NCBI GenBank assembly: GCA_027483445.1
Contig: JAIXUS010000009.1
Span: forward strand, 1-40,194
DNA length: 40,194 nt
Origin: Bacteroidota bacterium
GTDB lineage: Bacteria > Bacteroidota > Bacteroidia > M30B66
Direction of reading: 5' to 3'
Positions 1 through 40,194 of the stretch are shown here, in pieces (the first letter of the stretch is position 1; each line of letters opens with the position of its first letter). The notes beneath the pieces were generated by a model that was not told where the DNA came from, made no database searches, and saw only the letters and a program-made list of their open reading frames with translations. The translations under genes and the position numbers were made by a program.

Positions 1-21
1 ATCTAATTTACTTCGTTAGCC

Positions 22-106
22 AGAAATACATCATCTGCTACGTTGCCCGCGGCTCGCAGTATTCATATACAGCTTCGCCTTGTCGCCTTGCATCTGATGC
101 ATTTCT
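22..106. repeat. Imperfect inverted repeat (long hairpin)
   Basis: Arms of about 40 nt face each other. The left arm starts AGAAATACATCATCTGC at 22-38 and the right arm ends GCATCTGATGCATTTCT at 90-106. The outer 17 nt pair with few mismatches, the middle is poorly paired, and an inner CAGTAT/ATACAG stem closes a short loop. It lies in the 156-nt leader region before the first gene. The base of the stem is not GC-rich and no T-tract follows closely, so a simple terminator is unlikely. A dispersed structured repeat is possible, but only one copy is present here. Confidence 0.5.
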
Positions 107-156
107 GACTTTTTCAGTAGGCCCTACTTTAACGCTTTAATCCATCATTTCGTTCC

Positions 157-714
157 ATGAGCTTAGTTATCTGTACTCAGTGTAATACGTCTAATAGCAG
201 CAGCGCCAGGTATTGTTCAGCCTGTGGTTATGCCTTACCCAAGCCCGTTGTTGAGGAGCCGCAGGTTGAAGCACCGAAGGTTCAGAAAAAGGCACGGTTG
301 AAAGGATCGACCATCGTGGCGATCTTGGGCGGTGTATTGTTCTCTTTGGGAGTTTATTGGGGAACCAATCGGTTTTTAAATTCTGGTATATTGGTCGATA
401 AGCAGCTTGGCGTAGTCTCTAACGAGATCAACAAAGCCTGCCCCATTTTGGTCGACTCCGAAACACGCCTCGACAATACAGTTGTTTTACCGGGAAAAGT
501 GCTGCAATACAATTACACCCTCATCAATGTAGTAGCCAGCGATATTGATACTTCCGCCTTTAAAGAGGCGCTCCGTCCAATTATTCTCGAGCAGGCCCGA
601 AGCAATCCTCAAATGGAATTCTTTCGCAAGCACGAAGTAACCTTAAATTATTATTACCGCGATTCAACCGGCAGCTATATCACCCTAATATCCGTACCTG
701 TGCCCAAAGAATAG
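157..714 (+). CDS. Zinc-ribbon, single-pass membrane protein of unknown function
   Basis: The 185-residue protein begins with a zinc ribbon: CTQC near residue 6 and CSAC near residue 20, giving a CxxC-x11-CxxC spacing. A Pro/Lys-rich linker follows, then one transmembrane segment around residues 50-70. The remaining ~115 residues form an extracytoplasmic domain with the motif NKACPILVDSETRLDN. Similar pairings of an N-terminal zinc ribbon with this CP..VD..TRLD domain are known as uncharacterised bacterial membrane proteins. The start was chosen because the zinc ribbon begins directly after it. The function is not recognised. A short GC-rich hairpin with four Ts follows the stop. Confidence 0.75.
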   Translation: MSLVICTQCNTSNSSSARYCSACGYALPKPVVEEPQVEAPKVQKKARLKGSTIVAILGGVLFSLGVYWGTNRFLNSGILVDKQLGVVSNEINKACPILVDSETRLDNTVVLPGKVLQYNYTLINVVASDIDTSAFKEALRPIILEQARSNPQMEFFRKHEVTLNYYYRDSTGSYITLISVPVPKE

Positions 715-745
715 GCTTGGGAGAATTGGGGTGTGAAGGGAAAAT

Positions 746-760
746 GCGGTAACCGCTTTT
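746..760 (+). terminator. Weak possible terminator
   Basis: GCGGTAACCGC (746-756) is an 11-nt palindrome that could form a 4-bp GC stem, followed by TTTT at 757-760. It sits 31 nt after the zinc-ribbon gene and just touches the 3' end of the converging hydrolase gene. The stem is short, so the call is tentative. Confidence 0.3.
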
Positions 761-1667
761 AGTGGTAGTTTTTTATTGTCGCGCCCAAGTAATTTAACGC
801 TTTATCATAAGTTTCAATTCCGTGTCCTACGTTGTTGAATATTTTGGTCTCTTTCAGTGTCTTAATCTGTCTTTTGGCATTATCTACTGATTTTTGATAA
901 GGAAATAAAAGGTCTTTGTCACCAACAAGTAAATAAGTATCTACTTTAACTTCTTCAAGTTGTCTGTCCATATAATATGGTTTTTGCGTCTTGTCTTTAT
1001 AGCGGCTTATTGCGAAAACCTCATAGTCAACAAGCATTTTTTCTGAAAATTCAGATAGCTTATGATTAGGTTTGGAGAAAACTGCTTTATCAAGAAATTT
1101 GGACACATTTATTTTGGTCGGTTTTATTATTGGAAGAAGATTAAAATACAGATTTTTAAGAGTCAGGGAAAAGGGTTGTAGGCAACCTGGGTTTAGTAAA
1201 AAAGCTGCCTTTATTCTTTGTGGGCTTACTATTCCCAATTTCATACAAATAAGTCCACCAAATGATGCTCCAGCAATAAAAGCATTTCCAATATTTAGTT
1301 TGTCGAAAATTTCGGTTGCCCATATTCCATAATCTAAGGATTTAATGTCTGGTGTTGCACCGTCACTTAAATTTGGAAGTCCATTGGTTTCTATCATAAA
1401 AATTCTCATTTTATGATTTAAGTTGTCAAGACCTTTATCAAAGTCCCAAATCAATGAAGTGGTTCTTGCTCCTGGGAAAATCACTAATGTGTCTGAGTAT
1501 TCTTCTTTTGTGTGAATTCCCCAAACCACTGTTTTTCCAATTGAAGTTTCGATTTCATATCGCTCATATTTTCTACCGTTTTCATTTTCTAATTGTGATA
1601 CCCAATTTTCAAAATAGTCTCGGTCTGTTTTTTCGTCTTTGAAGCGTGACTTACTGTATATTTTCAT
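759..1667 (-). CDS. Alpha/beta hydrolase, AT-rich and probably acquired
   Basis: The 302-residue protein is an alpha/beta-hydrolase-fold enzyme. The nucleophile elbow is GASFGG with Ser135, the acid is likely the Asp in VGDKDLLFP near residue 250, and the base is the His in NVGHGIE near residue 280. There is no signal peptide, so it is predicted cytoplasmic. The substrate cannot be told from sequence; esterase/lipase-like or peptidase-like activity is family inference. The gene is visibly richer in A and T than its neighbours, with many AAA, AAT and TTT codons. An attC-like element lies 28 nt upstream of its start. Together these suggest a horizontally acquired single-gene unit. Confidence 0.8.
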   Translation of the reverse strand: MKIYSKSRFKDEKTDRDYFENWVSQLENENGRKYERYEIETSIGKTVVWGIHTKEEYSDTLVIFPGARTTSLIWDFDKGLDNLNHKMRIFMIETNGLPNLSDGATPDIKSLDYGIWATEIFDKLNIGNAFIAGASFGGLICMKLGIVSPQRIKAAFLLNPGCLQPFSLTLKNLYFNLLPIIKPTKINVSKFLDKAVFSKPNHKLSEFSEKMLVDYEVFAISRYKDKTQKPYYMDRQLEEVKVDTYLLVGDKDLLFPYQKSVDNAKRQIKTLKETKIFNNVGHGIETYDKALNYLGATIKNYH

Positions 1668-1695
1668 CTCTGTCTATGATGTCAGTTAAAATTAC

Positions 1696-1728
1696 ACCTA
1701 ACGGTTCGCGCATAAACGCCGGTTGGGT
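1696..1728 (-). other. attC-like imperfect palindrome (possible gene-cassette boundary)
   Basis: Read on the minus strand, this 33-nt element starts ACCCAAC and ends GTTAGGT. These fit the integron attC end motifs RYYYAAC and GTTRRRY exactly. The orientation fits a recombination boundary just 5' of the hydrolase gene. At 33 nt it is shorter than known attC sites (about 57-141 nt), and I see no partner after the hydrolase stop. It may be a degenerate site or a chance palindrome. Confidence 0.3.
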
Positions 1729-1902
1729 TTGGTGACAGAAAGTTATCAGTTCACCACGAAATTTCCAAATGTTCTCAAGCTCAAAATTTTGCACCAAAAA
1801 CCCAATGAGGGTTATGCACTGTTTGCACTGTTCGTTTTTTTGGGTGCACTCGGTTTAGTGGCTCAAAGGCCTGGGGTAATTACGCTGTGCCGGCCAATGA
1901 AA

Positions 1903-2054
1903 GCGCCAGCGGGTGCAGCGGATAGCCCGGAAGACAGTGCGAGAGCGAGAGGGAGAGTGGGCTGGAGAGAGCAACTGGCTGAGGACTATGAGCGGAACAC
2001 GCGGTGCCCGGCGATGCAGCCTCGGTACACCGTAATGCTCAGCGAGGCAGGCGC
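1903..2054 (-). repeat. Dispersed repeat family A, copy A1 (inverted orientation)
   Basis: This 152-bp element is read on the minus strand. It starts GCGCCTGCCTCGCTGAGC, contains CGCCGGGCACCGCG, a CT-rich stretch and a GGGCTATCCGC box, and ends GCTGGCGC. The same ordered blocks occur at 8878-9018 and 29362-29549. The 8-bp ends are inverted repeats with one central mismatch (GCGCCTGC versus GCGCCAGC). The 539-nt gap between the hydrolase and the M43 protease also holds the attC-like site (1696-1728). I see nothing else definite in 1729-1902 or 2055-2206. Confidence 0.75.
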
Positions 2055-2206
2055 CCAAAAGCAAATGGCCAGAATGGGTGGTGAATTAAGCGCCAACACT
2101 AACTGGGTTTATCAACATCAACTTGTAAGGAAAGGCTTAGGTTTCGGATTGAGCAACATGAAGGATTTGGCTAAATTAGCCGCCTTATTTGGCGACAAAC
2201 CATCAC

Positions 2207-4486
2207 ATGAAAAAATTTCTACTCGTATTGGCAGTCCTTACTGCCACTAGTGTTTCCCATGCACAGTCGCACCGCTGCGGCACTATGGATGTGCATCAAA
2301 GGCTGTTGCAAAACGACAGTGAATATCAGCTGATGCGCGAGGTTATAAACCAACACATTCAACACTTTGAAAGTACGCAATCGGAACACGACGTGAACCG
2401 CGTTGTGTATACGATTCCTGTGGTTTTCCATGTGGTGTATCAGAATGCCACGGAGAACATTTCAGATGCACAGCTGCTGTCGCAGATTGATGTGTTGAAC
2501 GATGATTTTCGAAAGCTCAACTCGAACTTCAATACGACGCCATCTGTTTTTCAGGGCATCGCAGCGGACGTGGAAATTGAATTTTGCCTTGCAACCGTAG
2601 ACCCCAGCGGAAACCCAACCACCGGCATTACACGCACACAAACCAATGTTAGCTCATTCAACACCAACGACAATGTAAAGTTCACCAGTTCGGGTGGACG
2701 AAATGCCTGGCCAAGAGCGAATTACCTTAATATTTGGGTGGCCGATTTAGGCAATAGTTTATTGGGTTATGCGCAATTTCCGGGCGGTCCGGCCAATACC
2801 GACGGCGTTGTGCTCACCTACACTTCGGTGGGTCGCCCGCCGGCAAACAATTTTGGAGGCGCGTACAACCTTGGCCGAACCGCAACCCATGAAGTGGGTC
2901 ACTGGCTGGGCTTGTACCATATTTGGGGCGACGACGGGAACTCCTGCAGTGGAACCGACGAAATTTCAGATACGCCAAACCAGGCTGATGAGTCGGTAGG
3001 CTGCCCAAATTTCCCACAGATTTCTTGCAGCAATGGACCGAACGGCGACATGTTCATGAACTACATGGACTACATGTCGGACGCTTGTGCGACGATGTTC
3101 ACCAATGGCCAAAAGACCCGAATGCGCTCCTTTTTTGCGCCGGGTGGAGCCCGTGCTTCATTGTTAAGTTCGAATGTTTGCAACAGCACTCCGCCACCAC
3201 CGCCATCGGCTTGTAACGACACTTTGCGTTTCCCATTGCCGGGAACTGAGGCGGTGTATGGAAGTCAAGAGATTGGGTATGTGTCGGGAACCAATACTTA
3301 CAATGACTCTGCGAAGGTTGACAAGTTCACCGCGGTTTCGCCGTTTACACGGGTGCGAGGTGGCTTCTTCAAGTTTGCTGATGCCGATTTGAATGGATTG
3401 GGCTCCTACAATGTTACCTTCCGTTTATACGACGATAATGGCACCGGAGGGCTTCCGGGCAGCATTTTGGCCAGCACGACTGTGCCCATGGCTACGGTGG
3501 TAAATAGCGTAACGAATGCTGCGTATCTACAAGTTCAGTTTGCCAATCCGGTTACGGTGAGCGGTGCGTTTTATCTGGGTGTGGTGATCAACCCTGCCAG
3601 TGGCGTTATTTTGGCTTTGTACACCAATGAGGATGGCCAATCGACACCCAATACGGCCTTTGAGCAATTTGAAGATGGCACCTGGCATGAATACACCGAA
3701 GAGGCCAGTTGGGGAATCTCTGTATCACATGCCATTAGTGCATGGATGGAGGCCGCACCGCCAACATCGAGCTTCAACATTTCGGATGGAACAATTTGCT
3801 CGGGCAATACCATAACGTTTACTTCAACAGCCACTGCTGCCGTGGGTTACCAATGGACGTTCCCCGGTGGAAATCCATCGAGCAGCACCGCAGTAAACCC
3901 AACCGTTACCTACTCTTCTGCCGGAACTTACAATGCCACTTTGGTTGTAACAGGCTCTTGTGCAGGGCAAACAGCCACCCAAACTCAGAACAATGCGGTG
4001 GTAGTGAGCAATCAGCCAGCGGTACCGCAAATCAGCAATAACAACGGAGTGCTCAGCACGAGCACCAACGGTGGTTCGATACAGTGGTTTTTAAATGGAA
4101 CAGCCATCAGTGGCGCTACGGGTCCTCAGCACAATCCAACAGCAGTTGGAAATTATACAGTAAGTGTTACGCAAGGAGGCTGTACTTCAACATCGGCGCC
4201 GTTTACGGTAACTACAATTGATGTAAATGCGGCTTCGCCGGATGCCTTTATCGTGTTCCCGAATCCAGCTCAGGAAAAGTTGTTTATCCGCACCGGTTTC
4301 CGCGATACACAAGCTCAAGTGATCATTGTGCTCAATGACTTAAGTGGCAAGCAGGTGTTGATGCAGCAATACGCTTCTGGTAATCTGATGGAGGTAAACA
4401 CGGCTTCGCTGGCCTCCGGAATGTATCTCCTGACTGTTTCCAATGGTAAAGAGCAGCAGGTGGTTCGTGTGGGCATCACCCACTAA
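2207..4486 (+). CDS. Secreted M43 (pappalysin-type) zinc metalloprotease with PKD domain and T9SS signal
   Basis: The 759-residue precursor starts MKKFLLVLAV, a standard signal peptide; an ATG 18 nt upstream is in frame but adds a non-signal extension. The catalytic domain carries the zinc motif HEVGHWLGLYH (His228, Glu229, His232, His238) and a Met-turn FMNYMDYMSD about 60 residues later, as in family M43B. A proline run then leads to a beta-rich domain (~340-520), a PKD-like domain (TICSGNTITF onward, ~525-600), an Ig-like segment, and a C-terminal domain with FPNPAQEKLFI and SGMYLLTV typical of type A T9SS sorting. It probably acts outside the cell on proteins or peptides. The substrate is unknown. 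A second M43 protease lies at 17513-18760. Confidence 0.92.
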   Translation: MKKFLLVLAVLTATSVSHAQSHRCGTMDVHQRLLQNDSEYQLMREVINQHIQHFESTQSEHDVNRVVYTIPVVFHVVYQNATENISDAQLLSQIDVLNDDFRKLNSNFNTTPSVFQGIAADVEIEFCLATVDPSGNPTTGITRTQTNVSSFNTNDNVKFTSSGGRNAWPRANYLNIWVADLGNSLLGYAQFPGGPANTDGVVLTYTSVGRPPANNFGGAYNLGRTATHEVGHWLGLYHIWGDDGNSCSGTDEISDTPNQADESVGCPNFPQISCSNGPNGDMFMNYMDYMSDACATMFTNGQKTRMRSFFAPGGARASLLSSNVCNSTPPPPPSACNDTLRFPLPGTEAVYGSQEIGYVSGTNTYNDSAKVDKFTAVSPFTRVRGGFFKFADADLNGLGSYNVTFRLYDDNGTGGLPGSILASTTVPMATVVNSVTNAAYLQVQFANPVTVSGAFYLGVVINPASGVILALYTNEDGQSTPNTAFEQFEDGTWHEYTEEASWGISVSHAISAWMEAAPPTSSFNISDGTICSGNTITFTSTATAAVGYQWTFPGGNPSSSTAVNPTVTYSSAGTYNATLVVTGSCAGQTATQTQNNAVVVSNQPAVPQISNNNGVLSTSTNGGSIQWFLNGTAISGATGPQHNPTAVGNYTVSVTQGGCTSTSAPFTVTTIDVNAASPDAFIVFPNPAQEKLFIRTGFRDTQAQVIIVLNDLSGKQVLMQQYASGNLMEVNTASLASGMYLLTVSNGKEQQVVRVGITH

Positions 4487-4519
4487 ACAAGAAAAGTCTA
4501 TTCGTAGCGTTCCTGCACT

Positions 4520-5596
4520 ATGAAATGTAGCACCCGGAAAATGATATTGAGCATTCTTCCGGGTGTTTTTTTATGTTTGACCGGAATTGCAGGACCGTCA
4601 GACACATTGGCCAATGAGCCCGAAAAACCGGTGTATTTTATTCGGTTCAAAGATCAGCCTCATTTTACGTTTGAGTTTGCGCGGAGAAGGCAGCAAATCA
4701 GTTTGGTAAATCCGGCCAATGAATCTTTGTTTGTGCGCTACGAGCCCAATACCCGAACCAATTTCATTGCCTCATTCGATTACCGTTGGATTAGTTTATC
4801 GTTAGGTTTGTTCTCAATGCCGGTAGGCCAGTCGCGGTTTCAGGGCGAAACAGAGCAGTTTAACCTGCGTTTCAGTTTTAACGGCCGAAGAATTTGGAAC
4901 ACCAATTTCATCCAATTTTATCAAGGGTATTCACAAACCAATCCGCAAATTTCCGACAGTCTCTGGGTAAGTGGCATGCCCCTACCCCATCGGCCCGACA
5001 TCAGCAGTTTCACCTTGTTTTCTAATGTGCTTTATTGTTTTCGGCCCGACAAATTCTCATACCGTGCAGCACTTTGGCAGCTCGACCGCCAGGAAAAAAG
5101 TGCTGGGAGCTTTGTTGCGGGAGCTTCGTATCGTTTAAATCTCATCGACAGCGACACCAATCAAACCATGATTCCGATTGGATTGTACAATGAGTATTCG
5201 CCGATTAACCGGGCTGTTTCGGTGCGTCAAAGCACCTTTACCATCCATGCAGGGTACATACACACCTTTGTTTCTCCTTACAAACCCTGGTTTTTAACCT
5301 TGTACTTATTGCCCGGTATTGCCTTTGAAAGCGGCTTTTACCGACCTGAAGATTTATTGGTGAGGACCTTTCGTCAGAGCGCAGCAGCAGCGACAGAATT
5401 CAGGCTCATTTTAGGCTATAACGCCGACCGTTGGTTCAGCGGAATCTCGTTTCACAGCTTGAGTTTTGCAGGTACCCGGGACGCCGACCTATGGGTCGAC
5501 AACAATTTTAGCTGGTTTAGAATCTTTGGAGGCTTTCGGCTGAAGCCGATAGACAGAACCAAAGGCCCGAAAATACTCAGGGGCATCGGTTTGTAA
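4520..5596 (+). CDS. Secreted or outer-membrane protein of unknown function
   Basis: The 358-residue protein starts with a likely signal peptide: charged MKCSTRK, hydrophobic core to about residue 24, cleavage near GIAG or TLA. I prefer the ATG at 4520 over 4541 because it supplies the positive n-region. The mature part is rich in aromatic residues and in alternating polar/hydrophobic stretches (for example FNLRFSFNGRRIWNTNF), which fits an outer-membrane beta-barrel. I cannot assign it to a family. It ends exactly where the converging purF begins to end, with the two stop codons adjacent. The intrinsic terminator at 4531-4572 sits in the signal-peptide codons, so transcription of this gene may be attenuated. 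Confidence 0.6.
   Translation: MKCSTRKMILSILPGVFLCLTGIAGPSDTLANEPEKPVYFIRFKDQPHFTFEFARRRQQISLVNPANESLFVRYEPNTRTNFIASFDYRWISLSLGLFSMPVGQSRFQGETEQFNLRFSFNGRRIWNTNFIQFYQGYSQTNPQISDSLWVSGMPLPHRPDISSFTLFSNVLYCFRPDKFSYRAALWQLDRQEKSAGSFVAGASYRLNLIDSDTNQTMIPIGLYNEYSPINRAVSVRQSTFTIHAGYIHTFVSPYKPWFLTLYLLPGIAFESGFYRPEDLLVRTFRQSAAAATEFRLILGYNADRWFSGISFHSLSFAGTRDADLWVDNNFSWFRIFGGFRLKPIDRTKGPKILRGIGL
4531..4572 (+). terminator. Strong intrinsic terminator, lying inside the next gene's start region
   Basis: CACCCGGAA (4531-4539) pairs perfectly with TTCCGGGTG (4557-4565) across a 17-nt loop, followed by seven Ts (4566-4572). It is 45 nt past the protease stop and fits that gene's terminator. It also lies within codons 4-18 of the following reading frame if that starts at 4520. 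Confidence 0.75.
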
Positions 5597-7498
5597 TCAA
5601 TACGCCCGCTCGTTCACCTTGTTGTAAAAGTTGATAAAGGCGCGATTCACCACTTTATTGCCGCCCGGAGTCGGGTAATTGCCCGAGAAATACCAATCGC
5701 CACGGTGGTTTGGACAAGCTTCATGGAGGCTTTCCAGCTTTTGATAAATCACAGCAACCTCAGCATGGATATCGGCCGGGGTGACCAGTTTGGCAATGCG
5801 ATCAGAAATCTCCTCATCGGTAAAATGCTTGTAGATGTTCTGCACCACATTGCGGATTTCTTCTTTGGGGTAGCTGTCTTGTGCGATGCATTGCTCATAC
5901 ACCTCATCAATCACATATTCGGTTCCCCGCTCGCGGTGGAGGTCGACGGCAGCCTGAAAGGCAATAAAATCGCCGAGCTTGGCCATATCGATACCGTAAC
6001 AGTCGGGGTAACGAATTTGAGGAGCCGAAGAAACAATGATGATTTTCTTGGGGCCCAAGCGGTCGAGGATTCGTAAAATACTCTGCTTTAGTGTGGTGCC
6101 GCGCACGATGGAATCGTCGATAATCACCAGTGTATCAATATCTTTTCGAACAATGCCATAGGTTACATCGTACACATGCGCCACCATTTCGTCGCGGTGC
6201 AAATCGTCGGTAATGAAGGTGCGAATCTTGGCGTCTTTGATGGCGATTTTCTCGGTTCGGACGCTACGGCTGAGGATTCGGTTAACCACATCGGCATCGA
6301 GCGTCCCATTCAAGGCGGTAATTTGTCGGTTTTTCTCTTCGTTCAACCACTGATTCATTCCATGAACAAGCCCGAAGAAAGCAGTTTCGGCTGTGTTGGG
6401 AATGTAGGAAAACACCGTATTGTCGATGTCGTAATTGATGGCTTCGAGTATTTGTTTGCTGAGGTTTTTTCCAAGTGCTTTGCGCTCGCGGTAGATGTCG
6501 GCATCGGAGCCACGCGAGAAATAGATGCGTTCAAAAGAGCAGGAGAGGCGTTCTTTGGGTTCGCGGATTACTTCTTCGGCAACACGGCCATCCTTTTTGA
6601 TAATGAGCGCGGAGCCCGGCGGCAATTCACGGATTTCCTCCAGCGGAATGTTGAAGGCCGTTTGAAGCACCGGACGTTCTGATGTAGCTACAACCACCTC
6701 ATCGTTTTGCAAGTAAAAGCAAGGCCTGATTCCATTCGGATCGCGCACTACAAAAGCATCGCCATGACCAATCATTCCTGTTATTACGTAGCCTCCATCA
6801 AATCGTTTAGAAGCCTGACGTAGGATTTCGGCCACATCTAAATCGCGGGCAATGAGCCGGGAAATTTCGGCATTGTCGTGTCCCTGGCGTTTGAATTCGC
6901 GAAAGAGACGCTCGTTTTCATTATCGAGGAAATGACCAATCTTTTCGAGAACCGTAACGGTATCGGCCATTTCTTTGGGGTGCTGCCCCAGCTCGATGAG
7001 CTGATTAAATTGCTCGTCGACATTGGTAAGGTTGAAATTTCCGGCCACCACGAGGTTTCTGCTCATCCAGTTGTTTTGGCGAAGGAAAGGGTGGCAGTTT
7101 TCGATGCTGTTTTTCCCAAAGGTGCCGTAGCGCAAGTGCCCCATGAGCAATTCGCCGATGAAAGGGTGGTTGGCTTTGAGATACTCGGTGTCTTTGAACT
7201 TCTCCGGGTTATCGCGCCGCATTTCTTCGTAGTAGGAGTTGAGCTTTTCGAAGATGTCTTTGAGCGGCTGTGCGGCATTTGAGCGATACCGGCCAATGTA
7301 GCGATGACCGGGTGGCACATCAAATTTGATGCAGGCAACACCCGCCCCATCCTGCCCGCGATTGTGCTGTTTCTCCATGAGGAGATTCAGTTTGTTCAGG
7401 GCGTAACGTGCGGATCCGTATTTCTGGCGGTAATAATCGAGGGGTTTGAGCAGGCGGATGAGTACTATTCCGCACTCGTGTTTGATGGTTTCGCTCAT
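5597..7498 (-). CDS. purF: Amidophosphoribosyltransferase homologue, long Bacteroidota type
   Basis: The 633-residue protein has an N-terminal class II glutamine amidotransferase domain followed by a type I phosphoribosyltransferase domain. The likely nucleophile is Cys9 in KHECGIVLIRLL, so eight residues must be removed to expose it; NRGQDGAG follows at about residue 46. The PRPP-binding loop is IIDDSIVRGTT (~458-468). PurF makes 5-phosphoribosylamine from PRPP and glutamine, the first step of purine synthesis. At 633 residues it exceeds the usual ~470-510, matching a longer form common in Bacteroidota. Whether this form is the main PurF cannot be told here. A TACCTTTG box lies 7 nt upstream of the start. 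Confidence 0.85.
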   Translation of the reverse strand: MSETIKHECGIVLIRLLKPLDYYRQKYGSARYALNKLNLLMEKQHNRGQDGAGVACIKFDVPPGHRYIGRYRSNAAQPLKDIFEKLNSYYEEMRRDNPEKFKDTEYLKANHPFIGELLMGHLRYGTFGKNSIENCHPFLRQNNWMSRNLVVAGNFNLTNVDEQFNQLIELGQHPKEMADTVTVLEKIGHFLDNENERLFREFKRQGHDNAEISRLIARDLDVAEILRQASKRFDGGYVITGMIGHGDAFVVRDPNGIRPCFYLQNDEVVVATSERPVLQTAFNIPLEEIRELPPGSALIIKKDGRVAEEVIREPKERLSCSFERIYFSRGSDADIYRERKALGKNLSKQILEAINYDIDNTVFSYIPNTAETAFFGLVHGMNQWLNEEKNRQITALNGTLDADVVNRILSRSVRTEKIAIKDAKIRTFITDDLHRDEMVAHVYDVTYGIVRKDIDTLVIIDDSIVRGTTLKQSILRILDRLGPKKIIIVSSAPQIRYPDCYGIDMAKLGDFIAFQAAVDLHRERGTEYVIDEVYEQCIAQDSYPKEEIRNVVQNIYKHFTDEEISDRIAKLVTPADIHAEVAVIYQKLESLHEACPNHRGDWYFSGNYPTPGGNKVVNRAFINFYNKVNERAY

Positions 7499-7505
7499 GG
7501 TGTGG

Positions 7506-7513
7506 CAAAGGTA
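7506..7513 (-). promoter_or_regulatory. Bacteroidota -7 promoter box before purF
   Basis: The minus strand reads TACCTTTG, a full match to TAnnTTTG, ending 7 nt before the ATG. No clear -33 TTTG is seen. A transcript from here would have almost no leader. The remaining ~155 nt to the next gene hold nothing else definite; TAATTTCG at 7641-7648 is a one-mismatch box upstream of the SRPBCC gene. Confidence 0.5.
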
Positions 7514-7669
7514 GTAAAAGAGCCGTGGAGATCGATAGTTGAGCTCTTGGTAAAGAGTGTCCGATTAATTAATAACCGTCTAGTCAATGGCGGCCGAATT
7601 GACCGACGCTTTGTGAAAGCATGAATTCGTCAGGAAGTTCTAATTTCGCCGAACCCAAAAACCAACGCA

Positions 7670-8083
7670 ATGATCATTCACACCGAAACACAAGTTAATG
7701 CTCCCGTAGACAAAGTCTGGGGTGCCTATACATCACCCGAACATATTACCGGTTGGAATTTCGCCAGCGACGACTGGTGCTGTCCTTCGGCGAGCAATGA
7801 TTTAAGGCCGGGTGGGCGCTACGTAGCCCGAATGGAGGCCAAAGATGGTAGCTTCGGGTTCGACTTTGAAGCGGTATATGACGAGGTGATTCATCATCAA
7901 AAATTGGCGTATACCATGGGTGATGGAAGAAAAGCTACCGTAGTTTTTGAAGCGATCTCGGAAACCCAAACTAGGGTAAGTGTCGATTTTGAAGCCGAAA
8001 CCATGAATCAGGAAGAGATGCAACGCCAGGGTTGGCAGGCGATTTTGGATAATTTTGGGAGGTATGCCGAAGCGTTGATTTAG
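7670..8083 (+). CDS. SRPBCC-fold (AHSA1-like) protein
   Basis: The 137-residue protein has the AHSA1/START-like layout: an opening strand HTETQVNAPVDKVWGAYTSP, a PGGRYVARM segment, and a C-terminal helix ending GWQAILDNFGRYAEAL. This fold binds hydrophobic ligands or acts with partner proteins, and no specific ligand can be inferred. It is cytoplasmic, with no signal peptide. The VIT-type transporter gene starts 25 nt downstream on the same strand, so they are likely co-transcribed, but a functional link is unproven. Confidence 0.8.
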   Translation: MIIHTETQVNAPVDKVWGAYTSPEHITGWNFASDDWCCPSASNDLRPGGRYVARMEAKDGSFGFDFEAVYDEVIHHQKLAYTMGDGRKATVVFEAISETQTRVSVDFEAETMNQEEMQRQGWQAILDNFGRYAEALI

Positions 8084-8108
8084 CAAGCAAGCGCAAAAAT
8101 CGCCATTC

Positions 8109-8825
8109 ATGAAAAAAACCACCCCAACCACCATCGATAATTACCTCGATACCCATTACATCCACCGAAGCAATTGGCTGAGAGCGGCAGTTTTGGGCGC
8201 CAACGACGGTATTTTGTCGATTTCAGCGCTGGCCATCGGCGTTGCGGCTTCAGGAGCCGGTCGAGATGCCATTGTTTTGGCTTCGCTGGCCGGATTGGTG
8301 GGTGGTGCACTATCCATGGCCGCCGGCGAGTACGTATCGGTAAGTTCACAAACCGACATGGAAAAGGCCGACATCCAACGTGAAGAAAAAGAACTGCAAG
8401 ACACGCCCGAAGCCGAAATGGAACTGCTGGCTTTGATTTATGAACGCCGCGGACTAAAGCCAGAAACCGCTAAACTTGTCGCGAAGGAACTTACCGAGGC
8501 GGATGCCTTGGGAGCCCACGTACGCGATGAACTGGGCATCAACGAAATCAATCAGGCCAACCCTTTGCAAGCCGCGCTGGCTTCCGGGGCAGCATTCACC
8601 GCAGGCGGCGTAATGCCCTGCCTGATTGCCGGTTTGTCGCCCCTCACATGGGTCGAAACGACCTTGTACGCCTCAACTACACTATTTCTGATGCTGCTTG
8701 GGGTTGCATCGGCAAGACTTGGCGGTTCGCCGCCCGTTCGAGCGGCCTTGCGTATCATGGTTTGGGGAACATTGGCCATGGGTATTTCAGGCGCAGTGGG
8801 GTATTTCTTCGGCGTTTCGGTCTAA
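8109..8825 (+). CDS. VIT1/CCC1-family iron/manganese transporter
   Basis: The 238-residue membrane protein fits the VIT family throughout. It starts HRSNWLRAAVLGANDGI, where NWLRAAVLGANDGI is the family hallmark in the first transmembrane helix. A second helix contains GGALSMAAGEYVSVSSQ. A charged cytosolic segment (QTDMEKADIQREEKE, ~80-140) corresponds to the metal-binding region, and three C-terminal helices follow. Family members move Fe(II) or Mn(II) out of the cytoplasm by proton antiport. It follows the SRPBCC gene closely. Repeat A2 begins 52 nt after its stop. Confidence 0.88.
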   Translation: MKKTTPTTIDNYLDTHYIHRSNWLRAAVLGANDGILSISALAIGVAASGAGRDAIVLASLAGLVGGALSMAAGEYVSVSSQTDMEKADIQREEKELQDTPEAEMELLALIYERRGLKPETAKLVAKELTEADALGAHVRDELGINEINQANPLQAALASGAAFTAGGVMPCLIAGLSPLTWVETTLYASTTLFLMLLGVASARLGGSPPVRAALRIMVWGTLAMGISGAVGYFFGVSV

Positions 8826-8877
8826 GGAGACACAACACTCAAATACCCTCATAATTGTTTGGCTTGTTCATTTTTGG

Positions 8878-9018
8878 GCGCCTGCCTCGCTGAGCTTGCC
8901 GTATGGCTGGAGTTAAATCGCCGGGCACCGCGCTTTTCGCTGCTACTCCTCAAACAGAACCCGCGCTCACTCTCGCACTCGCTCTGTTTTGCGGGGTATC
9001 CGCTTCAATCGCTCGCGC
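8878..9018 (+). repeat. Dispersed repeat family A, copy A2
   Basis: This 141-bp copy starts GCGCCTGCCTCGCTGAGC, continues with CGCCGGGCACCGCG, TGCTACTCCTCAAACAGA, a CT-rich run and GCGGGGTATCCGC, and ends GCTCGCGC. It fills the gap between two converging genes (VIT transporter and ABC-F), where no other terminator is visible. It reaches within 8 nt of the ABC-F stop codon. Confidence 0.8.
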
Positions 9019-9025
9019 AATAGCA

Positions 9026-10663
9026 CTACCGGTTGAGATTCAACTCGGCAATACTCTTAATTCTGTTTCTTTCAAGGAATTCATCAATGGTTTCAAGATG
9101 CTCAATCACACGTTGGTTCTTGAATTCAAACACCTTTTTGGCTAATCCCATCAAAAAGGCCCGGTCGTGCGACACCAAAATGAGTGTGCCTTCAAAATCA
9201 AGCAGGGCTTCTTTCAATACATCTTTCGATTTAAGGTCGAGGTGATTGGTGGGCTCATCGAGAATAAGGAGGTTTACAGGCTCAAGCAGCAATTTCACCA
9301 TGGCCAAACGGGTGCGCTCGCCTCCCGACAATACGGCCACTTTCTTGTTGATGTCATCGCCGCTAAACATGAACCGCCCCAGCATGTTCTTAATCTGCGT
9401 GCGAATGTCGCCCACCGCCACCTGATCAACCGTTTCGAATACGGTAAGCTCCGGGTCGAGCAATGCCGCCTGATTTTGGGCAAAGTAGCCTACCTTCACG
9501 TTGTGCCCCAACGAAACCTGACCATCTACCTCCACTTCGCCCAGAATGGCTTTAATCATGGTCGATTTCCCTTCACCATTTCGTCCAACAAAAGCCACCT
9601 TCTCGCCGCGGGTAATCGACATGTTGGCCTTGTGAAACACCACTTGCTCTCCATATTTCTTCGACACTTCGTGCACCGTTACCGGATGCTCACCCGAACG
9701 CGGCGCCGGCGGGAAACGCAGCTTGAGGGCTGATGTGTCAATTTCATCAATCTCAATTGGAACGATTTTCTCCAACATGCGCTCACGGGAATTCACCTGG
9801 TTGGTTTTGGAATAGGTTCCCCGGAAGCGCTCGATAAAGGCCATGTGGTCGGCAATTTCCTTTTGTTGTTCCTGCCAGGCTTTGAGCTGATGCGCACGGC
9901 GTTCCTCGCGCAATTGCAGATAATGCGAGTAATTGGCTTTGTAATCATACATCCGCCCCATGGTAATTTCGATGGTGCGGTTGGTAATGTTGTCGATGAA
10001 GGCTTTGTCGTGCGAGATTACCAATACGGCGTTGGCTTTATTCACCAGAAAATCTTCCAGCCAAATCACCGATTCGATGTCAATGTGGTTGGTGGGCTCA
10101 TCGAGCAGAATGAGGTCGGGCTTTTTGAGGAGGATTTTGGCCAGTTCAATACGCATCCGCCATCCACCGCTAAATTCGCTGGTAGGGCGGTACAAATCTT
10201 CTTGCTTAAAACCCAATCCCTTCAGCGCTTTTTCCACTTCGGCATCGTAATTTACCTCCTCGAGGGCATAATACTTTTCGCCCAAATCCGAAACCCGCTC
10301 AATGATGCTCATGTATTCCTTGCTCTCGTAATCGGTGCGGGTTTCGAGCTCCTTGTTGAGGCGCTCCATTTCCTCACGCATGTCGAACACATGTTGAAAG
10401 GCCTTGGCAGCCTCGGCAAACACAGTGGTGTCGTCTTCGGTGAGCAAATGCTGAGGCAGGTATGCAATCACCGCTTCCTTTGGAGCTCTAACAGCGCCGC
10501 GGGTAGCCCTTTGTTCGCCGGCAATGATCTTCATGAGGGTCGATTTACCGGCCCCATTTTTTCCCATCAATGCAATTTTATCGTTGGGATTGATGGCGAA
10601 AGAAATGCCGCTGAAGAGGGTTTTGCCGGTAAACTCCACGGCCAGGTTGTCGACGGTGATCAT
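9026..10663 (-). CDS. ABC-F family ATPase
   Basis: The 545-residue protein has two ABC domains and no membrane segment. The first Walker A is GKNGAGKS (34-41), with signature FSGGWRMRIELAK and Walker B LILLDEPTNHID. The second has GRNGEGKS, LSGGERTRLAMVK and LLILDEPTNHLD. The linker between them is charged and helical. ABC-F proteins act on the ribosome, in translation rescue, regulation or antibiotic protection; the subfamily is not resolved. I start at MITVDNLAVEF (10663). A 40-residue in-frame extension upstream would be encoded partly by repeat B1 and is not real. A TACTTTTG box lies 17 nt upstream. Confidence 0.9.
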   Translation of the reverse strand: MITVDNLAVEFTGKTLFSGISFAINPNDKIALMGKNGAGKSTLMKIIAGEQRATRGAVRAPKEAVIAYLPQHLLTEDDTTVFAEAAKAFQHVFDMREEMERLNKELETRTDYESKEYMSIIERVSDLGEKYYALEEVNYDAEVEKALKGLGFKQEDLYRPTSEFSGGWRMRIELAKILLKKPDLILLDEPTNHIDIESVIWLEDFLVNKANAVLVISHDKAFIDNITNRTIEITMGRMYDYKANYSHYLQLREERRAHQLKAWQEQQKEIADHMAFIERFRGTYSKTNQVNSRERMLEKIVPIEIDEIDTSALKLRFPPAPRSGEHPVTVHEVSKKYGEQVVFHKANMSITRGEKVAFVGRNGEGKSTMIKAILGEVEVDGQVSLGHNVKVGYFAQNQAALLDPELTVFETVDQVAVGDIRTQIKNMLGRFMFSGDDINKKVAVLSGGERTRLAMVKLLLEPVNLLILDEPTNHLDLKSKDVLKEALLDFEGTLILVSHDRAFLMGLAKKVFEFKNQRVIEHLETIDEFLERNRIKSIAELNLNR

Positions 10664-10680
10664 AATGTTGAAATGGGCGG

Positions 10681-10688
10681 CAAAAGTA
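10681..10688 (-). promoter_or_regulatory. Bacteroidota -7 promoter box before the ABC-F gene
   Basis: The minus strand reads TACTTTTG, followed by CC, a full TAnnTTTG match 17 nt before the chosen ATG. It supports the start at 10663, because longer starts would lie upstream of the promoter. No convincing -33 element is seen. Confidence 0.5.
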
Positions 10689-10748
10689 AGGAATTCGAGT
10701 GAAGGCCTGGAGTAAATCGCACAGGTAGGGTATGAAATTGGTGCTCTT

Positions 10749-10920
10749 CTGCCAGGGATTGCAATGGAAAGCCCGCAACACATGAAGCGCAGCGGAATGT
10801 GTGAGGACTTGCAATGAAAAGCCCGGTGGCCCTTGCCAGGAGAAACTAAATCTTGATTAACCGAAGGTATTACGGTTGACGTTCAAATGGATTATGATTA
10901 AGGTTGCAAGGGCCAGGCAG
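10749..10920 (-). repeat. Dispersed repeat family B, copy B1
   Basis: This 172-bp element is bounded by CTGCCAGG (10749-10756) and CCAGGCAG (10913-10920), inverted ends with one central mismatch. Its first ~95 nt nearly match 14748-14840; the middle differs. A 10-bp stem joins TGGCCCTTGC (10827-10836) to GCAAGGGCCA (10906-10915). An internal hairpin has ACACAT (10778-10783) facing ATGTGT (10797-10802). TTGCAATGrAAAGCCCG occurs twice inside it. It lies in a 315-nt gap directly behind the minus-strand terminator of the adhesin gene. Confidence 0.8.
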
Positions 10921-10922
10921 CC

Positions 10923-10960
10923 AAAAAAAACGCCGGAAGACCATTACAGCTCCCGGCGTT
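10923..10960 (-). terminator. Intrinsic terminator of the adhesin gene
   Basis: On the minus strand AACGCCGG (from 10960) pairs with CCGGCGTT (to 10929) across a 16-nt loop, running directly into eight Ts (10930-10923). It begins 18 nt after the stop codon of the 1212-residue gene. Repeat B1 starts immediately after the T-tract. Confidence 0.88.
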
Positions 10961-10978
10961 GTTGAAATTATTTTCAGA

Positions 10979-13900
10979 TTATTGTTTGATAAATCGTAGG
11001 TTTTCCAGGCCTTTTTCGTGTTGAATTTGAAGGAAATATAGTCCTTTAGGCAAGTGTGAAATTGAGATGGGGTGAGCCTCATTTAGAGTACCATTCCATT
11101 GTTGCATTTCACGACTTACTACAGCACCGCGTATATCTACAATGCTCATCAATACTGGACCTGAAGGCAATGTTCCTTGCAATTGAATAAAATTTCCGGC
11201 CGGATTTGGGAATAGAATCAATGGCCAATTTTCGAGGCCATCAATACTCGTTGGACATTCTACAGAAAACTGCGCTGCGGTTGATGAGCATCCGGCGAGG
11301 TCTGTTTCTACAACAGTAATGTTTCCGGCGGTTCCATTAAAGGTAATCTGCACCGTTGGGCTTCCTTGACCGCTGCTGATGCTGGCATTTCCGGGAGCAG
11401 TCCACGTGTAAGTGTGCCCCGGCGTGCCTGCACCCACCGAATACGTTTCGGTAACACCTGAACAGCCTGCCAATTGTGCATTTCCGGTAATTACCGGAAC
11501 CTGAACACCGCTGCTTACATTGATAAATTCGATGTATTCTGCCCCGCCAAGCTCAAATCCGAAATTGTCGACATAGGCAAGGCTTACATTTTTCAAACCT
11601 GCGCTGGAGTAGGTTACATTGAAAGGCCCGTTGCCCGTAGCTGTTGCCGGCGTTGCTCCGGCGCCAAAATTCCACTGGGGCGTTCCACCCAAAAACGACT
11701 GGCCGTCGCTGTAGTTGTAGAATGTAACTGTATTTCCGGTGCAGGTAAGTGTTGGGAAGGCTCCAATGACCACCTCGAAGAAATTACAAAACTGACCATT
11801 GTCGACCGCTACAGATTCGGTAGTCGATTGCCCACTACCACACTGATTTTGAGGGGTAACGGTGAGGGTAAAGCTTTGGTTAAGGGCATCGAACAGAATC
11901 TCGTTGGTACCTTGACCAAAGTGAATGGTTCCCGCATTGGCCGGGCTAACCGACCAGAGGTATGAAGTTGCCCCTGAAACGCTAAATATGGAGAAATCGA
12001 GTTGCTCGCCCGGACAGAAATCGCTGTTTCCGAAGATGTTTCCGGCGTTTCCGGGAAGGCTGCCTTGGGAAATGTTAATGGATGAAGAGGTGCTGCTGCA
12101 GGTTCCTTCATTAACGGTAACACTGTAATTTCCGCCTTGCTCAACGGTGAACGTGTTGGTGCTACCGGCCTGACCAACCGGATTTCCGTTGAGTAAAAAC
12201 TGATAGGTTGCGCCGCTGAGTGTGTTGGCGGTGAGCACAATAGGATTTCCGCCCGGACAAAAGAATGTGCCTGATGCTGAAAGACTTGCAGCAGGTGCGG
12301 GAATTACAGCAAGGCTCAGGCTGTTTGAGCCGGCCTGGCAGCCATCTGCGCTGGTAACAATCACACTGTAAGTGCCGGCTACACTGGCATTGAGGGCTGC
12401 AGTATTGCCTCCGGTGTTGCTGCCGTTGAGTTGCCAGTTGAAGCTGCCCAGGTTGGAGCCCGTTGCATTGATGGTGGTTGAGGAGCCTTCGCAAATACTT
12501 GTGCTTGTGGCTGATATGCTTACTGAGGGCACAGCGCCATTGGTTAATGTAAGCGTATTGGAAGTGTCGGAACAGGTACCCAAAGTGGTAATGACAAAGT
12601 AGTTACCCGCAGCGGTTGCGCTAAATCCGGCGCCGGTAGCCGATTGTTGGGCTCCGTTAAAAAACCAGGTGTAAGTAGCGCCCGGAGTATTGGTGCACTG
12701 AAGGGCGATTTGGTCGGTATTAGGGCAAAAAGCACTGGACGCTGCGGTAATATTGGCCGGAGCACCTGGCGATAGCGAAATATTCAAGGAATTAGAAGAA
12801 ACGGTGCAACCGTCGGACGAACTCACCTGTGCTGTGTAGGCTCCGGCAGCGGTGGCATTGAGCGTATTGGCCGACTGCCCGGTGAGCGTACTGCCATTGA
12901 GTTGCCAAACTACCTGTGCTGCGCCTGTTGCGTTTAAGCTGATGACTGTAGAGGCACCCGGACAAATGGCCGTTTGAGCTGCAGAAATGCTGGCTGTTGG
13001 GTTGGTTCCGGTGGTGATGACTACAGCCGAAGAGATGCGTTGACAACCATTTGAAGCAACTGCCCTCACCGTATAAGAGCCGGCCTGGGTGGCGCTGAAG
13101 CTGTTGTTTCCGGCGGCAAGCGCACTAATTACAACATTGTTCCGGCTCCACTCATATTGAATACCCGCCTGATTAGCAACGTTTAACGTAACAGATCCAC
13201 CTCCACAGAGTACTGTGCCTTGCGGGGTTTGGATTTGTGCATCGGGCGTTGGATTAACTACGGCTGTTTGTGACGCTGAGCCTGTGCAGCCTTGAGGATT
13301 GGTAACCGTATAGCTGAGGTTGACATTTCCGCTAAGTCCAACAGGGTTGAATGTGTTGCCCGAAACACCCGTTCCGCTAAACGTTCCTCCGGCCGGACTA
13401 CCACTCAGGCTCACCGGTTGGGCATTGGCGCACAGCGGTGCGATGGCATTAAAGGTTACAGTGGGGTTTGCATTCACCGTGAGATTGGTTGTGGCGCTAT
13501 TGGTGCAGCCATTGCTATTGGTGAAGGTGTAGGTGATTGGAAATGTGCCCACTCCGGCGGTTGTTGGATTAAATGCCCCGGAAGTAACACCAGTGCCCGA
13601 ATAGGAGCCTCCTGAGGGCGTTCCACCACTGAGGTTAAAGGCCGCAGTTCCTGCGCAAACGGAGCTCGAGGCGCCGAGATTGAGCGCTACATTAGGCAGC
13701 GGATTCACTGTAACGGTAATGGAATCGGTTTGCACATTGTCGCAGGCATCGGTTATAGAAACAATGTAGGTTGTTGTAGTTGGCGGGTTGAGGACAGGGT
13801 TGGAAATATTGGTATTGCTGATAAAGGTGTTGGGCGTCCAGGCGTAGTCGGTGCCACCGGGTAAGTTGGCCTGATAGCTTCCACCGGCGCAGATGGTGGC

Positions 13901-14617
13901 GTCTTCGAGTTGGATGATGTTGTTGTTGAAACTTTCGATGCACACCGTATGCTGGTTGTTGAAACCGCCTGTTGCGGAGGTGAAGCCCCAGTAAACGTAG
14001 GGATTCCCACCAAAGATATTGGCGATAACGTTGCCGGTGTAGGATGTCCGCAGTTCGTTGTTGAAATACACATCGAGTTTTTGAAGAGTCGGTTGCCAAT
14101 GGATGCGTACGAGGAAGCTGGTTCCGTTTTCGATGTTTCCACAGTTTGATAGTGCGCAAACCGGCGCCACAAGTGATGCGCCTGAATTATGGTTTACCTG
14201 ACCATCGCGGAGAATGGCGATGTGGTCGTTGGTGGGATCGCTGAATTCGGTATTGCGGTAAGTGTCGAATTCGACGAAAATAGAAGGCGTAACACCTTGG
14301 ATACCAATGCCACCGCCACCAACACCTGCGCTGGAACATAGGTTTTGAAAAGCGAATACGATACCATCGGCACCATTGCCATCAACGGTTCCAAAATTAA
14401 GTGTAGCACTGAGGTCGAACTCTTGGTTTAGGTCGGCTTTCCGGCGAAACCACATGGAGCCAAACTGCCCGTTTTGGGCTTGCGTGAGGCGATAACAATC
14501 GTTGCCTAATTCGGCCTGACCGCCGTTTCCACTCAGCTGAAAATCGGCCTGAGCGTAAGTGTTGACTGAGAGGGTGACTAGAAGTAATCCGATGAGCAAT
14601 TGTAGAGGGTAACGCAT
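10979..14617 (-). CDS. Giant secreted lectin-like adhesin with Ig-like repeats and T9SS signal
   Basis: The 1212-residue precursor has a signal peptide (MRYPLQLLIGLLLVTLSVNTYAQ). Residues ~25-235 look like a legume-type (L-type) lectin domain, with GNGADGIVFAFQN, SIFVEFDTYRN and VRIHWQPTLQKLDVYFNNE. About ten Ig-like/SprB-like repeats follow to ~960, each centred on a short Cys pattern such as SICEGSS or AICPGAS and ending with GxYxVxVTxxxGC. A PKD-like domain is near 1000-1060. The C-terminus, FPNPAGNFIQL then KGLYFLQI, is a type A T9SS signal. It is probably a cell-surface or secreted glycan-binding adhesin. The gene has its own terminator and palindromic promoter region and is flanked by direct B repeats. 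Confidence 0.88.
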   Translation of the reverse strand: MRYPLQLLIGLLLVTLSVNTYAQADFQLSGNGGQAELGNDCYRLTQAQNGQFGSMWFRRKADLNQEFDLSATLNFGTVDGNGADGIVFAFQNLCSSAGVGGGGIGIQGVTPSIFVEFDTYRNTEFSDPTNDHIAILRDGQVNHNSGASLVAPVCALSNCGNIENGTSFLVRIHWQPTLQKLDVYFNNELRTSYTGNVIANIFGGNPYVYWGFTSATGGFNNQHTVCIESFNNNIIQLEDATICAGGSYQANLPGGTDYAWTPNTFISNTNISNPVLNPPTTTTYIVSITDACDNVQTDSITVTVNPLPNVALNLGASSSVCAGTAAFNLSGGTPSGGSYSGTGVTSGAFNPTTAGVGTFPITYTFTNSNGCTNSATTNLTVNANPTVTFNAIAPLCANAQPVSLSGSPAGGTFSGTGVSGNTFNPVGLSGNVNLSYTVTNPQGCTGSASQTAVVNPTPDAQIQTPQGTVLCGGGSVTLNVANQAGIQYEWSRNNVVISALAAGNNSFSATQAGSYTVRAVASNGCQRISSAVVITTGTNPTASISAAQTAICPGASTVISLNATGAAQVVWQLNGSTLTGQSANTLNATAAGAYTAQVSSSDGCTVSSNSLNISLSPGAPANITAASSAFCPNTDQIALQCTNTPGATYTWFFNGAQQSATGAGFSATAAGNYFVITTLGTCSDTSNTLTLTNGAVPSVSISATSTSICEGSSTTINATGSNLGSFNWQLNGSNTGGNTAALNASVAGTYSVIVTSADGCQAGSNSLSLAVIPAPAASLSASGTFFCPGGNPIVLTANTLSGATYQFLLNGNPVGQAGSTNTFTVEQGGNYSVTVNEGTCSSTSSSINISQGSLPGNAGNIFGNSDFCPGEQLDFSIFSVSGATSYLWSVSPANAGTIHFGQGTNEILFDALNQSFTLTVTPQNQCGSGQSTTESVAVDNGQFCNFFEVVIGAFPTLTCTGNTVTFYNYSDGQSFLGGTPQWNFGAGATPATATGNGPFNVTYSSAGLKNVSLAYVDNFGFELGGAEYIEFINVSSGVQVPVITGNAQLAGCSGVTETYSVGAGTPGHTYTWTAPGNASISSGQGSPTVQITFNGTAGNITVVETDLAGCSSTAAQFSVECPTSIDGLENWPLILFPNPAGNFIQLQGTLPSGPVLMSIVDIRGAVVSREMQQWNGTLNEAHPISISHLPKGLYFLQIQHEKGLENLRFIKQ

Positions 14618-14643
14618 GATGAATTACATTTAATTGTTCCGCG

Positions 14644-14671
14644 CAAAACTAGTGTTGAAAACAGTAGTTTT
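14644..14671 (-). promoter_or_regulatory. Palindromic operator overlapping a -7 box, upstream of the adhesin gene
   Basis: 14645-14671 forms a 27-nt near-perfect palindrome, AAAACTA-G-TGTT-GAA-AACA-G-TAGTTTT, with 11 of 13 positions paired. On the minus strand its end reads TAGTTTTG (14651-14644), a full TAnnTTTG match 26 nt before the ATG. A dimeric regulator bound here would cover the promoter. The stem is AT-rich and lacks a T-tract, so it is more likely an operator than a terminator. Confidence 0.5.
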
Positions 14672-14747
14672 CACGGTGTAGTGCAGTTGTAGAGATTATA
14701 ATTTTTTAATCCAAATATGCTGTTCAACAAGGTCTTACACGGAAGTT

Positions 14748-14919
14748 CTGCCAGGGATTGTAATGGAAAGCCCGGAGCACATGAAGCGCAGCGGAATGTG
14801 TGAGGACTTGCAATGAAAAGCCCGGTGGCCTTGCCGGGAGAAAGCGAAATTCAAATGGTAGTTTTGTGGTTGAATGAATTGGATGGCCAACAGTCTCATG
14901 TGCGGGCAAGGCCAGGCAG
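14748..14919 (-). repeat. Dispersed repeat family B, copy B2
   Basis: This 172-bp copy has the same length and orientation as B1. It is bounded by CTGCCAGG (14748-14755) and CCAGGCAG (14912-14919). The stem is TGGCCTTGCC (14826-14835) with GGCAAGGCCA (14905-14914); both arms differ from B1 in a matching way. The middle ~60 nt is unrelated to B1. It sits directly behind the SDR gene's minus-strand terminator. In the 332-nt gap between the adhesin and SDR genes, the only other features are the operator and the terminator. Confidence 0.8.
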
Positions 14920-14932
14920 CCAACAGAAAAAC

Positions 14933-14950
14933 AACCCTGAAAACAGGTTT
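14933..14950 (-). terminator. Probable terminator of the SDR gene, overlapping its stop
   Basis: On the minus strand AAACCTG-TTTT-CAGGGTT forms a 7-bp stem with one mismatch, followed by GTTTTT. It shares its first base with the TAA stop codon. The stem is modest, so the call is moderate. As with the adhesin terminator, a B repeat begins shortly after the T-tract. Confidence 0.55.
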
Positions 14951-15738
14951 TAGAGGTTGCCGGTGCGACCGCCATCGACGGGCACATTGATGCCATTGAC
15001 GTACGCGGCGGCCGGAGAGGCGAGGTAGCAAACGGCCCAGGCGATTTCTTCGGGTTTGGCGAAGCGTGCTGCGGGGATTTCGGCGAGCATCTCGGCCTCG
15101 ATTTCGCGGTTGGTTCGGCTGTTTTTAGTGGCTTTGTTTTCGATGATTTGTTCGAGGCGGCCAGTGAGTGTTGCGCCCGGAAGTACGTTGTTTACTGTGA
15201 TGCCGAATTTAGCCACTTCGTTTGCCAGTGTTTTGGCCCAGTTTCCTACAGCAGCGCGGATTGTGTTCGACACTCCGAGTCCATGCAAGGGTTGTTTTAC
15301 CGAGGTAGAAATGATGTTGATGATGCGACCATAACCGGCGTTTTTCATGCCCGGAAACACCGATTGCACCAGCACTTGATTGCAGAGCAGGTGTTGTTCG
15401 AAGGCCAGCAGGAAGCTCTCTGGACGGGCATCGAGAATAGGTCCGGCAGGAGGCCCGCCGTTGTTGTTGACTAAAATGTGGAAGGCGGGCTTTGAGGAGA
15501 GGTAGTTTTGAATGGCGGCTTCGACCTGAGTATGGTCATTGAAATCGACCACAATGTAGTCGTGGGGAAGATCGGCAATGGCCTTCAATTCGGAAACGAC
15601 CTGTTGAAGTTTGGCTTCGTTTCGGGCCATCAATGTAATACGGGCGCCTAATTTAGCCAGTTCAATTGCCGTTGCTTTACCAATGCCGGCGGTGCTTCCA
15701 CACACCAATGCACTTTTACCTTCGAGTTGCCACACCAT
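14950..15738 (-). CDS. Atypical short-chain dehydrogenase/reductase, divergent from kynurenine-branch genes
   Basis: The 262-residue protein has the SDR Rossmann layout: GSTAGIGK (14-21) for the nucleotide, NNNGGPP (~91-97) in place of NNAG, Ser144 in the ISTSV strand, and a C-terminal VPVDGGRTGNL. Where classical SDRs have Tyr-x3-Lys, this protein has Ser157-x3-Arg161 (SNTIRAAV), a substitution seen in a subgroup of SDRs whose chemistry is less clear. It is divergent from 3-hydroxyanthranilate dioxygenase, with only 39 nt between starts. A role in the same catabolic route is therefore likely but unproven. Confidence 0.85.
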   Translation of the reverse strand: MVWQLEGKSALVCGSTAGIGKATAIELAKLGARITLMARNEAKLQQVVSELKAIADLPHDYIVVDFNDHTQVEAAIQNYLSSKPAFHILVNNNGGPPAGPILDARPESFLLAFEQHLLCNQVLVQSVFPGMKNAGYGRIINIISTSVKQPLHGLGVSNTIRAAVGNWAKTLANEVAKFGITVNNVLPGATLTGRLEQIIENKATKNSRTNREIEAEMLAEIPAARFAKPEEIAWAVCYLASPAAAYVNGINVPVDGGRTGNL

Positions 15739-15752
15739 ACCGCGGGGTTTTT

Positions 15753-15771
15753 ATAAATTGGCGCAAAATTA
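15753..15771. promoter_or_regulatory. Divergent overlapping promoters for the SDR and dioxygenase genes
   Basis: In the 39-nt gap the minus strand reads TAATTTTG (15771-15764), a full -7 match for the SDR gene. The plus strand reads TAAATTGG (15754-15761), a one-mismatch match for the dioxygenase gene. The two would place start sites within ~10 nt of each other, so polymerases should exclude one another. Confidence 0.4.
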
Positions 15772-15777
15772 ACGCTT

Positions 15778-16305
15778 ATGGCCATCCAACGCCCTTTTAA
15801 TTTCCGCAAATGGATTGATGAGAACCGACATCTTCTGAAACCGCCGGTGGGCAACCAATCTGTTTACAAGGCGGCAGATGACATTATTGTGATGGTGGTT
15901 GGAGGCCCGAACAACCGCAAGGATTATCATTACAATGAGACTGAGGAATTTTATTTCCAGCTGGAGGGCGACATGGTGTTAAAGATTATTGAAGATGGCC
16001 GGCCGGTGGATATTCCAATTCGTGAAGGCGATATTTTTATGCTTCCCGGAAAAACGCCTCATTCGCCTCAAAGGCCAGCCAATACTGTAGGTTTAGTAAT
16101 AGAACTGACCCGACCGAAATCGGTTTTGGATTCGTTTCTTTGGTTTTGTGAAAACTGCGGGAATAAATTGCATGAAGAACAGCTGCATGTGGCCGACATT
16201 GTGAAAAACCTGCCTCCGGTGATGAATGCATTTTATGCCAATGAAGATTTACGTACCTGTAAGCACTGCGGAACGGTGATGCAAGCACCTGTGGCTGCCG
16301 TTTAA
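15778..16305 (+). CDS. nbaC: 3-hydroxyanthranilate 3,4-dioxygenase
   Basis: The 175-residue cupin has the family's Fe(II) ligands His51, Glu57 (HYNETEEFYF) and His95 (TPHSPQRP). Its C-terminal rubredoxin-like metal site is Cys124/Cys127 (CENCGNK) and Cys161/Cys164 (CKHCGTV), typical of the bacterial enzyme. It opens the ring of 3-hydroxyanthranilate to give 2-amino-3-carboxymuconate semialdehyde (ACMS) in tryptophan/kynurenine breakdown. The next gene encodes the ACMS decarboxylase 70 nt downstream, which supports the assignment. Length and start fit the family. The enzyme is cytoplasmic. Confidence 0.95.
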   Translation: MAIQRPFNFRKWIDENRHLLKPPVGNQSVYKAADDIIVMVVGGPNNRKDYHYNETEEFYFQLEGDMVLKIIEDGRPVDIPIREGDIFMLPGKTPHSPQRPANTVGLVIELTRPKSVLDSFLWFCENCGNKLHEEQLHVADIVKNLPPVMNAFYANEDLRTCKHCGTVMQAPVAAV

Positions 16306-16375
16306 TTGCTTGCCGGCGCAATTGTTTTTAAAAAGGGAGTTTACAGCGTAAATCCGCTAAAAACCTACAAAGGGC

Positions 16376-17392
16376 ATGCTTACAATCGACATTCATACGC
16401 ACATTTTACCGGAGCACATTCCCAACTTCAAAGAGCGGTTTGGGTACGGCGGTTTCATTCATTTAGAGCATCACAAGCCTTGTTGTGCGCGGATGATGCG
16501 TGACGACCATTTTTTTCGGGAAGTTCAGGACAATTGTTGGGACCCTCAGGTGAGGATGAACGAATGCAGTGTGCATGGAGTACATGTTCAGGTATTGAGC
16601 ACGGTTCCGGTGATGTTTTCTTACTGGGCCAAGGCCGAGGATGCCCTTTCTGTTTCGGAGTTTTTAAATGACCATATTGCCGGAATTGTAGCTCAATATC
16701 CAAAAAGATTTATTGGTTTAGGCACCATTCCAATGCAATCGCCCAAGCTGGCTATTCGGGAATTAGAGCGGTGTATGAAGGAGCTGGGAATGGCCGGTGT
16801 TCAGATTGGTTCTAATGTAAATCAGCGGAATTTAAATGAGCCGGATTTTTTTGAAATCTTCGAAGCGGCGCAGGAATTAGGGGCCGCGGTGTTTATTCAC
16901 CCCTGGGAAATGATGGGTGAAAAAGACATGCAAAAATACTGGTTACCGTGGTTAGTAGGTATGCCGGGCGAAACGGCCAGAGCAATTGCCTCACTGATTT
17001 TCGGTGGAGTTTTAGAACGTTTACCGAGGCTGCGCGTGGCTTTTGCCCATGGTGGAGGATCATTTCCTTTCACACTGGGGCGTTTAAAACATGGCTTTGA
17101 TTGCAGGCCCGATTTGGTAGCTGTTGACAATCCCAACTCGCCCGATAAATACCTTCATCGCTTGTATTTCGACTCTTTGGTGCACGACCCGAATGCGTTG
17201 AAATACTTAGTCAATTTTGCAGGAGTTGAGCGTGTTGCTTTAGGGTCTGATTACCCTTTTCCGCTGGGCGAAGATGTACCCGGAAGCTTGATTCGCTCGC
17301 TGGATTTTTCGGAACAAGAGAAAGTTCGATTGCTGAGTGGAACGGCCCTGGAATGGCTGAATTTATCGGCGCGAATTTTTGAGGGCAAATGA
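16376..17392 (+). CDS. nbaD: 2-amino-3-carboxymuconate-6-semialdehyde decarboxylase (ACMSD)
   Basis: The 338-residue amidohydrolase-fold protein carries the metal ligands expected for ACMSD: His7 and His9 (DIHTHI), His175 (FIHPWEMM), His225 (AFAHGGGSF) and Asp292 (GSDYPFP). The spacing is close to that of the characterised Pseudomonas enzyme. It decarboxylates ACMS to 2-aminomuconate semialdehyde. This steers carbon to catabolism and away from spontaneous closure to quinolinate, the NAD precursor. It follows the dioxygenase on the same strand and is likely in the same operon. A short AT-flanked hairpin near 17415-17430 may end the transcript, but it is weak. Confidence 0.95.
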   Translation: MLTIDIHTHILPEHIPNFKERFGYGGFIHLEHHKPCCARMMRDDHFFREVQDNCWDPQVRMNECSVHGVHVQVLSTVPVMFSYWAKAEDALSVSEFLNDHIAGIVAQYPKRFIGLGTIPMQSPKLAIRELERCMKELGMAGVQIGSNVNQRNLNEPDFFEIFEAAQELGAAVFIHPWEMMGEKDMQKYWLPWLVGMPGETARAIASLIFGGVLERLPRLRVAFAHGGGSFPFTLGRLKHGFDCRPDLVAVDNPNSPDKYLHRLYFDSLVHDPNALKYLVNFAGVERVALGSDYPFPLGEDVPGSLIRSLDFSEQEKVRLLSGTALEWLNLSARIFEGK

Positions 17393-17512
17393 TAAAGCTG
17401 CGAATTAACACGCTTGTGCGTTGTTTAACATCATGCGATAAGTGTAAGTTTATCGGTGAGAGACCCAATATTGTAGCGCATTTATCGTCAGGAGAGCAAA
17501 GCTGAGTGTGCC

Positions 17513-18760
17513 TTATGGAATGCGGACGAAACGCTGAGCAGAAGATTGATTGTTATAGGTGCACTTTAGCAGATAAACGCCGGCCGGCAAGGAATTTAGA
17601 TCTACAACCGGCTGTATTCCTTCACCGGTAAGATGGCATTTACCTGACACATCCCAAATGGAATATTTGATGTTTTTTTGAGTTTCGATATACAATTGTG
17701 ACCGGGCTGGATTTGGTTGAATTGTAAAATTGAATGCTGAAGGTTTTTGAACACCAACCGTAGAACCAAAGCACAGGTTGGGTCGCGCATTCGCAATGAC
17801 CCACGACATGAATGAGGCTTGTTCGTTAGTGAAACTCACCTGACAATCCGGGAAACTGTAGTCCATGTAATTTTCGAACATATCAGGAAGGTCCTGCCCG
17901 AAAATATTGTCAATACAAGTATTTTGAACGGGGCATTCAAATGCGGAGTTGTCGGCCATAGCAGGAGTATCGTCAATGCCATCATTGCCGAAGCAGTCTA
18001 TATCGTCGCCCCAAATGTGCCGTAAGCCAAAGTAATGCCCGACTTCATGAATGAGCACCTTTTGAGCTTGCGAGATTTGGGAACCAAAAAACTCTGTTTG
18101 AACGACCACCCCATCAATTAATTCTGAGGGGTCGAAATCAGGCCAATTCGGAAGATTTGGTGGAGGCGTTGCATAACCGGCAACAATTGGCGCTCCGCTC
18201 GCATCGGCTGTGTTACAAACCCAAATATTGAGGTACCGCGAAACGTCCCATGGATCGCTCCCCCCGAATGCCGTTTCTTTAACAGCTTCAGATAAAATAC
18301 TAGAAACTTCTCCAAAACCAAGCAAGTCGGTTTCAATTCTCAAAATTCCATTGCTTGGATTTCCTTCGGGGTCAACATTGGCTAACACAAAATGAATATT
18401 CGCCGATTCTCCTGTAATACCATCAAAAACAGAACGAATATCGTTTGTATCCGGGTTTTGGTGACTGAATGCAAAATTCAAACGATTTATTTCCTGTTGG
18501 ACTTGCGCATTGCTTATAAAATCATCGAGGGGGCCTTCCAGAATATGCACCACCACTTGCACTGTGCAAACTTCGGTACTTCTTTTTACCGAGGACCGTG
18601 CTTTTTCAGTGGATGAAAAAAATGCTTCATCGAAGTGTGTATTCTTCCTACGAAATTGTTGCTGTACCATGTCAGCACCGCAGTGTTTATAGGGTTTCTG
18701 AGACCATCCGGCCACGGTCGCAAGCAGAAAAACAGCAAAAGTGATGAATCGAATTACCAT
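17513..18760 (-). CDS. Secreted M43 zinc metalloprotease with T9SS signal
   Basis: The 415-residue precursor has a signal peptide (MVIRFITFAVFLLATVAGWSQ). The catalytic motif is HEVGHYFGLRH (His238, Glu239, His242, His248), followed by a Met-turn ENYMDYSFPD, as in pappalysin-type M43. It goes almost directly from the catalytic domain to a type A T9SS domain (IQPNPARSQLYIE, then AGVYLLKCTY), with no PKD or Ig domains. It is therefore a compact form of the protease at 2207-4486. The substrate is unknown. It is separated from the Sua5 gene upstream by 90 nt. Confidence 0.9.
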   Translation of the reverse strand: MVIRFITFAVFLLATVAGWSQKPYKHCGADMVQQQFRRKNTHFDEAFFSSTEKARSSVKRSTEVCTVQVVVHILEGPLDDFISNAQVQQEINRLNFAFSHQNPDTNDIRSVFDGITGESANIHFVLANVDPEGNPSNGILRIETDLLGFGEVSSILSEAVKETAFGGSDPWDVSRYLNIWVCNTADASGAPIVAGYATPPPNLPNWPDFDPSELIDGVVVQTEFFGSQISQAQKVLIHEVGHYFGLRHIWGDDIDCFGNDGIDDTPAMADNSAFECPVQNTCIDNIFGQDLPDMFENYMDYSFPDCQVSFTNEQASFMSWVIANARPNLCFGSTVGVQKPSAFNFTIQPNPARSQLYIETQKNIKYSIWDVSGKCHLTGEGIQPVVDLNSLPAGVYLLKCTYNNQSSAQRFVRIP

Positions 18761-18850
18761 TGGATAAAGTTAAGTATAATCATAAACTATGAGTCGAACA
18801 GCAAGACTTATGGAGCAAATCCCTAAACCCAGTTTTGAGCTCAATGGAGA

Positions 18851-19807
18851 TTATGAGAAATTGGAAGCTCTTCTTAGGCGGTCGTTGATGGCTTTACCTA
18901 AACCGAATTCGGGTGCGTATTCGGCCAAGATGCGGTTAGCCGGAAAGTCGTCGGCTTGTCGTAATATATCGAAAAGCCTTGCTGCCGCTGAGCTGTCGCT
19001 GCCATCAATGCTTAATTGAAGTTGGCGTTCCCTTGGAAAATCACTTCGATATTCGTGAAAAACCAACAAAACCGGATTGTCATCCGCGTAGCGCTGTAAA
19101 AGTAAATCCAAATTGCCTGTTAACATTGGCTTTCGGGGCGAATAATGCGATTTTAACATTCCCGGAGCTCGTGGGTCGGAGCTTTGGTTAATTTGAACAT
19201 CGACCGGACCAATCATTTGCTCAATGGCTTCTTGAGAAAGGCCTCCAAGCCTAAAAATGGTGGGCTTTCGGGCGATCAACCCTACGATGGTGCTTTCGAG
19301 GCCAACTCGACAGGGGCCTCCATCTAAAATATAAGGAATTAATGCACCAAGTTGAGCTTGCACATGTTCGGCCTTGGTAGGGCTCACATACCCAAAAGGG
19401 TTTGCGCTGGGTGCTGCGAGTGGAAAATCGAGGAGGCTGAGTAATTCCTGCACGAGTGGATGCGCGGGCATTCGGAAAGCCGCCTCAGGCAAACCACTGC
19501 ATGTGATGTCGGGTACAATTCCAGAACGTGGAAGCAACAAGGTTAGCGGGCCGGGCCAGAAGGCATCAGCGAGCTTTTTTAAAGGTTCCGGAAAATCGGT
19601 AATCAGCGTTGAAAGCTGAGCATAGGAAGCCACATGAACAATAAGCGGGTCGAAAAAAGGGCGGTTTTTAACCTTAAATATTTCGGCCACACGCATAGGA
19701 TCAAGCGCATTACCGGCCAATCCATACACCGTTTCGGTAGGAATGGCCACAACTGTATGTTGCAGAAATGCTGCGGCTTCATGAAGAGAACTCCCAATTT
19801 TGGCCAT
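18851..19807 (-). CDS. tsaC: L-threonylcarbamoyladenylate synthase, Sua5 type
   Basis: The 318-residue protein has an N-terminal YrdC domain: AIPTETVYGLAGNA, KVKNRPFFDPLIVHV, and the SAN motif in PLAAPSANPFGYVSPT. A C-terminal Sua5 domain after ~residue 205 follows the linker APGMLKSHYSPRKPM. It makes threonylcarbamoyl-AMP from threonine, bicarbonate and ATP for t6A37 of ANN-decoding tRNAs. The two-domain layout and length fit Sua5 rather than the short TsaC form. A TACCTTTG box ends 4 nt before the ATG, suggesting a leaderless transcript. Confidence 0.92.
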   Translation of the reverse strand: MAKIGSSLHEAAAFLQHTVVAIPTETVYGLAGNALDPMRVAEIFKVKNRPFFDPLIVHVASYAQLSTLITDFPEPLKKLADAFWPGPLTLLLPRSGIVPDITCSGLPEAAFRMPAHPLVQELLSLLDFPLAAPSANPFGYVSPTKAEHVQAQLGALIPYILDGGPCRVGLESTIVGLIARKPTIFRLGGLSQEAIEQMIGPVDVQINQSSDPRAPGMLKSHYSPRKPMLTGNLDLLLQRYADDNPVLLVFHEYRSDFPRERQLQLSIDGSDSSAAARLFDILRQADDFPANRILAEYAPEFGLGKAINDRLRRASNFS

Positions 19808-19811
19808 GCCG

Positions 19812-19819
19812 CAAAGGTA
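19812..19819 (-). promoter_or_regulatory. Bacteroidota -7 box abutting the Sua5 start codon
   Basis: The minus strand reads TACCTTTG, then CGGC, then ATG, with only 4 nt between box and start codon. A start site at the usual distance from a -7 box would fall on or beside the ATG. Confidence 0.5.
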
Positions 19820-19886
19820 TAACGGTATGTAAGAAATCCGAATGCTCTGCTGAAACTGAGAAGGCCTGAATCAGTAAATAAAAACT

Positions 19887-20591
19887 ATGAAGTTGTACTT
19901 TGTTTTGTGGAGCAGCGCAATTGTGCTCAGCTCCTGTAAAAAAGAGAGTTTTCCCGGACCTGAAATTTTGCAACCCAACAAGCCGGTGCAGGAAAATATT
20001 AGCCGGAATTCAAGCTCGGAAAAGAGCTTCAGTGTCGGAAGTAAAACCTACGTTGCAGGATTTACGCAGCTTTCACAAAACCAGGACGCTTATGTACTGT
20101 GCTTGGAAAATGAGGGCATTGTTTGGTCGAAATACTATGACCGAAGCCCTGATGATTCCAGGGCGGCCGCTCTGGTAGCCAATGCACAGCATTTGTATGT
20201 TGCTTTTACCTGTACAGGTGGAAACACTGATTTCAGGGCTACTCAAGGTAGTTTCCAGGAGAGTTATGGAACCGGAGGGGGGCCTAAAATTTTGTTTTTG
20301 GCCCGCATCAATCCACAAACCGGAAATATCGAAAAGGCCACGTTCGTGGGATGTCGACTCGACAATGGAAAAACAAACACATTACGCCTGAAGGACAATG
20401 AGCCGGAACCCTTACGGTTGCAAGCCAATGGGAATATTGAAGTATTGGCAACTAAAGCTTACGACAGGGCCGATGGCAGGTTAACGCCCAATATTGGTCC
20501 TGATGAAGATTGCCGTGTTTCGGGCGGCAGTTGGAGAGGGCTATTTGATTCTTCGCTTTCGTTGATTGAAGGTGATTGTTTGCCCGATTGA
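19887..20591 (+). CDS. Lipoprotein of unknown function
   Basis: The 234-residue protein has a lipoprotein signal peptide ending in VLSSC, with the lipidated Cys at 17 followed by KKE. The mature part contains short beta-propeller-like segments (KTYVAGFTQLSQNQDAYV, LVANAQHLYVAFTC, KILFLARINPQTGNI) like those of periplasmic repeat proteins, though it is too short for a full propeller. I do not recognise a family. It is followed 18 nt later by the YidD-like gene and may share its role, but a palindrome and promoter-like box lie between them. Confidence 0.65.
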   Translation: MKLYFVLWSSAIVLSSCKKESFPGPEILQPNKPVQENISRNSSSEKSFSVGSKTYVAGFTQLSQNQDAYVLCLENEGIVWSKYYDRSPDDSRAAALVANAQHLYVAFTCTGGNTDFRATQGSFQESYGTGGGPKILFLARINPQTGNIEKATFVGCRLDNGKTNTLRLKDNEPEPLRLQANGNIEVLATKAYDRADGRLTPNIGPDEDCRVSGGSWRGLFDSSLSLIEGDCLPD

Positions 20592-20593
20592 TT

Positions 20594-20609
20594 GCGGTAA
20601 ATTTACCGC
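20594..20609 (+). promoter_or_regulatory. Perfect palindrome directly against the yidD-like start codon
   Basis: GCGGTAAATTTACCGC is a perfect 16-nt palindrome whose last base precedes the ATG. Within it TAAATTTA (20598-20605) is a one-mismatch -7 box. A very similar arrangement precedes recG (27182-27197). It could be an operator or part of a leaderless promoter. Confidence 0.4.
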
Positions 20610-21008
20610 ATGCGTTTTATTGCTTTTTTATGGATGACCTTACAGTGTCTTCAGGCGTTTAGTCAGCAAAAAGCCGTTGAAAATGCTCAGGCTTCAACAA
20701 TAAAAGCACCACAGAGCCTTTGGGAAAAGGGCGATTTGCGACCGGCTGCTCCGTTGGAAACCTCCGCTTTACTCATGCTAGAGCTTTATAAAAAAACAGC
20801 CTCCGGAAACCTGGGCAGCAGCTGTAGGTTTAGTCCGGAATGCTCTAGATTTATGGCAGAATCGATTCGAAACCAAGGCTTTTGGACAGGACTTTTGTTG
20901 GGGTGTGACCGGCTGTTACGCTGCAATCATGAGGCAGAAATAGAGCATAGCGATCATTTGCGCGACAGTAAAACCGGGAAGATATATGATCCTGCAGTGG
21001 AGTATTAG
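20610..21008 (+). CDS. YidD-like protein with N-terminal signal/anchor
   Basis: The 132-residue protein has a YidD (DUF37) core from about residue 55: LYKKTASGN, then GSSCRFSPECSRFM, GFWTGLLLGCDRLLRCNH. This matches the family's SP..G..CRF.P.CS and R..RC motifs. Ordinary YidD is ~70-85 residues and helps YidC-dependent membrane insertion. This one has an extra ~50-residue N-terminus starting with a hydrophobic segment (MRFIAFLWMTLQCLQAFSQ) that looks like a signal peptide, so the YidD core may lie outside the cytoplasm. It overlaps the next gene by 23 nt and is not near rnpA or yidC here. Confidence 0.8.
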   Translation: MRFIAFLWMTLQCLQAFSQQKAVENAQASTIKAPQSLWEKGDLRPAAPLETSALLMLELYKKTASGNLGSSCRFSPECSRFMAESIRNQGFWTGLLLGCDRLLRCNHEAEIEHSDHLRDSKTGKIYDPAVEY

Positions 21009-22416
21009 TCTTGCCTTACTGGGCCCGTCCGACTCGTTGAATCAAAAAATGCTTGAACATCTGAACCGTCCGCATGACGAGGCAATCCGACTTCGTTTCA
21101 CTGAGCATTTTAAAAACGACACCAATGCGGCCTGGCAGGCTGAACGGGCGATTTCATTTTACAAAGTTGCAAATTATACAAAATCAGCACAGATATTAGA
21201 ATCATTGGATTCAATGCAAAGAGTAATCCACCGTGTAGAAGATTACCACCTTACCAGCGGTTTGGCCATTGGAAATATTAATGTGCTTCAAGATAAAAAA
21301 GAGTATTCAAATTATTTAGCGCTATTTACAAAAAGCAATATGGATTTAAGTGCATACAGTGATAAGGTGCAGTTGAGATACAAAAAATATCAGCATGTAA
21401 AGAGAAAATCAATTTTGCTTGCCGGATTACTTTCAACCATTCCGGGATTAGGAAAGGCCTATTGTGGCTATAACCGGCAGGCTCAGAGTAGTGTGGTTGT
21501 ACAGAGTTTTTTCGGAATTATTACAGCCGAGAGCATTTACCGGTATGGTTTACAATCGGCTGTTGGTCAAACGGCTTTGAGCGTTAGTGGATTATGGTGG
21601 TTAAGTGGAATTTACGGTACAATGAAATCGTTGAAAAAAGAAAAACGCGACCGGAAAATCGCTTTAATTAAAGCCATCTGGGAAGAAGAAAACCGAAAAA
21701 TAAATAAAGGCAGGACTAAACCTCATTTACCAGAGCCATTGAATAATGGATGGCAAAAAGATTCAGTATTGCTCTGCCGACTTGCCATAGTTCAAGCGGA
21801 GAATGATTCTACAAAGGCTGAGGCTGAGTGGCGATTTTTTAAGGCTTGTTTTAAGGAAGGTTTAGGTGCAACGGCAAAAGAATCGTTAAAAAGATTAGAT
21901 GATGTGCAATTGTCTTCGGAAACGAAACAAGAAATGCACGCCATATTGCCCATTTTTTGGTTTAACCAGGAAAATTATACCGAGGCTATACAATGGAAGA
22001 AAAGCGAAACCGATCAGTTAACCGGTAAATTAAAAGACATCTACAACGAGATTTATCTCACCAGGAAAGAATACCAGATGATGAGTGAAGACAAGAGGCA
22101 TTGTATCTCGATGGACACAACGAATGTTACCGAACCCATAAATTCAAGTAAGGTCTTACCTATTCAATATTTACGCATCAAAAAACCGATTAAAGCGTTA
22201 ACGAGCGGACTACTTTATTTAAGTCCACCGGCTATACTTACCGCGGGCCTGATTGGCCAGTTGCCTCTGAGTGGTTCACTTTTGGCTTTGTATACAGGAT
22301 ACCGTATTTATGGTAGTTCAGCGGAAGCCTCAGAAATAATTTTAGAAAAACACCTAAACGATATTGAAAAGGCGCTTTTCGAAAAGAAGATAGAGTGCAT
22401 ACGAACTCAAAAATAA
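20986..22416 (+). CDS. Membrane protein with PGLGxxY motif, partner of the YidD-like protein
   Basis: The 476-residue protein overlaps the YidD-like gene by 23 nt, so translation is probably coupled. Its N-terminal third is helical and TPR-like (ISFYKVANYTKSAQILESLD). A hydrophobic block at ~140-205 begins LLSTIPGLGKAYCGYNRQAQ; the PGLG..Y.G motif marks a family of small membrane domains. A charged helical region follows, then another hydrophobic hairpin near 405-445 (LYLSPPAILTAGLIGQLP). Similar TPR/PGLGQxY proteins often accompany yidD. The function is unknown, and envelope assembly is an inference. The start (MILQWSISLALLG) could be later. Confidence 0.6.
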   Translation: MILQWSISLALLGPSDSLNQKMLEHLNRPHDEAIRLRFTEHFKNDTNAAWQAERAISFYKVANYTKSAQILESLDSMQRVIHRVEDYHLTSGLAIGNINVLQDKKEYSNYLALFTKSNMDLSAYSDKVQLRYKKYQHVKRKSILLAGLLSTIPGLGKAYCGYNRQAQSSVVVQSFFGIITAESIYRYGLQSAVGQTALSVSGLWWLSGIYGTMKSLKKEKRDRKIALIKAIWEEENRKINKGRTKPHLPEPLNNGWQKDSVLLCRLAIVQAENDSTKAEAEWRFFKACFKEGLGATAKESLKRLDDVQLSSETKQEMHAILPIFWFNQENYTEAIQWKKSETDQLTGKLKDIYNEIYLTRKEYQMMSEDKRHCISMDTTNVTEPINSSKVLPIQYLRIKKPIKALTSGLLYLSPPAILTAGLIGQLPLSGSLLALYTGYRIYGSSAEASEIILEKHLNDIEKALFEKKIECIRTQK

Positions 22417-22451
22417 GTCTACAGCATTAAGGCATTCGAACTCAATAGGGT

Positions 22452-24068
22452 TTATTCCAGCACCACAACTCCAACTTTATAATCGGATGCCCCCTTTTTC
22501 AGCATAGAGCAACAGCCTTTGCTGGCGCGGAAGGCGATGAGTGAAGAACGATTCGTGCCCAAATCTTTTGAATTGTTGAACTTGATATCGTAATCACGCG
22601 TCAATTCCGACTTAGCCAACAATGGAATTTTTTCAGACACACCATCATTGTTTACGACCATGGCAACAGGCATGGTGTTTTTGGTGGTTTGAGGGTAAAT
22701 GTTATTTTTAAAATCGGGAGTATCTGCATTTTCTTTATCGTCGTTAAACAGAATGTACAGCTTGTCTTTGTACATTCTTGCCGCAAAAGAATTCAACCGG
22801 CCTCCATCATTGGTCGAAACCTGTTGCTTGGGAAATACGGTTTGCCAAAGAATTTTTCCTGACTCATCAATGTTCATCAAAAGAATGTCATTATTGTGGT
22901 AATACCGCGTGGTTGTTGTACCACCATTGGGATTTGATGTCGTAACGACCTGTACGTATTCCTCTTCAAAAAGAATGTAACTGCCACCATCTGGTCGTGT
23001 TACAATTTCCTTAACTTCTATGTTGGCCCGAATTTCAGAGTTACGTCTTCGTTCAGAATTAGAGTTATTCAGCATTTTAATAATCTCGGCCTGAAAATCC
23101 TGAACACTTTCAGCGCTCACCGCACCGGTATTCACATCAATTTTGAAGTAAAAGGTGCCGGTGATATTTGATAAATTTCGCTTGTCTGAATAAATCCCGA
23201 CACAAAACGCGTTGCCCTGTTGGTCAAAACGAAGACTTACATCACGAACAAAAAGGTTACTTAACTTCACATCGAATGTATTCGATTCTCCTGAAGCCGG
23301 ATTAATGGTAACAATGGTATAATAAAATGAAGGATCATCAGGTCCACGCTCAGACCTCGGAATATTAATTCGTGCAAGCATGTGCAAATTATTACTTTCG
23401 CTAAGGCTTATATCATAAACACTGAATTCGCGGCCCTTGTATGGCAATTCTATTTCGACCGAAACTTTTTCATTGATTTCTCTGTCCCATATCTTCAACT
23501 GGTAAATGTGACTTTCAGATTTATCTTGCTTGGGCTTTCGGAGTTGAAATAGTTTAGTGGAGTCGTTCGATAGCGTGAGTACCTCTAAGTCAAGTTTATC
23601 AGATTCCGTATTGATTTCGATTGCGGCGGTAAGTGCGGTGGACTCAAGATCAAAAATCTGAGCATATAATTTTTTGTCGCGGGTTTTAGTGTCCTTAATC
23701 TTATAGAATACATAGAGTGAATCTTTCAAGATATAGAAGCGTTCCAGGCTGTAATCGCGATACTTTGTATTGTCTTTTCGCTTGCGCATGGCTTCGAAGT
23801 CGAAAGTTTTACCCTTCGCACCAACCCGGGCTTTGGGACCAAGGGTGAGTTCCCGGTGCCAAAGCACTGAAAAATCCTCGGCAGAATAAGCCGTTAAATA
23901 ATTCACATAATTCTCAGTTACAATTGAAAAGTAGTTCTCTGAATTTCCCCCAATGATGGGCCCGTTGTCGTCGGGCATCGTTTGAAATGCACTCCAACGG
24001 AGCTCATTTTGAGAATTCAGCGAAGTAGAAAAAATTGTTAGAAAGGTGAGAAGCAGTAATCGAAACAT
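22452..24068 (-). CDS. Secreted protein of unknown function, possible repeat/propeller
   Basis: The 538-residue protein starts with a signal peptide (MFRLLLLTFLTIFSTSLNSQ). A longer in-frame start 93 nt upstream would add residues that run into the divergent gene and is not favoured. The mature part is beta-rich with propeller-like segments (NYLTAYSAEDFSVLWHREL, DILLMNIDESGKILWQ). It ends with SKGCCSMLKKGASDYKVGV. No T9SS domain or lipobox is seen, and I cannot name a family. It is transcribed away from an outer-membrane-like gene only 30 nt away, with a one-mismatch -7 box (TACTTTCG) at 24086-24093. Confidence 0.6.
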   Translation of the reverse strand: MFRLLLLTFLTIFSTSLNSQNELRWSAFQTMPDDNGPIIGGNSENYFSIVTENYVNYLTAYSAEDFSVLWHRELTLGPKARVGAKGKTFDFEAMRKRKDNTKYRDYSLERFYILKDSLYVFYKIKDTKTRDKKLYAQIFDLESTALTAAIEINTESDKLDLEVLTLSNDSTKLFQLRKPKQDKSESHIYQLKIWDREINEKVSVEIELPYKGREFSVYDISLSESNNLHMLARINIPRSERGPDDPSFYYTIVTINPASGESNTFDVKLSNLFVRDVSLRFDQQGNAFCVGIYSDKRNLSNITGTFYFKIDVNTGAVSAESVQDFQAEIIKMLNNSNSERRRNSEIRANIEVKEIVTRPDGGSYILFEEEYVQVVTTSNPNGGTTTTRYYHNNDILLMNIDESGKILWQTVFPKQQVSTNDGGRLNSFAARMYKDKLYILFNDDKENADTPDFKNNIYPQTTKNTMPVAMVVNNDGVSEKIPLLAKSELTRDYDIKFNNSKDLGTNRSSLIAFRASKGCCSMLKKGASDYKVGVVVLE

Positions 24069-24098
24069 AAGTATCTTGCGTGCTGCGAAAGTATGAGA

Positions 24099-24842
24099 AT
24101 GAAGAATAGATTTTACATCCTGACCATTATTCTGTCTTTTACGATTGGTTTGAATGCCCAAATCATTGTGCGTCCTCCATCAGAAAATGCGCCTATCGAA
24201 AAAAAAACGCAAAGTAAAAAGACTCAATATTTAAAGAATGCAGTAGGCCTCGACCTAAGCTGGTTGGTCAGAGGCAACGCACTGTTGGGTTATGAGCGGG
24301 TTCTCGGCGACTTGTTTAGCATAAGGGCAACCTGTGGATTAAGCTTTGGAGACTTTCTCGATGGAGTTCTGTATGAAGACTTTAAGTCAATGAATGAGAG
24401 TAGTCTCAGAAGCATTCAAGCCGATAACACCCTCAGCTACGGATTGGAGTTGCGCTATCACCCTATGGAAACGGGATATTTCGATAGCGGATACATTGGA
24501 GGCGGAATGATGCTCAGAAATTACAATTACACTGGAGTATTTGACCAATCAAAGATTGACAGCTTTCTGCCACCGACCAATGTTAATGTGGCATCGAGAT
24601 CATCAGTAGTCGATTTATATGTAAGGTATGGCGGTCAAGTAAGACTTACAAAATCACAATCCAATGTATTGTTTCTCGAATATGGATTAATCTTGGGTTA
24701 CAGCTTTGGTGCCTTCGATCAGATTGGCGCGGAATTCCCATCCTTTAATTCACCAAACAATACCTTAAATCCGGTTAAATTCAGGGAAAGCTCTGCTTCC
24801 TATTTGATTTTGCCGGTGCTTAGCCTTGGATACGGGTTTTGA
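24099..24842 (+). CDS. Probable outer-membrane beta-barrel protein
   Basis: The 247-residue precursor has a signal peptide (MKNRFYILTIILSFTIGLNAQ). The mature part alternates hydrophobic and polar residues as in small outer-membrane barrels (LDLSWLVRGNALLGYERVLG, YGLELRYHPM, LFLEYGLILGYSF) and ends in the aromatic residue Phe (LSLGYGF), as barrels usually do. An ATG at 24093 is in frame but overlaps the promoter-like box of the divergent gene, so I prefer 24099. The function is unknown. Confidence 0.6.
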   Translation: MKNRFYILTIILSFTIGLNAQIIVRPPSENAPIEKKTQSKKTQYLKNAVGLDLSWLVRGNALLGYERVLGDLFSIRATCGLSFGDFLDGVLYEDFKSMNESSLRSIQADNTLSYGLELRYHPMETGYFDSGYIGGGMMLRNYNYTGVFDQSKIDSFLPPTNVNVASRSSVVDLYVRYGGQVRLTKSQSNVLFLEYGLILGYSFGAFDQIGAEFPSFNSPNNTLNPVKFRESSASYLILPVLSLGYGF

Positions 24843-25187
24843 TAAAAAACCTATTCTACAATTACAAAGTCGGTACACTGCGGTAAATCTGAATCAATTT
24901 CAAAAAGTGAAAGCGAGAATCTGATTATCGCCCACTACCCTACCGACCCGCCATTGCTCTCATTCACAACGCACATATCTATTCACTAAATAGTGCATTT
25001 AAACGGGAGTTGCTTAGGCTCGGCAAGGCAGCTCTTGAACGTAATTTTTTCGTTACACTGAAAGACGACATCCTCACTCGAGGCTCAGGTTACCGTGAAG
25101 TCATCCCGCAGGGCACAACCGCAAACCATATAATTTTTATTGCATTGATTTTGTGACCCTTAAAATATTTTTACATTCAGTACCTTG
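24843..25187. other. Intergenic region without a recognised gene
   Basis: No gene with a plausible start and codon pattern is seen in these ~345 nt. A stretch from 24911 to 25153 stays open on the plus strand for 81 codons, with no ATG, and reads partly protein-like (ELLRLGKAALERNFF, GYREVIPQGTT). It could be a gene remnant or chance. CACTAAATAGTG at 24984-24995 is a short palindrome. Confidence 0.4.
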
Positions 25188-25226
25188 TTTTACATAGTAC
25201 CATGTTAAAATATAGTTCTATGTTTG
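25188..25226 (+). promoter_or_regulatory. padR promoter with palindromic operator candidate
   Basis: TTTTACATAGTACCATGTTAAAA (25188-25210, written here only as a landmark) is nearly symmetric about GTAC, with CAT and ATG arms flanked by TTTTA and TAAAA. PadR-type regulators often bind such ATGT/ACAT dyads. TATGTTTG (25219-25226) is a full -7 box ending 4 nt before the padR ATG. Together they suggest autoregulation and a leaderless transcript; that is inference. Confidence 0.5.
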
Positions 25227-25230
25227 CAGC

Positions 25231-25566
25231 ATGCAATTAGAAAACACCAAGGCCCAGATGCGCAAAGGCGTTTTAGAGTTCTGCATTCTTTCAGTGCTAT
25301 CGAATGGTGACGCATATACAACCGACATCATCTTACGACTGAAGGAAGCCCGGCTGATTGTCGTGGAAGGAACACTTTACCCGCTGCTTACCAGGCTAAA
25401 AAACGCCGGACTATTACAGTATCGTTGGGAAGAGAGCAGCTCCGGACCGCCCAGAAAATACTACAGCCTCACCCAACAAGGCGAGCAATTTCTGAAAGAA
25501 CTTAAAGATTCCTGGGACGAACTCGTCCGATCTGTTGAACTCACCAATTCCTCAAACCGACCATGA
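25231..25566 (+). CDS. PadR-family transcriptional regulator
   Basis: The 111-residue protein is a winged-helix PadR regulator: KGVLEFCILSVLSNGDAYTT at the first helices, then VEGTLYPLLTRLKNAGLL (recognition helix) and PPRKYYSLTQQGEQFL (wing). It starts MQLENTKAQMRKG, as in Bacteroidota homologues that sit before PspC-domain genes. The stop overlaps the next start by 4 nt (ATGA), so the two are translationally coupled. It probably represses its own operon. Confidence 0.92.
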   Translation: MQLENTKAQMRKGVLEFCILSVLSNGDAYTTDIILRLKEARLIVVEGTLYPLLTRLKNAGLLQYRWEESSSGPPRKYYSLTQQGEQFLKELKDSWDELVRSVELTNSSNRP

Positions 25567-27176
25567 ATAAGACCATCAGTATTAACCTCAGCGGCCTTCT
25601 CTTTAACCTCGAAGAGAACGCATATGAAATGTTAAGCCAATACATTGCAAAAATCAGGGCTACCTTTAAAAATACCGAAGGGAGCGAAGAAATTGTAGGT
25701 GATATTGAGCGCAGAATTGCGGAGTTATTTCAGGAAAAACTCAAGCTCCGCCAGGTAATTTTGGTAAGCGATGTAAAGGAAGTAATTGAAATTTTAGGCG
25801 AACCAGAAATCTACAACGAGGCTCCAGAAGAGGAAAATCAACAGAATAAGCAGGAAAACTCGAATGAAAACACATCTTCAACAACGAAGAGATTGTTTAG
25901 AGTGCCCGATGAAGGAATGTATGGAGGAGCCGGTGTATGCGCAGGTCTTGGATATTACTTCAATGTAGATCCGGTGTGGTTTCGGTTGGGATTTACTTGC
26001 GCAATAATCTTTGGAGGCACCGGACTTCTTTTATACATCATTCTAGCCATTGTATTGCCCAAAGCGGAGACCACAGCCGATAAACTTCAAATGAAGGGCG
26101 AACCGGTGACCATTTCTTCCATAGAAAAAAACATCCGTGAAGAAATGAACCGCCTTCAAAAAAAAAGCGGTAACCTCGGCCAACAGGCGCGATCAGGAAT
26201 GAAAAATGCGGAAGGAACGCTTAATGAGCTCTTTCAATCCATTGGAAAATTTTTCAGTACCATTTTTAAAATCATAGGAAAATCGCTTGGTGTATTCCTG
26301 ATTTTTCTTGGAGCCGTATTGCTACTTGCATGGCTAACCGTAGTATTCTCGGGTGGTCAAGCTACCTTCAGTAATGATAACACCCATGGGGAATTCTCAT
26401 TTCCAACGTTTGCAGCCATTTTCTTCGCCAATAAAAACCATTTACAGTTTTTTCTAATTGGCCTTGGAATGCTCACATTTGCGCCTATTCTGGGACTTAT
26501 TCTTGGAGGCACGCGATTAATTAGTCCAACCGGTTTTCTAAGCCCTTGGCCGGCTACTATAAACGGGAGCCTGTTTATAATCGGATTATTTATGGCCGTT
26601 ATTTCAGCAGCACTTGGCCTGAGTGAATATAAAAACAGCGGTAAAATAATTGAGCCGGTTACTTTTATACCACCGGCGCAAAACGATACACTCATGCTTT
26701 CGTTGGTGCCTGAAAGTGCTTACAATTTGAAAAATTTCGCCAACCTCGATGAATGGAAAGTCTATTTAAATGACGACGAACCCTTTTTAACGGGTACCGT
26801 TTCGATAGACGTTAGAAAAGCGGAAAAACCCTCTGAGAGCCGAATTACGGTAGAAAAGATGGCCCGGGGCAAGGATAAAAAAGCAGCCATCCGAACAGCT
26901 TCGGAGGTCATTACCTACCTCAAACAGGACGGAAATACACTGTTTGTGAACCCACATTTTCGCTTAAAAAACCAGGCACAATGGAGAGCGCAGGAAGCTC
27001 AATTTGTAATTTATCTGGCCGAAGGAATGCACTTGAGTTTTGCCCAAGGGACCCGTGAAATTTTTGGTGACATTCCAAACATTCAAAACCTTGTTGGAGA
27101 AGAACTTGAGCGGGAAATTTTCCAAATGGGTCCCGATGGTCTCAATTGTGTGAGTTGCACTGCATCAGAAAACTAA
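25563..27176 (+). CDS. PspC-domain membrane protein
   Basis: The 537-residue protein has a soluble N-terminal region (1-~95) with helices like EEIVGDIERRIAELFQEKL. A PspC domain follows (~112-170, KRLFRVPDEGMYGGAGVCAG to LLLYIILAIVLP), then three more hydrophobic segments near 235-260, 290-320 and 325-350. The C-terminal domain (~365-537), beta-rich and probably on the far side of the membrane, resembles a DUF2807-like shape but lacks a clear signature. PspC proteins sense or help with cell-envelope stress. Coupling to PadR by a 4-nt overlap suggests an inducible envelope-stress unit, and what PadR senses is unknown. Confidence 0.85.
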   Translation: MNKTISINLSGLLFNLEENAYEMLSQYIAKIRATFKNTEGSEEIVGDIERRIAELFQEKLKLRQVILVSDVKEVIEILGEPEIYNEAPEEENQQNKQENSNENTSSTTKRLFRVPDEGMYGGAGVCAGLGYYFNVDPVWFRLGFTCAIIFGGTGLLLYIILAIVLPKAETTADKLQMKGEPVTISSIEKNIREEMNRLQKKSGNLGQQARSGMKNAEGTLNELFQSIGKFFSTIFKIIGKSLGVFLIFLGAVLLLAWLTVVFSGGQATFSNDNTHGEFSFPTFAAIFFANKNHLQFFLIGLGMLTFAPILGLILGGTRLISPTGFLSPWPATINGSLFIIGLFMAVISAALGLSEYKNSGKIIEPVTFIPPAQNDTLMLSLVPESAYNLKNFANLDEWKVYLNDDEPFLTGTVSIDVRKAEKPSESRITVEKMARGKDKKAAIRTASEVITYLKQDGNTLFVNPHFRLKNQAQWRAQEAQFVIYLAEGMHLSFAQGTREIFGDIPNIQNLVGEELEREIFQMGPDGLNCVSCTASEN

Positions 27177-27181
27177 GGCTT

Positions 27182-27197
27182 TCGGTATTTTTACCGA
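27182..27197 (+). promoter_or_regulatory. Palindrome/promoter-like box directly against the recG start
   Basis: TCGGTA-TTTT-TACCGA ends one base before the GTG start. TATTTTTA (27186-27193) inside it is a one-mismatch -7 box with a 4-nt gap to the start. The layout matches that before the yidD-like gene. It lies 5 nt after the PspC stop, so recG may also be read through from padR-pspC. Confidence 0.35.
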
Positions 27198-29297
27198 GTG
27201 CAATACCTTCACCTTCCACTTACTCAGGTACCCGGGCTAATTCCTAAAAAGATAGCCATCCTGCAAAAAGAAGCAGGCATCGAGACGGTCTTGGATCTGC
27301 TTCAATGGTATCCATTTCGGTATATCGATCGCACACGCGTATACCTGAGTAGCGAGCTCAGCGAAGAATTACCACTCATTCAATTGGTCGGAAAACTGCA
27401 AAACATCAAACTGATTGGAGAGGGTAAAAAACAACGAATGAGTGCGCAGCTCCGCGATGCAGCCGGCGCCATTGAACTAGTGTGGTTTCAGGGTTATAAA
27501 TTCTTACACGAAAAGCTTCAAAACGGAAAAGAATATCTTGTATTTGGGAAACCCATGCTATTCAACGGAAACTGGAATATTGCACATCCGGAAATAGAAG
27601 TGTTTTTCCCAGAAAAACTGGCTCAGGCCTCACGCATGCAAGCGGTTTACAGCAGCACCGATCGCATGAAGAAAAGCCAACTCGATAGTAAAGGCCTCAG
27701 CTTAATGATTAAACAAGTATTGCAGTACATAAAAGGGCGCGTTCCGGAGAGCCTTTCCGATGAGCTTATCTCAGAGCATCAACTCATTCGGCTCGAAGAT
27801 GCGCTCTGGGGCATACATTTCCCGACCACCATCGAACAACAACAACAGGCCGAAAAAAGGCTAAAATTCGATGAATTATTCTTTCTGCAAATTCGATTAA
27901 TTCGTCAAAATCTCGTCAACAAGCAGCAAATAAAAGGATTTCCGCTATCAAAAGTCGGTCATCCATTTATGGAATTTTATGAAAAACATCTCCCATTTCC
28001 ACTAACACAGGCCCAGAAAAGAGTAATTAAAGAAATTCGAAACGACGTGGCCAAGCCAATTCAAATGAATCGATTGGTGCAAGGCGACGTGGGAAGCGGG
28101 AAAACAATTGTAGCCTTCTTAAGCATGCTCATTGCCATTGGAAATGGTTACCAGGCTTGCCTTATGGCTCCAACCGAAATCCTCGCTCAACAACATTATT
28201 ATTCGCTATCAGCATACGCCGAAAGCATTGGTATTTCTATCGAATTGCTTACAGGATCGGTGGGTCAAAAAAAGCGACGAAAAATTCATGCCGACTTGGA
28301 GTCTGGAAACCTTTCTATTCTCGTTGGAACACACGCTCTGCTCGAAGATAAGGTAAAATTTTCCAATTTAGGATTTGTCGTAATCGACGAACAACACCGC
28401 TTTGGTGTGGCCCAAAGAGCGAGGCTTTGGGCTAAAAATACGCTTCCACCGCATGTGCTGATTATGAGCGCCACGCCAATACCACGAACGCTGGCCATGA
28501 CCTTGTATGGCGACCTTGATGTTTCGGTAATTGATGAACTTCCTCCGGGGCGAAAACCCATACGCACCGTTCACCGATATGAAGGCCAAAGGCCGGAAGT
28601 GCTTAATTTTATAAAAACAGAAATTGCCCTCGGCCGACAAATTTATATTGTTTATCCGCTCATTGAAGAAAGCGAACAGCTCGATTACCGTAACCTTTTC
28701 GAAGGATATGAGCATTTACTAAGTTGGTTTCCCGCGCCTCAATATCAAATTAGTATTGTGCATGGCCGCTTAAAACCCGACGATAAAGAATTCGAAATGC
28801 AAAGATTTGTGAAGCGCGAAACACTAATCATGGTCGCTACAACCGTTATCGAAGTTGGCGTTAACGTTCCAAACGCTTCTGTTATGGTGATTGAAAGTGC
28901 CGAACGATTCGGACTTTCGCAATTGCATCAGCTTCGTGGGCGCGTTGGAAGAGGTGCAGAACAATCGTATTGTATTTTAATGACAGGCTTCAAACTCAGT
29001 GCAGACGCCAGAACTAGATTGAAAACCATGTGCGAAACCAACGATGGATTTCGAATTGCTGAGGTTGATTTACGACTGCGTGGACCCGGCGATTTACAAG
29101 GCACTCAACAAAGTGGAAGCCTCGATTTAAAACTGGCCGATCTTAGTCGAGATGCCGGACTCGTTGGCTGGTGCCGCGAAGTGGCATATAAAGTTCTCGA
29201 AAATGACCCTGATTTAGAAAAACCCGAAAATAAAAATATCGCTCAACGCTTGATGCATCTAGAACAAAAACACAAAAACTGGGGACGCATTTCATAA
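27198..29297 (+). CDS. recG: ATP-dependent DNA helicase RecG
   Basis: The 699-residue protein begins with GTG at MQYLHLPLTQVPG. It contains the RecG wedge/OB domain (~50-150), helicase motif I GDVGSGKT (296-303), motif II DEQHRFG (397-403), motif III SATPIP, and C-terminal motifs V-VI (ATTVIEVGVNVPNA, HQLRGRVGRG). The TRG-like segment RLRGPGDLQGTQQSG is near the end. RecG regresses stalled replication forks and branch-migrates recombination intermediates. The length is standard. It converges on the TonB receptor gene, with repeat A3 between. Confidence 0.97.
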   Translation: MQYLHLPLTQVPGLIPKKIAILQKEAGIETVLDLLQWYPFRYIDRTRVYLSSELSEELPLIQLVGKLQNIKLIGEGKKQRMSAQLRDAAGAIELVWFQGYKFLHEKLQNGKEYLVFGKPMLFNGNWNIAHPEIEVFFPEKLAQASRMQAVYSSTDRMKKSQLDSKGLSLMIKQVLQYIKGRVPESLSDELISEHQLIRLEDALWGIHFPTTIEQQQQAEKRLKFDELFFLQIRLIRQNLVNKQQIKGFPLSKVGHPFMEFYEKHLPFPLTQAQKRVIKEIRNDVAKPIQMNRLVQGDVGSGKTIVAFLSMLIAIGNGYQACLMAPTEILAQQHYYSLSAYAESIGISIELLTGSVGQKKRRKIHADLESGNLSILVGTHALLEDKVKFSNLGFVVIDEQHRFGVAQRARLWAKNTLPPHVLIMSATPIPRTLAMTLYGDLDVSVIDELPPGRKPIRTVHRYEGQRPEVLNFIKTEIALGRQIYIVYPLIEESEQLDYRNLFEGYEHLLSWFPAPQYQISIVHGRLKPDDKEFEMQRFVKRETLIMVATTVIEVGVNVPNASVMVIESAERFGLSQLHQLRGRVGRGAEQSYCILMTGFKLSADARTRLKTMCETNDGFRIAEVDLRLRGPGDLQGTQQSGSLDLKLADLSRDAGLVGWCREVAYKVLENDPDLEKPENKNIAQRLMHLEQKHKNWGRIS

Positions 29298-29361
29298 AAT
29301 AGCATTTAAAAAAGGCAATAAAATCTTCCACATTAAAATTCCCAGTTTATTGATTATTTGG

Positions 29362-29549
29362 GCGCCTGCCTCGCTAAGCATCACGTTAAGATGAAACAAC
29401 CTCGCCGGGCACCGCGTTTTCCGCTGCTACTCCTCAAAACAGAGCCGCCCTTGGGTTCCCTTCACCTCACTCTCCACCACTCGCTCTTTCTTCACTCATA
29501 CGTTCACACTCACTCTGTTTTTCGGGGTATCCGCTACAACCACTGGCGC
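29362..29549 (+). repeat. Dispersed repeat family A, copy A3
   Basis: This 188-bp copy starts GCGCCTGCCTCGCTAAGC, then CGCCGGGCACCGCG and TGCTACTCCTCAAAACAGA, and ends TTCGGGGTATCCGC then ACTGGCGC. It is longer than A1 and A2 because the CT-rich middle is expanded with CACTC repeats. It lies in the 379-nt gap between converging recG and the TonB receptor gene. I see no standard terminator in the rest of that gap (29298-29361, 29550-29676). Confidence 0.8.
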
Positions 29550-29676
29550 TCAGTTACCACAAGTTGCTGGGTCAAATGCGAGAGCTAATGGGCTTTGTAG
29601 CATCTCAGATTTTCATAAGACCCAATATCATATCCGTTATTCAATCGGAAAATTTAACTGAAAAACTTTGGAAGAA

Positions 29677-32106
29677 TTAGAGTTTAAATTGAAGGGTAAC
29701 AAAAATTGAGCGCCCGTCGGCTGGAATAATTCCAGGCCCCGGATAGGACTCCGCACGGCGCGTGAAATATTGCTCATTCAATACATTGTTACAATTTAAT
29801 TGTAAACTCCAACGTCTAAATGAATATCCCACACCGGCATCTACGACTTGGTATGAAGGAATCAGCCCTTCAACCGCTGTAGCTGTTAACACAGCATTGG
29901 TTGCATCCGAAAAATGCTCGCCTGTAAAGGCGTATAAAGCATGGAAATTCCACCGCCGAAACCGAAAGTCTAAGCCTGTCCGAAAAATGAATCGTGGCAC
30001 CATCTCCACAAACCGATTTAAAATGGAATTGTCGTCGGTATTGATATATCGCGCATCTACAAAGGCAGTATTTACAAAAGCATTTAACATGAGCTTTCTC
30101 CGTGCTGAATCAGTGCGCAAAATTTGATATTCTACAAATGATTCCAATCCAATATTGCGGGCATCAGAAATATTTCCACGGTAGCGTACATTGTTAAACA
30201 AAGGAGGCTGACCTGTTTTCAAAATTTGTCCAATCTTGCCTTTGTATGCAATGTAGAACGCGGTTAATTCATAATTCAATCGCCCTTTTACATTTCCTCT
30301 TAACCCTAAATCGCCGGTAAACCCTTCTTCATCTTGAATATTGGGATCAACAATAAAATTGGGATTTACAATCCGCAAATCGGAGAAATTAATCGCCCTA
30401 TAGTTCTGAGAAATATTACCGTACAATTCCTGTCCATTGCCAAACTTATAGCTGAGACCAACTCCAGCTAAAACAAAACGTCGAATTCTCCGGGTATTTT
30501 CATCTGTTCTGCTTTGCGTAATTACATTCCCCGCCGCATCAAATACGTATGATTTAAAGTATCCGGTAGCAGCGGTTTCGATGTATTCAGCGCGCAGGCC
30601 GGGAGTTATCGAAAATCGAGAACCGATACGAATGATGTGTTCAGCAAATACCGCAATATTGGTGTTTGGAAATCGGTAGTCAGAATTTTCAGGTTCTTCG
30701 TTGTTGATATACCGAAAATCGGGGTCGCTTCCGGCCGATCCGAAGCCTTGTCTTGCGATTGTATTTCCACGATAAGCGCGCACTCCGAGCGCTAAAACCT
30801 GCATTTGTTTTCCAACCGAATAACGGTGGAGCATACGCGCCTCGGTACCAATATTTTCAAACACACCCTCAATCAACGTCCGATTTCCTCCCAAATCGGC
30901 CACATTAATGCGTTCTAGATTTCCAACAGAGCTGCGGCTGGCCATCAATCCAAAACTGCGAATGTTAAATTCGGTTGATGCATTAATTTTATGGCTAAGC
31001 TGCAATGACATCAAATTCCAATCTACCTGAAACCAATTTCGACTTCTGAAGCTCTGCCTTGGGTCTTGCTCAAAGGTTTTATCGGTTAAACCGCCGGCTT
31101 GCTGAGCCAAATACTGCATTTTCGTAACGTCGGCCTGAAGCTTCCAACGCTCACTAATGTCGTAATGTACCGATAAAAACGCATTTACTTGCTCAAAACC
31201 TGAGTTAACGCGGTATCCATTTCCACGTTTATATTGAAAAAACCCGTAATAATTTAATTTCCCCTTCAAGGTGGTTCCGCCTACACTGTTAAAGCTATTG
31301 AAAAAGCCCCAGGAGCCGTAGGTTTGGCGACTTACCAATTCGAATGGAGTGTGCAAGGCTCCTCGTTTAAACCGGAAATTCAGCATACCGCCAAATTGGG
31401 TTCCATATTGAAGTGAGGCTGCTCCACGAACAATTTCAATGCTTTCTAAAGCCTCAGTTGGAGGCGTATAATACGATTCTGGATAGCCCAAGGCATCGGC
31501 CGAAATATCGTATCCATTTTGCCGAACGTTAAAGCTTGCCGTTCTATTCGGGTTCAAACCTCGACCTCCAATTCCCAACTGAAGTCCGGCACCATCGCTT
31601 TCCCAAATGTTCAAACCCGTAACCCGTGAATATACCTGCCTCGGATTGTTGGTGGCCAGATTGGCTTTTTGTTCCGAGAGCATCACAACTTCCGATTTTT
31701 TCCCTTCATAAATAGCAAAATCGTGCACAGAGCGCAGGCGCGTTAGGCCAAATTGCTCTTCACTTTGTTGCATGATTTCCACAGCATTGAGATCTGCTTT
31801 TAGGGCCTCCATCTTAAACTGAACTCCAGTCTTCAGGGAATCTACCTCTACCCAAACCTCAGCCATCCGCTTACCAGCGGCCAAGCAAACAATCTTGTAC
31901 TTGCCCCGCGGCACATTACGAATCTGATAAAAACCTTCGGTATCGGTTCGCCCCACCTGGTTCGACTGCACAATAAGCACAGTAGCTCCCGAAATGCCTA
32001 CGCCCTGATCGTCGATTACCAAGCCACTTACCGTCGACTTCTGAGCGAAGAGCACAACAGGCAAGAAACACAAAACAAGGTGGATAAATCTCAGGCAAAG
32101 CATCAT
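29677..32106 (-). CDS. TonB-dependent outer-membrane receptor, FecA-like
   Basis: The 809-residue precursor starts MMLCLRFIHLVLCFLPVVLF (signal peptide) at an ATG overlapping the HTTM stop by 4 nt; an ATG 21 nt upstream is less likely. A carboxypeptidase-regulatory-like domain (~25-110, VSGLVIDDQGVGISGATV) precedes the plug (~115-250, with IGGRGLNPNRTASFNVRQNG and ESIEIVRGAASLQYG). A ~22-strand barrel ends in LQFKL. The plug resembles Fe(III)-dicitrate/siderophore receptors. It is last in an operon with imelysin, DUF4856 and HTTM genes, which fits iron or metal-chelate uptake. The ligand is not identified. Confidence 0.92.
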   Translation of the reverse strand: MMLCLRFIHLVLCFLPVVLFAQKSTVSGLVIDDQGVGISGATVLIVQSNQVGRTDTEGFYQIRNVPRGKYKIVCLAAGKRMAEVWVEVDSLKTGVQFKMEALKADLNAVEIMQQSEEQFGLTRLRSVHDFAIYEGKKSEVVMLSEQKANLATNNPRQVYSRVTGLNIWESDGAGLQLGIGGRGLNPNRTASFNVRQNGYDISADALGYPESYYTPPTEALESIEIVRGAASLQYGTQFGGMLNFRFKRGALHTPFELVSRQTYGSWGFFNSFNSVGGTTLKGKLNYYGFFQYKRGNGYRVNSGFEQVNAFLSVHYDISERWKLQADVTKMQYLAQQAGGLTDKTFEQDPRQSFRSRNWFQVDWNLMSLQLSHKINASTEFNIRSFGLMASRSSVGNLERINVADLGGNRTLIEGVFENIGTEARMLHRYSVGKQMQVLALGVRAYRGNTIARQGFGSAGSDPDFRYINNEEPENSDYRFPNTNIAVFAEHIIRIGSRFSITPGLRAEYIETAATGYFKSYVFDAAGNVITQSRTDENTRRIRRFVLAGVGLSYKFGNGQELYGNISQNYRAINFSDLRIVNPNFIVDPNIQDEEGFTGDLGLRGNVKGRLNYELTAFYIAYKGKIGQILKTGQPPLFNNVRYRGNISDARNIGLESFVEYQILRTDSARRKLMLNAFVNTAFVDARYINTDDNSILNRFVEMVPRFIFRTGLDFRFRRWNFHALYAFTGEHFSDATNAVLTATAVEGLIPSYQVVDAGVGYSFRRWSLQLNCNNVLNEQYFTRRAESYPGPGIIPADGRSIFVTLQFKL

Positions 32107-33425
32107 GGCGAATACGGTAAAATCCATGATTTATGAGCCCAGGTGTCTTTCACCTGCATCAAGTCAACATGTGGATCGATCAGCAATTGAGCCTTCCGTG
32201 CATTCATCGTTACATACACTTCTGCCCTTACCTGGGGCTTTTGCACACCATTGAGGCTGTAGTGTTTGCCTAAAAAATGGGCAAATTGTAAGATCATGTC
32301 GGGCTGGAAAGACATTTGCTTTTCCTGATGGATATTTAAAAACTCGCGATTATACACAATTCCTTCACGTCCCGTTACGCCATCTTTCACATAAAATGTA
32401 GCATCGCCTGCTTTTTCTACCAGCATTACCCTCCACGAAAATCGATAGCCTTCTTCTGTCCAAAATAAATTTCCAGGATACAATAAATAACGCCAAGGAA
32501 AAATCAGCTGAAATACAATATAAATAACTAAAAACCCTTTCAATAAGGGACCAATCTGAGGGCTGTTGGGTAAACTGCTATGCTGATAATCGAGTTTAAA
32601 AATAAATTTAAAAATTCTTAAATTTCGAAGTATGGCTAAATTGCGCTCATGCCATTTAATTGAGAAAAAAATTAGTGTAGAACCAATCATCACTAGTGGG
32701 AATACACCAATTTGAAATAACAGTCCGGTGAGCACATGAAAAACAATTACCGTAAAATAGGCGAAAGGACGTGTTGGGCTGTAGAAAAGAAAAAATACAA
32801 CAAAACAATCGTACAGCATCCCAAACCAACTAAATAAATAGGCTGTTTCGGGATAAACCAGCAGCGGACCAATAACTTGTAAATTGTCGTGTGCCGGTAG
32901 CCAAATTCGCAAGGGCAAGGCTTCCAAGAGCCAGTCGCTGTTTAGCTTTGCCCACCCAGCATAACAGTAAACAATTGTGAGTTGAAATATGATAATAAAC
33001 CTGCACCACCTGGGCATTCGAAACTGAGCATCTGGCTCAGGCATAAAAACAAGCCATAAACAAATGAGGCTTACAAAATAATAGTGATTTAAATAATAGG
33101 TTAAATCAATTAATTCAGTGTAGGAAAAAGTCAGAAATAATACAATTGCAGAAATTCGATAAAATCTCCCTGTTGCAACGCCCAAAGCGCTCACAAACAT
33201 GAGAGCGTGAACGAGATACATGCCTGCAACATCAAGTGGTTTAACCCACGAAAAGCCGTAATAGGAAAAATGAAAAACAGGCTCAATATAATGCTCTTCA
33301 ATCCAGCCCAAATACACAAAGCGTAAGGCCGAAAAAGCCATGAGCAACCCAAAAACTATCCTGAAACTCACAAATGGAGCTGCAGAAATGGGTTGCTCAA
33401 GCTTTTTCCAAAAAGAAACAGGCAC
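32103..33425 (-). CDS. HTTM-domain (vitamin K-dependent gamma-carboxylase-like) membrane protein
   Basis: The 440-residue membrane protein has an HTTM domain over ~1-290, with SFRIVFGLLMAFSALRFVYLG at helix 1, YLNHYYFVSLICLWLVFMP near 125-140, and YCYAGWAKLNSDWL near 170. The C-terminal ~150 residues are soluble and probably periplasmic (WRYLLYPGN to QVRAEVYVTMNARKAQLL). HTTM proteins are related to the integral-membrane core of gamma-carboxylase, but bacterial ones mostly lack known substrates. In Bacteroidota some sit beside imelysin and TonB receptor genes, as here. A role in iron uptake or in modifying the lipoproteins is inference. Confidence 0.88.
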   Translation of the reverse strand: MPVSFWKKLEQPISAAPFVSFRIVFGLLMAFSALRFVYLGWIEEHYIEPVFHFSYYGFSWVKPLDVAGMYLVHALMFVSALGVATGRFYRISAIVLFLTFSYTELIDLTYYLNHYYFVSLICLWLVFMPEPDAQFRMPRWCRFIIIFQLTIVYCYAGWAKLNSDWLLEALPLRIWLPAHDNLQVIGPLLVYPETAYLFSWFGMLYDCFVVFFLFYSPTRPFAYFTVIVFHVLTGLLFQIGVFPLVMIGSTLIFFSIKWHERNLAILRNLRIFKFIFKLDYQHSSLPNSPQIGPLLKGFLVIYIVFQLIFPWRYLLYPGNLFWTEEGYRFSWRVMLVEKAGDATFYVKDGVTGREGIVYNREFLNIHQEKQMSFQPDMILQFAHFLGKHYSLNGVQKPQVRAEVYVTMNARKAQLLIDPHVDLMQVKDTWAHKSWILPYSP

Positions 33426-33443
33426 TATTTTACGATCATCAGA

Positions 33444-34538
33444 TTAATCGCCATCGCCACTGGTAAATGTAATTGCTATACCGAGCAGTGAAGACATATC
33501 GCTTTTGAAGTTTTTGGTATTTTTCTGAAGTTCGGTGTGTAAATCAATCAATGCTTGTGGGTTGTTTGCGATACGGTCGGCCATATCGAGATTTTCATCC
33601 AACGCATTAAACTGACTTGCCAAAACCTGCAGTTGAGCTTCCGTTTCGGTTACCAGGGCTTCACCTCCAGTAACCGTTTTGAGGTACCCTTTGAAACTCT
33701 TACTCTCATCAACACCACGGTACAGATTTACAATGTGGTTGTAATGGGTTTTGGCCAAGCGGAACGAAATTTTACTGTATCGGGCTTCAAGTAATTCGGG
33801 AGCCACAGTAGTTTGACCCGGACGTAAACCGAGCGGTAATCCAAACTTAAAATTCTTGATGGCCTCATAGCTTTTTACAAATTCGTTGTACAACAAAGCC
33901 ACCGAACTTCCGGCATCGGTGCCAGAATTGTTGATGAATTCAGAGCCATACGACGACCATGCATTCTGAACCGTAGCAATCCTGTTACGAACATCATTGC
34001 ACAAGGCCAGCAAAAAGTCGCGCCGTGTTTGTGAATCAAATCGTTCTACCACGGTTTGGTCATCCGAAAGCGGGTCGAAAATCAAGTATTCAATGGCGTA
34101 AAACCCGCGGGCGTCTCGGTTGAAATCGTTGGTATTCCACGTTCCTGTGCTTAAAATGGAATTTAGTTTCGACTCGCTAACCGGGAAGGTCGCCAGCTCT
34201 TCCTGCAAAGACTTCGTGATTCCTGACTCGCCGGCCGGACCGAAATTGTACATACAGGCTTGCTGCCAGGTTACCGCGGCATCAATCCATGCCAAGCGCA
34301 ATGAGCTCAATTGCTCAGTCGACGGAGCGTTTATAAAGGCTTGTACAGCATCGCGTAGGCTTGTCGACTTCGACAATGCAGCCTGATAGGCCGGAAGAAT
34401 AAACCGATCTCGGTATTCAGTGAGCATGGCCACCCGATCGAAGCCCGGTTTAGTTTCTTCCGGTTCGTCTTTTTTACACGCTACCACACCCATCAAAACA
34501 GCCAAAAGGCAAAAGAGAATAATTCCGGATTTTTTCAT
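33444..34538 (-). CDS. Imelysin-like (M75) lipoprotein
   Basis: The 364-residue protein has a lipoprotein signal ending GVVAC, with Cys at 21. I start at the ATG at 34538 because the only upstream in-frame start is TTG abutting the previous stop. The mature part is helical and fits the imelysin fold: DRFILPAYQAALSKSTSL, LRLAWIDAAVTWQQACMYNFGPAG, and GFYAIEYLIFDP. In classical imelysins the last motif is GxHxxE; here the His position is Tyr (GFYAIE), so peptidase or metal-binding chemistry may differ. Imelysin-like proteins such as IrpA are linked to iron uptake. It lies between the DUF4856 and HTTM genes. Confidence 0.88.
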   Translation of the reverse strand: MKKSGIILFCLLAVLMGVVACKKDEPEETKPGFDRVAMLTEYRDRFILPAYQAALSKSTSLRDAVQAFINAPSTEQLSSLRLAWIDAAVTWQQACMYNFGPAGESGITKSLQEELATFPVSESKLNSILSTGTWNTNDFNRDARGFYAIEYLIFDPLSDDQTVVERFDSQTRRDFLLALCNDVRNRIATVQNAWSSYGSEFINNSGTDAGSSVALLYNEFVKSYEAIKNFKFGLPLGLRPGQTTVAPELLEARYSKISFRLAKTHYNHIVNLYRGVDESKSFKGYLKTVTGGEALVTETEAQLQVLASQFNALDENLDMADRIANNPQALIDLHTELQKNTKNFKSDMSSLLGIAITFTSGDGD

Positions 34539-34547
34539 GGCAAGCAA

Positions 34548-35672
34548 TTATCGACCTTGTTCAACAACCCAGTTTTTCTTGAAATCTTCAATTTCCGAAT
34601 CGGTAAATCCATAAATCTGCTGCAAACGTTCGATGGCCGTGATCAATTTCGGCACCTGATTTACCGGATCGGTTATAAAGGTGTAAGTGCTTGGTGTTCC
34701 GTTGGCTGGGGCATTCATCAAGTTAAGAATCTCGTCAATCTGCGCGTCGGTAATCATCTTGTGCGACTGTGAAATCGTTTTCCAGCCCCAAATAAACCCA
34801 ACGCCTTCTGAGTACGAGTGCAGCCCCGAGGCATAATCGGCATTGGTCGGATTACTCAACACAAATTTTGCGATTGCCCCGTGCAAATAGTTAATCACCG
34901 TGGCGGCGCTGGCAAGTTCCCAGTATTTCTTAACCGCTTGCAAAGCTACATCACGTTCGGCCGAATACAGAGACCCGGCTTCTGCATACTGGCGCAGAGC
35001 GATGGCCGAGCGCTTAAACTTCGAATAAATTCCGTTGCCATCATTTTTGTCGCGACGCGCCGCATAATTGGCCATCATCACATCAGGTTGAGCAACGTTT
35101 GCGCTGCCCGAGTTGGGGAAAGTTGGGTTAGCCCCAAACAAGGCTACCAGTTTATCTACATCCGCAGGCTGAATCGACGGTGTCATAAACGTTGTGGCAT
35201 AATTGTACAACACAGATGCGTACATGCCTTTGTCGATGATCTCATCGGGCTCAATGCCGTACTCGTCGAATACACGGTTTTCGAGGAAACCGCCTTGGCC
35301 TTGTGGCGGCCCCGGTACATAAGTTCCACCCGCGCTGGCGTCCTCAATAATTTGAAAATACCCCGCTGGAGCAGTGAGTACAGTGTTAAAATAATTGGTG
35401 ATGACCCCTTGTACTGAAGGTGAAGCCGCCGTGTACAAGTCTAAAAGCTCTTGACGGGTAACTGAAACTCCGGCGGTGCGAACTGTCTTTGCCTTGTTGG
35501 CTACTGCGGCCATGCGCGAACGTAAAGCGAGCTCGGTGGCGGCATTGCTTGTAAAGCTTTCTGAATTGTATTCCGAAGGTATGGGCAATTCGGGCTTTAT
35601 GACCTCATCTTCCTTGTTGCAGGCACTCAATACGAATGCAAGAAAAATTGCCGACAAATAAATTTTCTTCAT
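34548..35672 (-). CDS. DUF4856-type lipoprotein
   Basis: The 374-residue protein begins MKKIYLSAIFLAFVLSAC, with the lipidated Cys at 18. The start is fixed by this signal and by the promoter 25 nt upstream. The mature part is helical and carries segments such as FLENRVFDEYGIEPDEIIDKG and HSYSEGVGFIWGWKTISQSH, which I recognise as the Bacteroidota DUF4856 type that accompanies imelysin genes. The role is unknown; an outer-membrane-anchored partner of imelysin in iron-chelate capture is plausible. It is first in the operon. Nine nucleotides separate its stop from the imelysin start. Confidence 0.85.
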   Translation of the reverse strand: MKKIYLSAIFLAFVLSACNKEDEVIKPELPIPSEYNSESFTSNAATELALRSRMAAVANKAKTVRTAGVSVTRQELLDLYTAASPSVQGVITNYFNTVLTAPAGYFQIIEDASAGGTYVPGPPQGQGGFLENRVFDEYGIEPDEIIDKGMYASVLYNYATTFMTPSIQPADVDKLVALFGANPTFPNSGSANVAQPDVMMANYAARRDKNDGNGIYSKFKRSAIALRQYAEAGSLYSAERDVALQAVKKYWELASAATVINYLHGAIAKFVLSNPTNADYASGLHSYSEGVGFIWGWKTISQSHKMITDAQIDEILNLMNAPANGTPSTYTFITDPVNQVPKLITAIERLQQIYGFTDSEIEDFKKNWVVEQGR

Positions 35673-35696
35673 GGGCTTTTTGTTTTTGGATGGCGA

Positions 35697-35729
35697 CAAA
35701 ACTACAGCCTTAATTTTATTTGGACAAAT
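35697..35729 (-). promoter_or_regulatory. Promoter of the DUF4856-imelysin-HTTM-receptor operon, with operator candidate
   Basis: On the minus strand TTTG (35728-35725) is followed after 20 nt by TAGTTTTG (35704-35697), a full -33/-7 Bacteroidota promoter. The ATG lies 24 nt downstream of the -7 box. ATTTG-GA-CAAAT (35718-35729) is a perfect short dyad over the -33 element and could bind an iron-responsive repressor. It does not match a Fur consensus I know. Confidence 0.6.
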
Positions 35730-35772
35730 TCTAAATAACGGAAATGACAAAGAAATGACACGGCCATAAATC

Positions 35773-35797
35773 GCTCTTTATAAGAAACTTAAAGAGC
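35773..35797 (-). terminator. Probable terminator of the aldehyde dehydrogenase gene
   Basis: GCTCTTTA (35773-35780) pairs with TAAAGAGC (35790-35797) around a 9-nt loop, 7 nt after the dehydrogenase stop. The downstream side is only AT-rich (GATTTATGG), so termination may be partial. Confidence 0.5.
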
Positions 35798-35804
35798 AAT
35801 CCGC

Positions 35805-37292
35805 TTAGAATTGAATGCAAACATTCTTGGCTTCGGTAAAAAATCGTAGGGCTTCCCAGCCGCCTTCCCGCCCGACCCCACTCGATTTAACACCCCCAAA
35901 TGGCGTTCGTAAATCACGCAGCATCCAGCAGTTAATCCACACAATACCGCTTTCCAAAGCTCCGGCTACTTTGTGCGCGCGGCCCAAATTGCTCGTCCAC
36001 ACCGAGGCAGCCAGGCCATACTGTGTACCATTGGCATAGTGTATTGCTTCGTCGTCGGTGTCGAATGGGAAAAGCGTTACCACCGGTCCGAAAATTTCTT
36101 CCTGGTTGGTCCGGCACCATGGATCAAGGCCTTCGAAAACGGCAGGCGAAATAAAATAGCCATCTTCAAGACCTTCAGGATGAATCACTTCTCCACCGCA
36201 AAGTAGGTTTCCACCTTCGGCACGTGCCAAGTCGATGTAACCAAGAACCTTCGCTTGGTGCGCCTTCGAGACCAATGCTCCGATGGCTGTATCGGCGTTT
36301 TGCGGATCGCCAACTTTCAAACTGGCCACCCGTGCCACAAAGGCCTCACGAAAACGCTCATAAATAGTCCTTTCGACCAATATTCGCGAGCCACACAGGC
36401 ATATCTGTCCTTGGTTAGAAAAGGCGGCACGTGCAACTTCTTTCACGGTTGTTTCGAAATCGCAATCGGCAAAAACAAGGGTCGGGTTCTTCCCGCCCAG
36501 CTCAAGCGACATTTTTTTAAACTGCGGAGCGGCAATGGAGGCGATCCGCGCACCGGTTGCGGTTCCACCGGTAAATGAAACTGCTTTTATTTGAGGATGC
36601 CCAACCAAGGGAGTTCCAACAGAAGCCCCGGAACCATGTAAAATGTTCAAAACACCCGATGGAAGTCCGGCTTCGAGGCATAATTTGGAAAAGAGATAAG
36701 CCGTGAGTGGAGTGATTTCAGATGGTTTGCCAACCACGGTATTCCCAGCTGCGAGTGCAGGTGCAATCTTCCAGGTGAACAAATAAAGCGGCAAATTCCA
36801 AGGTGAGATGCAGGCCACCACACCCAGAGGCTGACGTAATGTATAGTTTAGCACTCCATTTCCGCTGTCGTGTGCTTCCTGAGAAGTGTGTAAAATGGCC
36901 GTTGCAAAAAAACGAATGTTACTTATGGAACGCGGAATATCGACGGTTCGCGCCACATGAACAGGCTTGCCATTGTCGAACGATTCAGCCTGAGCCAACA
37001 GCTCAAGGTTGGCTTCCATCACATCGGCCAACCGAAGCAGAATAGACGAACGGGCTTGTGGTGTAAGTGCCGCCCAGGCCGGAAAGGCACGGTGTGCGGC
37101 CTCCACTGCAAGTTGAACATCAGAAGCCGTACTTTCGGGAAGGGTGCCATATTGCCGTCCGCTGGCCGGATGATACAAATCAAGTGTTTTTAGCTCTACG
37201 GCAGGCCGATGCTGTCCGTCGATAAAATTCTCCAGTATTTGTGGAAGGCTGAGCGGAGGCTGAATCCAGCTGGTTTGTTGAGAAGTTTGCAT
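35805..37292 (-). CDS. Aldehyde dehydrogenase, likely 2-aminomuconate-semialdehyde dehydrogenase
   Basis: The 495-residue NAD(P)-dependent aldehyde dehydrogenase has the catalytic Cys298 (FSNQGQICLCGSRI), the general base Glu264 (MSLELGGKNP), the oxyanion Asn166 (SPWNLPLY) and the nucleotide loop FTGGTATG (~240-247). It resembles the ALDH8/2-hydroxymuconic semialdehyde group. With ACMSD at 16376-17392 in the same window, oxidation of 2-aminomuconate semialdehyde in kynurenine catabolism is the best guess. The family is certain; the substrate is inferred. It starts 36 nt after the glycosyltransferase stop on the same strand. Confidence 0.85.
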   Translation of the reverse strand: MQTSQQTSWIQPPLSLPQILENFIDGQHRPAVELKTLDLYHPASGRQYGTLPESTASDVQLAVEAAHRAFPAWAALTPQARSSILLRLADVMEANLELLAQAESFDNGKPVHVARTVDIPRSISNIRFFATAILHTSQEAHDSGNGVLNYTLRQPLGVVACISPWNLPLYLFTWKIAPALAAGNTVVGKPSEITPLTAYLFSKLCLEAGLPSGVLNILHGSGASVGTPLVGHPQIKAVSFTGGTATGARIASIAAPQFKKMSLELGGKNPTLVFADCDFETTVKEVARAAFSNQGQICLCGSRILVERTIYERFREAFVARVASLKVGDPQNADTAIGALVSKAHQAKVLGYIDLARAEGGNLLCGGEVIHPEGLEDGYFISPAVFEGLDPWCRTNQEEIFGPVVTLFPFDTDDEAIHYANGTQYGLAASVWTSNLGRAHKVAGALESGIVWINCWMLRDLRTPFGGVKSSGVGREGGWEALRFFTEAKNVCIQF

Positions 37293-37328
37293 GATTCGGG
37301 AAGCGTAAAATTAAACAAACCACGGCAG

Positions 37329-38360
37329 CTAAGGCTTCCATGGTTGTTTTTTAACCCACAGCAGCTTAACCAAAAAAAGCGGGTAAACTAACCTAAATAC
37401 GATGTATTTCAGCAATGAGAATTCCTGCTTTAACCGAACAGATTCATCTTGAATCCAGATGACCTCCAACACCCATAAAACAACCAGTGCATAGGGATTC
37501 CAAAACAATAAAATTAAGGGAGCCAACATCCAAAGCAGCACAAATAAAGCCTGGAGGGTTTGAGCCCATCCTTGCACATGTGCGGTTTTAGAAGCCCACC
37601 GCTTCCTTTGCCGGTACCAATCGTCCCAGGTTTTAGGGGCTTCAGTAAGCACCACAGCCTCAGGAATATCACAGTATTCGATACCCTCTGGCGAAGCATC
37701 GTAAAATGCGCGGAGAAGCAGCACGTCATCCCCCGAAGGGTGCTCTAAATGAGAGGAATAGCCTCCTAAATCTTCCCAATCTGACTTTCTGAAACACAAA
37801 TTTGCGCCGGAACACAAAATGGGGGTATTCCAACGGATAGCCTGCTTGGAAATGCCCCATAAACAGGCACTTTCGTAAACGGTTATGGCATTGAGCCAAC
37901 CGTTTTGGGCCTCTTGTTTTGTTAAAACCGGACCAACCAACATTCGCAAACCGGGAATCAGGCATTTCCGTAATGTTTCAACCCAAAGTGGGTCGTGAGT
38001 GCAGTCGGCATCGCTGCATAAAACCCAGGGTGCCGTGCTGGCATTGATTCCTAACGTTAAGGCTTGTTTTTTAGAGCCTTTGGCCGCCTCACGGCGGATG
38101 ACCTTCGCCTTCAAAGCAGGCTGATTCTCCAGATTGAGGGCATTCGTTGAGGCATCGTCGACCAAAATAATCTCGTCGTTTATATCTAATTGAAGCGCCG
38201 ACAATGCGCTGAATAATTGGCCGAGATGCTCATCCTCATTGCGAAGTGGAATGACTACAGCCATGGGCTCATGCTCCCTCGAAAAACGACTTAGATCAGG
38301 GCGTTTTCGGGGCCAAAAGAGATAATAGGCTACCAATAAAGGTATGAAGAAGGGAAGCAC
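37329..38360 (-). CDS. Family 2 glycosyltransferase, membrane-associated
   Basis: The 343-residue protein starts with GTG at a hydrophobic anchor (LPFFIPLLVAYYLFWP). The GT-A domain has AVVIPLRNEDEHL, EIILVDDAST, the DxD motif SDAD (116-119), and a WYRQRKRW motif (Q/RxxRW) before two C-terminal membrane segments (~265-300, ~320-335). This layout fits processive or polysaccharide-type GT2 enzymes using a nucleotide sugar at the inner membrane. The acceptor is unknown. Its start lies 39 nt from the divergent ruvC start. Confidence 0.87.
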   Translation of the reverse strand: MLPFFIPLLVAYYLFWPRKRPDLSRFSREHEPMAVVIPLRNEDEHLGQLFSALSALQLDINDEIILVDDASTNALNLENQPALKAKVIRREAAKGSKKQALTLGINASTAPWVLCSDADCTHDPLWVETLRKCLIPGLRMLVGPVLTKQEAQNGWLNAITVYESACLWGISKQAIRWNTPILCSGANLCFRKSDWEDLGGYSSHLEHPSGDDVLLLRAFYDASPEGIEYCDIPEAVVLTEAPKTWDDWYRQRKRWASKTAHVQGWAQTLQALFVLLWMLAPLILLFWNPYALVVLWVLEVIWIQDESVRLKQEFSLLKYIVFRLVYPLFLVKLLWVKKQPWKP

Positions 38361-38399
38361 AGCGAAATGTAGCAGAATTCCGCCTTACTTTGCACCTGA

Positions 38400-38996
38400 A
38401 TGAGCAAAGAGCGAATTATTCTGGGGATTGACCCGGGAACCAATATCATGGGCTTTGGAGTTATTCGTGTGGAGGGGAAGAACATTCAGCTTCTTGATAT
38501 GGGTGTGCTCAAAATGAAGGGACAAGACGAGCAAGCCATTCGTCTCAGGGAGATTTTTGAGTTTACCTCGCGCCTGATTGATCGCTGGAAACCGGATGAG
38601 CTAGCGGCTGAAGCTCCATTCTTTGGGAAAAATGTGCAATCAATGCTTAAGCTTGGTCGCGCGCAGGGTGTTGCCTTGGCGGCGGCTTTACACCGCGATA
38701 TCCCTGTAGCTGAATACTCTCCGCGTTCTATTAAACAAAGCATTACGGGCCGTGGAGCGGCCAGCAAGGAGCAGGTTTCGTTGATGCTTCAGCGTATATT
38801 GAACCTTCGAGACGAGGAAATGCCCCAATACATGGATGCCACAGATGGCCTGGCCGCAGCGGTATGCCACTATTTTCAAACCACTAAGCAAAGTTTACAA
38901 TCGGCAGCTCCCCAAAAAACAGGTACCGGAAAGGCTAAAAAAGTATCGGGATGGCAAGCCTTTGTAGCCAGCCATCCCGACAGGGTTAAGCAATAA
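38400..38996 (+). CDS. ruvC: Crossover junction endodeoxyribonuclease RuvC
   Basis: The 198-residue protein carries the four acidic catalytic residues of RuvC: Asp11 (GIDPGTN), Glu71 ([10 protein letters not shown]), Asp146 and Asp149 ([14 protein letters not shown]). It cuts Holliday junctions as a dimer with RuvAB. The length exceeds the usual ~165-190 by a short basic C-terminal tail. A TACTTTG box (a one-base-shorter -7 element) ends 7 nt before the ATG. The 3' end encodes a hairpin that seems to serve as terminator for the opposing HIT-greA transcript. Confidence 0.95.
38946..38980 (-). terminator. Terminator of the greA-HIT transcript, lying inside ruvC
   Basis: TCGGGATGGC (38946-38955) and GCCATCCCGA (38971-38980) form a perfect 10-bp stem with a 15-nt loop. 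On the minus strand it is followed by TACTTTTTTAG, a good T-tract, and it lies 18 nt past the HIT stop. On the plus strand no T-tract follows. It therefore works for the minus operon while encoding the ruvC tail. Confidence 0.75.
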
Positions 38997-38998
38997 GC

Positions 38999-39394
38999 CT
39001 AAAGATAGTGTTGAATGCGCAAGGCCACTTCGGCCAACTGACTATCGTTGGCGCGCTGTTTTTCTTTGGCGAAATTCATATCGCCAATGGTTTGAAGCGG
39101 AATCAGGTGAACATGGGCGTGCGGCACCTCCAAACCAACCACCGATAAACCCACTTTTCGGCAAGGCACTGCGGCATGAATGGCCTTAGCCACTTTTCGC
39201 GAAAAGACCATAAGTTCCTCATAATGATCATCATCCAGATCGAAAAGGTAATCCACTTCCGTTTTGGGAACAACCAGCGTATGTCCTTCCGCCAGAGGAA
39301 AAACATCCAGAAATGCCAAACAATGTTCGTTTTCAGCAACAATATGGGCAGGAATTTCCCGCGCAACAATTTTAGAAAACAAGCTATTGGCCAT
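38999..39394 (-). CDS. HIT-family hydrolase
   Basis: The 131-residue protein has the histidine triad HAHVHL (His92, His94, His96) and the upstream segment VFPLAEGHTLVVPK typical of HINT-like nucleotide hydrolases or transferases. It probably hydrolyses adenosine phosphoramidate- or AMP-lysine-type substrates, as is known for HINT enzymes. It starts 2 nt after the greA stop, so they form an operon with likely coupled translation. Its stop lies 2 nt from the converging ruvC stop. Confidence 0.92.
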   Translation of the reverse strand: MANSLFSKIVAREIPAHIVAENEHCLAFLDVFPLAEGHTLVVPKTEVDYLFDLDDDHYEELMVFSRKVAKAIHAAVPCRKVGLSVVGLEVPHAHVHLIPLQTIGDMNFAKEKQRANDSQLAEVALRIQHYL

Positions 39395-39396
39395 GC

Positions 39397-39870
39397 TTAA
39401 CGTCCGATTTCCAGAATCTCAAGATTTACTTTCCCCGATGGCACTTGTACTTCCACCTGATCGCCCACTTTTTTACCGAGCAATGCCTTGGCAATCGGCG
39501 AGCTGATAGAAATCTTTCCTGACTTTAGATCGGCTTCGTTTTCAGCAACGAGGGTGTAGCTCATCTCGGCCTTATTCAGAAGATTTCGGATACGCACCTT
39601 TGTGAGAATCAAAACTTTAGAAGTATCAAGCTTAGATTCATCGATTATTCTGGAATTTGCCACAAGGTCTTCCAACTTGGCAATCTTCATTTCGAGAAGC
39701 CCTTGTGCTTCTTTCGCGGCGTCGTATTCGGCATTCTCGGAGAGGTCGCCTTTGTCGCGGGCCTCGGCAATTTGAGCAGAAATTGAAGGGCGCTCCACGC
39801 TACGCAGGTGATCTAATTCTTGTTGAAGCTTCTTAAAACCCTCTTCGGTGAGATAAGTGATGTTCGACAT
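39397..39870 (-). CDS. greA: Transcription elongation factor GreA
   Basis: The 157-residue protein has the GreA N-terminal coiled coil (TEEGFKKLQQELDHLR to ~75, with the acidic tip region GDLSENAEYDAAKE) and the C-terminal FKBP-like domain (SISSPIAKALLGKKVGDQVE). It enters the RNA polymerase secondary channel and stimulates cleavage of backtracked transcripts. I start at MSNITYLTEEG, which gives the standard length; an upstream in-frame ATG adds ten hydrophobic residues and is not expected. HIT follows 2 nt downstream. Confidence 0.95.
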   Translation of the reverse strand: MSNITYLTEEGFKKLQQELDHLRSVERPSISAQIAEARDKGDLSENAEYDAAKEAQGLLEMKIAKLEDLVANSRIIDESKLDTSKVLILTKVRIRNLLNKAEMSYTLVAENEADLKSGKISISSPIAKALLGKKVGDQVEVQVPSGKVNLEILEIGR

Positions 39871-39902
39871 ATGCTGAACAATTAGGAGTATTAATGACAA
39901 TA

Positions 39903-39941
39903 AAACGGAAAGACTCTTCAGGCCGAAGAGTCTTTCCGTTT
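39903..39941 (-). terminator. Strong intrinsic terminator
   Basis: A perfect 17-bp stem pairs 39903-39919 with 39925-39941 around a 5-nt loop, and on the minus strand it ends in TTTTATTG. It lies 109 nt past the stop of the partial gene at the right edge and 33 nt before greA, so it ends the upstream transcript. The remaining 109 nt (39942-40050) hold nothing else definite. Confidence 0.85.
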
Positions 39942-40050
39942 GCAGCTGCTAAAGTAAACAAGCTACCTGAAAAAACAAAATTACTTGTTGCCCGATTCGC
40001 CTGTTCATTGAAATTAGGCCATCCAACAAAGGGTTTGCTGCTTGGTTAGT

Positions 40051-40194
40051 TTAAAACGAGTCAAGGTCAATTGGGCGCATTACACCGAACCACTTCACTA
40101 CCTTCTCGCCTACTCCCGGCACTTCCACATGAATGATGTATACACCGCTGGCGATATTGATACCAACCTGGTTTTTCAAGTCCCAATCCAACGA
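40051..40194 (-). CDS. C-terminal end of a large secreted protein (partial)
   Basis: Only the last 47 codons are in the window; the gene continues past 40194. The fragment contains WDLKNQVGINIASGVYIIHV, then a segment ending KWFGVMRPIDLDSF. This FlgD-like/T9SS-associated ending (asGvYiihv..pg.Ge...KwfGv.RP.DLdsF) is recurrent at the C-terminus of very large Bacteroidota secreted proteins. Nothing can be said about the rest. A strong terminator follows at 39903-39941. Confidence 0.7.
   Translation of the reverse strand, partial: SLDWDLKNQVGINIASGVYIIHVEVPGVGEKVVKWFGVMRPIDLDSF

Follow-up and report, generated by a model that had tools for sequence, protein, structure and literature searches.

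The 40,194-nucleotide stretch of Bacteroidota DNA analysed here (the window) contains three intergenic segments that share the same ordered sequence blocks and imperfect inverted-repeat ends. An initial annotation proposed that they are copies of a MITE-like or REP-like element or of a structured RNA. The question is therefore what kind of repeat this is (family A in what follows), in which molecule its structure is selected, and how its copies may have been dispersed.

Copies of the repeat in the window

The element under study, copy 2, lies at 8877-9018 on the minus strand and was recovered with 145.3 bits (E 4.8e-27) by R1, a covariance model of the family built from 25 genomic copies. The same model recovered copy 1, a complete element at 1903-2055 on the plus strand (150.1 bits, E 5.5e-28), and copy 3, a complete element with a long apical insert at 29361-29549 on the minus strand (134.9 bits), copy 1 being inverted relative to copies 2 and 3. 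All three segments were thus confirmed, with ends within one base of those annotated. On the motif strand ('F'), the order of the blocks is GCGCCAGCGGGTGCAGCGGATACCCCGCAAAACAGAG, a variable G-rich stretch, CTCTGTTTGAGGAGTAGCAGCGAAACACGCGGTGCCCGGCGATGCAGCCTCAGTGTACCGTGATGCTCAGCGAGGCAGGCGCC, a C and an A-rich tract. The inverted-repeat ends are real and read GCGCC-A-GC and GC-A-GGCGC, with an A.A mismatch between them; the end of copy 2 has one further mismatch (GCGCG).

In copy 2, covariation and the alignment place the 5' arm of a terminal stem, P1, at 9014-9018 (minus strand), where it reads GCGCG instead of the consensus GCGCC. Its 3' arm, GGCGC, is found at 8878-8882 (minus strand) and is followed by a C and an A-rich flank. 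Between these arms lie the stem P2 (8930-9012, minus strand; covariation and alignment to RF01705), which corresponds to the Flavo-1 domain and has two 5'-GNA/5'-GNA internal loops and a variable G-rich apical hairpin, and the hairpin P3, TGCC...GGCA (8883-8927, minus strand; covariation and R1 alignment). Neither this third stem nor the match to Flavo-1 (RF01705) was part of the initial annotation.

In the apical insert (for example at window positions 29440-29520, minus strand), G occurs at nearly every second base over long stretches and the other base is variable. Across the apical inserts of family A, the longest GN run has a mean of 10.5, against 4.9 in shuffled sequences. This period-2 pattern had suggested a (GA)n template altered by adenine mutagenesis, an idea that was given up since the inserts of different copies are recognisably homologous. 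For the C-rich strand of the insert, a Rho-utilisation role was considered as a possibility.

The window also bears two members, not recognised in the initial annotation, of a sister subfamily, B1 (10749-10920, plus strand; R1 47.6 bits, RF01705 23.1 bits) and B2 (14748-14919, plus strand; R1 39.7 bits, RF01705 22.1 bits), which flank a 1212-aa lectin-domain gene, one on each side, and are 96% identical over an 85-nt core. B1 has the same junction as family A and the core GGGATTGCAATGGAAAGCCC...GAGGACTTGCAATGAAAAGCCCGG. As read by eye, P1 is CTGCC/GGCAG in both, and the P3 arms are altered in concert, from TGGCCCTTGC/GCAAGGGCCA in B1 to TGGCCTTGCC/GGCAAGGCCA in B2.

Abundance in the host genome and its relatives

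When copy 2 was used as a blastn query, 53 matches were obtained in the 4.26 Mb host genome (G000), the best non-self match having an E value of 2e-31. With R1, at least 118 copies were detected at E<1e-4, a lower bound since 150 of 1175 candidates were scored; about 65 of them are strong family A copies, and the scores then grade down through sister copies. These matches exclude chance as an explanation for the three copies in the window, which are all real but are only a small part of the total. Family A is a high-copy, non-coding repeat of roughly 140-220 bp.

The covariance-model search was extended to relatives, as the initial annotation had suggested. Other genomes of the same genus carry 70 (G004), 21, 9 and 5 copies, so that within this genus the copy number ranges from 5 to about 120, a more than 20-fold variation. 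The remaining genomes of the family carry 0 to 18 copies, and 0 to 4 were counted in the rest of the class. A spacing of less than 400 bp was seen for five pairs of copies (1.3 such pairs expected), each of them head-to-head. Several copies (L008, L013, L014, L033, L034, L101 and L102) have in common, on their left flank, a CTTTCAACTCGCGAAGCGCATGC-like sequence that may itself be a different dispersed repeat.

A shared three-way junction

All copies share one fold, in which P1 (GCGCC/GGCGC) closes a three-way junction with P2 and P3. P2 is the stem of Rfam Flavo-1, with the same 3-1-2-3-2-3-4 layout, symmetric internal loops and a tip that is variable or absent. P3 ranges from TGCC/GGCA to stems of ten pairs, and P1 occurs as GCGCC/GGCGC, GCGCA/TGCGC, GTGCC/GGCAC, CCGGC/GCCGG, GCGTT/AACGC and GCGTG/CACGC.

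In an alignment of 102 copies (A2), which was fitted to R1 and hence leans toward structure, 98.3% of 2256 cells are paired and 19 of the 23 pairs show two-sided changes. A MAFFT alignment of 25 copies made without structure gave the same pattern, with 27 two-sided and no one-sided changes. None of 500 shuffles reached the observed pairing values, and slid registers came nowhere near them either; as the copies are related, the covariation cells are not independent events. Single copies folded as DNA were no better than shuffled sequences (z -0.07 to -0.93), so the case for the fold rests on covariation. A repeat confined to three copies, lacking covariation and conserved ends, was the outcome that the initial annotation had set against its own proposal, and the data contradict it on every count.

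Relatedness to Flavo-1

At the Rfam gathering threshold, no match was found in the window. Below it, copy 2 matches RF01705 at 8922-9023 with 25.2 bits (E 0.001-0.002; gathering score 42), and it is the only family A copy that this model detected. The Flavo-1 consensus stem, with two 3x3 GNA/GNA loops and an apical hairpin, is supported by covariation across the 102 aligned copies. Family A is also continuous with accepted Flavo-1 members: RF01705 (22-34 bits) detects several sister copies that R1 also recovers (E 1e-7 to 1e-12), and among the R1 matches is a Flavo-1 of Paraclostridium scoring above the gathering threshold. Family A follows the Flavo-1 plan in a diverged and extended form; as it falls below the gathering score, it is treated as a relative and not as a formal member.

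In one Flavo-1 copy elsewhere (L256, 1501-1593), the apical hairpin holds TGAGCGTAGTCGAA, closed by a perfect stem. This hairpin resembles a separate Bacteroidota hairpin repeat, possibly inserted in the tip.

DNA or RNA as the selected molecule

Flavo-1 was described as a probable RNA that is not cis-regulatory (Weinberg et al. 2010, PMC2864571), and the Rfam view would make family A a structured non-coding RNA, either a 3'UTR element or a small RNA, that is incidentally multicopy. The strong covariation, the match to RF01705 and the position of the copies beside the 3' ends of genes, where they may be transcribed, are consistent with this view. The type of base changes is not. Among the changed cells of family A (102 copies), 205 are two-sided and 4 one-sided, and the non-Watson-Crick cells include 5 G-U (about 0.2%) and 14 A-C. 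Since an A-C cell is a G-U pair read from the other strand, neither strand shows a lean toward RNA pairing.

The same was observed outside family A: 24 Flavo-1 copies from other genera of Bacteroidota have 254 Watson-Crick cells and 1 G-U, together with eight A-C cells that all fall in one pair whose register is shifted by a sequence variant; their apical stems contain 277 Watson-Crick pairs and 6 G-U. By comparison, G-U makes up 7.3% of the pairs in 17 control tRNAs (from G004 and other Bacteroidota loci), in which 14 of 130 changed cells are one-sided, a share that differs from that of family A (Fisher p 0.0007); with related copies, such p-values overstate the evidence. Stable sheared G.A stacks arise from GNA/GNA mismatches in DNA as well as in RNA. 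The scarcity of G-U may have other causes, for instance if helices of two pairs set between non-canonical loops were unfavourable to G-U in RNA too.

The near absence of G-U pairs argues against RNA as the selected molecule, and the near-pure Watson-Crick change favours a constraint at the DNA level or on both strands. Moreover, the copies occur in both orientations near gene ends. In F. psychrophilum, Flavo-1 matches show no preference between the sense and antisense strands of transcripts, and many of them are outside transcribed regions (PMC9723704). Of the structured RNA proposed initially, the structure and its Flavo-1 match are therefore retained, and an RNA as its carrier appears unlikely.

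Genomic setting and site turnover

Family A copies are enriched between convergent genes (23 convergent and 5 divergent gaps, p 0.0009), since every genome has about as many gaps of one class as of the other. In 40 of 54 cases, the gene on the 3' side of the element has its own 3' end toward it (the genes in both counts being simple, uncurated ORF calls). The left flank is AT-rich and the right flank A-rich. P1 was rejected as an intrinsic terminator, as flank composition gave no consistent T run past either end.

Occupancy was compared with G004, the closest relative (about 85% identity in the syntenic block). Among 11 host loci with both flanks on one G004 contig, 6 are occupied and 5 have no full copy, the site of copy 3 (29361-29549) being one of these five syntenic gaps. 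At the site of copy 1, G004 bears a complete sister element beside a remnant of an A element, and its left-hand neighbour gene is different; synteny therefore breaks at the element. The intergenic DNA of the two genomes is too diverged for exact junctions to be read, so that their comparison yielded no clean empty site, and the differences in occupancy could reflect loss as well as gain. Target-site duplications, which the initial annotation had suggested looking for, showed no excess over shuffled flank pairs (80 copies).

Wider occurrence and plasmids

Of 296 genomes sampled across the phylum, 39 contain RF01705 matches, and many members of one genus have at least 15. A few exact matches of the core pattern to MAG contigs from other phyla (such as Gemmataceae and Rhodobacteraceae) may be due to chance. 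A phage origin was rejected, with no exact core match in viral contigs and no Flavo-1 match to phage records.

Plasmids of Paraclostridium bifermentans, which belongs to an unexpected phylum for this motif, carry elements that score above the gathering score of RF01705 (50.7-64.2 bits), in some plasmids as an inverted pair. The pairs at L269 (571-647 and 3511-3586) and L314 (2995-3070 and 5808-5884) are head-to-head and lie within imperfect inverted repeats of about 550 bp that flank an amidase gene. Further relatives were seen on plasmids, mostly conjugative, of Bacteroides, Phocaeicola and Parabacteroides, such as p5482 (RF01705 25.2 bits, R1 E 2.4e-5), with P1 and P3 visible. Plasmid p5482 and related conjugative plasmids bear a single Flavo-1-type junction (L312, 1985-2075), annotated inside a hypothetical protein and located about 0.7 kb upstream of a gene encoding an ArdC-like ssDNA-binding protein.

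Such single conserved copies in non-coding plasmid regions are compatible with a site for host or plasmid DNA processing that spread because it is useful: a single-strand initiation site, a primosome or ssDNA-promoter hairpin, or a bidirectional transcription boundary. The copy upstream of the ArdC-like gene on Bacteroides conjugative plasmids, a Paraclostridium plasmid copy about 2 kb from the rep gene, and a bias toward the G-rich strand (24 of 34, p 0.024) point the same way. This bias is weak, however, and the more than 20-fold copy variation within one genus is unexpected for a site that the host needs, which makes such a role less probable still than a structured RNA.

Search for a mobilising enzyme

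No Y1 transposase (PF01797) was found in G000, which is 100% complete, or in G004, the two genomes richest in copies, and it is absent from 3 of 18 Flavo-1-rich genomes; most relatives with few copies do carry it. Three of 40 Y1 loci have an element nearby, on one side only and at a distance of 157-230 bp from the Y1 domain, and no RAYT has Flavo-1 on both flanks. Two of these three Y1 genes are flanked by other hairpin repeats of their own, and the proximity is for this reason best read as chance. Nor was any other candidate enzyme for mobilisation identified.

Bacteroidota Y1 genes were seen with their own hairpin repeats, AACCCCTGCGGGGTTG and TCCCGTAGGGATGACATATCGGTAGAAA (L190, 1100-2000; L324, 870-1080), apparently REP-like families distinct from Flavo-1.

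Mobilisation as a REP-type element by a Y1 tyrosine transposase (RAYT) would fit the REP-like placing 3' of genes, the head-to-head pairs and the three nearby Y1 loci, but with these genomes devoid of PF01797, two of the three Y1 genes carrying different repeats and no RAYT flanked by Flavo-1 on both sides, it is the least credible of the explanations considered and very improbable. The REP-like part of the initial proposal thus keeps its dispersal and loses its cognate RAYT: the complete host genome has none and the repeats at RAYT loci in other genomes are different hairpins, so family A is not a RAYT-driven REP.

Proposed nature of family A

Taken together, these features suggest that family A is a non-autonomous, probably mobile DNA-hairpin repeat of a diverged and extended Flavo-1 lineage, a reading to which we assign a probability of about 0.58. 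According to this model, each copy would encode a DNA three-way junction in which P1 joins both ends, P2 provides the Flavo-1 stem with its two GNA/GNA loops and with a tip that varies freely, and P3 forms a second hairpin. The fold may act as single-stranded or extruded DNA and be recognised by its shape by a putative host or mobile-element enzyme. The element would then be copied or moved to AT-rich or A-rich intergenic sites, insertion presumably being tolerated downstream of genes. A tentative and rather doubtful extension is that the whole Flavo-1 superfamily consists of DNA three-way junctions that are mobile or process-active and whose shape, given by Watson-Crick stems and GNA/GNA loops, is read by an undescribed non-Y1 enzyme, and that this superfamily crossed from Bacteroidota to clostridial plasmids.

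What is new here is the extended anatomy of a known but unexplained kind of repeat and its near-pure Watson-Crick covariation, which makes DNA, and not RNA, the more likely functional molecule. Rfam lists Flavo-1 as an sRNA gene with no known function, and many Bacteroidota genomes carry it dispersed in high copy. If its structure is selected as DNA, these annotations should change, and an undescribed enzyme that recognises hairpins, for mobilisation or DNA processing, would be expected. The near absence of G-U in strongly covarying stems could also serve as a simple test of DNA hairpin versus RNA for other curated motifs.

Comparison with known systems

Like MITEs, family A is non-coding and dispersed and has terminal inverted repeats (P1), which are imperfect and covary. 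It differs from them in that no matching transposase was found and that its internal structure is more conserved than terminal recognition alone would need; it is not a classical MITE, because no target-site duplication was seen above chance.

REP elements resemble family A in position and differ from it in anatomy (PMC3733652). The GTAG/CGTC REPs associated with RAYTs are likewise dispersed and palindromic, lie mostly downstream of genes and occur as paired copies (PMC3733652). Family A, in contrast, is much larger, forms a three-way junction, has no established terminal GTAG or CGTC tag and has no RAYT in its genome.

The closest system is Flavo-1 itself (RF01705, PMC2864571). Family A departs from it by the closing stem P1 and by P3, both absent from the Rfam model, and by its long G-rich apical insert, its GC-rich composition and a score below the gathering score. 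The two are alike in the order of the stem, the loop sizes 3-1-2-3-2-3-4, the GNA/GNA loops, the GATTG/AGCGGA cores and the variable apical hairpin, as well as in their many copies per genome and their occurrence in Bacteroidota.
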